Positions 1 to 40,614 of a DNA stretch of 40,614 bases are shown here, in pieces. Positions within the stretch are counted from its first letter, which is position 1; each line of letters starts with the position of its first letter. The stretch spans positions 1-40,614 of the forward strand of contig NZ_FOLV01000034.1 of NCBI RefSeq assembly GCF_900112415.1, written 5' to 3'. The notes under the pieces were generated by a model. It saw only the letters and a list, made by a program, of their open reading frames with translations. It was not told the DNA's origin and did not search any database. The stretch comes from Bacillus sp. 491mf (GTDB lineage: Bacteria > Bacillota > Bacilli > Bacillales > Bacillaceae_G). The translations under genes and the position numbers were made by a program.

Positions 1-75
1 TGGCTCCGCAGGTAGGACTCGAACCTACGACCGATCGGTTAACAGCCGATAGCTCTACCACTGAGCTACTGCGGA
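1..75 (-). tRNA. tRNA-Asn (anticodon GTT)
   Basis: Read on the minus strand this is a full cloverleaf: acceptor stem TCCGCAG, D-loop AGCTCAGTGGTAGAGC, anticodon loop CTGTTAACC with GTT at its centre, T-loop GGTTCGAGTCC, and an encoded CCA at the 3' end (bases 3-1). It supplies asparagine to translation. The window starts exactly at its 3' end, so more tRNA or rRNA genes may follow outside. Confidence 0.97.
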
Positions 76-93
76 ATATTTAAGACAATTTAT

Positions 94-191
94 ATCTTAT
101 AAAAATTCATTTTCTAAGTCAAGTGCTTCCTACAACATTCTGTAGTGACGTGACATGTTTATAATATACTGGATTGTTTTTTTAGTGTCAA
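94..191 (-). promoter_or_regulatory. Two tandem sigma-A promoters for the tRNA transcript
   Basis: The upstream promoter has -35 TTGACA (186-191), 17 bp, then -10 TATATT (163-168). The second has -35 TTGACT (117-122), 17 bp, then -10 TAAGAT (94-99). Both read toward the tRNA. Tandem strong promoters are typical of rRNA/tRNA operons in Bacillus, which suggests that a longer stable-RNA operon continues beyond the window edge (inference). Confidence 0.8.
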
Positions 192-198
192 GGAGTTT

Positions 199-645
199 TT
201 AAACCTGCTTTAATTTCCCTTTACACTTCCCGCACACATAACGAACTGTATTTACTCTGCGTCTTCTTACATATTGAAAATGACACGTTATACATTCATA
301 CACATATTGTTTTACCTCTACTTGTCTCCCGGACATTCTTTTACAAAAACGCGGTGCGTTCACCTGCTTTAATAATTCACGAAAGTCTTTATCTCTATGC
401 TGGTACCCTTTCCCCATAATATGCAAATGATAATGACATAACTCATGTTTAATTACTTCAATCAATTCCTTTTCCCCATACTTTACATAATAATGATAAT
501 TTAGTTCTATATTATGAGTGCTTAATATATACCGCCCACCTGTCGTACGTAACCGTTTATTAAACACCGCCTTATGCAAAAAAGGGCTCGCAAAATAATT
601 TATCGATACTTCCTCCACTAATCTCTGAATATCTACTTCATACAT
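199..645 (-). CDS. SprT-like zinc metalloprotein (YdcK family)
   Basis: 148-residue SprT-family protein. It shows the HExxH zinc-protease signature as HELCH in the middle, followed by a C-terminal zinc ribbon with two CxxC pairs (CITC and CGKC). Cytosolic SprT-like proteins of Firmicutes have no firmly known substrate; eukaryotic relatives cleave DNA-protein crosslinks. The ATG at 645 is preferred over one at 651 because AGGAG lies 8 bases upstream of it and only 2 bases from the other. It is monocistronic, followed at once by the tRNA promoters, and divergent from cmpA. Confidence 0.85.
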
Positions 646-752
646 CCTCATCTCTCCTACCCATTAAAATAAATCCACACGTCTCGTCGGTCTCATGCAT
701 ACATTAAATAGTACATATACCCATCCTCATTCTTATCAAAGGAGGGATTCAT

Positions 753-866
753 ATGCCAGCATGGCTTCGCAAACAAATGCGGCGTGCTTATTATGAAAAA
801 AACCGCTATCAAATCAAATTACTTAACGAATGCTGGTTTTTTTATAAAAAAAAGCAACATCCCTAA
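753..866 (+). CDS. cmpA: Cortex morphogenetic protein CmpA
   Basis: Small gene of 37 codons. The product starts MPAWLRKQ, has QIKLLNECWFFYKKK near the end, and is rich in basic and aromatic residues. This matches CmpA of Bacillus subtilis in length and pattern. There CmpA acts in the mother cell during sporulation, with ClpXP, to remove SpoIVA from spores whose coat is not properly assembled. The start is set by a strong AAAGGAGG 7 bases upstream. A CATACATT at 698-705 resembles a sigma-E -10, though its -35 is poor. A hairpin follows the stop. Confidence 0.88.
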   Translation: MPAWLRKQMRRAYYEKNRYQIKLLNECWFFYKKKQHP

Positions 867-871
867 TAAAC

Positions 872-904
872 AAAGGGAATGGATCAACATATTCCACTCC
901 CTTT
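872..904. terminator. Hairpin between cmpA and tex
   Basis: AAAGGGAATGG (872-882) pairs with CCACTCCCTTT (894-904) with one mismatch. It lies between two convergent genes and has a short T-run on the plus side, so it probably terminates cmpA and possibly also tex. Confidence 0.6.
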
Positions 905-944
905 TCATTCAACTAACAATAAACGCATCCATAGGCGTGGCTTT

Positions 945-3116
945 TTAATCTTCTAACGGTAACATAGATAAAGCGACGCGTCCTTTTTTCATATCAACAT
1001 CATCGACCCACACTTTTACAATTTGTCCGACAGACACAATATCTAATGGATGTTTTACAAACTGTTTACTCATTTTCGAAATATGAACTAGTCCATCTTG
1101 TTTTACACCGATGTCAACAAAAGCACCGAAATCTACAACATTCCGAACTGTACCTTCTAATTCCATACCACGTTTTAAATCTTCTAGTTTTAAGATACCT
1201 TTTTTAAGAAGCGGCTTCGGTAATTCATCACGTAAGTCTCGCTCCGGACGGATAAGGGCATCAATAATGTCTCGCAGCGTTGGTTCACCAACGCCCGTTT
1301 GCTCTGATAACGAGGAAACTTCCACTTCCTCTAAGCGTTTTTGCAAATGAGGCTGTCCAACATCTGTAATAGATAACCCTAAACTTTTCACTAACAATTC
1401 CACATTCTTATATTGCTCTGGATGAATGCTTGTTCGATCAAGTGGATTCTCACCTTCTAAAACCCGTAAAAATCCGATGCATTGTTCATATGTCTTTGCA
1501 CCTAATCGTGGTATATCTTTCAGTTCAGCACGTTTCGTAAACTTCCCGCTCTCTTCACGTTTTTTCACAATATTTTTTGCAACTGTTTTTGATAAACCAG
1601 AAACATATTGTAATAAGGAAACAGAAGCAGTATTTACATTCACCCCAACTTGGTTTACAGCTGTTTCAACAACAAATGTTAATGATTCATTCAACCGTTT
1701 TTGCGATACATCATGTTGGTATTGCCCTACCCCAACAGACTTTGGATCAATCTTTACTAATTCTGCAAGCGGATCTTGCAAACGTCTCCCTATAGAAACC
1801 GCGCTTCTTTCTTCAACTTGCAAATTCGGAAACTCTTCTCTCGCTAATTCTGATGCGGAATATACACTTGCCCCCGCTTCATTGACAATAATATAAAACA
1901 CATCATGAGAAACTGTCTGTAGTACATCTACAATAAATTCTTCCGTTTCACGAGAAGCCGTACCATTTCCAATCGCAATTACTTCTACTTCATACTTTTC
2001 TAAAATGGAAATACATTTCTTTTTCGCTTCTTCATACTTCCGGACAGGCGGATGCGGATAGATGACATCGATATGAAGCACTTTCCCTGTATCATCTACA
2101 ACTGCTAGTTTACATCCCGTACGATAAGCAGGATCTACAGCCAACGCTACTTTCCCCTTCATCGGCGGTTGTAACAATAAATTCCGTAAGTTCTCTGAAA
2201 AAATATGAATTGCTTGTTCTTCCGCTACTTCCGTTAGCTCTTTACGAATTTCCCTTTCAATAGACGGTTGAATCAAACGCTTATAACCATCTTCAATTGC
2301 TTCTTGTACATAATTCGCACTTGGTACGAATGAATTATGAATAACTTTTTTATGTAAAAATTGAAGAACGTCTTCAATCGGAGGTACAATTGTTACTTTT
2401 AAAATTTCTTCTTTTTCACCACGATTCATCGCCAATACACGGTGAGGAACAACCTTTTGCACTGGTTCTTCATAGCTGTAATACATTTCGTATACATTCT
2501 TTTCGTCTTTTTCTTCATCTTTTACGGCTGCTGAAATTGTTCCTTTTCTAAAGGTAGTATTGCGAATCCAACTACGATAAGACGCTTCATCAGATACATA
2601 TTCTGCAATAATGTCTTTTGCCCCCTGCAATGCTTCTTCTGGCGACTGAACCTCTTTTTCTTCATTTACGAACACTTTTGCTTTTTCTAGCACGTCATCC
2701 TTCGCAAACGTTAATAACCACTCTGCCAAAGGTTCTAATCCCTTCTCTTTCGCAATCGTTGCTTTTGTTCTTCGTTTTTCTTTATATGGACGATATAAAT
2801 CCTCGACCTCTTGTAGTTTTGTTGCAGAGGTAATATTACGACGCAGTTCTTCTGTAAGCTTTCCCTTTTCATGAATTAAACGCAACACTTCTTCTTTACG
2901 ATTTTCAAGCTGTGTAATATATTGCCACCTTTCTAAAATCGAACGAATTTGCACTTCGTCTAATGAGTTTGTCCATTCTTTTCGGTAACGAGCAATAAAA
3001 GGGACCGTATTCCCTTCCTCTGTTAACTCAATAACATGACGAACTTGCTTCTCTGAAAAATTCAATTCTTTCGCTAGCGTTTTCATTAGCCCTTGGCGGT
3101 TATCTACCATTTCCAT
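945..3116 (-). CDS. tex: Tex-family transcription accessory protein
   Basis: 723-residue Tex (YdcI) protein, an RNA-binding factor linked to transcription. The order of parts is typical: N-terminal helical domain (FIARYRKE), YqgF/RNase H-like fold in the middle (ALAVDPAYRTGCK), helix-hairpin-helix region (GLSKTVAKNIVKKREESGKF and RLGAKTYEQ) and a C-terminal S1 domain (GTVRNVVDFGAFVDIG). Length is normal. I place the start at the ATG at 3116; AAGGAGG lies 11 bases upstream, and a TTG two codons earlier at 5-base spacing is an alternative. It follows ndoA behind a terminator and is therefore probably a separate transcript. Confidence 0.93.
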   Translation of the reverse strand: MEMVDNRQGLMKTLAKELNFSEKQVRHVIELTEEGNTVPFIARYRKEWTNSLDEVQIRSILERWQYITQLENRKEEVLRLIHEKGKLTEELRRNITSATKLQEVEDLYRPYKEKRRTKATIAKEKGLEPLAEWLLTFAKDDVLEKAKVFVNEEKEVQSPEEALQGAKDIIAEYVSDEASYRSWIRNTTFRKGTISAAVKDEEKDEKNVYEMYYSYEEPVQKVVPHRVLAMNRGEKEEILKVTIVPPIEDVLQFLHKKVIHNSFVPSANYVQEAIEDGYKRLIQPSIEREIRKELTEVAEEQAIHIFSENLRNLLLQPPMKGKVALAVDPAYRTGCKLAVVDDTGKVLHIDVIYPHPPVRKYEEAKKKCISILEKYEVEVIAIGNGTASRETEEFIVDVLQTVSHDVFYIIVNEAGASVYSASELAREEFPNLQVEERSAVSIGRRLQDPLAELVKIDPKSVGVGQYQHDVSQKRLNESLTFVVETAVNQVGVNVNTASVSLLQYVSGLSKTVAKNIVKKREESGKFTKRAELKDIPRLGAKTYEQCIGFLRVLEGENPLDRTSIHPEQYKNVELLVKSLGLSITDVGQPHLQKRLEEVEVSSLSEQTGVGEPTLRDIIDALIRPERDLRDELPKPLLKKGILKLEDLKRGMELEGTVRNVVDFGAFVDIGVKQDGLVHISKMSKQFVKHPLDIVSVGQIVKVWVDDVDMKKGRVALSMLPLED

Positions 3117-3141
3117 TTGCAACAAAACCTCCTTCAATAAT

Positions 3142-3172
3142 AAAAAAAGTTGCTCTTACAAGAGAGCAACTT
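3142..3172 (-). terminator. Terminator after ndoA
   Basis: AAGTTGCTCT (3147-3156) and AGAGCAACTT (3163-3172) form a perfect 10-bp stem with a 6-base loop, followed on the minus strand by a run of seven T (A-run at 3142-3148). Confidence 0.9.
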
Positions 3173-3182
3173 CAACGTTGAA

Positions 3183-3533
3183 CTAAAAATCTATCAGTCC
3201 TAAACTAATTTGCAGAGCTTCATCTACACGATTCATCATCAGATCGTCTAACTGAGTGATTTTGTCCGTTAAGCGCTGCTTATCGATTGTTCGAATCTGT
3301 TCGAGCAAGATAACCGAATCTCTCTCAAATCCATACTTTTTTGCATCAATTTCCACATGGGTGGGCAATTTTGCTTTCTGAATCTGTGCAGTAATGGCCG
3401 CCACAATTACAGTAGGACTAAAACGATTCCCAATGTCATTTTGAATGACCAGAACCGGACGAACGCCTCCTTGCTCAGAACCAACAACTGGGGAAAGATC
3501 TGCAAAATACACGTCGCCGCGTTTTACAATCAA
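3183..3533 (-). CDS. ndoA: Type II toxin endoribonuclease NdoA (MazF/PemK)
   Basis: 116-residue MazF-family toxin. It starts [20 protein letters not shown] and contains [13 protein letters not shown] and the conserved VAAITAQ strand, as in B. subtilis EndoA, which cuts mRNA at UACAU. It lies 4 bases downstream of its antitoxin gene in the same transcript. Length and motifs are intact, so it should be active. The pair is chromosomal and conserved in Bacillus next to alr and ydcC. Confidence 0.96.
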
Positions 3534-3537
3534 AAGA

Positions 3538-3825
3538 TTACCCCCCGCTAACTAAGCGTTCTACTGTATGAGCTGCTTCATACTCTGCCAAGAAAGCTTC
3601 AGATGCAATACCAAGATTGATTTTTCCCATTTCAATGTACCCACGTCTCATTGATTCATGCTGGTAGCGCTTCTTTGTTTTATGTTGGCGCAATAGCAAT
3701 TGTGTTGCCTGGCAAATAAGTTCATGGCGATTCTTATTCTCTTGTTTTCCAATTCCGTCTAATTCTGTTACCACTTGTTTCGGCAACCGAACAACGATTT
3801 CAGTAGTTACACTTGATTCGGACAC
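3538..3825 (-). CDS. ndoAI: NdoAI antitoxin (MazE-like, ribbon-helix-helix)
   Basis: 95-residue partner of the NdoA toxin. The N-terminal part ([19 protein letters not shown]) is a ribbon-helix-helix DNA-binding and dimerisation domain; the acidic C-terminal part ([16 protein letters not shown]) binds and masks the toxin in the homologous complex. Translation starts with GTG, placed by GGAGGTG a few bases upstream. It is normally co-transcribed behind alr, but here the upstream gene is only a remnant, so the pair must use another promoter, probably in 3840-3910. Confidence 0.94.
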
Positions 3826-4045
3826 AAAAATACACCTCCACCGTCAACTACACACACACATATACGACACCTATTGTAATAATACCATTGTATAGGGCCT
3901 GTTGCAAAGACTTCCTAATGTCTTGCTTTATGTTTTCCAACTTGGAAATAAAACATTCATTTCCTTGTACTTTTCTTTGTTATTCTTCTAAAGCGAGTTT
4001 CTCAAATTACCATCTAGTAAAAATATAAGTATTATAAACATACAT
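3826..4045. other. Gene-free stretch between ndoAI and the alr remnant
   Basis: This position is normally filled by most of alr. It holds an ACACACAC run near 3851 and, at 3895-3914, GGGCCTGTTGCAAAGACTTC, which resembles an IS6/IS240-type inverted-repeat end. I see no ORF with coding character and no clear terminator. It may supply the present ndoAI promoter (TACAAT elements near 3874 and 3890 on the minus strand), but the -35 elements are weak. Confidence 0.5.
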
Positions 4046-4213
4046 TTAAACCATTGCAACCTCCACTGCCCAATGACCATATGCATTTGCTTTCACAACA
4101 GAAAAAATCTCTACACCGTTAAGGATAATAGACTGAATACGAGTTACATTCTCATAAATCGCATCTAAGTTTACCTCGGCCCATGCATCACGATAAAATG
4201 GCGATTTTCCCAC
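4046..4213 (-). pseudogene. alr: Alanine racemase remnant (N-terminal 55 codons)
   Basis: On the minus strand a reading frame from GTG at 4213 encodes 55 residues: FYRDAWAEVNLDAIYENV, then VEIFSVVKANAYGHWAVEVA, then a stop. This is the N-terminus of an alanine racemase, including the lysine that holds pyridoxal phosphate (VVKANAYGH). An intact enzyme has about 390 residues; the rest of the barrel and the C-terminal domain are absent before ndoAI. It sits in the usual alr position between ydcC and ndoAI, so it is a decayed resident gene, not a transferred fragment. It cannot be enzymatically active. Confidence 0.88.
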
Positions 4214-4329
4214 CTAGAAAAAACACTCCCTTTATACGATATGCAGAGCTTATTCTTTTATATTCACTTTTTTCTCACCTTTATTACATCAGATTACATG
4301 AAATTTTTATCCATACATGAAGCCGTGCT

Positions 4330-4361
4330 AAAAAACGTGGTGTACACTGTAGTCACCACGT
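4330..4361 (-). terminator. Terminator after the ydcC lipoprotein gene
   Basis: ACGTGGTG (4335-4342) pairs with CACCACGT (4354-4361), followed on the minus strand by a run of T (A-run 4330-4335). It lies just behind the stop of the lipoprotein gene. Confidence 0.8.
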
Positions 4362-4370
4362 CTTAGTTGT

Positions 4371-5381
4371 TTACTTTACTTGTTTTTGAGTTACAGAACG
4401 CGCCACCATTAATAATTCTTCTTGTTTCAACTCTTTTGATACAAGCATATATTCCACTCCATTATGTGACCATGTAACAGAATCTTTTGTTAATGCCCCA
4501 ATTGCGAAACCTAAATCAACAGGCTCCCCGCTCACACTTTGCGTCGCAATAGTTGGTGCTACTTTCGCTTTTTCTTGTATTAATGTAAAACTCTTCTTAT
4601 TACCAGTGTACGTAAGAATATTACGTTTTCCGTTATCTGTATTAAATTCCTTCTCTTCTTTTAAAGTCATGCCTTGCGGTGTATCACTTGGATACAAAAC
4701 AGCAAATGGCTTTTCTTGTTGAGCTGTCGTTTGTATATCCACTTGTGCTCTAGACATATTTTGCTTCGTATCAAATGCACCTTTATCAAATTTCGCGTCA
4801 AACTTTACTTTCGAAAAATCCACTTGTACAAGAACATTTTGATCGTTATCCATCAATTTCACTGAAACAGGCGATAAATCTTTTTTATTAAATGTAATTT
4901 GTTGCTTTGGCAACATATTTTGATGATGATAGTTTGTTTTTGTTTCAAACACATAATATTTATCTGTTTTCTTAAACGAACGGTCCTTATCGTTCAAAAT
5001 ATCTCTAACAAGTGATTCATACAAATATGCTTGACTGCTATTTTGCGGCCAATCACTTTGAAAGCGAAAACTTTTATTTAAAGATGGAGTAAGAACAAAT
5101 ACACCTTCATCATTTCGTAAAATAATTTGACTTTGATCTTTCTTTGCATTTTTTAAATTCACTCGGTAATACGATGGTTTATTATACCAAACTTCAACAT
5201 CATACACTTGTGGTTCATTTCCCGTTTTAATCGATAGCTTCGCTTCTGCTTGATAGCTTTTCATATCTTTTACTCTTTCATTCAAATCTTGCACAACATC
5301 TTCTTTCTTCTTCTCCATACAACCAGCTAACAGAAAAACGGTCAACAAACCGACAATAAACAAAAATAGCCGCCTTTTCAT
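4371..5381 (-). CDS. ydcC: LolA-like lipoprotein YdcC
   Basis: 336-residue protein with a lipoprotein signal (hydrophobic residues 5-19, lipobox LLAGC, lipidated Cys21), so it should sit on the outer face of the membrane. The rest resembles the LolA/LppX-like fold (DUF4367 and YdcC families): VYDVEVWYNKPSYYRVNLKN early on, and VDLGFAIGALTKDSVTWSHN near the end. In B. subtilis ydcC is a sporulation gene of the sigma-E regulon; its molecular role is unknown. It lies downstream of acpS. A sigma-E type promoter and a large hairpin precede it, and a terminator follows. Confidence 0.85.
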   Translation of the reverse strand: MKRRLFLFIVGLLTVFLLAGCMEKKKEDVVQDLNERVKDMKSYQAEAKLSIKTGNEPQVYDVEVWYNKPSYYRVNLKNAKKDQSQIILRNDEGVFVLTPSLNKSFRFQSDWPQNSSQAYLYESLVRDILNDKDRSFKKTDKYYVFETKTNYHHQNMLPKQQITFNKKDLSPVSVKLMDNDQNVLVQVDFSKVKFDAKFDKGAFDTKQNMSRAQVDIQTTAQQEKPFAVLYPSDTPQGMTLKEEKEFNTDNGKRNILTYTGNKKSFTLIQEKAKVAPTIATQSVSGEPVDLGFAIGALTKDSVTWSHNGVEYMLVSKELKQEELLMVARSVTQKQVK

Positions 5382-5393
5382 ACGTTCAGCCCC

Positions 5394-5457
5394 TTTGTCT
5401 CAATAAGTAAGTGGAAGAAAGCCTCTTCCTTAACGCTACTCAAATATATGAGACAAA
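5394..5457 (-). other. Large hairpin in the acpS-ydcC gap
   Basis: TTTGTCTCA (5394-5402) pairs with TGAGACAAA (5449-5457); inside lies GGAAGA paired with TCTTCC (about 5413-5430). The outer arm overlaps the -10 of the sigma-E type promoter, so it may act as a read-through terminator of acpS or as a DNA site. Its function is not evident. Confidence 0.5.
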
Positions 5458-5471
5458 GAGATGAAATATGC
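5443..5471 (-). promoter_or_regulatory. Sigma-E type promoter of ydcC
   Basis: On the minus strand GCATATT (5465-5471), 14 bp, then CATATATT (5443-5450). This fits the sigma-E consensus (KMATATT, 14-15 bp, CATACAHT) and agrees with sigma-E control of ydcC known in B. subtilis. Confidence 0.75.
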
Positions 5472-5474
5472 AGA

Positions 5475-5834
5475 CTAGCTTGACGAGCTTTCTAAAACAA
5501 TCTGCGCTACCGCAAACTCTCGACTATGGCTAATTGAAAGATGAATCGTATGACTTGTATCGGCAAGTAAAATAGGTTTCCCTCTTTCATCATTCATAAT
5601 TTCAATATCCAAAAAACTAACCTCTTTGCCAATTCCAGTACCAAGCGCTTTCGAATACGCTTCTTTCGCTGCAAAGCGCCCTGCAACAAATTCACTACGT
5701 CTTTTTCCTTTTAACGCACAGGCCACTTGGCGCTCATTTTCCGTTAAAATACGCTCTGTAAATTTCGGCTGTCCCTCTATCATCTTTTCAATTCTTTCAA
5801 TTTCAATAATATCAATTCCAACTCCTACAATCAT
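5475..5834 (-). CDS. acpS: Holo-[acyl-carrier-protein] synthase AcpS
   Basis: 119-residue enzyme that moves 4'-phosphopantetheine from CoA to the serine of acyl carrier protein, needed for fatty-acid synthesis. The magnesium-binding residues are visible: Asp8 in [12 protein letters not shown] and Glu58 in [15 protein letters not shown]; the SISHS motif is near the end. The ATG at 5834 gives the family's normal length; an open frame continues 82 codons upstream but overlaps the divergent rhomboid gene and is not part of it. It is divergent from the rhomboid gene with an 88-bp gap. Confidence 0.96.
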
Positions 5835-5922
5835 ATCCCGCCGTTCCTTCCTTCTATTTTCTTTCGCACTCTCATATTGTAAGAATAACAGACAATATGC
5901 TAACAGCAAAAGGAGTGTAAAT

Positions 5923-6492
5923 ATGAATACTCCATTCAAATACTCATTTTCTTCTTTCCCGCCGGTTACTATGGCACTACTTTTTATACAACTTGTTTTA
6001 CTATCATTAGGAAATAAGAGTCTCTCTATCGGAATCGCCTGTAACGAGTGTATAGCTGAAGGAGAATGGTGGCGACTCATTTCTTCATTATTTGTTCATA
6101 CAACATTTTCTCATTTTCTATCCAATAGCATCTGCTTCTTTGCGCTTGGATTTTCATTAGAAAAACAACTGCATGGCATTCGATTTTTATTTGTGTTTCT
6201 TACGTCTGGAATTATCGGAAATATTGCCTCTTACTTTTTCTTTCCGATCTACTATACTCATACAGGAGCTTCTGGTGCTATTTTCGGACTATTAGGAGTA
6301 CAGCTTTACCTATTCTATATGCAATTTCAGCCTACTAGAAGAAAAGAAATCCTTCTCTTTGTTACCATTTTATGTATTCTCCTTGCGTTTACATTTCTCG
6401 ATTCAACAACAAATTCAATTAGCCATCTAGCTGGATTACTTATAGGAGCTTGCTTAGGGCCATTATTCATAAAAAAAACAGATGGTGCATAA
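5923..6492 (+). CDS. Rhomboid-family intramembrane serine protease
   Basis: 189-residue integral membrane protein with about six hydrophobic segments. The rhomboid signature is complete: WWRL (residues 46-49 region), the HxxxN motif of TM2 (HFLSN), catalytic Ser117 in [11 protein letters not shown] and catalytic His168 in SHLAG. It corresponds to YdcA next to acpS in B. subtilis. Substrates are unknown. AGGAG 7 bases upstream supports the start. Its stop lies inside the stem of a terminator shared with uvsE. Confidence 0.9.
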
Positions 6493-6521
6493 GCTTATTT
6501 CACCCAAAAGCTTGCACCATC
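6481..6521. terminator. Bidirectional terminator shared by rhomboid gene and uvsE
   Basis: GATGGTGC plus AAGCTT (6481-6496) pairs with AAGCTT plus GCACCATC (6508-6521), with an A-T bulge. The left arm holds the last codons and stop of the rhomboid gene; uvsE's stop is at 6495-6497, and its last codons form the right arm. Confidence 0.8.
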
Positions 6522-7457
6522 TATTATTTCCACTCCCACCTTATCTGTCATATCCCTCATCAACTGCAAGAGTGCTTCGTCTTTTTGTTTTGCCTCTATC
6601 ATACAGTGTATTTCTGGAACACTTCCTCTTATATGTCGCAAAAAAGAAACGAAAGAATTAGAATCAATAAAATCGGCATGCGCCCGCGGATTCTTCCCTT
6701 CTCGCGAACTCGAAATATGCATTTTAATCGGCAAAGGAGATTGTTCCCAAGTTTGCACAACACGTTCCCAGTGGCTTTCCCATTCTTCTAAATCATGATT
6801 CATCATATGATGATGTAAATCAAAAACTACCGGAATCCCAAGTTTTTCTCCTAAGTACAGCGTCTCTTTTAAAGAAAATGTAGTGTCATCATTTTCTAGC
6901 ATAATCATCTTTTGAATCCCAGCTGGAACAAGCGACCAGTTTTCAATAAATTTTTCTAGCGCTTGTTCTTTATTCCCATATGCACCACCAACATGTAAAA
7001 CACAACGATGCGTTCTATCGATTCCCATTCCCTGTAGCAACTTCCCATGCATCTGTAATGTTTTTAGCGACTGCTTTACAACAGGTGGACGCAATGAATT
7101 TAAAACAACAAAATGATCTGGATGAAAGTCAATTCGCATCCGTTTTTGTTTTGCGTATTCTCCAATTTTCCGTAAATTTTCTTGCAAAGGTTTTATATAG
7201 TCCCATTCTAACAACGCCTCATGGTTTGCCAGAGGAATTAATTTCGAACTTAAACGAAAGAATGAAATATCATGTCCATAATTATGTTTTAACAACCGTA
7301 AGCAATTCTCCAAATTAGAATTAGAAATCCTCTCTAAATTTTTGATTGCTGCTTCTCTGTCTTGCATTCGCTGAAACTTTGCATACGTCATTGTTTGCGA
7401 AGGAGAAGCATTTTTGACACGCACACTCATCGCAGCATACCCAAGCTTTACGAGCAT
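6495..7457 (-). CDS. uvsE: UV damage endonuclease UvsE
   Basis: 320-residue UvdE-type endonuclease, which nicks DNA 5' of UV photoproducts. It is a TIM barrel with metal ligands on separate strands: the start LVKLGYAAMSV, RIDFHPDHFVVLNS, CVLHVGGAYGNKEQAL, MIMLENDDTTF, VVFDLHHHMMNHD and IKMHISSSREG are all recognisable. The ATG at 7457 was chosen because GAGGAAAT lies just upstream and the family begins with this segment; a 19-codon upstream extension lacks support. It is convergent with the rhomboid gene. Confidence 0.93.
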   Translation of the reverse strand: MLVKLGYAAMSVRVKNASPSQTMTYAKFQRMQDREAAIKNLERISNSNLENCLRLLKHNYGHDISFFRLSSKLIPLANHEALLEWDYIKPLQENLRKIGEYAKQKRMRIDFHPDHFVVLNSLRPPVVKQSLKTLQMHGKLLQGMGIDRTHRCVLHVGGAYGNKEQALEKFIENWSLVPAGIQKMIMLENDDTTFSLKETLYLGEKLGIPVVFDLHHHMMNHDLEEWESHWERVVQTWEQSPLPIKMHISSSREGKNPRAHADFIDSNSFVSFLRHIRGSVPEIHCMIEAKQKDEALLQLMRDMTDKVGVEIIDGASFWVK

Positions 7458-7512
7458 TCCATTTCCTCTTTTCCGATACAAGTTTCTATGTAGTATACCC
7501 AAATAAAGATAC

Positions 7513-7540
7513 AAAAAAGACAGCCTTTTGAAAAAGACTG
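7513..7540 (-). terminator. Terminator after cshA
   Basis: CAGCCTTTT (7521-7529) and AAAAGACTG (7532-7540); on the minus-strand RNA the single mismatch becomes a U-G pair. A run of T follows (A-run 7513-7518). Confidence 0.8.
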
Positions 7541-7556
7541 CCTCTCTTCTATATGT

Positions 7557-9131
7557 TTAGTTAGATTGTGGTTTACGGCTTTGATGCTTTCTTTCGCCAC
7601 TGCGCCCTCTAGGAGCTCCAGAACGCCCTTCGCCGCGTCCTTCGCCGCGCCCTTGACCTTCTCCTTTACGACCGCCACGATTGCGGTTGCCATCACGGTT
7701 ACGGCCACCTTCACGATTACGGTTACCTTCGCGGTTACCATCACGATAACCACCTCTTCCGTTGCCGTTGCCGTTTCCGCTTCCGTTTCTCTTTCTAGAA
7801 CGATCTTTTGAAACTACCGGCGGTTCTGATGTTAAAGAAACTGGCGTTGCATCCGGCTCTTTTGTCATCATTTTTAAAGCAGCTGCTACAACCGCTACAG
7901 AATCATGCTCTTCTAATAACTCTTCCGCAATACGTTTGTAGTATGATAAGTTTTCACTTTCGATCGTACTTTGAAGTTTTTCAGCAATCAAACGTTGTTG
8001 TCCTTCTAAAGCTTCATCTAATGTTGGTGGATTCATACGATCCATTTTACGTTTTGTTGTACGCTCAATATTCTTTAATTGTCCTGTTTCACGCGGTGTT
8101 ACAAACAGCATCGCAAGGCCTGTTTTACCTGCACGACCTGTACGACCAATACGGTGTACGTATGATTCAGGATCTTGTGGGATATCAAAGTTATATACGT
8201 GTGTTACACCTGAAATATCAAGTCCACGTGCTGCTACATCTGTCGCAACAAGAACTTCGATTGAACCTTCTTTAAATTTACGTAATACAGAAAGACGCTT
8301 CGCTTGTGTTAAATCACCATGAATTCCTTCTGCTGCATAGCCACGTAAGTTTAATGCTTCTGATAATTCATCAACACGGCGCTTTGTACGACCGAATACG
8401 ATTGCAAGCTCTGGAGATTGAATATCTAATAAACGTGTTAACACGTCAAATTTCTTTTTCTCTTGCACTTCTACATAGAACTGCTGAATGTTTGGCATAG
8501 TTACTTCTTTCGCTTTAACCTTAATATGTTTAGGTTCGCTCATGAAGCGTTCCGCAATGCGACGGATTGGATCTGGCATTGTTGCTGAGAACAATAATGT
8601 TTGATGTTCTTCAGGAACATCCGTTAAAATCGCTTCAATATCTTCAATGAAGCCCATATTTAACATTTCATCCGCTTCATCAAGAACAACTGTCTCTACG
8701 TTTTGCAGACGAAGTGTTTTACGTTTAATATGATCTAAAATACGTCCTGGTGTACCAACAATAATGTGTGGACCCTTTTTCAACGCACGAATCTGACGGT
8801 TAATATCTTGGCCGCCATAGATTGGTAAAATACGCACACGCTTATGTTGACCAATTTTGTATAGCTCTTCACCTACTTGAATTGCTAACTCACGAGTTGG
8901 CGCGATAACGATACCTTGAACTGTATCTTGACGTGTATTTACTTTTTCTAATAGTGGTAATCCAAATGCAGCTGTTTTTCCTGTACCTGTTTGAGCTTGA
9001 CCAATGATGTCTACACCTTGTAAGGCTACTGGAATTGTTTCTGCCTGGATTGGTGTTGCCTCTTCAAACCCCATGCTTTCAACAGACTGTAGCAAAGAAC
9101 TGCTTAATCCTAATTCTCGAAATGTTGTCAA
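7557..9131 (-). CDS. cshA: DEAD-box RNA helicase CshA
   Basis: 524-residue ATP-dependent RNA helicase. All core motifs are present: Q motif (GFEEATPIQ), [20 protein letters not shown] (VLDEADEML), SAT, and [12 protein letters not shown] and [10 protein letters not shown] in the second domain. A dimerisation-type region follows, then an arginine-glycine tail of about 85 residues built from imperfect [12 protein letters not shown] repeats, probably an RNA-binding extension. CshA joins RNA decay and ribosome assembly and helps growth in the cold. The start is TTG, fixed by AAAGGAG 8 bases upstream. A leader of about 120 bases precedes it. Confidence 0.95.
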
Positions 9132-9356
9132 TTTTACTTCTCCTTTTCTATCTAAAATAGCCCAGATTATTCCTTCTTCTCATATTCACAGGATATCCAA
9201 GTAAGGTTGGGCTAAGTCTTCTTCAGACAAAATGCGTTATCAACGCAAGAGTGCCTGACAATTATAATAAAACTAGCTTTTGAAAAATGAATGTAACAAG
9301 TATGCACACTTTAAACATCCAAACGTAAAGCTAGACAAAAGTAGTCCCGAGACAAA

Positions 9357-9398
9357 TTTATCCCGCTATTCTTGGGTAGTAAAACCCCGTTTCAAACA
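9357..9398 (+). repeat. Partial bcr1 repeat
   Basis: TTTATCCCGCTATTCTTGGG and the next 22 bases match the end of the full bcr1 copy at 21414-21569 (read on its minus strand) in about 35 of 41 positions. The rest of the element is missing. Confidence 0.7.
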
Positions 9399-9444
9399 AT
9401 TATAACTTTCAAATGGCAGGAGTAATTATCCTAACTATTCACTC

Positions 9445-9478
9445 AAAAAAGACACTTTCCGTGTTTGCGGAAAATGCC
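9445..9478 (-). terminator. Terminator downstream of murF
   Basis: GACACTTTCCG (9451-9461) and CGGAAAATGCC (9468-9478) form an 11-bp stem on the minus-strand RNA with two G-U pairs, followed by six U (A-run 9445-9450). It lies 235 bases beyond the murF stop, so the murF transcript has a long 3' end or another small RNA ends here. Confidence 0.75.
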
Positions 9479-9712
9479 CTTTCCCTGATGTTTACATATA
9501 TAAACGGGCCTACATTTATCACAAAAATACTCTACAACGTTATTACACCCTATCAATTATATGTTTTGTATGTGTAAAAAGCAAACCCAACTCTCTCCAT
9601 ATTTTATATATGAACTTTGTCATCTTTATCCTAGATTTTAAATCCCTTTATTGTAAGGGGTTCCAGTAATCAGACAATAGAGTAGACCATATACAGGACA
9701 ACAAAGCCCCCA

Positions 9713-11089
9713 TTACTTGATCATCGTAATAACGTCCTCTAATTTCATACCACGAGATGCTTTTACTAATACAACGTCTTTCACATCAACGACTTCTTTT
9801 AAATCCTTAACGAGTTCTTCTTTATTATCATAAGCTTTTACTCGGTCATTAGGAAAATTAATTTTTGCACCTTCTGCCATTTGCGCACCGAGCGTACCAT
9901 ACGTAAACACATATGCAATACGAGCTGGATCAATTAATTTTCCAACTTCATAATGAAATTGTACTTCTTGGTTACCAAGCTCTAACATATCGCCAAGCAC
10001 AAGAATTTTTTTAGAAAATCCATTCAATTCATTCATTAAATGGAACGCTGCTTCCATCGCTGTCGGACTCGCGTTATACGCATCATTAATAATCGTTAAC
10101 CCCGCATCCGTTTTTACAACTTCCATACGCATACCTGTCATCTTCAATGTCACTAAACCTTGTTTCATTTCTTCCCACGTTACACCAAAGAACTCAGCAA
10201 CCGCCATTGATGCTAATGCGTTATATACATTATGCTTCCCAAGAACGGGCAAATAAAATACTACATCCTGCGCTTGATTCATTTTAAATTGTGTACCTGT
10301 TGCTTCCAACTTAACAGATACTTGGTGGTAATCATTCGCTCTTGCATCACCGAATGTAATTGTCTTTGCAGATAAATTCATGCCTGGTACACGTGTAGTT
10401 AACAATGGTTCATCTCCATTATAAACAAATACGCCATTTTCTTGTAAACCTGTCACAATTTCTAACTTCGCTTCGGCAATTCCGTCACGAGAGCCTAAAT
10501 CCATTAAATGCGCTTCTCCAATATTTGTAATAATCGCTGCATCAGGACGAGCAAGCTTTGACAAAAATTCAATTTCACCACGGCTCGACATACCCATTTC
10601 TAATACCGCTATTTCTGTATCTTCTTCTAAATTTAAAATTGTCAAAGGAAGTCCGATATGGTTATTGAAGTTCCCTTCTGTTTTTTGCACTTTAAATTTT
10701 GTTCCCAGTAAGCTTGTCACAATATCTTTCGTTGATGTTTTTCCGTTACTTCCTGTTACACCAACTACTTTCACATTTAATTGGTCACGATAGTTTTTCG
10801 CTAATGTCTGTAATGCTTGTAATGTGTCTTCTACAAAAATAACTGGTACATTTTCCGGCGGGTTTGCCACGCCTTTTTTCCATAGCGTTGCGACAGCGCC
10901 ATTTTCTATCGCTTTCTTTACAAAAGTATGACCATCAAAACGTTCCCCTTGAATTGGAACATATAAATTTCCTTGTTCAATCTTCCTTGTATCAATGGAA
11001 ATACCTTTTATCTCTATATCATTCCACTGCTCCGCCAAACTAGTTCCGCATACCATTTGCTCAACTTGCTTCGCTGTTCGCTTTATCAT
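9713..11089 (-). CDS. murF: UDP-N-acetylmuramoyl-tripeptide--D-alanyl-D-alanine ligase MurF
   Basis: 458-residue cytosolic Mur ligase that adds the D-Ala-D-Ala dipeptide to the peptidoglycan precursor. It shows the N-terminal MurF domain (GISIDTRKIEQGNLYVPI), the ATP loop VTGSNGKTSTKD, NFNNHIGLPLT, LEMGMSSRGEIEFL and the C-terminal domain with NDAYNASPTAMEAA and LGDMLELG. Length is normal. AAGGAG 9 bases upstream supports the ATG. It lies 62 bases downstream of ddl, whose product is its substrate, so the pair is a functional unit; a stable hairpin lies between them. Confidence 0.96.
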   Translation of the reverse strand: MIKRTAKQVEQMVCGTSLAEQWNDIEIKGISIDTRKIEQGNLYVPIQGERFDGHTFVKKAIENGAVATLWKKGVANPPENVPVIFVEDTLQALQTLAKNYRDQLNVKVVGVTGSNGKTSTKDIVTSLLGTKFKVQKTEGNFNNHIGLPLTILNLEEDTEIAVLEMGMSSRGEIEFLSKLARPDAAIITNIGEAHLMDLGSRDGIAEAKLEIVTGLQENGVFVYNGDEPLLTTRVPGMNLSAKTITFGDARANDYHQVSVKLEATGTQFKMNQAQDVVFYLPVLGKHNVYNALASMAVAEFFGVTWEEMKQGLVTLKMTGMRMEVVKTDAGLTIINDAYNASPTAMEAAFHLMNELNGFSKKILVLGDMLELGNQEVQFHYEVGKLIDPARIAYVFTYGTLGAQMAEGAKINFPNDRVKAYDNKEELVKDLKEVVDVKDVVLVKASRGMKLEDVITMIK

Positions 11090-11108
11090 ATAAAAAACAC
11101 TCCTTACA

Positions 11109-11145
11109 AGGAAGAAACACTATTCATTTGAATAGTGCTTCTCCT
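11109..11145 (-). other. Intercistronic hairpin between ddl and murF
   Basis: GAAGCACTATTC and GAATAGTGTTTC (minus strand) form a 12-bp stem around the four-base loop AAAT, followed by a small CCTTGTAAGG palindrome that includes the murF ribosome binding site. There is no T-run directly after the stem, so it looks like an mRNA-stability or translation-control element, not a simple terminator. Confidence 0.6.
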
Positions 11146-11151
11146 TTCTTG

Positions 11152-12237
11152 TTAGATTGTATATTTAATTTTTTGTTTTTCTTCATGACGTTCAATCGCT
11201 AAGCGCACTAATTCTTGAATAAGTTCTGGATACGCTAATCCTGTATTTTCCCATAATAGAGGGAACATACTAAATGGCGTGAATCCTGGCATTGTATTTA
11301 CTTCATTAATAAATACATCACCATCTTTTGTTAAGAAGAAGTCTGCTCGCGTTAATCCCGCACCGTCTAAAGATTGAAATGCAAGAATCGCATACTCGTT
11401 AATCTTCTTATATTCCGATTCCTTAATTTCAGCAGGAATAACCATCGCCGTATCGCCATCAATGTATTTTGATTTATAATCATAGAATTCTTTTTTAGCT
11501 ACGATTTCACCTACAACCGAACATTTCGGTTCATCATTTCCTAATACACCAATTTCCACTTCACGACCAACAATATTCTCTTCTACAATAATTTTACGAT
11601 CGAATTGGAACGCTTCTTCAAATGCATTCTCTAACTCAGCACGATCTTTACATTTATTAATTCCAACGCTTGAGCCAAGATTTGCTGGTTTCACGAAACA
11701 TGGATAGCCTAATGTTTCTTCAACTTTCCCATAAGCTTCTGTGCGATTTTTCTCCCAAACACTGCGGATGAATGAAACATATTTCGCTTGCGGTAAGCCT
11801 GCTTCCGCAAAAATATTTTTCATAACAACTTTATCCATACCTGCAGCTGACGCTAACACACCATTTCCTACATATGGAATATTTATAAGTTCTAACAAGC
11901 CTTGCACTGTTCCATCTTCACCATTTGGTCCATGTAATAACGGAAAGATTACATCGAGTGCATTCTCTTTATCAGAAGATGACATTGGGATAATCTCTGA
12001 ACTTAATGATACAGGAGAAATTGCGTTCTCTTCTCCGTTCAGTTGCAACCCTTGAACGCTGTTTACTTCACCTTCAAGACGCTCACCGCGAACCCATTGT
12101 CCTTGTTCAGTAATATAAATTGGATGAACCTCAAATTTTTCTTGATCTAACGCTTTACTAACAGCAAGAGCTGTTTGTAAAGAAACTTGATGCTCCGCTG
12201 ATTTTCCACCATATAATAAACCTAATTTAATTTTCAT
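11152..12237 (-). CDS. ddl: D-alanine--D-alanine ligase
   Basis: 361-residue ATP-grasp ligase that makes D-Ala-D-Ala for cell-wall synthesis. Recognisable segments are [17 protein letters not shown] at the start, [46 protein letters not shown] and [15 protein letters not shown]. Length fits the Ddl-A type. GGGTGAT 8 bases upstream of the ATG marks the start. It is transcribed with murF. Because the neighbouring alr is broken, the D-alanine used here must come from another racemase. Confidence 0.96.
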
Positions 12238-12273
12238 AATGAAATCACCCTAATCGTTTGTTTTCATTTTTCT

Positions 12274-12279
12274 ATTGTA
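12274..12279 (-). promoter_or_regulatory. Extended -10 promoter of ddl-murF
   Basis: Minus strand TGCTACAAT: an extended -10 (TG-N-TACAAT), 37 bases ahead of the ddl start, with no good -35. The long inverted repeat at 12283-12321 begins 4 bp upstream of it. Confidence 0.55.
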
Positions 12280-12282
12280 GCA

Positions 12283-12321
12283 CTTTTTACAAAAATAGAT
12301 AGTTCCTATTTTCGTAAAAAG
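12283..12321. repeat. 16-bp inverted repeat upstream of ddl
   Basis: CTTTTTACAAAAATAG (12283-12298) and CTATTTTCGTAAAAAG (12306-12321) are reverse complements at 15 of 16 positions, with a 7-base centre. It occupies the -35 zone of the ddl promoter, so it could be an operator; a bidirectional terminator-like hairpin is the alternative. Confidence 0.7.
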
Positions 12322-12425
12322 CGAAACCGTCCACAAATAGCATGATAGCCAAGTCGACATAACCATTTTTCTAGTTATGTACCTAATAGTATGAGAAAAA
12401 GAACGTATTTGTGTATAATGAAAAC

Positions 12426-12550
12426 TTTATCCCGCATTAACGGGCAGTAATACCCCCACCTCAAAATTCGGCGAAAGCAAAGAGGTTAGGCGGGAGCTAA
12501 ACTGCCCGTAAAAGCCCGATTGGTTCAACTAATAATCAGTGGGGGATGAA
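12426..12550 (-). repeat. Partial bcr1 repeat overlapping the MFS gene end
   Basis: Starts with TTTATCCCGCATTAACGGGC and includes CTGCCCGTAAAAGCCCGATT and AATCAGTGGGGGATGAA; the order is the reverse complement of the full copy at 21414-21569. About 30 bp of the far end are missing where the MFS coding region begins. The last six codons and stop of the MFS gene lie inside it. Confidence 0.88.
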
Positions 12551-13818
12551 GTTCGCTTTACCATATTGTCTTTTTGTCTTTGCTCTACAAGTCGGTCTAA
12601 TGATATGTAAACAAGTCCCGCTACCACACATCCGATTCCTAAAACCGTAAATAAAACGTGACCTAACAAACGATCGAGTAAAAACCCTGCAAGCAGAGGA
12701 CCGAACGCATTACCTGTAATCCATTGTAAGCTAGCCGCTCCCATATACGTACCTCGCAGGTGCTCTGGTGCTAAGTTTGCTATAAATGTCATTTGGACAG
12801 GAGACATAATCATTTCTCCTAATGTATAAATCGCATATACAATTAATAGCGTAACAAGAACTACAGTAGCATTTGCCCCCATTCCGCCAAACCACCTCGG
12901 AAGCCATCCGATGGCAAGAAGACCTATTCCAAATAACCAAGCACCGTATAGCATCGTTTTCCCTACCGGTTTATCAGTCGCCCATTTCGAAATTTGAAAT
13001 TGAAACAAAACTACCAAAAGTCCGTTCATAGCCATTAAGTAAGGATATGGATTATTCACTCCAAATATCCCTTTCATTTCATTATCAAAATGAAGAGGAA
13101 GCATACCTTCTGTTTGCGAAAATCCCATCGAAATAACAATTCCAGCCAATATATAAATGAGTAAAATTTTATCTTGAAATACAATTTTCCATACAGATTG
13201 TTTCGCTTCTTCCTCCTTACTCGTTTGTGTTGTTACATCTTTTGGCATTGTTTCTTGAATAAGTAGTAAAACTAGTATTGCGTAGAACAACATAGAAGAT
13301 GACGCAATCATAAAAATAACCGTTTTAGAAAGCACTACAACCGAAGCACCTATAATTGGGCCAATAGCAGCTCCGATATTATGCCCCATTCGCAGCAAAC
13401 CATATGCTTCTGTTCGCTTTTCAGGTTCAGTTACATCAGCTACCATTGCGGAGGCTGCCGGATGGAACAACGAATTACTTAGCCCTAAACAAATAGATAA
13501 AATAGCATATGGTATAAAACCATCTATAAATAAGAACCCAAGCATTAAAATCGCATTGCTAGCCATTGAAAATATCATAATTGGCTTTCGCCCATAAACA
13601 TCCGCAATTCGGCCGCCTATAAGAGAACCAAAACTTGCCGCAATTGGAGACAGCGCCATAATAATTCCCACTTGCAGCAATGAATCCACTTTATCTTTTA
13701 AATATAATGCAAAAAATGGCATTAACATCATCATTGCAATTCCATTTAACGTCTCCCCAATAAATCGAATCCAAACATTACGATCCATCTGCTTTAATTC
13801 TTGCCATGTTTTCTTCAT
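12529..13818 (-). CDS. MFS drug-exporter-like transporter
   Basis: 429-residue major facilitator with about 12 membrane segments. The loop motif GGRIADVYGRKP between TM2 and TM3 and GPIIGASVVVL (motif C-like region in TM5) place it with the DHA1 multidrug exporters. Substrate unknown. The ending SSPTDY and the stop codon are encoded by a bcr1 repeat, so the native C-terminus was replaced; the core is complete and function is probably kept. The ATG follows a GGGGGAG-rich ribosome binding site. A long leader with an inverted repeat precedes it. Confidence 0.88.
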   Translation of the reverse strand: MKKTWQELKQMDRNVWIRFIGETLNGIAMMMLMPFFALYLKDKVDSLLQVGIIMALSPIAASFGSLIGGRIADVYGRKPIMIFSMASNAILMLGFLFIDGFIPYAILSICLGLSNSLFHPAASAMVADVTEPEKRTEAYGLLRMGHNIGAAIGPIIGASVVVLSKTVIFMIASSSMLFYAILVLLLIQETMPKDVTTQTSKEEEAKQSVWKIVFQDKILLIYILAGIVISMGFSQTEGMLPLHFDNEMKGIFGVNNPYPYLMAMNGLLVVLFQFQISKWATDKPVGKTMLYGAWLFGIGLLAIGWLPRWFGGMGANATVVLVTLLIVYAIYTLGEMIMSPVQMTFIANLAPEHLRGTYMGAASLQWITGNAFGPLLAGFLLDRLLGHVLFTVLGIGCVVAGLVYISLDRLVEQRQKDNMVKRTSSPTDY

Positions 13819-13855
13819 ATTCTCCCCCTCCCACTACTTTTGGGTAGTAAGCGCC

Positions 13856-13898
13856 TGGTCGATTCCACTATCCAATCGAAACTTCACTTAATCGACCA
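13856..13898 (-). promoter_or_regulatory. Inverted repeat in the MFS gene leader
   Basis: TGGTCGATT (13856-13864) and AATCGACCA (13890-13898) are perfect inverted copies with a 25-base gap that holds a further CCAATCGAAAC. A -35 TTTACA, 17 bp, -10 TAAGAT lies just upstream on the minus strand (about 13903-13931). It could be an operator or an RNA hairpin in the leader. Confidence 0.5.
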
Positions 13899-13946
13899 AA
13901 TTTCATCTTATAATATTTTTGTAAAAATGTAAATTTTCAAAAATAA

Positions 13947-13975
13947 AAAGCCGTTCTTTTTCTTAGAACGGCTTT
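13947..13975. terminator. Terminator after the APC permease gene
   Basis: AAAGCCGTTCT (13947-13957) pairs perfectly with AGAACGGCTTT (13965-13975); an A/T-rich run on the left serves the minus strand. It lies just behind the permease stop. Confidence 0.88.
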
Positions 13976-13980
13976 CAACC

Positions 13981-15396
13981 TTATAGATTCACAGTTTTTT
14001 CATCACTAGGTTCTTTGTGTAATGCACTATTCTTTCTGCTATATAAGAAATAGACTCCTATTCCAATTACCATCCAGATTCCAAAACTTTTCCATGTAAT
14101 TGCCGGTAATTGAAGCATTAAATATAAACAAAAGATTACAGTTAGTGCTGGTAAAATCGGCACAAGGGGCGCTTTAAATGCACGCGGTAAATCTGGATGT
14201 GTTTTTCTCATTACAATAACTGCAATTGCAACGAGTGTGAACGCAGATAGAGTTCCGATATTTACAAGATGAGCTAGTACACTTAAGTCAACAAGTCCTG
14301 AAATAAGCGCTGCTACAACCCCTGTTATCCATGTATTTAAAAACGGTGTTTTAAACTTTGGATGTACTTTTGAAAAACGGTTCGGTAATAAACCGTCACG
14401 ACTCATTGCATACGACACACGGACTTGACCATACATCATAACTAACATAACAGTTGTAATTCCTGTAATCGCACCTACTGAAATAACACCTGCCAAACCA
14501 TCTTTTCCAATAAATTGAAGTGCAAATGCTACTGGATCTGAAATATTTAATTTTCCATACGGTACAATACCTGTCAAAATAAGCGAAACAACAATGTACA
14601 AAACAGTACAAATTAATAACGATGCAATAATACCAATTGGTAAATCACGCTGCGGACGTTTTACTTCTTCCGCCGCTGTTGAAACGGCATCAAAACCAAT
14701 AAAAGCAAAGAATACCGTCGCTGCGCCTACCATTACACCATCAAAACCAAACGGCATAAACGGTGTCCAGTTTTCTGGTTTTACATATTTAACACCAGCA
14801 AAGATGAACAATAGTACAACGGCTAATTTAATGAGTACCATAATATTATTTACACGGGCACTTTCACGAACACCTCGTGATAAAAGGACTGTCATAATTA
14901 AAATAATACAAACAGCTGGTAAATCAATAATTCCACCTTTTCCTGCCCCAGGAGCAGAAGCTAAAATGGTTGGAATTTGAATTCCAAACCCTTTTAATAA
15001 AGACTGAAAATAAGCTGACCATCCATTTGCAACAGCTGATGTTGCCAATAAGTACTCAAGCATTAAATCCCATCCAATTAAAAAGGCAAACACTTCTCCC
15101 AGCGTTGCATATGTATACGTATACACACTTCCCGATACCGGTACGCTAGAAGCAAATTCTGCATAACAAAAGGCGGCAAAGGCACAAGCGAGTGCAGCTA
15201 ATGCAAAAGATAAAATAATAGCAGGTCCAGAATGTTTCGCAGCAACTACTCCTGTCAAGACGAAAATACCTGTCCCAACAATCGCCCCTACCCCTAACAT
15301 CGTTAAATCTAATGCTCCTAATGTTCGATCCAATTTCTTCTGACTTCCCTCTTGCAACAGTTGTGTAATCGGCTTTTTTTGAAAGATTTGCTTCAT
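13981..15396 (-). CDS. APC-family amino-acid permease
   Basis: 471-residue amino acid/polyamine/organocation permease with about 12 membrane segments, close to the YfnA/CAT-type group of Firmicutes. The TM1 substrate-binding motif is GAIVGTGIFVLTG, and FAFIGFDAVSTAAEEVKRPQ in TM6 is typical of the cationic-amino-acid-transporter group. It probably imports a neutral or cationic amino acid by proton symport; the substrate is not decided by sequence. I choose the ATG at 15396 because GAGG lies 8 bases before it; a GTG three codons earlier overlaps that site. A good sigma-A promoter lies upstream. Confidence 0.9.
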   Translation of the reverse strand: MKQIFQKKPITQLLQEGSQKKLDRTLGALDLTMLGVGAIVGTGIFVLTGVVAAKHSGPAIILSFALAALACAFAAFCYAEFASSVPVSGSVYTYTYATLGEVFAFLIGWDLMLEYLLATSAVANGWSAYFQSLLKGFGIQIPTILASAPGAGKGGIIDLPAVCIILIMTVLLSRGVRESARVNNIMVLIKLAVVLLFIFAGVKYVKPENWTPFMPFGFDGVMVGAATVFFAFIGFDAVSTAAEEVKRPQRDLPIGIIASLLICTVLYIVVSLILTGIVPYGKLNISDPVAFALQFIGKDGLAGVISVGAITGITTVMLVMMYGQVRVSYAMSRDGLLPNRFSKVHPKFKTPFLNTWITGVVAALISGLVDLSVLAHLVNIGTLSAFTLVAIAVIVMRKTHPDLPRAFKAPLVPILPALTVIFCLYLMLQLPAITWKSFGIWMVIGIGVYFLYSRKNSALHKEPSDEKTVNL

Positions 15397-15446
15397 CCCC
15401 AGCACCTCGGCATTTGTAATTTTCTGAAAATTTAATATTTAAATTC

Positions 15447-15475
15447 ATTTTACTTATTTCATCTTTTTTCGTCAA
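15447..15475 (-). promoter_or_regulatory. Sigma-A promoter of the APC permease gene
   Basis: TTGACG (15470-15475), 17 bp, TAAAAT (15447-15452) on the minus strand, about 50 bases before the start codon. Confidence 0.8.
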
Positions 15476-15639
15476 TAACTTAATAAAAAATTTGTCATTC
15501 CATCACTATTTCGAATGATCTGAACTAGTATGGTGCGTTATTGTAGTACAAATGAAAATTATAAAGATGATTTATATTTGTATATTTTTATATCATTCTA
15601 TAAATATTTTTGGTATTTTAAATATGTCGATTTCTTTAC

Positions 15640-15679
15640 AAGGAGCTGACTAAAAAGTTCACGTTTTAGTCAGCTCCTT
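15640..15679. terminator. Perfect 16-bp hairpin (terminator-like, part of a repeat-like element)
   Basis: AAGGAGCTGACTAAAA (15640-15655) and TTTTAGTCAGCTCCTT (15664-15679) pair perfectly around an 8-base loop. T-rich sequence follows on the plus strand, but no plus-strand gene leads into it. It seems to belong with the structure at 15713-15830. Confidence 0.7.
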
Positions 15680-15712
15680 TCACTTTTTTGTATAATTCAG
15701 CTTTGCGGATCA

Positions 15713-15830
15713 ACTACTTGTATGTCGAAGCGCCGATATATCGCAAAGAACGGTCGATAACGAAAAAAGAACTGACTTCAAAAGGCACTTATGTACCATT
15801 TGGGTCAGTTTGTTCTTTCGACATAGTAGT
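15713..15830. repeat. Large nested-hairpin element after hmgA
   Basis: Outer arms TATGTCGAA (15721-15729) and TTCGACATA (15817-15825), extended by ACTAC/GTAGT. Inside are the palindrome CGATATATCG (15734-15743) and a second stem AGAACTGAC (15769-15777 zone) with GTCAG...TTCTTT (15804-15818). On the minus strand the inner stem is followed by TTCTTTTTT and lies directly behind the hmgA stop, so it can act as the operon terminator. Size and nesting suggest a short interspersed element. Confidence 0.55.
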
Positions 15831-15833
15831 CAT

Positions 15834-17003
15834 TTATACGGTATGTGTGCCTCGTTCTATCCAACTGTACATGTATTGCTCATCTTCCATATCATGTGCA
15901 TCTTTTATAATGCGTAGTGGACGGAATGTATCAATCATAACCGCTAGTTCGATTGTCTCCTTTTTACCAAGGCTAGCTTCTGTTTTCCCAGGGTGTGGTC
16001 CATGTGGAATACCGCTCGGATGAAGCGTAATAGACCCTTCCTCTACCCCTTTTCTGCTCATAAAGTTGCCTTCTACATAATAGAGCACCTCATCACTATT
16101 TACATTACTATGGTAATACGGTGCCGGAATTGCTTCTGGATGATAATCATATAGACGCGGAACGAATGAGCACACAACAAAGTTATGTCCCTCAAATGTT
16201 TGGTGTACTGGCGGCGGCTGATGAATGCGTCCTGTAATTGGCTCAAAATCCTCAATATTAAATACCCATGGATATAAGTGCCCATCCCATCCTACAACAT
16301 CCAAAGGATGATGCTGCAAAACATGTTTATGCATATATCCTCTCGATTTTGTCATCACAACAAACTCACCTTTTTCATCGTACGTTTCCAACGTCTCAGG
16401 ACCACGAATATCACGCTCACAAAACGGACTATGTTCTAACAATTGTCCGTACTCATTGCGGTAATTACGCGGTGTTGTAATTTGACTATTTGCTTCAACA
16501 ACGAGAAATTTCGATTCTCCCGCTTCAGGCATTACACGGTAGATCGTACCGATTGGAATAATAATATAATCTCCTTTTCGATAGTGAATCGTGCCGAACA
16601 TTGTCTCGATTTTTCCAGACCCATAATGAACAAATAGCATCTCATCTCCATCGCCATTGCGATAAAAATAGTCCATTTTTCCCGCCCCGTTTACAACCCC
16701 AATTCGTAAGTCTTCATTTCCTAATAGAAAATTCCTTCCGTTCACGGCATCTCCTATTTTTCTATATTCTTTCGTTCGAAAATGACGATGCGCTAACGCT
16801 ACATCTTCTTCATATTGCAATTGACAAGACCGCGCTAAAGAAGCATGCCCAACTTCTGTTGGCATGTAATGGTGATACAAAATAGATTGCGTACCAGAAA
16901 AACCTTTCGTCCCCATAACTTGCTCACGATAGAGCGTTCCGTCTTGTTTACGAAACTGTACATGTCGTTTACGAGGAAGTTCCCCCATGCGACGATAATA
17001 CAT
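15834..17003 (-). CDS. hmgA: Homogentisate 1,2-dioxygenase
   Basis: 389-residue iron enzyme that opens the ring of homogentisate to maleylacetoacetate in tyrosine breakdown. Family segments with iron ligands are visible: HSNVNSDEVLYYVEGNF and HPSGIPHGPHPG in the C-terminal cupin, and GWDGHLYPWVFNIEDFEP before them. The ATG at 17003 has GGGGG 6 bases upstream; the ATG two codons earlier is too close to it. The start overlaps the end of the upstream hydrolase gene by 35 bases, so the two are translationally coupled. Third gene of the operon. Confidence 0.93.
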   Translation of the reverse strand: MYYRRMGELPRKRHVQFRKQDGTLYREQVMGTKGFSGTQSILYHHYMPTEVGHASLARSCQLQYEEDVALAHRHFRTKEYRKIGDAVNGRNFLLGNEDLRIGVVNGAGKMDYFYRNGDGDEMLFVHYGSGKIETMFGTIHYRKGDYIIIPIGTIYRVMPEAGESKFLVVEANSQITTPRNYRNEYGQLLEHSPFCERDIRGPETLETYDEKGEFVVMTKSRGYMHKHVLQHHPLDVVGWDGHLYPWVFNIEDFEPITGRIHQPPPVHQTFEGHNFVVCSFVPRLYDYHPEAIPAPYYHSNVNSDEVLYYVEGNFMSRKGVEEGSITLHPSGIPHGPHPGKTEASLGKKETIELAVMIDTFRPLRIIKDAHDMEDEQYMYSWIERGTHTV

Positions 17004-17928
17004 GCTCATCCCCCGCTTTCTTTTCTGCTTTTACCGTATTACGCAATGTCCCTAAACTAGTAATGTTTAACTCTACCACATCGCCGTCTTTCAGCCATCT
17101 CTCTATTCCAAGCTCTAAAATACAGCCGCTTCCAACCGTACCAGAACCAAGTATATCTCCTGGATACAGCGTAACACCTTGAGATGCTCGTTCAATCATT
17201 TCAGCAAACGTATAATAAATATCTTGAAAATTACCTTTCGACCATTGTTCGCCATTAATATGAGCTGTCATTTCTAAATTGTAACGATCCTCATTTCGAT
17301 ATATGTCTAACTCATCTTTCGTCACAATATACGGCCCAAGCGATGTAGAAAAGTCCTTTCCTTTTGCTGGTCCAAGGCCGACCTTCATTTCATGCGCTTG
17401 TAAATCTCTAGCGCTCCAATCATTCATAATACAATATCCAAAAATATATTCATGAGCTTGCCCTTGCGAAATATTTTTACCTTCTTTTCCAATGACACAA
17501 GCAATCTCTAATTCATAGTCAAGTTTCTTCGTTGCATTCGGACAAATAACAGCTTCTTCCGGTCCAATCACAGCGCGATGATTCGTAAAATAAAAAACAG
17601 GAATCTCATACCACTCCGGAACAATATCTAAACCGCGGCGACCCCGCGCCGTTTTTACATGTTGTTCAAATGCATAAAAATCACGGATACTTCCTGGGTT
17701 TGGTAAAGGTGCACAAAGCTCTACATCCGCAACATGATAAATACCACTCTCTGGCGTACCAATCTTACTGATGATTTCCATATATTCATCGGATTTCTCT
17801 AAAAAAGAAATCATTGTGGACGGAAGCGCCCCCAGGCTTGCCGTATGCATATCAATAACTTTGTCACCTTCAAGCCAACCAGCTCGCATTTCTTGTGAAG
17901 GAAGACGAAATGTAATAAACTTCATCAT
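16969..17928 (-). CDS. Fumarylacetoacetase (FAA hydrolase family)
   Basis: 319-residue FAH-superfamily enzyme, expected to split fumarylacetoacetate into fumarate and acetoacetate. It shows DYELEIACVIGKEG, the family motif NDWSARDLQAHEM, GPAKGKDFSTSLGP and PGDILGSGTVGSGCILE, with acidic metal ligands in the first and last of these. It is shorter than animal FAH (about 420), as usual in bacteria. GAGGAG precedes the ATG at 17928. It lies between hpd and hmgA, overlapping the latter, which supports the tyrosine-pathway assignment over other FAH roles. Confidence 0.88.
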   Translation of the reverse strand: MMKFITFRLPSQEMRAGWLEGDKVIDMHTASLGALPSTMISFLEKSDEYMEIISKIGTPESGIYHVADVELCAPLPNPGSIRDFYAFEQHVKTARGRRGLDIVPEWYEIPVFYFTNHRAVIGPEEAVICPNATKKLDYELEIACVIGKEGKNISQGQAHEYIFGYCIMNDWSARDLQAHEMKVGLGPAKGKDFSTSLGPYIVTKDELDIYRNEDRYNLEMTAHINGEQWSKGNFQDIYYTFAEMIERASQGVTLYPGDILGSGTVGSGCILELGIERWLKDGDVVELNITSLGTLRNTVKAEKKAGDEHVLSSHGGTSS

Positions 17929-17950
17929 TTTCTCTCCTCGCTTAAAAAGT

Positions 17951-17995
17951 AAAGCGCGGGAGGAAGGAGCATCTCTCCTAACCATTACCCCGCTC
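17951..17995 (-). other. Hairpin between hpd and the FAH gene
   Basis: On the minus strand GCGGGG...CCCGC encloses AGGAG-AGATG-CTCCT, followed by GCTTTACTTTTT. It may be a partial terminator lowering downstream expression or an mRNA-processing site. Confidence 0.5.
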
Positions 17996-18018
17996 TAACA
18001 GGCAGTAAAATTTTCATT

Positions 18019-19137
18019 TTACAGATTTCCGCGACGCGCCTGTTCTCTTTCAATCGATTCGAATAACGCTTTAAAATTACCTTCTCCAAATCCCCTTGAT
18101 CCTTTACGCTGAATAATCTCAATAAATAAAGTTGGACGATCCACAATTGGCTTCGTGAAAATTTGTAATAAGTACCCTTCATCATCACGATCCACAAGAA
18201 TTTTTAGGTCTTTTAATTTTTCAATCTCTTCATCAATTTGACCAACACGTGCTGTCAACTCTTCATAATACGTATCTGGCGTATCTAAAAATTCGACGCC
18301 ATTTGTACGCAGCGCAGAAACAGTTTTTACAATATCATTCGTTAATAATGCAAGATGTTGTACACCTGCTCCGTTATAGAACTCTAAATACTCCTGAATT
18401 TGTGATTTTCTTTTTCCATCTGCCGGTTCATTAATTGGAAACTTAATACGGCTTCCATTTGTCATTACTTTCGACATTAATGCAGAATACTCCGTACTAA
18501 TATCATCATCGTCAAAATGAATCATTTGTTTAAAGCCCATTACATTTTCGTAATAACTTACCCATTCTTCCATTTTTTCTACGTTTCCAACAACATGATC
18601 AACAGCAACTAAACCTGTTTCTTCCACCGGAACAGTAGATGTAAATGGTTCATATCCTGGCATAAACGCACCCTTATAATTCTTTCTTTCTACAAGTGTA
18701 TGAATCGTATCACCGTATGTGCCAATGACCGCTTTTTTTAGAGTTCCATGTTCATCAGATAGCTCTTCTGGCGGGGCAATCGCAACTGCTCCACGCTTTA
18801 CAGCTTCTGTATATGCTTTCTCTACATCTTCTACTAGAAGTGCTACATCTTTTACTCCATCACCGTGCTGTTTTACAAATTCAGCAATACGGCTATTTGT
18901 ATTCAAAGCACCTGACACAACAAAACGCATATTTTTCTGTACAAGTACGTAAGATACTTTATCTCGATTTCCTGTTTCTAAACCAGAATATGCAGCTATG
19001 CTAAATCCAAATGCTCTTGCAAGGTAATAACTCGTTTGTTTTGCATTACCAACATAAAATTCTAAATGGTCAACATCACGTACTGGAAAAAAATCCTCCA
19101 TTTGTGCCGCTAAATCTTCCATGGACTTTTGTTTCAT
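18019..19137 (-). CDS. hpd: 4-hydroxyphenylpyruvate dioxygenase
   Basis: 372-residue iron enzyme of the vicinal-oxygen-chelate fold that turns 4-hydroxyphenylpyruvate into homogentisate. The C-terminal domain holds the 2-His-1-Glu iron site: His in VAVDHVVGNV, His in GAGVQHLALLTNDI and Glu in PTLFIEIIQRKGSRGFGEGNF; the last stretch also holds the C-terminal helix typical of the family. The ATG at 19137 follows GAGGAAG. First gene of the tyrosine-degradation operon hpd-fah-hmgA. A cre-like site lies 50-65 bases upstream. Confidence 0.96.
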   Translation of the reverse strand: MKQKSMEDLAAQMEDFFPVRDVDHLEFYVGNAKQTSYYLARAFGFSIAAYSGLETGNRDKVSYVLVQKNMRFVVSGALNTNSRIAEFVKQHGDGVKDVALLVEDVEKAYTEAVKRGAVAIAPPEELSDEHGTLKKAVIGTYGDTIHTLVERKNYKGAFMPGYEPFTSTVPVEETGLVAVDHVVGNVEKMEEWVSYYENVMGFKQMIHFDDDDISTEYSALMSKVMTNGSRIKFPINEPADGKRKSQIQEYLEFYNGAGVQHLALLTNDIVKTVSALRTNGVEFLDTPDTYYEELTARVGQIDEEIEKLKDLKILVDRDDEGYLLQIFTKPIVDRPTLFIEIIQRKGSRGFGEGNFKALFESIEREQARRGNL

Positions 19138-19188
19138 AACTTCCTCATCCCCCTGCAATATAATTTTCTAATTTCTTCTCCCAAAAAA

Positions 19189-19202
19189 CGAAAACGCTTC
19201 CA
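19189..19202 (-). promoter_or_regulatory. cre-like CcpA site upstream of hpd
   Basis: TGGAAGCGTTTTCG on the minus strand agrees with the cre consensus TGNAARCGNWWWCA at 13 of 14 positions. It lies between a TTGACA (about 19247-19252) and the hpd start, where CcpA binding would block transcription. This fits glucose repression of amino-acid catabolism (inference). Confidence 0.65.
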
Positions 19203-19214
19203 ATTACGAGTAAA

Positions 19215-19239
19215 AAAACAAACCGCACCGCAATTTGTT
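19215..19239. repeat. Inverted repeat in the hpd promoter region
   Basis: AAACAAA and TTTGTTT flank an 11-base centre that holds CCGCACCGCA. It lies directly downstream of the TTGACA -35-like hexamer on the minus strand, which makes it a possible operator for a pathway-specific regulator. Confidence 0.4.
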
Positions 19240-19380
19240 TTTGTCAATTTTAAATCTTCTGTCTTTTCCGTCAAATACCTTCCTTTTTCTCACATAGAAA
19301 ATTCGACTTTTTTCTATCCATCCCATACGAATTAACATTTCCCCCACTATATAAACCCATCTTGCTTTTTCATCGTCTAA

Positions 19381-19518
19381 GTCACTGATATGTAAAACAA
19401 AGCATGACCCGTACTCGCTTTCTCCCTTTGTTTTAAACATTGCGTGCAGCAGAAAAAGGAACTTACCGCCTCTATGCATGTCCAAATGTGCTCATCCTCC
19501 TAAGAAAGTTTTATGTCG
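19381..19518 (-). repeat. Dispersed repeat family, copy C
   Basis: On the minus strand, GATGAGCACATTTGGACATG followed by CATAGAGGC corresponds to GGCGAGAGCATTTGGCCATG and TATAGGGGC of copy A (33961-34120), and ATGTTTAAAACAAAGGGAGA corresponds to the matching part of copies A and D. An open frame of 93 codons (19485 down to 19204) runs through it, but it has no ribosome binding site and covers the hpd promoter, so I do not call it a gene. Confidence 0.65.
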
Positions 19519-19550
19519 TTTTTTATTTGCTCTGACATAATAGTACAACA

Positions 19551-19575
19551 AAAAAAGACTTCGTTTTCCGAAGTC
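19551..19575 (-). terminator. Terminator of the three-peptide cluster
   Basis: GACTTCG (19557-19563) and CGAAGTC (19569-19575) with an A-run at 19550-19556, giving a T-run on the minus strand. Confidence 0.85.
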
Positions 19576-19611
19576 CCTCTTTTCTCTCACGTCCAAAATT
19601 ATCTACTTAAA

Positions 19612-19722
19612 TTATACTAACGCACTTGATAGAAACATAATTAATGTTGTTAAAGCCATTGCTACTCCTGCTGATCCTAATAAATCCACTTTTGTTAATT
19701 GTAATACTTCTTTGTTTTCCAT
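19612..19722 (-). CDS. Tiny membrane peptide 1 of a tandem trio
   Basis: 36-residue peptide: MENKEVLQLTKVDLLGSAG, then the hydrophobic AMALTTLIMFLSSALV up to the stop. The short charged N-terminus and one hydrophobic helix predict a single-span membrane peptide. AAAAGGAG lies about 11 bases before the ATG. It is about 75% identical to the two genes upstream, with DNA similarity extending into the ribosome-binding region, so the cluster arose by tandem duplication. It is last in the cluster, before a terminator. I know no named family; a leaderless bacteriocin, a signalling peptide or a regulator of a membrane protein are all possible. Confidence 0.8.
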   Translation of the reverse strand: MENKEVLQLTKVDLLGSAGVAMALTTLIMFLSSALV

Positions 19723-19812
19723 TATCCTCATTCTCCTTTTAATAGATTTCTATATGTAACTTGCACTTTGTAATAGTTTTCCGCTCTACTTCCTATACAA
19801 AATTGCTTTAAA

Positions 19813-19923
19813 TTATACTAACGCACTTGCAAGAAATACGATGAATGCTGTTAATACCGCTGCTGCTCCCGCTGATCCTAATAAGTCCGTTTTTGTTAGT
19901 TGTAATACTTCTTTGTTTTCCAT
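19813..19923 (-). CDS. Tiny membrane peptide 2 of a tandem trio
   Basis: 36 residues: MENKEVLQLTKTDLLGSAGA, then AAVLTAFIVFLASALV. The layout is the same as in the flanking copies: a hydrophilic start with LTK-x-DLLGS, then a C-terminal hydrophobic helix ending in LV. AAAAGGAGAATGAAAACA precedes the ATG. Differences from copy 1 are mostly hydrophobic-for-hydrophobic changes, which shows selection for a membrane segment and supports a real product. Confidence 0.8.
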   Translation of the reverse strand: MENKEVLQLTKTDLLGSAGAAAVLTAFIVFLASALV

Positions 19924-19974
19924 TGTTTTCATTCTCCTTTTATAAGATGTATATATTCCGCTCGTTTTTTACAA

Positions 19975-20085
19975 TTAAACTAAAACACTTGATAAAAATA
20001 CGATTAGTGCCGTTAATGTTGCCGCCGCTCCTACTGATCCTAGTAAATCCATTTTTGTTAGTTGTAATACTTCTCTATTTTCCAT
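19975..20085 (-). CDS. Tiny membrane peptide 3 of a tandem trio
   Basis: 36 residues: MENREVLQLTKMDLLGSVGA, then AATLTALIVFLSSVLV. First gene of the cluster, about 100 bases downstream of the TGTAAC-repeat operator. AAAAAGGAG precedes the ATG. The pattern TK-x-D-x-x-G...A-x-x-LT-x-x-I also occurs in the plus-strand peptides at 35143 and 36396 (NKFDY-x-GL...A-x-LLT-x-x-I), so all five may be one family. Confidence 0.8.
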   Translation of the reverse strand: MENREVLQLTKMDLLGSVGAAATLTALIVFLSSVLV

Positions 20086-20171
20086 TGTTCTCATTCTCCT
20101 TTTTTTATAAGTATTTATATGTAATTAAAATTTATGTCATCTCTAAGAAATAGTTTGTTCAAAGTTTTTAA

Positions 20172-20223
20172 ATTAACGTTACATTTAAGTAACAACTGTA
20201 ACGTTTGTAACATTAATGTAACA
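20172..20223 (-). promoter_or_regulatory. GTTAC/TGTAAC multi-repeat operator upstream of the peptide trio
   Basis: On the minus strand four direct GTTAC units are spaced 11, 9 and 9 bases apart and are followed by an inverted GTAAC. The last pair reads TTACT-N4-TGTAA, close to the TTACA-N4-TGTAA box at 34.4-36.2 kb. It lies about 90-140 bases upstream of the first peptide gene. The promoter hexamers behind it are poor (TAAATT-like -10), as expected for an activated promoter. Confidence 0.6.
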
Positions 20224-20320
20224 TAACTATTTTATTTAAGCAATAGCTCTATGAATTTATTACAATTTTTTTTAGGAATCTTTAATACTATTATTGCTTT
20301 CTAATATATATGTAATAGTA

Positions 20321-20422
20321 GCGACATATAAGTCGCTACTATGCGCAGCCAGATGGCCTCGTCCACCTTTTAAAAAGAAAGAAGGCCTTTATGTCGGTGT
20401 TTTAACTTGCGTATATATAGTA
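20321..20422 (-). repeat. Dispersed repeat family, copy B (internally deleted)
   Basis: Both ends match copy A (33961-34120): TACTATATATACGC at one end, CTTTCTTTTT-AAAAGGTGGACGAG in the middle, and AGCGACTTATATGTCGC at the other, while the centre of copy A is missing. It contains GTAGCGAC/GTCGCTAC arms (20318-20341). The outer end adjoins and probably contributes the -10 region of the HAD gene. Confidence 0.65.
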
Positions 20423-20447
20423 TGATGGAAACAAAGAGGTGAGCACT

Positions 20448-21317
20448 TTGAAATTAATCGCACTTGATATGGATGGCACACTGTTATCATCCAATCTAGA
20501 AATCTCCAATGAAAACTTGGAAGCAATCCGAAATGCTGAAGAAGCAGGACACATCGTTATGATTTGTTCTGGTAGAGCCAAAGAAGATATTTTAAAACTA
20601 CTTGAGCAATATCAATTATCCCTTCCACTAGGTGCTAGTAATGGGGCAGTAGTATACGCTGATGGAAAGGTCATTCACTCACGTACTTTAAAGAAAGAAA
20701 AAGTATATGAAATTGCCAAGCAACTCGAAGCGGAGAAGTTTCCGTATAAACTCTATACAAACAAAGGTGTGTATGCACCGTATAATTGGAAAGAACAAGT
20801 TACAAAGTCTTTTCAACTAAATGAAGAGTCTCTTGACATTACAATTGAAGAAATTGAACGAATTACCGAAAAGCAACTAAAGGCTAACTTAATTACAACA
20901 TTCCAAAGTATTGAAGATGTAATATCCGATTCAACTATTGAAATTTCAAAATTCTTCATCCTTACATTCAATAAAGATAATCGTACACAATTGCTACAAT
21001 CATTAGAAAAAGATGACGCAGTGATGGTGACTGCATCTGCTCCAACAAACTTAGAAATTATGGACAAACACGGCCATAAAGGCACCGGATTACAGGAGAT
21101 GGCAAAATATTTTCATATCCCTTTACAAGATACAATTGCCATTGGGGATAATTTTAATGATGTACCAATGCTAGAGGTAGCAGGTTTATCGATTGCAATG
21201 GGAAATGCAGAAGCTGCCGTAAAAAATTTATGTGATGTTGTTACGTTGACAAATAATGAAAACGGCGTTGCTTATGCAATTGAGCGGTATGTATTAGAAA
21301 CAACCCTACAAAAATAA
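20448..21317 (+). CDS. Cof-type HAD phosphatase
   Basis: 289-residue haloacid-dehalogenase phosphatase of the Cof/YkrA type (HAD-IIB with a C2 cap). Motif I is KLIALDMDGTLL (nucleophile Asp7, Asp9), motif II ICSGRA, motif III/IV the conserved Lys of GHKGTGL with IGDNFNDVPML. Such enzymes remove phosphate from sugar phosphates, flavin or pyridoxal-type cofactors; the substrate cannot be told from sequence. The start is TTG at 20448, 8 bases behind AGAGGTG; a GTG at 20439 lies inside that site. Confidence 0.9.
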   Translation: MKLIALDMDGTLLSSNLEISNENLEAIRNAEEAGHIVMICSGRAKEDILKLLEQYQLSLPLGASNGAVVYADGKVIHSRTLKKEKVYEIAKQLEAEKFPYKLYTNKGVYAPYNWKEQVTKSFQLNEESLDITIEEIERITEKQLKANLITTFQSIEDVISDSTIEISKFFILTFNKDNRTQLLQSLEKDDAVMVTASAPTNLEIMDKHGHKGTGLQEMAKYFHIPLQDTIAIGDNFNDVPMLEVAGLSIAMGNAEAAVKNLCDVVTLTNNENGVAYAIERYVLETTLQK

Positions 21318-21413
21318 GCCAAGTACGATAGGCTATTCAGCAAAGATAATTACTTTATTCTCTGACGGGAAGGTATTTTTTCTTTTCACACTGGAGGATA
21401 AAACAACTCGAAT

Positions 21414-21569
21414 TTTATAAAGTGAAACTTTAATCAGTGGGGGATTCATCCCCCACTGATTATTAGTTGAACCAATCGGGCTTTTACGGACAGTTATCCC
21501 CACCTATCTTCTTCGATTCTCTCTCAATCTTGAGGTGGGGGTCTTACTGCCCACGAATAGCGGGATAAA
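21414..21569 (+). repeat. Full-length bcr1 element (156 bp)
   Basis: Begins TTTATAAAGTGAAACTTTAA and ends TAGCGGGATAAA, so TTTAT is present in inverse orientation at both ends. Inside are the hairpin AATCAGTGGGGGAT/ATCCCCCACTGATT and CCAATCGGGCTTTTACGG. Length and TTTAT ends fit the published bcr1 repeat, a mobile-like element of the B. cereus group. It sits between the HAD gene and the hairpin at 21584-21623. Confidence 0.92.
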
Positions 21570-21583
21570 TCCTTATCTTTTAA

Positions 21584-21623
21584 CAAAAATTGGACAGGGA
21601 ATGTACTCCCTGTCCAATTTTTG
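21584..21623 (+). terminator. Perfect 17-bp terminator hairpin
   Basis: CAAAAATTGGACAGGGA (21584-21600) pairs perfectly with TCCCTGTCCAATTTTTG (21607-21623). It is probably the terminator of the HAD gene, now separated from it by the bcr1 insertion. Confidence 0.88.
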
Positions 21624-21734
21624 TCTTCTAGAGAACAATCCTTGTTTCATGCTAAAATAAAAATAACTTATAAATGACACAGCCCACTATCATTCTTCAT
21701 TACAACTGTGTGTATACAAAAGGGGATTTTCTAC

Positions 21735-23606
21735 ATGTTGACATTATATTCTCAGACAAAAAACTTTATATTGTCAAAACTTGACTTCATTATTTTTACC
21801 GTTTTCCTTTTATGGAAACTAAACTTATTTTACAGCGTATTTTTGGCTGAACCACAAGAAATTACAATACGCATTACTTTCTTTGAAATCGTACTCGTTC
21901 TTCCAATTATTCATTTATTTTCGAAAAAATGGCGGATTATTTCTATAATTACACTAGATTTTCTGTTTAGTCTATTATTGCTATCTAACGCCATTTATTA
22001 TCGCTACTTTCATGATTTACTCTCTATCAGCTTAATTAAACAATTTGGGCAAGTATCTGATTTAACGGACAGTATTTGGACATTGATTGAAGGAAAAGAT
22101 ATTATTTATTTCCTCGATATCTTCCTATTGATTTTCGTCTATGTCATTATGATTCGAAAAGACTTATTCCAATACTCTAAAAGTATTATCGTTCACGCAA
22201 TTGTATTCCTCGTAATTGCACTGCTTGTCTTATTTCCGCTACGAGAGAAGTACACATACGTGAAAGAATCAAACATTACAACGGCTCGCTTTTCGAATTC
22301 GTGGGTTGCAGATCATCTAGGGATTATAAATTACCACGTTTTCGATATTTATAAATATATAAATACCATGATTTTAAAAGAAGATGTCTCTAAAGAAGAA
22401 ATAAACAATATAAACACATGGTTTCACGAACAAAATAAAGAAATTGTAAAAGGAGTACAGTTTGGAAAAGCAAAAGGACAAAATGTAATTCTCATTCAAG
22501 CTGAATCTTTGCAAAACTTTGTTATCGATTTAACTGTCAATGGACAAGAAATTACTCCAAACTTAAATCGCTTTAAAAGGGAGAGTACTTACTTCCCAAA
22601 TTTCTTTGATCAGACCGACCAAGGAAGAACGTCAGATGGTGAATTTACATCATTAGTTTCCATGCATCCATCTCGATTTAATGGGAGTATTTACTTTAAC
22701 TTCGCTGATAATACATTCGAAGGATTACCATTTATTTTAGATGAACACGGTTACGCTACACTTTCAGCCCATGGATATGAAGGCGGATTTTGGAATCGAG
22801 CGTTTATGCATCGTAACTTAGGATTCCAACAATCTATGTTTGCAAAAGATCTTCAACCTGGGGAACAAATTGGCTGGGGTATATCAGATATGGATTTTCT
22901 AAATCAAATGGGGGATCAATTACCAAAGTTGAAACAACCTTTCTTTAGTTTCTTAATTACATTAACAAATCACCATCCATTTGAAATACCGCCTCAGCAT
23001 AGGGAGTTACAACTAGGCGACCTAGAAAATACATTAATGGGGAACTACCTTCATTCCGTTCACTATATTGATCAAACATTAGGTGTTTTTATTAAAAAAC
23101 TGAAAGAAACAGGTTTATATGATTCTTCTATTCTTGCCATTTACGGAGACCATGATGCTGGATTACCTCCAGAAGAACTAGATAAGATTAAATTACAACA
23201 AAAATTCGATCGTCAATATGATAAAGTTCCTTTCCTTGTTCATAGTGTGAAATTAAATAAGCAACAAGGTAAAATTGATGAACGAGCAAGCGGTCATTTA
23301 GATATTACACCAACGATTCTATACTTATTAGGTATTGAACAAAATGATAAATATTTCTTAGGACAACCTTTATTTGATCAAAACGTTGAAAATCATTACG
23401 TCCCATTTCGAGATGGCTCGTTTGCAAAAGGTGATTATATCTTTTTAAATAAACACGGATCATTTGACAAAGGCGAAGTATGGAACTTCAAAACTGGAGA
23501 CAAAGTAAAGGCATTGTCAGAAAAAGATTTCGAAAAAGCAAATAAAAGATTAATAACTTCCGATTTATTTTTGGAAGGGAATTTAATTACGAAATTAAAA
23601 AAATAA
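21735..23606 (+). CDS. LtaS-family glycerolphosphate transferase (lipoteichoic acid synthase-like)
   Basis: 623-residue membrane enzyme with five N-terminal membrane segments (to about residue 180) and an extracellular sulfatase-like domain. Catalytic Thr299 lies in DQGRTSDGEF; other metal or substrate residues are visible in LIQAESLQNF, LTNHHPFE and YGDHDAG. The size matches LtaS, which polymerises glycerolphosphate from phosphatidylglycerol onto a glycolipid outside the cell. B. cereus strains carry several paralogues (synthase and primase types), and I cannot tell which this is. AAAGGGGA 9 bases upstream places the ATG. A strong terminator follows. Confidence 0.9.
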   Translation: MLTLYSQTKNFILSKLDFIIFTVFLLWKLNLFYSVFLAEPQEITIRITFFEIVLVLPIIHLFSKKWRIISIITLDFLFSLLLLSNAIYYRYFHDLLSISLIKQFGQVSDLTDSIWTLIEGKDIIYFLDIFLLIFVYVIMIRKDLFQYSKSIIVHAIVFLVIALLVLFPLREKYTYVKESNITTARFSNSWVADHLGIINYHVFDIYKYINTMILKEDVSKEEINNINTWFHEQNKEIVKGVQFGKAKGQNVILIQAESLQNFVIDLTVNGQEITPNLNRFKRESTYFPNFFDQTDQGRTSDGEFTSLVSMHPSRFNGSIYFNFADNTFEGLPFILDEHGYATLSAHGYEGGFWNRAFMHRNLGFQQSMFAKDLQPGEQIGWGISDMDFLNQMGDQLPKLKQPFFSFLITLTNHHPFEIPPQHRELQLGDLENTLMGNYLHSVHYIDQTLGVFIKKLKETGLYDSSILAIYGDHDAGLPPEELDKIKLQQKFDRQYDKVPFLVHSVKLNKQQGKIDERASGHLDITPTILYLLGIEQNDKYFLGQPLFDQNVENHYVPFRDGSFAKGDYIFLNKHGSFDKGEVWNFKTGDKVKALSEKDFEKANKRLITSDLFLEGNLITKLKK

Positions 23607-23614
23607 AAGATTTT

Positions 23615-23661
23615 AAAATAACAAGTACTCTTTTCATTTTGGAAAGAGTGCTTGTTATTTT
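23615..23661 (+). terminator. Terminator after the LtaS-family gene
   Basis: A 19-bp stem with one G-U pair: AAAATAACAAGTACTCTTT (23615-23633) and its partner (23643-23661), ending in TTTT. Confidence 0.9.
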
Positions 23662-23744
23662 ATATGCGATGACACGCTACATATATAAATCCACATTGCA
23701 AAACATTTTCTTTTAGGTAAGAGATATCGTGCGTGCATGGATGT

Positions 23745-23800
23745 GCAAAGGCGTGAATGCGGCACTTTTTGTCCTTCTTAGCAGCAACTTACATGTTCCA
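23745..23800 (+). repeat. Dispersed repeat family, possible copy E
   Basis: AAAGGCGTGAATGCGGCAC, then TTTTTGTCCTTCTTAGCAGC and AACTTACATGTT, resembles the reverse complement of copy D (GCAAGTGCAGG, TTTTTTGTTCAGCACGGCAG, CAACTTGTGTGTT). Similarity is moderate and only part of the family length is present. Confidence 0.4.
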
Positions 23801-23896
23801 ACATTTACATTACGCGAAAATTCTCTTCAAAAACCATTCTATTAATTACTAGACATGCATACGATAATAACAGATTCTTAATAAAGGGGAGAAAAC

Positions 23897-24097
23897 ATGG
23901 ACAAGTTATTCCTACACGTCTTGAACTATATTTGTTTAATGCTCGTCATATTAGGAGCATTACTCTTATTCCCGTTCTTCCCGACGTTCGTCCTCTTTTT
24001 AATGTGTATCTTCATGTTCGGGATTGCGATTATCATTTCATTTAGGTCAACGGGAGAACAAGAAAAAGAAAGCAGAATGCAGCGTGCAAAGCTGTAA
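23897..24097 (+). CDS. Small two-segment membrane protein, unknown function
   Basis: 66 residues with a hydrophobic stretch from about residue 10 to 49, interrupted by FPFFPTF, so two membrane helices are likely, then a charged tail (STGEQEKESRMQRAKL). AAAGGGGAGA lies 7 bases before the ATG. It has its own terminator, whose stem includes the end of the gene. I recognise no family. It is convergent with the ABC exporter operon and need not be related to it. Confidence 0.75.
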   Translation: MDKLFLHVLNYICLMLVILGALLLFPFFPTFVLFLMCIFMFGIAIIISFRSTGEQEKESRMQRAKL

Positions 24098-24111
24098 ATT
24101 CTGCTTTCTTT
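24065..24111 (+). terminator. Terminator overlapping the small membrane-protein gene end
   Basis: AAAGAAAGCAGAAT (24065-24078) pairs with ATTCTGCTTTCTTT (24098-24111), with an inner CAGC/GCTG stem; T-run on the plus strand. The arms flank the stop codon. Confidence 0.85.
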
Positions 24112-24114
24112 TTT

Positions 24115-25260
24115 TCAATCATAACGTATTCTTGTTAAACCGATAACAAAGAAGATACCAGCAAATAAAAGTAGCACTCCAATATATCCTGCTATATCTA
24201 CCAGTGCTCCTCCTCTCGCAATTAATTCTGTAAAACCGCGCATTGCCCATGTTTGCGGGACAAAGTTTGCAATCTTTTGCATAAACTCCGGTTCTATTTC
24301 AATTGGCCAATACAGTCCGCTAATCATACAAGTTGAAATAATGACGATATTTCCTAATGCCGATTGTTGCTCTGTCGTTTTCACCACACTCGCTAACAAT
24401 AAAGCTAGCCCAATAACAGCAAGTAACAACACCGAAACAAGCACAATAATTCCTAACGTATCTCCCCACTGTACATCAAATAATAGATTCGTTAATATCA
24501 TGAGTGCTCCAAATTGAAGCCAACCAATTAGGAAGAATGAGAGAATATATCCAGCTAGTACTTGCACTCTTGTAACAGGTGTTTCCAACAAGCGATGCCA
24601 CACTCCCATTTGCCTTGCTTTTAAAATCGTTCCTGTGCTACTCAGCATAACAATCATTACAAATAAAATTGAAAATCCTGCCGCTCTAGCTGATACACCA
24701 TTAATTGTTTTCTTTCCTGTTACAATAGATTCTTTTTGAATATGAACAGGTTCTGCTTTCGTATGGATAGTTTCGTACATTGTTTCCCAAGACTTTCCGC
24801 TATTTTGGCTCCATACATTCGCTCCTTTTACCTCCACTTCCATTTTCTTTAGTGTACTTTGTAACACGTGCTCTACAGAAGCACCGCCTGTAAAATCAGC
24901 ACTAGATTGAAATAGAACTTTATCACCTTTTCCATCTAACATTTGCTTTTGAAAGTCTTTCCCGATTGTTACAATACCAGAGGCTTTTTTATTTTCAATT
25001 TTCTTCTTTGCCTCTTCATATGATCCTTTTTCCACACTCACAAGATCGCTATGCGTTAATGATTCATAATAATACGCCGACAATTTGGATTGATCTTCAT
25101 CAACCAAAATAATTTTCACTTTGTCATTACCACTTCCACCTAGAAGTCCACCAAAAATTAATGTGAAAAGAATCGGCATACCTAACATAAGAAAATAACT
25201 TTGCGGCTTCATTAATATTTGCTTTAACTCTAGTGAACAAATCGCCCAAATTTTTTTCAC
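24115..25260 (-). CDS. ABC-2 type permease (LnrN-like)
   Basis: 381-residue permease of an ABC exporter. One membrane segment lies near residues 20-40, then an extracellular domain of about 140 residues (KVKIILVDEDQSKL and onward), then five segments starting near residue 190 with MGVWHRLLETPV, as in ABC2_membrane_3 proteins. It is last of three genes: 12 bases behind the second permease and with the ATPase it forms a heteromeric exporter. Gene order and neighbours match LnrLMN (YfiLMN) of B. subtilis, which confers resistance to linearmycins, lytic polyenes; the actual substrate here is unknown. Confidence 0.87.
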   Translation of the reverse strand: MKKIWAICSLELKQILMKPQSYFLMLGMPILFTLIFGGLLGGSGNDKVKIILVDEDQSKLSAYYYESLTHSDLVSVEKGSYEEAKKKIENKKASGIVTIGKDFQKQMLDGKGDKVLFQSSADFTGGASVEHVLQSTLKKMEVEVKGANVWSQNSGKSWETMYETIHTKAEPVHIQKESIVTGKKTINGVSARAAGFSILFVMIVMLSSTGTILKARQMGVWHRLLETPVTRVQVLAGYILSFFLIGWLQFGALMILTNLLFDVQWGDTLGIIVLVSVLLLAVIGLALLLASVVKTTEQQSALGNIVIISTCMISGLYWPIEIEPEFMQKIANFVPQTWAMRGFTELIARGGALVDIAGYIGVLLLFAGIFFVIGLTRIRYD

Positions 25261-25272
25261 TGCTCTCTCCCC

Positions 25273-26469
25273 CTATCTAGTCCGTAACCGTAATGTTCCA
25301 ATGATAACGGAAAGGATGCCAGCACTAGATAAACTCAAAATAATTGGTAATAGCGTATTCCAAGACGTTCCTGACATAATATCTAGAAAACTCGTAAGCG
25401 CCCATTTATTTGGGGCAATATTAGCAAGTTTTTGCAACGTACTAGGGAATGCATAAATTGGTAACATAGAACCGCCTAATACCGCTAACAGTTGAATACC
25501 AATCCCGCCCATAACATCTGCTGTTCTTTCATCTCGAATAAAGGCGGCGATCAGCATTGATAATCCCGACACACAAATTGCATAGGAAACTCCCACTGCA
25601 ATAAGCTGTGCAATGTCATCCCCCCAATTCACACCGAATACATAATGGGTTGCAATGACAAATACGCCAAATTGAATACACGCAAATAGTAACGTTCCAA
25701 AAAATTTCCCTAATAAGACAGAATAAGCACTTGTCGGTGTCGTTAATAACCTTGCTAACGTTTCTGTTCGCCGTTCTCCTATAATTGATTTTGCACCAAC
25801 TGTTACGTTATATAGAAGAAACATCACCAACATCGCTGCCGCATAGTATTGCATAGCCACAACCGTGTTCTTACCAATTGTGCCTGTTTGAATTCCAGTT
25901 TCATGTGAAGTTGCAATAGATTGTAAGTCTGTTCCCATATTCTTTGCTACTTCTTGCACATTCCCTTGTTGAGATTGCGCCAGGTCCGTTACTACGCTCT
26001 TTGTCGCAAAAGCTACCGTTTGCACTCGTTCAGCAAAAGATTGAATGAATGAATCTGCAATTTTTGCTTGTATGTCTTTCGCAGGATCCGTAAGCAGTTC
26101 AACTTTTTTAAATTTTCCTTCTTGTATATGTTCACTCCACTGCTTCGGAATGATAATCCCAGCGTCAATCTTCTTCTCCTTCAACATCTTTTCTAAATCG
26201 GTTCGCGACGAAACTTTCTCGACTTTCACATCATCTTTTATTTCTTTTGCCTCCAATACGTCTGTTCGAAACATAGTAGCAAACGTATCTTCATCTTCCT
26301 GATAGTAGCCAATTACTGTTTTCGGTAATCCGCCTTCATCTATAACCGCACTTAAAGCTGACCCTAAAATAGCTGTTAATAAAAGCGGCATAAGTAACAT
26401 CATCACGAAACCACGCCGATCCGTAAAACGTATCTTAAAATCTTTCCATGCGATAATAAAACTTTTCAT
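25273..26469 (-). CDS. ABC-2 type permease (LnrM-like)
   Basis: 398-residue permease with the same layout as its neighbour: an N-terminal segment (MLLMPLLLTAILGSAL), a large extracellular domain with KKIDAGIIIPKQWSEHIQEG, and five or so C-terminal segments beginning near GKNTVVAMQYYAAAMLVMFL; the coupling-helix region reads GERRTETLARLLTTPT. It lies 12 bases after the ATPase gene. Two different permeases plus one ATPase is the LnrLMN arrangement. Confidence 0.87.
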   Translation of the reverse strand: MKSFIIAWKDFKIRFTDRRGFVMMLLMPLLLTAILGSALSAVIDEGGLPKTVIGYYQEDEDTFATMFRTDVLEAKEIKDDVKVEKVSSRTDLEKMLKEKKIDAGIIIPKQWSEHIQEGKFKKVELLTDPAKDIQAKIADSFIQSFAERVQTVAFATKSVVTDLAQSQQGNVQEVAKNMGTDLQSIATSHETGIQTGTIGKNTVVAMQYYAAAMLVMFLLYNVTVGAKSIIGERRTETLARLLTTPTSAYSVLLGKFFGTLLFACIQFGVFVIATHYVFGVNWGDDIAQLIAVGVSYAICVSGLSMLIAAFIRDERTADVMGGIGIQLLAVLGGSMLPIYAFPSTLQKLANIAPNKWALTSFLDIMSGTSWNTLLPIILSLSSAGILSVIIGTLRLRTR

Positions 26470-26481
26470 ATTCTCTCCTCC

Positions 26482-27414
26482 TTAATCACGAAGTGAACGA
26501 CCAGTTAGTTGTAAAAAGAGTGCTTCTAAATTCGGTTCTTGTACTTCAAGCTTTGCAATTTGCACACGATTTCCAACAACTTCTGAAACGACCATACCAA
26601 CTGCATCACTATGTGTTAGAGCAATATCAATCGTATTCGAATCCTCATCCACTACAATACGCTCTACAACAGGAAGTGCTTGTAATTTCTGCAATAATTG
26701 TTGGTCGTAATGATTAACCTGTAGCTTCACCATGAAACCATCTGCAAGACGATTACATAGTTCACTCTTCGTTCCAAGCGCAATGACCTTTCCATGATCT
26801 ACAATCGCAATGCGCTCACATAAATATTCGACTTCCTCCATGTAATGACTCGTATAAATAACTGTCATTCCCTTTTCATTTAACTTTTTCACTGTTTCTA
26901 AAATATGATTTCGTGATTGCGGGTCAATTCCAACTGTTGGTTCATCCATAATTAATAGTTCAGGTTCATGCATAAGCGCCACGCCAATATTTACACGGCG
27001 CTTCATACCGCCTGAAAAGGTTTCAATTTTATCTTTCGCGCGTTCTTCTAGACCAACATACGCTAGCACTTCATCCGCACGTTTCTTCGCTGCCGCTCCG
27101 CTAAGTCCATACATTTTCCCCCAGAAAATTAAATTCTCTTTCGCCGAAAGTGTCGGATATAAAGCAATATCTTGCGGAACAACACCAATTTTTTGTTTCG
27201 TCTCCATCGGATGCTCTTTCACAGACTTTCCACCAACACGTATATCCCCGCTATCATATGGAAAGAGCCCACAAATCATTGAAATTGTTGTTGATTTCCC
27301 TGCACCATTTGGACCAAGCAGTCCAAATGTTTCCCCTTTCTCAATCGAAAATGATACGCCCCTCACGACTTCTTTTTCCCCGAAAGACTTTGTAATATGA
27401 TCTACGACTAACAT
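26482..27414 (-). CDS. ABC exporter ATPase (LnrL-like)
   Basis: 310-residue ATPase with Walker A GPNGAGKSTT, Q-loop VVPQD, signature FSGGMKRRV, Walker B LLIMDEPTVGID and switch His in YTSHYMEEVE, followed by a C-terminal extension of about 90 residues as in exporters of the DrrA/CcmA type. It drives the two permeases encoded next. AAAGGGG 8 bases upstream marks the ATG. A terminator separates it from the regulator gene, so the exporter has its own promoter, probably activated by the regulator. Confidence 0.9.
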   Translation of the reverse strand: MLVVDHITKSFGEKEVVRGVSFSIEKGETFGLLGPNGAGKSTTISMICGLFPYDSGDIRVGGKSVKEHPMETKQKIGVVPQDIALYPTLSAKENLIFWGKMYGLSGAAAKKRADEVLAYVGLEERAKDKIETFSGGMKRRVNIGVALMHEPELLIMDEPTVGIDPQSRNHILETVKKLNEKGMTVIYTSHYMEEVEYLCERIAIVDHGKVIALGTKSELCNRLADGFMVKLQVNHYDQQLLQKLQALPVVERIVVDEDSNTIDIALTHSDAVGMVVSEVVGNRVQIAKLEVQEPNLEALFLQLTGRSLRD

Positions 27415-27500
27415 GTCGATTCAACCCCTTTAATGTAATCTCACTATGATTGTAAAAAAAAAACTTCATCTTTCCATCGCTCTTTAGATAGAAAATGCAT

Positions 27501-27530
27501 AACAAAAAAGCAGCATCATCTGCTGCTTTT
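27501..27530 (-). terminator. Terminator between the response-regulator gene and the exporter operon
   Basis: AAAAGCAGCA (27506-27515) and TGCTGCTTTT (27521-27530) with a 5-base loop; the A-run on the left gives a T-run on the minus strand. Confidence 0.9.
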
Positions 27531-27552
27531 TCATACTTATCTATGCCAAAAG

Positions 27553-28212
27553 TCATATGTAAGCTGTCACACCGTACCGCACAGCAAAAATAGCTGCTTG
27601 CGTTCGGTCACGAAGCTCCAATTTACTAATAATATTGGAGACGTGATTTTTTACTGTTCCTTCCGTAATAAATAATCTCTCCGCGATTTCTTTATTATTT
27701 AATCCATATCCTAATTCCCGCAACACTTCTATTTCTCGCTCTGTTAACTGTCCGATTTGTTCTGGAACACACTGCTCAGCAACATAATCTTTCGTTTTCT
27801 TCAATTCTTTCACAATTTGAGCGGTAATATCTTGCGGGAGTACAACGCCTCCAGCATGCACAGTCAAGATCGCTTGCACAATTGTATCTGTCGCCATATC
27901 TTTTAATAAATAGCCGCTTGCCCCTTGTTCAAGCGCTTCAAAAATAAGTTCACTATCATTAAACGTTGTCAACATAAGTACTTTTATATGGGGAAATCGC
28001 TCCCTTATTAAACGCGTTCCCTCCACACCGTTTGTACGAGGCATCCGAATATCCATTAAAATGATTTCAGGCTGAATCCGCTTTGCATTTTGCACAGCTT
28101 CTTCTCCATCGCTTGCAGTTCCAACCACTTCAAGTTCTGGGCGTAAATTTAATAACATCGCTAATCCATCACGAACTAGCGACTGATCGTCCACAATCAT
28201 AATTCGAATCAT
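27553..28212 (-). CDS. NarL/FixJ-type response regulator (LnrK-like)
   Basis: 219-residue regulator. The receiver domain has the acidic pair Asp8-Asp9 (MIVDDQ), phospho-acceptor Asp54 (LMDIRMP), Thr in LMLTTFND and Lys in YLLKDM. The C-terminal LuxR-type helix-turn-helix reads LTEREIEVLRELGYGLNNKE and TEGTVKNHVSNII. The ATG at 28212 overlaps the kinase stop by four bases (ATGA), so the two are translationally coupled. It most likely controls the exporter operon just downstream. Confidence 0.92.
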   Translation of the reverse strand: MIRIMIVDDQSLVRDGLAMLLNLRPELEVVGTASDGEEAVQNAKRIQPEIILMDIRMPRTNGVEGTRLIRERFPHIKVLMLTTFNDSELIFEALEQGASGYLLKDMATDTIVQAILTVHAGGVVLPQDITAQIVKELKKTKDYVAEQCVPEQIGQLTEREIEVLRELGYGLNNKEIAERLFITEGTVKNHVSNIISKLELRDRTQAAIFAVRYGVTAYI

Positions 28213-29399
28213 ACCGCGCCCCCTATCACCCACGTCTTTTCCCTTAGTGGGAACTCCACATTTAGTTGAAATCCCTTATCTTTTTCACTTTCAAACCGAA
28301 TCATTCCCCCGCGTTCTTCTACGCGCTCCTTCATATTGATTAGTCCAAAACCAGGATGTACTTCATTTACGCCTGTTCCATCATCAGAAATAGAAATATG
28401 CACCTTTCCATCTAAACAAGACAGTTTCATTTCACATGTACCTGCCTTACCATGACGCTTTGCATTTGTTAACGATTCCTGCATAATACGCAATATAGTG
28501 GGGTGTAATGATAACGGAATAATGACTGGATCACCGTTCAGTTTAAATGTCGTTCTCACATTTGTTGCATTCGAAAATTCATTTAACATCTGCCTAATAT
28601 TACTGACTAAGTCTCCTGTATTTTCTTCTTTCAAAGTTCGCACAGAGGCCCTCACCTCTTGCAACGATTTTTTCGCTAACTCATGACATGTTTGCAGAAC
28701 CGTTCCAGTTTGATCTGATTTCTGTTTCAATAATTCCTCAGCAAGCTGTAATTGAACAAGTAATGCCGTCATATTATGACCTACCGTATCATGAATTTCA
28801 CGGGCAATATCATTTCGCTCTTTCACTGCCGTTAATTCTTCCACTTCTTTTGCATATAGCTGCAATTGCTCATGTGCCTCCTGAAGCGCTTCATGTGATG
28901 AAGTTAGCTTTTCATACTGTTCATCTACCGTTTGGCGAGCTAATGTTAGTTTTTTAATTAACCCGCCAGTAAGAGCACTAAATACAACGAACATAAACGA
29001 AATAATATTGCCCCAAATTTCAAACGCTCCAAAATATTGATATGAATATATTAAAATAGCAAACCAACAGATAAAGAAAAATCCTATAAAAAAACGGGCT
29101 ATCATTTTCGATTGAATATTAATAAATAAAGTTACCGCATCTACACCGAACAAAATTAAATACAAATCTACTTTTGGAAATAAGAATCCAAATATAGCTG
29201 TTACAATCCCATTCGATAACAATATAAAAAATATTCGTCGCTCTCCGCTATGAGGCATCATAAGCAAACAATGATTCACAACATAAATCAGACAAGCAGC
29301 GCCAACAAATAATTGTAAGCCTAGTTTCCCATGTGGAATATGCAAAGCATACACAATACAAATGAGAACAATCGTAAGTAGCCGGGCATATCCTAGCAT
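28209..29399 (-). CDS. Sensor histidine kinase (LnrJ-like, HisKA_3)
   Basis: 396-residue kinase with five or six membrane segments in the first 150 residues and almost no extracellular loop, as in intramembrane-sensing kinases such as LiaS and LnrJ. After a coiled-coil (ARQTVDEQYEKLTSSHEALQ and on) comes the phosphorylation motif EIHDTVGHN and the ATP-binding part (MQESLTNAKRHGKA, ISDDGTGV, GFGLINMKERVEERGG). The ATG at 29399 follows GGGGGG; an upstream extension of seven residues has no ribosome binding site. Confidence 0.92.
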   Translation of the reverse strand: MLGYARLLTIVLICIVYALHIPHGKLGLQLFVGAACLIYVVNHCLLMMPHSGERRIFFILLSNGIVTAIFGFLFPKVDLYLILFGVDAVTLFINIQSKMIARFFIGFFFICWFAILIYSYQYFGAFEIWGNIISFMFVVFSALTGGLIKKLTLARQTVDEQYEKLTSSHEALQEAHEQLQLYAKEVEELTAVKERNDIAREIHDTVGHNMTALLVQLQLAEELLKQKSDQTGTVLQTCHELAKKSLQEVRASVRTLKEENTGDLVSNIRQMLNEFSNATNVRTTFKLNGDPVIIPLSLHPTILRIMQESLTNAKRHGKAGTCEMKLSCLDGKVHISISDDGTGVNEVHPGFGLINMKERVEERGGMIRFESEKDKGFQLNVEFPLREKTWVIGGAV

Positions 29400-29577
29400 A
29401 AAGTTTCCCCCCGTATTCAAACAAAATATACAGACTCCATATTCTTCCCCATCCGAATCATCAAACCATCTTTCTTAAAAAACGGGAATGCCACACTAAA
29501 ATTCCAATATACAGAAACTGTAAGTGTTTTATGTTAAAGTGGAATTGTGGTTAATATGTAAAGGAGAATGATACCTT

Positions 29578-29769
29578 ATGATTCTAAAACTTAAAAGACC
29601 TTTAACTTTTTTGATTCCCCTATATATTATTCTCGTTTTATTTGATTATAACAATTATAATCAATTCAAATGGATCGAGAATATTATACAGTCATTATTT
29701 ATAGTGGCATTTTATGAATTTTTCATGTGGTTATTTTCTACAAAAAAAGAATCAACATCTAAAAATTAA
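29578..29769 (+). CDS. Small membrane protein, unknown function
   Basis: 63 residues with two hydrophobic segments (about 9-24 and 37-54) and a polar tail (STKKESTSKN). AAAGGAG with 11-base spacing supports the ATG; TTAATATG near 29550 could be part of a -10. It is divergent from the sensor kinase gene. I recognise no family. AT-rich codon use is slightly stronger than in neighbours. Confidence 0.7.
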   Translation: MILKLKRPLTFLIPLYIILVLFDYNNYNQFKWIENIIQSLFIVAFYEFFMWLFSTKKESTSKN

Positions 29770-29840
29770 GCGGGTCACGTGTAGTACAACAACAAAGCGA
29801 TGACTTAAATGAATTTATATATAAGATACATACACAATTT

Positions 29841-29866
29841 AAAAAGCTGGTATCCACCAGCTTTTT
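29841..29866. terminator. Bidirectional terminator
   Basis: AAAAAGCTGG (29841-29850) and CCAGCTTTTT (29857-29866) with a 6-base loop, between two convergent genes. Confidence 0.9.
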
Positions 29867-29870
29867 AATT

Positions 29871-31730
29871 CTACATATCTATATCATTCTCTAAATCCTC
29901 ATATAATTTTGTTCTTAACAATTCTTTTCGCTCTTTTTCATTATGCAGCCTCTCCAACTCTGCAATATTTTTCGTTTTAGCCATTTTGCAGTCTAGTTCG
30001 TATATACTTTGCTCCACATTCATAACATGCTCTTCCAGATCGATAATCTCCTTATTTATAGGCTTCGGCACAGGTGGTGCTTTTTCCTTTTTCACAACGC
30101 TTCGTTGTTCTTTCTCTCTTTTTTCTTGCCACTTTTCACGTGCAAAGGCATAATTCCCAGTAAATCCATACGCTGTTTGATTATCAATCCAATACGTTTT
30201 AGGGAACAACTTATTTAGAAAATAACGATCATGAGAAACCGCTAAAATTGTGCCATTATACTGTTCAAGCGCTTCTTCCAATACTTCTCTTGATTCAATA
30301 TCAAGGTGATTTGTCGGTTCATCGAGTACAAGAAAATTAATATCTTGATACATAAGCTGCGCTAACCGCAAACGCATTCGTTCGCCCCCGCTTAATTGAT
30401 TCACCTTTTTAAATACAGCCATGCCGTAGAATAGAAAGCGAGCAAGTATATGACGTGCTTCTCCTTCTGTTACTGCTACCTGTTCCCTGAACATTTCTAA
30501 TACCGTTTGTTTACTGTCCACATTCACATGTTGAGACAAATAGCCGAGTTTTACTCCGCTACCAATGCGAATTTCACCTATATCTGGATTCATTTCTTGT
30601 AATAATAATTTCAATAGCGTTGTCTTTCCTGTACCGTTCCGTCCAACAACCGCAACGCGCTCTTGAAAACGAACATGTAATTCTACATTTTGAAATAAAA
30701 CACGTTCATCAAAACTCTTTCCTACTTCTTTCATGACCACAACATCTTTACCGCTGCGTTCTTGTCCTTCAAACTGAAGCCCCATTTGCTTATGCTCTAA
30801 AACTGGTTTCTTCAATTTCTCCATTCGCTCTAGAGCACGTTCCATATTGCGGGCACGTTTATGCAATCCCTCGTTTGGCGGATTCGCTTGATTGGCCCAC
30901 TCTCTAAGCCTTTTAATGGCTTCTTTCATTTTCTTTATTTTCTTTTGCTGCTCTTGATACGCTTGAAACTCTTGCAACAATCTTTCTTCTTTCTCCTTTA
31001 CAAACCGTGAATAGTTCGTATGGTATACATATAATTCTCCATCTTCTAAATCAAAAATCTTCGTTACGACTTCATCCAAGAAATAACGATCATGTGAAAT
31101 CACAACGACTGTCCCGTCATATTCCTTTAAAAATTGCTCAAGCCATTCCACTGCGAATAAATCTAAATGGTTTGTCGGTTCATCTAGAAGCAATAAGTCC
31201 GGCTTTTTAAGGAGCATATATGCAAGACTCACTTTCGTCTGTTCACCGCCGCTTAGCTCCCTAAAATTGCGTGAAAATAATTCTGTCACTTGCAGTCCAT
31301 TAGCCACTTTCATAATATTTGCTTCTATTTCATAACCGCCTAGAAACGAAAATTGCTCCTGTATTTCTCCGTACTCCGCCATCATTTTTTCCGTAACATT
31401 TACCGCCATCTTCTGTTCAAGTTCACGCATCTTTCTTTCTAATGCTTGCTCTTTCGCAAACGCAGAACATAATACATCATACACAGTCATTCCTTCAGTA
31501 AACTTCGGAATTTGGGCAACATGACCAATACGCGTCCCTTTCTTCATGTGGATCGCACCGCCATCCACATTTTCAATTCCTGTTAATAGTTGAAAAATTG
31601 TTGTTTTCCCACTACCGTTTCGACCAACTAGCCCAATGCGTTCACCTGTCTTTATTTCAAATGATATATTTTCAAATATGACATTTCCACCAAACGTCTT
31701 CGCTATATTGTTTACACTACAAATCATCAT
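29871..31730 (-). CDS. ABC-F family ATPase (ribosome-associated, antibiotic-resistance type suspected)
   Basis: 619 residues with two ABC domains on one chain and no membrane segments. Walker A motifs: GRNGSGKTT and GRNGTGKTT; signatures LSGGEQTKVSLA and LSGGERMRLRLA; Walker B LLLLDEPTNHLD and FLVLDEPTNHLD. The charged linker between them (EWANQANPPNEGLHKRARNM) is the P-site-interacting motif region. A lysine-rich C-terminal coiled-coil ends the protein. ABC-F proteins act on the ribosome and some displace antibiotics. The start at 31730 follows AAAGGAG; an in-frame upstream extension runs through a terminator hairpin and is not coding. The leader suggests drug-induced attenuation. Confidence 0.9.
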   Translation of the reverse strand: MMICSVNNIAKTFGGNVIFENISFEIKTGERIGLVGRNGSGKTTIFQLLTGIENVDGGAIHMKKGTRIGHVAQIPKFTEGMTVYDVLCSAFAKEQALERKMRELEQKMAVNVTEKMMAEYGEIQEQFSFLGGYEIEANIMKVANGLQVTELFSRNFRELSGGEQTKVSLAYMLLKKPDLLLLDEPTNHLDLFAVEWLEQFLKEYDGTVVVISHDRYFLDEVVTKIFDLEDGELYVYHTNYSRFVKEKEERLLQEFQAYQEQQKKIKKMKEAIKRLREWANQANPPNEGLHKRARNMERALERMEKLKKPVLEHKQMGLQFEGQERSGKDVVVMKEVGKSFDERVLFQNVELHVRFQERVAVVGRNGTGKTTLLKLLLQEMNPDIGEIRIGSGVKLGYLSQHVNVDSKQTVLEMFREQVAVTEGEARHILARFLFYGMAVFKKVNQLSGGERMRLRLAQLMYQDINFLVLDEPTNHLDIESREVLEEALEQYNGTILAVSHDRYFLNKLFPKTYWIDNQTAYGFTGNYAFAREKWQEKREKEQRSVVKKEKAPPVPKPINKEIIDLEEHVMNVEQSIYELDCKMAKTKNIAELERLHNEKERKELLRTKLYEDLENDIDM

Positions 31731-31753
31731 TTTTTCCGTACTCCTTTCAACGT

Positions 31754-31790
31754 AAAAAAGCCATGAGTAAAGAACCTTACCCACGGCTTT
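31754..31790 (-). terminator. Attenuator terminator in the ABC-F leader
   Basis: On the minus strand AAAGCCGTGGGTAA pairs with TTACTCATGGCTTT (G-U pairs allow a 14-bp stem), followed by six T and then directly by the ribosome binding site of the ABC-F gene. A terminator just ahead of the gene it precedes is the hallmark of attenuation. Confidence 0.8.
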
Positions 31791-31803
31791 CATTTCAAAA
31801 TAG

Positions 31804-31830
31804 AAAAGGGAACCACCATAGTTCCCTTTT
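31804..31830 (-). terminator. Second terminator-like hairpin in the ABC-F leader
   Basis: AAAAGGGAAC (31804-31813) and GTTCCCTTTT (31821-31830), perfect 10-bp stem, 7-base loop, between the leader ORF and the attenuator hairpin. Confidence 0.75.
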
Positions 31831-31862
31831 CACACGTTTCTATAAAATGGGTGAAGAGACCT

Positions 31863-31997
31863 CTATCGTTCAATAGTTATTATGAAATTGCTAAAAAAGG
31901 GCATACGTATCCCGTTAGCAACTACACGATGAAAAATCGCACGACAAATGTAGATAAAATCTAAAAATTGCGTGCGCATAACTATAGAACGATTCAT
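31863..31997 (-). CDS. Leader peptide of the ABC-F gene (44 codons)
   Basis: The ORF begins ATG at 31997 behind AAAGAGGTGAAAGAG, and encodes MNRSIVMRTQFLDFIYICRA, then IFHRVVANGIRMPFFSNF and a short end before TAG. Its start and end pair with each other: CGTTC-T-ATAGTTAT with ATAACTAT-T-GAACG. Within it are stems CGCACG/CGTGCG and TTGCTAA/TTAGCAA. Ribosome stalling inside would rearrange these and the downstream terminators. A product of its own function is less likely than a regulatory role. Confidence 0.7.
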   Translation of the reverse strand: MNRSIVMRTQFLDFIYICRAIFHRVVANGIRMPFFSNFIITIER

Positions 31998-32039
31998 CTC
32001 TTTCACCTCTTTCGTACGGAATTTTATACTTACCTTTTC

Positions 32040-32045
32040 ATTATA
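32040..32045 (-). promoter_or_regulatory. -10 element of the ABC-F leader transcript
   Basis: TATAAT on the minus strand, 43 bases ahead of the leader ORF. No good -35 at 17 bp. Confidence 0.5.
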
Positions 32046-32151
32046 CTCTCCTAAAACACGTTTGGATAGTCATTTTTCTGAAAATAATGTAAATAGACAC
32101 ATTCATACATAAAAGGCAGCTGTGGTTCAAAATCATAAGGAGGAATAGAAC

Positions 32152-32229
32152 GTGCTGGATATTGTAAAAACCGTTATTCACATTTTAGTTGATGCAAAAC
32201 CAATCATTGATGAAATTAACAATTTATAA
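32152..32229 (+). CDS. 25-residue amphipathic peptide
   Basis: GTG start placed by a perfect AAGGAGG with 8-base spacing. The product reads MLDIVKTVIHILVDAK followed by PIIDEINNL: hydrophobic residues recur every three to four positions, so a single amphipathic helix is expected. There is no signal peptide. Size and helix type recall delta-haemolysin and phenol-soluble modulins of staphylococci, but I see no real sequence match. A strong terminator follows the stop, so this is a complete tiny transcription unit. It is divergent from the ABC-F leader; a regulatory RNA with a short ORF is the alternative. Confidence 0.65.
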   Translation: MLDIVKTVIHILVDAKPIIDEINNL

Positions 32230-32247
32230 AAAGATAACGAAAACAAT

Positions 32248-32288
32248 AAAGACGAGATATCCTAAATTAGGAAGAGTATCTCGTCTTT
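32248..32288 (+). terminator. Terminator after the 25-residue peptide gene
   Basis: AAAGACGAGATA (32248-32259) and TATCTCGTCTTT (32277-32288) with an inner CCTAA/TTAGG stem; GTTTTG follows. Confidence 0.88.
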
Positions 32289-32427
32289 GTTTTGCTCTAT
32301 CACAAATTGCTGCTAGCAATTTTTATAATATGTCTATCTTTCCCTAATTCTACTATAAAGGATTTAAAATGACTTTTCACGAATATGTATTAGTTGGAGT
32401 ATGACAAATAGGGGGAGAAATATAAAG

Positions 32428-33189
32428 ATGCAACAACAGCTATACTTTTCAAATCAGATTGGACAACAAAAACCAAACAGTATGCAAAATAAAGAAACAG
32501 CTTGCCCATTTTGCGATCAAACACAACTAAGCGACATTTTAGAAACAGATGAAACAATTATTTGGCTAAAAAATAAATATCCAACATTACAAAACACATT
32601 ACAAACAGTCATTATCGAAACTGATAACTGTCATGATCATATTGCAACCTATACACAAGAGCATATGCGAAAGCTTATCCGATTTTCAGTTGGGCACTGG
32701 TTATCATTAGAAGAAAGCGGAAAATTCCAATCTGTTATTTTATATAAAAACCACGGACCTCTATCAGGAGGAACAATCCACCATGCCCATATGCAAATTA
32801 TTGGTATGGAACAAGTCGACTATCGACAAAATGTAAGAATCGAACATTTCAAAGGAATCGTTGTAAGCAAAGAACATGGAATTGAACTAAATATTTCTAC
32901 TCATCCAATTATCGGTTTCGTAGAGTTTAACATTATAATAGAAAATAAAAATCAAATGGATCTAATGGCCGATTATATTCAAAAAACTATACGCTACGTA
33001 TTACAAGACTTTCATAAACGATGTAATAGTTATAACATGTTCTTTTATGGCTTAAATGGAAACATTATATGTAAAGTCGTTCCTCGCTTTGTCGTTTCAC
33101 CACTATACGTCGGCTATAAAATCCCTCAAGTTTCTATGCAATTACAAGCAGTAAAAGCGCAGCTAGCGACATATTTTACAGAAAAATAG
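32428..33189 (+). CDS. HIT/GalT-like protein (DUF4931)
   Basis: 253-residue protein related to galactose-1-phosphate uridylyltransferase and the HIT superfamily. The nucleotide-binding motif His119-Ala-His121-Met-Gln123 (TIHHAHMQIIG) is intact, and CPFC (Cys26, Cys29) near the N-terminus resembles the zinc site of GalT proteins. It is thus probably a nucleotidyl transferase or hydrolase; the substrate is unknown. GGGGGAG 10 bases upstream places the ATG at 32428. It is monocistronic with a terminator shared with the next gene. Confidence 0.8.
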   Translation: MQQQLYFSNQIGQQKPNSMQNKETACPFCDQTQLSDILETDETIIWLKNKYPTLQNTLQTVIIETDNCHDHIATYTQEHMRKLIRFSVGHWLSLEESGKFQSVILYKNHGPLSGGTIHHAHMQIIGMEQVDYRQNVRIEHFKGIVVSKEHGIELNISTHPIIGFVEFNIIIENKNQMDLMADYIQKTIRYVLQDFHKRCNSYNMFFYGLNGNIICKVVPRFVVSPLYVGYKIPQVSMQLQAVKAQLATYFTEK

Positions 33190-33214
33190 AGTAGGTCATC
33201 ACAGGACCTACTCT
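33188..33214. terminator. Bidirectional terminator, DUF4931 gene and SLT gene
   Basis: AGAGTAGGTC (33188-33197) and GACCTACTCT (33205-33214); both gene ends lie inside or next to the stem. Confidence 0.85.
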
Positions 33215-33741
33215 TTCATAACACCTTTATTTTGATAATATACATTCTCTAGTCCGATATTATATTTCATGTTTTTATCAGTCCACTCTGGCCCGAGAGT
33301 ACCAGGCCAGCCAGATGTGTTCGCTACATATTTAAGTAACTCAAATTCTGTTAACCCTTTTTCCATACCTCTTTTATATCCTTTTGCCAAATGAGGCATA
33401 GCAATTTCAGCATTTTTCCGCGGATCTTTTAACTCCTCATCTGTTAGATTCTCAGGAGCAAGTCCACCACCGCGATGCAATTGAAACAACCCAAACGACG
33501 TTCCTTGATCTCCAATAGCTCTCGGATTGAAACGACTCTCATGCTCAGCAATTGTAAGGGGTATCCACTCTGGAAGATTATATTTCTTAGCCTCTTCGCT
33601 AATAACTTGTTTCGCCTGTTTTGCTTCTTCTGAATCAACATAACTCATCTGATTTACAGGTTTCCCCACACCTGCTGATTCGCCTCGAAAAAACATATAT
33701 ACTCCTAAAACTACTAAGAATCCTACAAAGAATTTCTTCAT
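33208..33741 (-). CDS. Lytic transglycosylase-like (SLT/lysozyme-fold) protein
   Basis: 177 residues. A hydrophobic N-terminus (about 4-18) anchors or exports it; the rest is a lysozyme-like domain with EHESRFNPRAIGDQGTSFGL, where Glu68 fits the catalytic acid of SLT enzymes, followed by GLFQLHRGGG and ANTSGWPG. It should cut or bind peptidoglycan outside the membrane. The ATG at 33741 opens a normal export signal and has GAGGG upstream; 19 upstream codons are not supported. Confidence 0.82.
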   Translation of the reverse strand: MKKFFVGFLVVLGVYMFFRGESAGVGKPVNQMSYVDSEEAKQAKQVISEEAKKYNLPEWIPLTIAEHESRFNPRAIGDQGTSFGLFQLHRGGGLAPENLTDEELKDPRKNAEIAMPHLAKGYKRGMEKGLTEFELLKYVANTSGWPGTLGPEWTDKNMKYNIGLENVYYQNKGVMKE

Positions 33742-33960
33742 GTGTATTCCCTCTTCTTTCGCTGAAATTTGTCCCCTTTCAGCATTACGTATATACAACT
33801 GTTTCCTTATCTATCATACCAAGAATATACAGCACCAACATCCTTCTTAAGGCTGATTTTACGATGCAGAGGATACAAAACAACTATAAAAATGTAATAT
33901 TTTGCTATCAATTATCAAAACGAGTTTCAATGATTGATAGCGACATCCACTTTCATTTTC

Positions 33961-34120
33961 CGACATAAAGGTCGCTGCTGTGCAGGATAAAATATGACCT
34001 ACTCTCTTGTTTTAAACTCCGCACGCGGCAGGAAAGGGCCCCTATACATGGCCAAATGCTCTCGCCCACCCATAAAAAGAAAGTAGTCTTTATATCACCA
34101 ACTCGCATTTATATAGTACA
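33961..34120 (-). repeat. Dispersed repeat family, copy A (most complete)
   Basis: On the minus strand it runs from TACTATATAAATGCGAGTTG through GGGCGAGAGCATTTGGCCATG and CCTTTCCTGCCGCGTGCGGA to AGCAGCGACCTTTATGTCG. Parts recur in copies B, C, D and possibly E. A reading frame MAMYRGPFLPRAEFKTRE runs through the middle and is recognisable, with stops, in copies C and D. It could be one of the bcr2-bcr18 repeats of the B. cereus group, but I cannot assign which. Confidence 0.7.
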
Positions 34121-34141
34121 AATTTCTAAAATATATATAAT

Positions 34142-34171
34142 AAAAAAACAAGAAGGCTCGCCTTCTTGTTT
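34142..34171 (-). terminator. Terminator of the 34183 peptide gene
   Basis: AAACAAGAAGGC (34146-34157) and GCCTTCTTGTTT (34160-34171), with a run of T on the minus strand (A-run 34142-34148). Confidence 0.88.
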
Positions 34172-34182
34172 CATCTATATTA

Positions 34183-34293
34183 TTAAACAATAAAGTTTGT
34201 GATTATATCAAAAATCCCAATACATACAATCGCAACACCAAAGTAGCTAAACCACTCTACCAACGGAACATTAACTACTTCTTCTTTTTGCAT
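34183..34293 (-). CDS. Tiny membrane peptide under a BceR-type box
   Basis: 36 residues: MQKEEVVNVPLVEWFSYFG, then the hydrophobic VAIVCIGIFDIITNFIV. The layout is an acidic start and one membrane helix. GAAGGGAG lies 9 bases upstream. It has its own promoter of the shared 64-bp type and its own terminator, so it is a complete unit. The sequence does not match the other tiny peptides closely, apart from size and topology. No family is recognised; membership in an envelope-stress regulon is inferred from the promoter. Confidence 0.8.
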   Translation of the reverse strand: MQKEEVVNVPLVEWFSYFGVAIVCIGIFDIITNFIV

Positions 34294-34341
34294 TTCGATC
34301 GTCTCCCTTCTATAATCTCCCTAACTTTTATATCTATTTTC

Positions 34342-34405
34342 ATTATGAGAGAAATATGACAAAAGAGCCATTGAATTTGCTTACGTAAACCTTACATTTT
34401 TGTAA
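34342..34405 (-). promoter_or_regulatory. BceR-type promoter of the 34183 peptide gene
   Basis: Minus strand: palindrome TTACA-AAAA-TGTAA (34392-34405), 6 bases, CGTAAG, 4 bases, TTCAATGGCT (-35 ATGGCT at 34366-34371), 18 bp, -10 CATAAT (34342-34347). The half-site spacing equals that of four other promoters nearby. The poor -35 suggests dependence on an activator. Confidence 0.75.
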
Positions 34406-34410
34406 GGTAG

Positions 34411-34514
34411 AAAAATAGTCCCATCTCCTTTGAGATGAGACTTACATATAGTTGGTTGTTAATCCTTTTCATCACATTATTACTTCAGACAGAAAGATGT
34501 ATTTCGTTCTTTCT
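34411..34514 (-). ncRNA. Candidate small RNA of about 100 nt
   Basis: A promoter of the shared type ends with -10 TATAAT at 34521-34526; a terminator with stem GAGATGAGACT/AGTCCCATCTC (34432-34442 and 34417-34427; G-U allowed) and a T-run lies about 100 bases on. The only ATG frame in between (MKRINNQLYVS and on) lacks a ribosome binding site and runs past the terminator, so the transcript is probably not translated. Confidence 0.6.
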
Positions 34515-34520
34515 ATTTTT

Positions 34521-34584
34521 ATTATAGGTCATACCCACGATCGCAACTATCGAATTACATTACACATACCTTACAGTATTGTAA
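34521..34584 (-). promoter_or_regulatory. BceR-type promoter of the candidate small RNA
   Basis: Minus strand: TTACA-ATAC-TGTAA (34571-34584), 6 bases, TGTAAT, 4 bases, TTCGATAGTT (-35 ATAGTT at 34545-34550), 18 bp, -10 TATAAT (34521-34526). It begins 14 bases beyond the stop of the YxeA-family gene. Confidence 0.75.
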
Positions 34585-34597
34585 TATGTCTTTCTTT

Positions 34598-34963
34598 TTA
34601 TTGTATTGTTAAAAGTTTCCCTCTCGCATTTAACGGAATATCTTCTTTATCTATTTCAACTAATCTCTCAGCATAACGCCCTTTTGCAATGATTTCTAAC
34701 GGTTCATTTTGTTTTAACATTTTCTGAATCGTTTTTGTAATCTTCTGTTCCCGTCCGTCTTCATCATATCCAACAAACTCATATTCATACCAGCCATCTC
34801 CAATATGTTGACCAATCCCTTTTACAATTGTGTAATACGCTTTCGTTTGATAAAACGGATTATACTTATCAATTACTGGACCAAGCTTTGTTGGTAATAG
34901 TAAGACAACGATAACAATACTAGCAAGTGCCCCCAAAAATATACGTCTCCGTATCTTTTCCAA
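34598..34963 (-). CDS. YxeA-family protein (DUF1093)
   Basis: 121 residues: a hydrophobic N-terminal anchor (IFLGALASIVIVVLLL), then an extracellular domain with the YxeA pattern WYEYEFVGYDEDGREQKIT and EDIPLNARGKL. In B. subtilis yxeA follows the yxdJKLM locus, a BceRS-BceAB-like system answering to antimicrobial peptides; the role of the protein itself is unknown. The start is TTG at 34963 behind GGGAGG. Its promoter shares the BceR-type palindrome with the divergent peptide gene at 35143. Confidence 0.78.
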   Translation of the reverse strand: MEKIRRRIFLGALASIVIVVLLLPTKLGPVIDKYNPFYQTKAYYTIVKGIGQHIGDGWYEYEFVGYDEDGREQKITKTIQKMLKQNEPLEIIAKGRYAERLVEIDKEDIPLNARGKLLTIQ

Positions 34964-34985
34964 TTTGGTTTCCTCCCTTGCATTT

Positions 34986-35030
34986 TATGCGTAACCTTTC
35001 TCTCAGTTTAGAAAAGAAAGGTTACGCATA
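34986..35030. repeat. Perfect 16-bp inverted repeat around the YxeA-gene -10
   Basis: TATGCGTAACCTTTCT (34986-35001) and AGAAAGGTTACGCATA (35015-35030) with a 13-base centre that holds the predicted -10 (TAAACT, minus strand). Because transcription would start near 34998, inside one arm, the RNA cannot form the hairpin. This points to a DNA-level operator for a second regulator. Confidence 0.7.
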
Positions 35031-35068
35031 CCATTGAACTGCCTTACACTTCTCTTACAAAAATGTAA
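35005..35068 (-). promoter_or_regulatory. BceR-type promoter of the YxeA-family gene
   Basis: Minus strand: TTACA-TTTT-TGTAA (35055-35068), 6 bases, TGTAAG (35043-35048), 4 bases, TTCAATGGTA (-35 ATGGTA at 35029-35034), 18 bp, -10 TAAACT (35005-35010). It uses the same palindrome as the plus-strand promoter. Confidence 0.7.
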
Positions 35069-35118
35069 GCTTTCTGTAAGCTAATTCGATAGTTGAAATG
35101 CCCCCGATTTCGTACAAT
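35055..35118 (+). promoter_or_regulatory. BceR-type promoter of the 35143 peptide gene
   Basis: TTACA-AAAA-TGTAA (35055-35068), 6 bases, TGTAAG (35074-35080 zone), 4 bases, TTCGATAGTT (-35 ATAGTT at 35089-35094), 18 bp, -10 TACAAT (35113-35118). Confidence 0.75.
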
Positions 35119-35142
35119 GAAATCAGATAAGGAGAGATTATA

Positions 35143-35247
35143 ATGGAAAACCAAATTACCTTTAACAAGTTTGATTACGTAGGGCTTGCTGGCGGCGCGA
35201 CTCTTCTTACAGCATCCATTTATGTTGCCGCAGTAATGCTTATATAA
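35143..35247 (+). CDS. Tiny membrane peptide (NKFDY family)
   Basis: 34 residues: MENQITFNKFDYVGLAGGAT, then LLTASIYVAAVMLI. AAGGAGAG lies 7 bases upstream. It is clearly homologous to the peptide at 36396 (both ITFNKFDY-x-GL, GA-x-LLT-x-x-IY), and both have the same promoter type and a terminator behind them. One membrane helix follows a short charged start. Weaker pattern similarity links it to the trio at 19.6-20.1 kb. Function unknown. Confidence 0.82.
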   Translation: MENQITFNKFDYVGLAGGATLLTASIYVAAVMLI

Positions 35248-35282
35248 TTTTGTGTCCCCTTTCCCCTTATATAGATAAATTT

Positions 35283-35316
35283 GAAAAGACGACCTTCTAT
35301 GCCAGGTCGTCTTTTC
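35283..35316. terminator. Terminator between the 35143 peptide gene and plsC
   Basis: GAAAAGACGACCT (35283-35295) and AGGTCGTCTTTTC (35304-35316), perfect 13-bp stem, between convergent genes. Confidence 0.9.
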
Positions 35317-35325
35317 CTATTATCA

Positions 35326-35934
35326 TTATGCTCTTTTATCCTCTTGCAACGTTTCTTTTAACTGTGTAAACGCCTCATTTAATTTTTCTGTCATCAGTTT
35401 CATCACTTCTTTACGATCCATTTGTTCTGACTGCTCTACTTGAATCGGATCACCAAAAATTAATTGCGCTCTTTTTCCACGAAACAATTCTTTTAAACTG
35501 TTAGGCCCAACGTATGCAGCCGGAACTAACGGAACATTAGAACGAAAGGCAATTGTAACAGCACCAGCTTTCAATGAAGTAGCCTCAGCAGATCTCGTTC
35601 CGCTCGGGAAAATCCCCACAACTTTTCCTTCTTTTAATAACCTAGATGGAATTTTCAGCGTACTTGGTCCTGGATTTTCACGATCAACTGGAAACGCATT
35701 TACCCCATTAAAAAACCAATTCCCAAATTTACTTTCAAACAATTCCTTTTTAGCCATATAGTAAATTTTCGTTGGTAACATCCCCGTCGCTAACATGACA
35801 ACATCCATCCAACTTCTATGAGTACAAGCTACGACATATGCTCCGCTTTGCGGTAATTTTTCTTTTCCATATACCTCCACTTTCCCAAATGTTTTAAATA
35901 TATATTTCAACACCCTTACAATGAATGTATACAT
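35326..35934 (-). CDS. plsC: 1-acyl-sn-glycerol-3-phosphate acyltransferase (PlsC family)
   Basis: 202-residue membrane-associated acyltransferase that forms phosphatidic acid. The catalytic HX4D motif is THRSWMD (His39, Asp44); the substrate motif is FPSGTRS, where most homologues have FPEGTR, and VPAAYVG is motif IV. Length is normal for bacterial PlsC. The Glu-to-Ser change in the second motif is unusual but occurs in some Bacillus paralogues as far as I recall. Monocistronic. Confidence 0.9.
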   Translation of the reverse strand: MYTFIVRVLKYIFKTFGKVEVYGKEKLPQSGAYVVACTHRSWMDVVMLATGMLPTKIYYMAKKELFESKFGNWFFNGVNAFPVDRENPGPSTLKIPSRLLKEGKVVGIFPSGTRSAEATSLKAGAVTIAFRSNVPLVPAAYVGPNSLKELFRGKRAQLIFGDPIQVEQSEQMDRKEVMKLMTEKLNEAFTQLKETLQEDKRA

Positions 35935-36000
35935 TCGATCTGTTCCCTTCTACAATTTAATTTTTTATAACTGTATTTATATAAATCCAATTTGACTTTG

Positions 36001-36100
36001 CAACACACAAGTTGCTGCCGTGCTGAACAAAAAATAACCTGCACTTGCTTTCTCTCTTTATTTGAACATTGCCTGTGGCAGAAAAGGATTTTATGCCAGT
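36001..36100 (-). repeat. Dispersed repeat family, copy D
   Basis: Minus strand: CTTTTCTGCCACAGGCAATG, AAATAAAGAGAGAAAGCAAG and CAGCACGGCAGCAACTTGTG align with copies A and C. The frame PFLPQAMFK is interrupted by a stop. It lies in the 460-bp gap between plsC and the 36396 peptide gene. Confidence 0.6.
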
Positions 36101-36189
36101 TTTTTAATTTGATTTATATATTTTCGATTATAACACTAAGTATTAATAGTTGGTAATAAAATTAAGTGACAATTTTTAAAATTTTTTCC

Positions 36190-36253
36190 TTACAAAACTG
36201 TAATGCTACTGTAAGCTAATTCGATAGTTACTCCCTTTCACCTGTCATATACT
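36190..36253 (+). promoter_or_regulatory. BceR-type promoter of the 36396 peptide gene
   Basis: TTACA-AAAC-TGTAA (36190-36203), 6 bases, TGTAAG (36210-36215), 4 bases, TTCGATAGTT (-35 ATAGTT at 36224-36229), 18 bp, -10 TATACT (36248-36253). GTAAGCTAATTCGATAGTT is identical to the promoter at 35055-35118. Confidence 0.78.
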
Positions 36254-36261
36254 TAAATCAG

Positions 36262-36371
36262 AAACAGGGCAGCAAAAAACATCGAAAAGGCACTCACATA
36301 CTAAACAAAGGTTGTAACTACAAGGCGGTTTGTGTTATCCCCTTTATCGATGCAAAATTGTTGCTACTGCA
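36262..36371 (+). other. Structured 5' leader of the 36396 peptide gene
   Basis: The transcript starts near 36260 and the gene at 36396. In between GCAGCAA pairs with TTGTTGC (G-U allowed), and CATCGAAAAGG (36280-36290) pairs with CCTTTATCGATG (36341-36352). The enclosed 50 bases may fold further. The sister gene at 35143 has no such leader. No known riboswitch class is recognised. Confidence 0.5.
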
Positions 36372-36395
36372 TTACATAAGTAAGGAGAGATCACT

Positions 36396-36497
36396 ATGAA
36401 CAACATTACTTTTAATAAATTTGATTACATGGGACTTGTAAGCGGCGCCGCTCTTCTTACCGTAGTTATTTACGCGCTTGCACATGTCCTTGTATAA
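36396..36497 (+). CDS. Tiny membrane peptide (NKFDY family)
   Basis: 33 residues: MNNITFNKFDYMGLVSGAA, then LLTVVIYALAHVLV. AAGGAGAG lies 7 bases upstream. Homologue of the 35143 peptide with conserved N-terminal ITFNKFDY and helix pattern. It differs in having a leader of about 135 bases with stable stems. Followed by a terminator shared with the convergent regulator gene. Function unknown; the promoter places it in the same regulon. Confidence 0.82.
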   Translation: MNNITFNKFDYMGLVSGAALLTVVIYALAHVLV

Positions 36498-36520
36498 CCC
36501 CCCTCCCCCTTTATATAGCT

Positions 36521-36557
36521 AAAAGTGCCGCCTGTAATCTTACAAGCAGCACTTTTT
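36521..36557. terminator. Bidirectional terminator
   Basis: AAAAGTGC-C-GC-C-TGTA pairs with TACA-A-GC-A-GCACTTTT; C-A mismatches on the plus strand become G-U pairs on the minus strand, so it is strongest for the regulator gene. Confidence 0.8.
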
Positions 36558-37485
36558 AGTTTGTTTCATACATAATTTGACCCGTTTTACCTATATCATA
36601 ACCACCAATAGCACGCAATTCATTTTGAAATTCAGGAGACTGTAATACCTTTTTTACTGTTTCAATCAGCTCCATGTTTTCCTCTGTTTTTAAAATTACT
36701 AAATCGTAACGTTCTTGTATAAGCGGAACAAAATCTACATTTACAATTTGCGCGACTTTTTCTGTTCCTACTCCTACGTCAGCTTTTCCATTTGCAACTT
36801 GAGAAGCAACACCAATATGATTTGATTCTTCCCAATCATATCCACAAATGTCCATTTTTGATATTCCGTTTATACGCAACTGTTCATCGACAAGAACTCG
36901 AATACCAGATCCTCTTTCCCTATTTACAAATTGAATGGATGTACCACATAAATCATTCCATGTTTGCACTCGTTTCGGATTTCCTTTTTGCACATAAAAA
37001 CCTGATGTTCTTGATAATAAATTCATAACAATACAAGGCTGTCCAACTAAAATTCGTTTTACATACGGAATGTTGTATTCCCCCGTATCCCCATCGAACA
37101 AATGAAGGCTCACAATGTCTCCTTTTCCTTGATACATCTGAATCAAACTTGTTAAGCTCCCTTGATATGCCCTTAACATATTAGAAACTTTCAAACGGCT
37201 CTCTACATGTTTCGTTAACATATCTAAAGACAAATCTTGTCCACTGATAATACAAGAATCAGATTTACTTGGCGGGTTCATTACTTGCATAGATGAAGAA
37301 ACTACCTGGACTTTTCCTGTTTTCATTTTTGTAATATATTGCTCTAAATCACTAGCATCAACACGCATTTGCCTACCAATTCGATAAGAGGGTAATTCAC
37401 CTTTTTTAATCAAATCATACACTGTTAATTTTGATACTTTTAACCGTTTCGCTACTTCTTCTGTTGTGTAGGAATGATGATCCAT
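36556..37485 (-). CDS. Excisionase-type HTH regulator with molybdate-binding-like domain
   Basis: 309 residues. The N-terminal winged helix (YTTEEVAKRLKVSKLTVYDL, LPSYRIGRQMRVDASDLEQY) is of the excisionase/BldC type. Residues from about 110 form a periplasmic-binding-protein-like domain (PBP_like_2) with NLLSRTSGFYVQKGNP, NRERGSGIRVL and VANGKADVGVG. The same fusion occurs in YvgK of B. subtilis, which lies next to modAB-type genes there. It is divergent from modAB and probably senses molybdate or tungstate and controls them. Confidence 0.87.
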   Translation of the reverse strand: MDHHSYTTEEVAKRLKVSKLTVYDLIKKGELPSYRIGRQMRVDASDLEQYITKMKTGKVQVVSSSMQVMNPPSKSDSCIISGQDLSLDMLTKHVESRLKVSNMLRAYQGSLTSLIQMYQGKGDIVSLHLFDGDTGEYNIPYVKRILVGQPCIVMNLLSRTSGFYVQKGNPKRVQTWNDLCGTSIQFVNRERGSGIRVLVDEQLRINGISKMDICGYDWEESNHIGVASQVANGKADVGVGTEKVAQIVNVDFVPLIQERYDLVILKTEENMELIETVKKVLQSPEFQNELRAIGGYDIGKTGQIMYETN

Positions 37486-37555
37486 AAGCCGATTCCTCGC
37501 TTTCTGCCTTCATTGTAACAAAAATTCCAGTTTTCTTTCTATTTATTTTCACTAT

Positions 37556-37571
37556 CGTGAGAAAAATCACA
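37556..37571 (+). promoter_or_regulatory. Fnr/Crp-type site upstream of modA
   Basis: CGTGA-GAAAAA-TCACA matches TGTGA-N6-TCACA at 9 of 10 positions. If the -10 at 37613-37618 is used, its centre lies near -61.5. Fnr control of molybdate uptake would fit anaerobic nitrate respiration (inference). Confidence 0.5.
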
Positions 37572-37573
37572 AC

Positions 37574-37620
37574 ATAACTAAATATAACTATTTATAATTA
37601 ATTATATCTAGTTATAATTA
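37574..37620 (+). promoter_or_regulatory. Five 10-bp-phased ATAAYTA repeats, mod operator
   Basis: ATAACTA at 37574 and 37584, ATAATTA at 37594, ATATCTA at 37604 and ATAATTA at 37614: five units with an exact 10-base period. The last one holds the -10 TATAAT (37613-37618) of modA. BldC-type proteins bind such direct repeats head to tail, so this is the likely binding array of the adjacent regulator. Confidence 0.7.
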
Positions 37621-37650
37621 GATTGGGGATAAAAGAAGGGAGAAATGAAA

Positions 37651-38451
37651 ATGAACAAGCTCATATTTCGTTTAATTTGCAGTATTTTATTCACACTACT
37701 TCTCGTAACAAATGTAGGATGTACAAACACAAATAAACAAGAAAAAACAATTGCTAAAGAAGAAAAGGTTGAACTTACCGTTTCTGCAGCAGCTAGTTTA
37801 CAAGATGCATTAAAAGAGATTCAAGCACAATATGAAAAGAAAGAATCAAATATAAAGCTCTCATTTAACTTCGATGGTTCTGGCAAGCTTCAACAGCAAA
37901 TTGAACAAGGAGCTCCTGTTGATTTATTCTTCTCTGCCGCAGAAGATAAATTTCAAACGCTCGTATCGAAAGGACTTATTGATCAAAAAGAAGGAAAAAA
38001 CCTACTCGGTAATGAGTTAGTATTAGTTGTTCCTAAAGATAGTAATTTAAAAGACTTTCAATCGTTAAAAGATGAGCAAGCAACAAAAATTGCATTAGGT
38101 ACACCTGAATCTGTTCCAGCTGGAAAATACGCAAAAGAGACGCTTACTCATTTAAATCTTTGGAACGACCTTCAAAGTAAAATTGTATACACAAAAGATG
38201 TGCGCCAAGTATTAACATACGTAGAAACAGGAAATGTTAATGCGGGGATTGTTTATAAAACAGACGCCCTTATTTCAAAGAAAGTGAAAATCGCTAACAC
38301 AGCCCAGGCAAATTCACACGAACCAATCCGCTATCCATTAGGAATTGTAAAAGCAACGAAACATAAAAAAGAGGTAACTGCTTTTTATGAATACTTACAG
38401 TCTAAAGACGCTATGGCGATCTTTAAAAAATATGGTTTTACAGCGTTGTAA
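37651..38451 (+). CDS. modA: Molybdate ABC transporter substrate-binding lipoprotein ModA
   Basis: 266 residues with a lipoprotein signal ending TNVGC (lipidated Cys24). The mature part has the ModA pattern: LTVSAAASLQDALKEI, FDGSGKLQQQIEQGAPVDLF, ALGTPESVPAGKYAKE and YPLGIVKATKHK; serines and tyrosine in these segments bind the oxyanion. The ATG at 37651 has GAAGGGAG at 8-base spacing; an ATG two codons earlier is too close to it. Eight bases separate it from modB. Confidence 0.93.
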   Translation: MNKLIFRLICSILFTLLLVTNVGCTNTNKQEKTIAKEEKVELTVSAAASLQDALKEIQAQYEKKESNIKLSFNFDGSGKLQQQIEQGAPVDLFFSAAEDKFQTLVSKGLIDQKEGKNLLGNELVLVVPKDSNLKDFQSLKDEQATKIALGTPESVPAGKYAKETLTHLNLWNDLQSKIVYTKDVRQVLTYVETGNVNAGIVYKTDALISKKVKIANTAQANSHEPIRYPLGIVKATKHKKEVTAFYEYLQSKDAMAIFKKYGFTAL

Positions 38452-38459
38452 TTGTAACG

Positions 38460-39134
38460 ATGACATTTGATACATTTTGGTCACCTATCATTCTTTCACT
38501 AAAAGTTGCTGCACTTTCTACAATCATTGTGATGGTATTTGGAACGATAGTTGGACGTGTTTTAGCTCGGTCCTCGAAGCGCTATAAAATTTTGTTAGAA
38601 ACCTTTTTTCTATTACCGATGGTACTGCCGCCCACTGTAATTGGATTTTTCCTCATTATTATCTTTGGAAAAAGCAGTCCCCTCGGTCAGTGGATCGAAA
38701 CTTTGTTTCAACAATCTATTATGTTTACATCTTGGGCTGCTGTGATTGCTTCAACTGTAGTTGCATTTCCGCTTATGTACCAATCAGCAAAAGCGGGGTT
38801 TAGCATTGCCAATGAACAAATTGAAGACGGGGCTAGAGACCTTGGAGCAAATGAATTACAAGTGTTCTTACATGTAACATTACCACTCGCACTCCCTTCT
38901 CTACTTGGCGGAATGATTTTAAGTTTCGTTCGCGCCCTAGGAGAATTTGGTGCGACGCTTATGTTCGCTGGTAATATTCCTGGTAAAACACAAACGATCC
39001 CAACTGCCATTTATATGGCAATTGATGCTAGTAACATGCCACTTGCATGGGCGCTCGTTCTTACAACTGTCGGTATGTCGATTGTTTTTTTATTGCTCAT
39101 TCAGTTTATAAATAAAAAGGTAACCTCTTTCTAA
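38460..39134 (+). CDS. modB: Molybdate ABC transporter permease ModB
   Basis: 224-residue permease with five or six membrane segments. The cytoplasmic EAA motif reads EDGARDLGANELQVFLHVTL, which contacts the ATPase; LRALGEFGATLMFAGNIPGK-type sequence (as VRALGEFGATLMFAGN) is typical of ModB. It is the last gene of the operon: a terminator follows, and no modC ATPase is present in the window. B. subtilis yvgL-yvgM likewise lacks an adjacent ATPase. Confidence 0.93.
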   Translation: MTFDTFWSPIILSLKVAALSTIIVMVFGTIVGRVLARSSKRYKILLETFFLLPMVLPPTVIGFFLIIIFGKSSPLGQWIETLFQQSIMFTSWAAVIASTVVAFPLMYQSAKAGFSIANEQIEDGARDLGANELQVFLHVTLPLALPSLLGGMILSFVRALGEFGATLMFAGNIPGKTQTIPTAIYMAIDASNMPLAWALVLTTVGMSIVFLLLIQFINKKVTSF

Positions 39135-39164
39135 CAGTAGCTTTCGACAAAGCTACTGTTTTTT
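39133..39164 (+). terminator. Terminator after modB
   Basis: AACAGTAGCTTT (39133-39144) and AAAGCTACTGTT (39149-39160) with a 4-base loop, then TTTT; the modB stop is within the first arm. Confidence 0.92.
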
Positions 39165-39234
39165 ATATTATTTCCCGCGAAATGAAATGGAATTTAGCTA
39201 TTTATGTAGAATTATAGAAATAAGGGGGAATTAC

Positions 39235-39723
39235 ATGTACAACCAAACACTTTGCTTTATAAGAAAAGATAATGAAATATTAATGCTAAATCGGGAAAAA
39301 GCACCGCTGCAAGGATTGTGGAATGGCGTTGGGGGTAAAATGATAGAAACGGAAACGCCAATGGCATGTATTCTACGTGAGATTGAGGAAGAGACAGGAC
39401 TACATTTAACGGAGAAAGAAGTCACCTATAAAGGAACATTATCATGGACAAGTGACAGTACAAATTTCGATGGATTGTACCTTTTTACCGCTAACCTCCC
39501 AGCACATATTTCATATCATACTCCAAAAAAAGTAGCTGAAGGAATTTTAGATTGGAAGCATAGTTCTTGGATTTTATCTAAAGAAAATAGAGGAATAAAC
39601 GCTTTAACAAAGCATTTTTTACCCACTGTTTTACAAGATGAAAGCATATACGATCATACTTCTGTTTTCGACAATAATCAGCTTGCGCACTACGAACAAA
39701 AGATACATGTAAATATGAAATAG
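39235..39723 (+). CDS. Nudix hydrolase
   Basis: 162-residue Nudix enzyme. The complete Nudix box spans residues 34-56: G34 with E40, then REIEEETGL (pattern GX5EX7REUXEEXGU). The region before it (LMLNREKAPLQGLWNGVGGK) resembles MutT/YtkD-like 8-oxo-dGTP or nucleotide-sugar hydrolases; substrates cannot be decided. AAGGGGGA 5 bases before the ATG at 39235 fixes the start. Confidence 0.9.
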   Translation: MYNQTLCFIRKDNEILMLNREKAPLQGLWNGVGGKMIETETPMACILREIEEETGLHLTEKEVTYKGTLSWTSDSTNFDGLYLFTANLPAHISYHTPKKVAEGILDWKHSSWILSKENRGINALTKHFLPTVLQDESIYDHTSVFDNNQLAHYEQKIHVNMK

Positions 39724-39744
39724 CCTCTTTAGCAGAGGCTATTT
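39718..39744. terminator. Bidirectional terminator, Nudix and GNAT genes
   Basis: AAATAGCCTCT (39718-39728) and AGAGGCTATTT (39734-39744), 5-base loop, including the Nudix stop codon. Confidence 0.88.
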
Positions 39745-39746
39745 TG

Positions 39747-40289
39747 CTATATATTTCGGCAGTACCTGTAATATACAGCCTGTTCTTCTTCCGTACTTCC
39801 TAGGTCCTGACGTTCAAATTGTTTTACAAATCCCTTTGCCTCGTAAAAAGGAATTCCTTTTTCATTCCCCTTTGCAACCGACACCCACTGCCCTAAAATC
39901 CCTTTTTCTTTTTGAATTTCTGTAAAACAGTCTACTAACAATGTCCCAATGCCTTCTCTTCTTCGATTCGGATCTAAATAGAGGACAAAAATTTCTCCAC
40001 ACTTTTCACCTGTTGTCCCTCCACCAATCGCTCCAACAACCTGCCCGTTTTCAAGTGCAACGTACCAACCATACCAATTTTCGTCATTCGTCAGTACTTC
40101 CTTATGAATACGCTCGTAATTATAGTATTCTTCAATGACTCGATCGATATATTCCTGACTATGCAAACCATCATATGTCGCTAACCACCCATCCATACAA
40201 ACCTGTGCAATCCCTTCGACATGACTTATATCTGCTCTTACTACTTGAATCTGACTTGTTTTCTTCTCTTGTGCTACATAACCTTCCAC
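39747..40289 (-). CDS. GNAT-family N-acetyltransferase
   Basis: 180 residues. The acetyl-CoA binding motif A is VLYLDPNRRREGIGTLLVDC, preceded by the beta4 strand and followed by GIPFYEAKGFVKQ, the usual motif B end. The acceptor is unknown. Starts with GTG at 40289, 8 bases behind GGGGA. Convergent with the Nudix gene. Confidence 0.88.
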   Translation of the reverse strand: MEGYVAQEKKTSQIQVVRADISHVEGIAQVCMDGWLATYDGLHSQEYIDRVIEEYYNYERIHKEVLTNDENWYGWYVALENGQVVGAIGGGTTGEKCGEIFVLYLDPNRRREGIGTLLVDCFTEIQKEKGILGQWVSVAKGNEKGIPFYEAKGFVKQFERQDLGSTEEEQAVYYRYCRNI

Positions 40290-40511
40290 AACCTCTATCC
40301 CCTTTACATTCTATTTTTAGCACTACTACATTAATAGGGATGGATAAAAAACCCAATTGTTATAATTCATTATATCTTCTGAATTCCACATAAACTATTA
40401 CAATTTTCATATTCATAGAAATATACATTCTATTTGAATTCACTTTCTAGACGAGACAATTTCCTGTTATGATATGAAGGTGCAAAAATGGAAAGAAATA
40501 AAAGTACATTC

Positions 40512-40614
40512 ATATAAAATGAAACTTTAATCAGTGGGGGTTTTCTTCATCCCCCACTGATTATCAGCCCTCACCAATCGGGCTTTTACGGGCAGTTTAT
40601 CTCCCACCTAACTT
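40512..40614 (+). repeat. bcr1 element, cut by the window end
   Basis: ATATAAAATGAAACTTTAATC, the hairpin CAGTGGGGG/CCCCCACTG and AATCGGGCTTTTACGGGCAG follow the full copy at 21414-21569 in the same orientation; the remaining part lies outside the window. It starts 18 bases behind an ATG with GAAGGTG upstream. Confidence 0.85.

What the first reader, a model, noticed from the sequence alone, without database searches (positions are those of the whole stretch)
34342..36253. Five promoters with one 64-bp BceR-like architecture driving tiny membrane peptides, a YxeA protein and a small RNA
Seen directly: at 34342-34405 (-), 34521-34584 (-), 35005-35068 (-), 35055-35118 (+) and 36190-36253 (+) the same layout recurs: TTACA-N4-TGTAA, 6 bases, YGTAAK, 4 bases, TTCRATRGNW, 18 bp, -10. 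All five are exactly 64 bp long, and one palindrome serves two divergent promoters. Known: BceR-type response regulators bind TnACA-N4-TGTAA, and YxeA lies beside such a system (yxdJKLM) in B. subtilis. Inference: this is a compact regulon answering to envelope-active peptides whose effectors are 33-36-residue membrane peptides and an sRNA. The third half-site, one helical turn on, may define a specific regulator.
Basis: partly seen in the sequence, partly recalled or inferred. Interest (0 to 1): 0.88.

Follow-up and report, generated by a model that had tools for sequence, protein, structure and literature searches.

The report
Five-promoter island for tiny stress peptides
Within two thousand bases, five near-identical switches of the kind bacteria use to sense peptide antibiotics appear to drive three tiny membrane peptides, one small membrane-anchored protein and perhaps a short RNA, which points to small peptides as a neglected output of this stress response.

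Summary
All five 64-bp sites are present, the full pattern occurs nowhere else in the window, and chance would give 3.6e-8. The architecture is a general Bce-type promoter, not a local oddity. The window's pattern found 32 loci in other Bacillota and Actinobacteria, 22 of them directly upstream of BceAB-type transporter genes. Their -10 boxes, which the pattern does not specify, lie at the same distance. So the sites are very probably bound by a BceR-type (OmpR-family) response regulator; none was found in this window. The targets are a YxeA protein, two DUF3948 peptides, a 36-aa peptide and a possible ~100-nt RNA. Elsewhere YxeA genes lie directly behind a BceB permease (45 of 79, none with a box) or apart from Bce genes, 10 of 24 with such a box. 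Two conserved 27-35-residue peptide groups without Pfam match also sit behind these boxes in Brevibacillus and other Bacillales. Tiny peptides therefore look like a recurrent output of Bce-type regulation. Inducer, cognate regulator, RNA and peptide action remain untested.

The parts
34342..34405 (-). Site A: Bce-type promoter, -10 CATAAT; before the 36-aa peptide gene
   Evidence: score 50.2
34183..34293 (-). 36-aa ORF with one hydrophobic segment, no known family
34145..34172 (-). terminator-like hairpin closing the site A transcript
34521..34584 (-). Site B: Bce-type promoter, -10 TATAAT, starting 13 bp after the yxeA stop codon
   Evidence: score 40.6
34417..34514 (-). predicted ~100-nt RNA from site B ending in a terminator-like hairpin (34442-34417); may also be the 3' end of the yxeA mRNA
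   Evidence: z -1.93; no pairing signal; no Rfam family
35005..35068 (-). Site C: Bce-type promoter, -10 TAAACT; shares its palindrome with site D
   Evidence: (score 37.6)
34598..34963 (-). YxeA-family protein, 121 aa, DUF1093/TIGR01655, N-terminal helix and small beta domain
35055..35118 (+). Site D: Bce-type promoter, -10 TACAAT
   Evidence: score 46.7
35143..35247 (+). DUF3948 membrane peptide, 34 aa
35283..35316 (.). hairpin between the DUF3948 gene and the convergent acyltransferase gene
   Evidence: listed on the - strand
36190..36253 (+). Site E: Bce-type promoter, -10 TATACT
   Evidence: score 45.4
36260..36395 (+). ~136-nt 5' leader of the second DUF3948 gene, imperfect hairpin; site D's leader lacks it
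   Evidence: z -1.56, not significant
36396..36497 (+). DUF3948 membrane peptide, 33 aa

Best explanation
A compact promoter island of a Bce-type antimicrobial-peptide response. Shown by sequence: five sites with the complete Bce-type promoter layout (palindromic main site, half-site 11 bp further on, TTCRATRG element over the -35 position, -10 at offset 58) in front of a YxeA gene, two DUF3948 peptides, a 36-aa membrane peptide and a stretch of ~100 nt closed by a terminator-like hairpin. Inferred: when a BceAB-like sensor transporter elsewhere in the genome meets a lipid II-cycle or membrane-active peptide, its kinase phosphorylates an OmpR-family response regulator. A dimer binds the TTACA-N4-TGTAA palindrome and a second dimer the downstream element, where it makes up for a missing -35. 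At C/D one palindrome may nucleate two divergent secondary sites. The products insert in the membrane: YxeA as an accessory of a Bce transporter or its signalling, the tiny peptides as effectors or modulators of a transporter, a lipid II-cycle enzyme or the bilayer. The confidence is for Bce-type control of envelope-stress outputs; the peptides' mode of action is a guess (about 0.35 for partner-modulating membrane peptides of the VraH kind).
For: Five exact sites, chance 3.6e-8. The pattern found 32 loci in genome contigs; first downstream class by script: 20 BceA, 1 BceB, 2 YxeA, 1 response regulator, 3 tiny ORF, 5 larger ORF, of which L031 is a BceA on inspection. The -10 at offset 58/59: 85% of 69 BceA, 75% of 4 BceB, 81% of 16 YxeA, 67% of 2 regulator, 88% of 23 tiny-ORF and 87% of 50 larger-ORF sites, against 6.3% of 501 random positions. 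With up to 2 mismatches the pattern has 60 places in 48 of 397 Bacillales genomes with 2 matches of the reversed control, and 125 places in 34 of 39 Brevibacillales genomes with 0 control matches. Neighbouring regulators checked at L006, L011 and L021 are OmpR-type with kinases of 329-340 aa, and L011 has an FtsX permease. YxeA: 45 of 79 family-fetched genes directly behind a BceB-like permease, 0 with a box; of 24 with no Bce gene in the fetched locus 10 have a box (a first count with other ORF limits gave 44 of 80 behind BceB). Box scores of 10 or more in 15 of 82 YxeA upstream regions (3 of these fetched by the pattern), 0 of 82 in downstream or shuffled controls. Several other box targets are envelope genes: Transgly, PAP2, MGDG synthase. 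Box-linked tiny peptides elsewhere. Literature: TNACA-N4-TGTAA as the consensus for regulators of bceAB-type genes (passage of PMC9020739); YxeA/YsaD as accessory of Bce modules (passages of PMC7438565).
Against: No Bce-type regulator, kinase or BceB was found in the 40-kb window: of 37 window ORFs put to Pfam only 27553-28233 has a response-regulator domain, and it is NarL-type with an ABC-2 exporter. No genome of the window's own species is held and no close relative turned up, so conservation of these five sites could not be tested. The one DUF3948-like gene found in 397 Bacillales genomes (G244, weak, 24.7 bits) has no box. L080, one of the box-linked peptide loci, is followed by a kinase with a HAMP domain, not a Bce-type one. 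No expression data. In the paper that mentions DUF3948 transcripts the trigger was loss of a plasmid, not a peptide antibiotic (PMC10196113 passage). The pattern used for fetching came from the window, so matches at pattern positions are circular.
Confidence: 0.77

Rival explanations
1. The boxes belong to a PhoP-type (PhoB/OmpR) regulator. Read on the other strand the sites contain TTACA-N6-TTACA, a direct repeat with an 11-bp period like a Pho box (Pho-box form recalled).
For: The 11-bp repeat is real; PhoP and BceR are both OmpR-family regulators (recalled).
Against: In other genomes the same 38-bp pattern lies mostly before bceAB-type genes, and else before YxeA, cell-wall enzymes and others; I saw no phosphate-uptake gene among the listed non-Bce targets (most read by eye, ten by Pfam). 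Palindrome and fixed TTCRATRG element are not Pho-box features (recalled).
Confidence: 0.07
2. The two-component system in the same window (NarL-type regulator 27553-28233, HisKA_3 kinase 28209-29420, ABC-2 exporter 24115-27414) controls the island.
For: It is the only two-component system found in the window and may be an envelope-stress system (likeness to B. subtilis LnrJKLMN recalled).
Against: Different regulator class; no site of the five-type lies before its own operon; elsewhere the box sits beside OmpR-type regulators.
Confidence: 0.06
3. The five copies are remnants of a dispersed repeat or promoter duplication and only some are active.
For: D and E share 88% over 41 bp plus the DUF3948 gene start, so that pair is a duplicated promoter-gene unit; a diverged repeat of another kind lies nearby in two copies.
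Against: A, B and C differ in linker and spacer yet keep every motif position and the 64-bp length; the same layout stands before unrelated genes elsewhere.
Confidence: 0.1
4. The tiny membrane peptides are toxin-like or bacteriocin-like rather than protective, with the site B RNA as an antisense partner.
For: 33-36 aa hydrophobic peptides and a short RNA next door are reminiscent of type I toxin-antitoxin loci (recalled).
Against: Site B RNA pairs with the island mRNAs no better than shuffled RNA; each peptide has the stress-type promoter itself.
Confidence: 0.1

Closest known systems
B. [quoted passage not shown]
   Same: TNACA-N4-TGTAA main site (PMC9020739 passage); YxeA beside YxdLM (PMC3968067 and PMC7438565 passages). 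A main site, linker and low-affinity secondary site in PbceA and PpsdA was described by Fang et al. 2017 (recalled; not held), which fits the third half-site and TTCRATRG element.
   Different: Here no Bce transporter or two-component genes lie beside the boxes; five boxes within 2 kb stand before tiny peptides, a separate YxeA gene and a possible RNA.
S. aureus NsaRS/BraRS regulon with VraDEH
   Same: A Bce-type system inducing a small membrane protein, VraH, needed for high-level daptomycin and gallidermin resistance (passages of PMC6291627 and PMC7438565).
   Different: VraH is encoded in the transporter operon; the window's peptides each have their own promoter. Similarity of the peptides to VraH was not tested.
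DUF3948 peptides of the B. cereus group
   Same: Two window peptides match PF13134; in B. cereus G9241 five adjacent DUF3948 transcripts of ~110 nt rise most when pBCX01 is lost, function unknown (PMC10196113 passage).
   Different: That array has five adjacent genes; here two genes start about 1.25 kb apart, each behind a Bce-type promoter. The promoters of the five-gene array were not seen.

Membership tests
Bce-type (BceR/PsdR/YxdJ-like) promoter | TNACA-N4-TGTAA palindrome | tested here: met
   five of five sites
Bce-type (BceR/PsdR/YxdJ-like) promoter | downstream secondary element and -10 at the distance seen in promoters of bceAB-type genes | tested here: met
   offset 58 in five of five; promoters before bceAB-type genes peak at 58/59
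Bce-type (BceR/PsdR/YxdJ-like) promoter | bceRS/bceAB genes adjacent (usual, not required of every regulon member) | tested here: not met
   none found in the 40-kb window; in L. paracasei Bce-type regulators also act on dlt and mprF (PMC10858260 passages)
Bce-type (BceR/PsdR/YxdJ-like) promoter | binding by a BceR-type regulator and induction by peptide antibiotics | not testable with these tools
   needs footprinting and expression data
YxeA family (DUF1093, TIGR01655) | profile match above curated cut-off | tested here: met
   44.9 bits against 26.3; 52.9 against 29.65; model matches 3npp, BSU39620
DUF3948 (PF13134) | profile match above curated cut-off | tested here: met
   40.5 and 44.7 bits against 25; the two genes differ at codon positions 1/2/3 by 9/6/15 in register
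type I toxin-antitoxin | antisense RNA complementary to the toxin mRNA | tested here: not met
   no duplex clearly better than shuffles

The most novel reading that the evidence does not exclude
Tiny membrane or amphipathic peptides of about 25-40 residues are a general, repeatedly evolved output of Bce-type antibiotic sensing: DUF3948 and the 36-aa peptide in this window, a 27-35-residue '[DN]GK' group and a 33-residue Brevibacillus 'VKL' group elsewhere, behind their own extended BceR-type promoters and sometimes heading a gene row with YxeA, a regulator or a peptidoglycan transglycosylase. They would act on the membrane, the transporter or lipid II-cycle enzymes as a transporter-independent arm of the response, and this window would be its densest island seen so far.
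Probability: 0.42. Interest if true: 0.8.

Novelty: new variant of a known kind. Interest (0 to 1): 0.64.

Why it matters
Bce modules are among the main peptide-antibiotic defences of Gram-positive bacteria, and their outputs are usually taken to be ABC transporters plus a few cell-wall enzymes (recalled). The extended box with its fixed -10 gives a simple pattern, with few control matches (2 against 60 and 0 against 125), for finding Bce regulons in genomes. It exposes a layer of tiny peptides of which the non-DUF3948 ones tested have no Pfam match, and gives DUF3948 and separate YxeA genes a testable regulator and inducer class.

Tried and rejected
Pho-box and NarL-regulator readings (see rivals). 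HssR/HitR: the direct repeat bound by that B. anthracis system (PMC3968170 passages) is another kind of site than a palindrome with a downstream element; not compared by sequence. RNA partner search for the site B transcript: nothing clearly better than shuffles. Rfam: only a tRNA at the window edge reaches its cut-off; in the island one sub-threshold snoRNA match, taken as chance. Site E leader as a structured element: z -1.56, not convincing. Plasmid and phage relatives: a DNA search of the island found only distant acyltransferase genes; tblastn of the 33-aa DUF3948 peptide found nothing in plasmids; the window's YxeA has only distant Enterococcus plasmid hits and none in phages. bacRS-bcrAB of the B. 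cereus group is described as a different bacitracin system (PMC6208641 passages). Structure: YxeA is a known fold with solved relatives, which gave no functional lead. NCBIfam at E 1e-60 named none of seven Bce-type proteins tried.

Limits of the counts: the census (167 non-window sites) covers only loci I fetched, a selected part of the places listed, many from close relatives, and its script classes have errors seen by eye (L031 is a BceA, L234 a transglycosylase; tiny ORFs at L082, L066, L169 and L222 are doubtful; tiny peptides at L001 and L005 were hidden under the classes RR and YxeA). All nine '[DN]GK' loci had been fetched for their box. could not parse L255 and L266 and read L261, L264 and L265 on the wrong strand; L255 was read. 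The codon count of the DUF3948 pair was out of register and is replaced. For the L065 (-) site the peptide start is ambiguous. Some loci reached with two mismatches (L049, L050) look like chance.
Full report
What was checked. The five sites were read directly. The full pattern TTACA-N4-TGTAA-N6-YGTAA-N5-TTCRATRG has exactly five matches in the window, at the coordinates and strands given, and each runs 64 bp to the end of a plausible -10. Chance expectation is 3.6e-8. No other stretch of the window scores above 5 on a matrix from other species' promoters, where the five score 37.6-50.2; the matrix sites had been fetched with the window's own pattern. A plain sigma-70 scan lists none of the five, as expected without a -35.

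What the architecture is. I scanned a collection of 84,980 species genomes with the pattern. It returned 32 loci, none labelled as the B. cereus group; that group also seemed absent from other searches (inference). By first downstream gene, 20 are before a BceA-type ATPase, 1 before a BceB-type permease, 2 before YxeA, 1 before a response regulator, 3 before a tiny ORF and 5 before larger ORFs, one of which (L031) is also a BceA: 22 of 32 in all. Typical loci read regulator, kinase, box, ATPase, permease. Three such loci checked with Pfam (L006, L011, L021) have an OmpR-type regulator (Trans_reg_C) and a kinase of 329-340 aa; the FtsX permease was confirmed at L011. The published consensus for regulators of bceAB-type genes is TNACA-N4-TGTAA (passage of PMC9020739). 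The main independent feature is the -10: it is not in the search pattern, yet lies at offset 58 or 59 in 85% of 69 BceA sites, 75% of 4 BceB, 81% of 16 YxeA, 67% of 2 regulator, 88% of 23 tiny-ORF and 87% of 50 larger-ORF sites, against 6.3% of 501 random positions. All five window sites have 58. The extended element is therefore a general property of Bce-type promoters. Fang et al. 2017 described a main site, a linker and a secondary site in B. subtilis PbceA and PpsdA; this is recalled, the paper is not held.

How specific it is. With up to two mismatches the pattern has 60 places in 48 of 397 Bacillales genomes, with two matches of the reversed control, and 125 places in 34 of 39 Brevibacillales genomes, with none. 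A few of the 60 look like chance (L049, L050). Two versions are visible, TGTAA..TTCRATRG as in the window and TGAAAG..AATCGATAG; G001 and G237 carry both.

YxeA. The window's 121-aa protein is a YxeA/DUF1093 member; its model (mean pLDDT 85.7) matches the B. subtilis structure 3npp. DUF1093 was found in 60 of 397 Bacillales genomes. Of 79 distinct family-fetched upstream regions, 45 lie directly behind a BceB-like permease and none of these has a box. 24 have no Bce gene in the fetched locus and 10 of them have a box; 10 have a Bce gene elsewhere in the locus, one with a box. A first count with other ORF limits gave 44 of 80 behind BceB. Fetched loci were only some 3-5 kb, so 'no Bce gene' means none nearby, and 14 of the 24 have no box either. 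The window's yxeA is of the separate, box-driven kind. L034, a contig of the viral collection, carries another.

Tiny peptides. In other genomes several box-driven genes besides transporters are envelope genes by Pfam: peptidoglycan transglycosylases, PAP2 phosphatases (BcrC-like by inference), an MGDG-synthase-type glycosyltransferase; others are a sigma factor, DUF418, DUF4870 and CmpB-type proteins (ten proteins). Tiny ORFs also recur. A 33-aa group ending in VKL and a 27-35-aa group with [DN]GK show fewer changes at codon position 2 than at 1 and 3 (164/86/195 over six sequences and 84/32/124 over five, summed over pairs), which speaks for coding. Members tried have no Pfam match (five members of the two groups), and the one member of each tried has no NCBIfam match. 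They are less hydrophobic than the window's peptides (19-residue hydropathy 1.21-1.77). Among 14,112 small ORFs of the loci then held, nine distinct '[DN]GK' peptides were found. Eight have a box score of 23 or more just upstream, and the ninth (L072) does too when measured from its Shine-Dalgarno start; all nine loci had been fetched for their box. In L005 the peptide precedes YxeA, in L001 and L080 an OmpR-type regulator; the kinase behind the L080 regulator has a HAMP domain and is not Bce-like. A profile search starting from the peptides gave 25 matches in Bacillales. Of the seven at E 1.3e-6 or better, six have a box (five known before, L269 new) and the seventh (L249) has the palindrome at -103 with a linker one base short, followed by a transglycosylase-like gene. 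Of six at 1e-5 to 1e-3 none has a box (five by score, L255 by eye). The twelve weaker ones (E 0.008-0.05) are too weak to weigh; none scored as a box. In Brevibacillales 18 of 39 genomes match and all 18 have the box. The profile was built from box-linked peptides, which favours such results.

The window's own peptides. DUF3948 (33 and 34 aa) and the 36-aa peptide have one hydrophobic segment each (19-residue hydropathy 1.86-2.31). The two DUF3948 genes differ at codon positions 1/2/3 by 9/6/15 when aligned in register. Each peptide gene has its own promoter and a Shine-Dalgarno sequence; a terminator-like hairpin follows the 36-aa gene and one lies between the first DUF3948 gene and the acyltransferase gene, none was called after the second DUF3948 gene. 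By eye they are unrelated in sequence to the peptides above, so the likeness is one of circuit, not descent. DUF3948 messages are real and can respond strongly: five adjacent DUF3948 transcripts were the most raised on loss of pBCX01 at 37 degrees in B. cereus G9241 (PMC10196113, passage). The library held two papers with the word DUF3948; I saw that passage of one and only the listing and start of the abstract of the other.

The RNA. Site B starts 13 bp after the yxeA stop codon and would give about 100 nt ending in a hairpin with a T-run. I saw no ORF with a Shine-Dalgarno sequence in it; Rfam gave no family, and pairing with island mRNAs is no better than shuffles. It may be an RNA in its own right or a stress-induced 3' end of the yxeA message.

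Mechanism, shown and inferred. Shown: anatomy, spacing, the neighbours of the same architecture elsewhere, and coding evidence for box-driven peptides in other genera. Inferred: binding by an OmpR-family Bce-type regulator, two dimers, the second covering the -35 position; induction by lipid II-binding or membrane-active peptides; a membrane role of the products. Unknown: the regulator, which was not found in the window (37 ORFs put to Pfam; seed search of all window ORFs), and what the peptides touch. VraH of S. aureus is a precedent for a small membrane protein in a Bce-type regulon (passages of PMC6291627 and PMC7438565).

Density. In the place lists I saw no stretch of 2 kb with more than two boxes; the window has five in 1.9 kb. 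Sharing of one element by two divergent promoters was seen, in the loci then held, only here and in a looser form in L066.

Noticed in passing
window 33945-34037 and 35985-36087: Two diverged copies (65% over 103 bp) of an unnamed element, upstream of the lytic transglycosylase gene and of the acyltransferase gene.
   Followed up: partly
window 24115-29420 (-): A NarL-type response regulator, HisKA_3 kinase and ABC-2 exporter gene row resembling linearmycin-resistance systems (likeness recalled).
   Followed up: partly
window 36556-39134: An excisionase-type HTH joined to a PBP-like domain beside a solute-binding protein and a permease gene, apparently a molybdate-type uptake locus with its regulator (function inferred).
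   Followed up: no
L034:425-895: A YxeA gene behind a perfect extended Bce box on a contig of the viral collection; a neighbouring ORF reads like a DNA methylase by eye: possibly a prophage-carried stress gene.
   Followed up: partly
L176, L178, L181-L185, L187, L188, L192, L194-L200: Peptidoglycan transglycosylase-like genes behind extended Bce boxes in many Brevibacillales genomes (of these L176 confirmed by Pfam, as were L227 and L068 from other genomes).
   Followed up: partly
L249 and L255: Tiny '[DN]GK'-like peptide ahead of a transglycosylase-like gene (by eye); L249 has a box with a linker one base short, L255 no clear box but a similar -10 region.
   Followed up: partly
L250-L254: A related tiny peptide subgroup (MKDALRLTLTVVEVMVNGKKVVYELNQ type in L252 and L253) with no Bce box, so part of this family is under other control.
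   Followed up: no
L066:3949-3973: Two divergent Bce-type sites overlapping in one symmetric element with TTCGATGG on both sides, a second case of shared divergent promoters.
   Followed up: no
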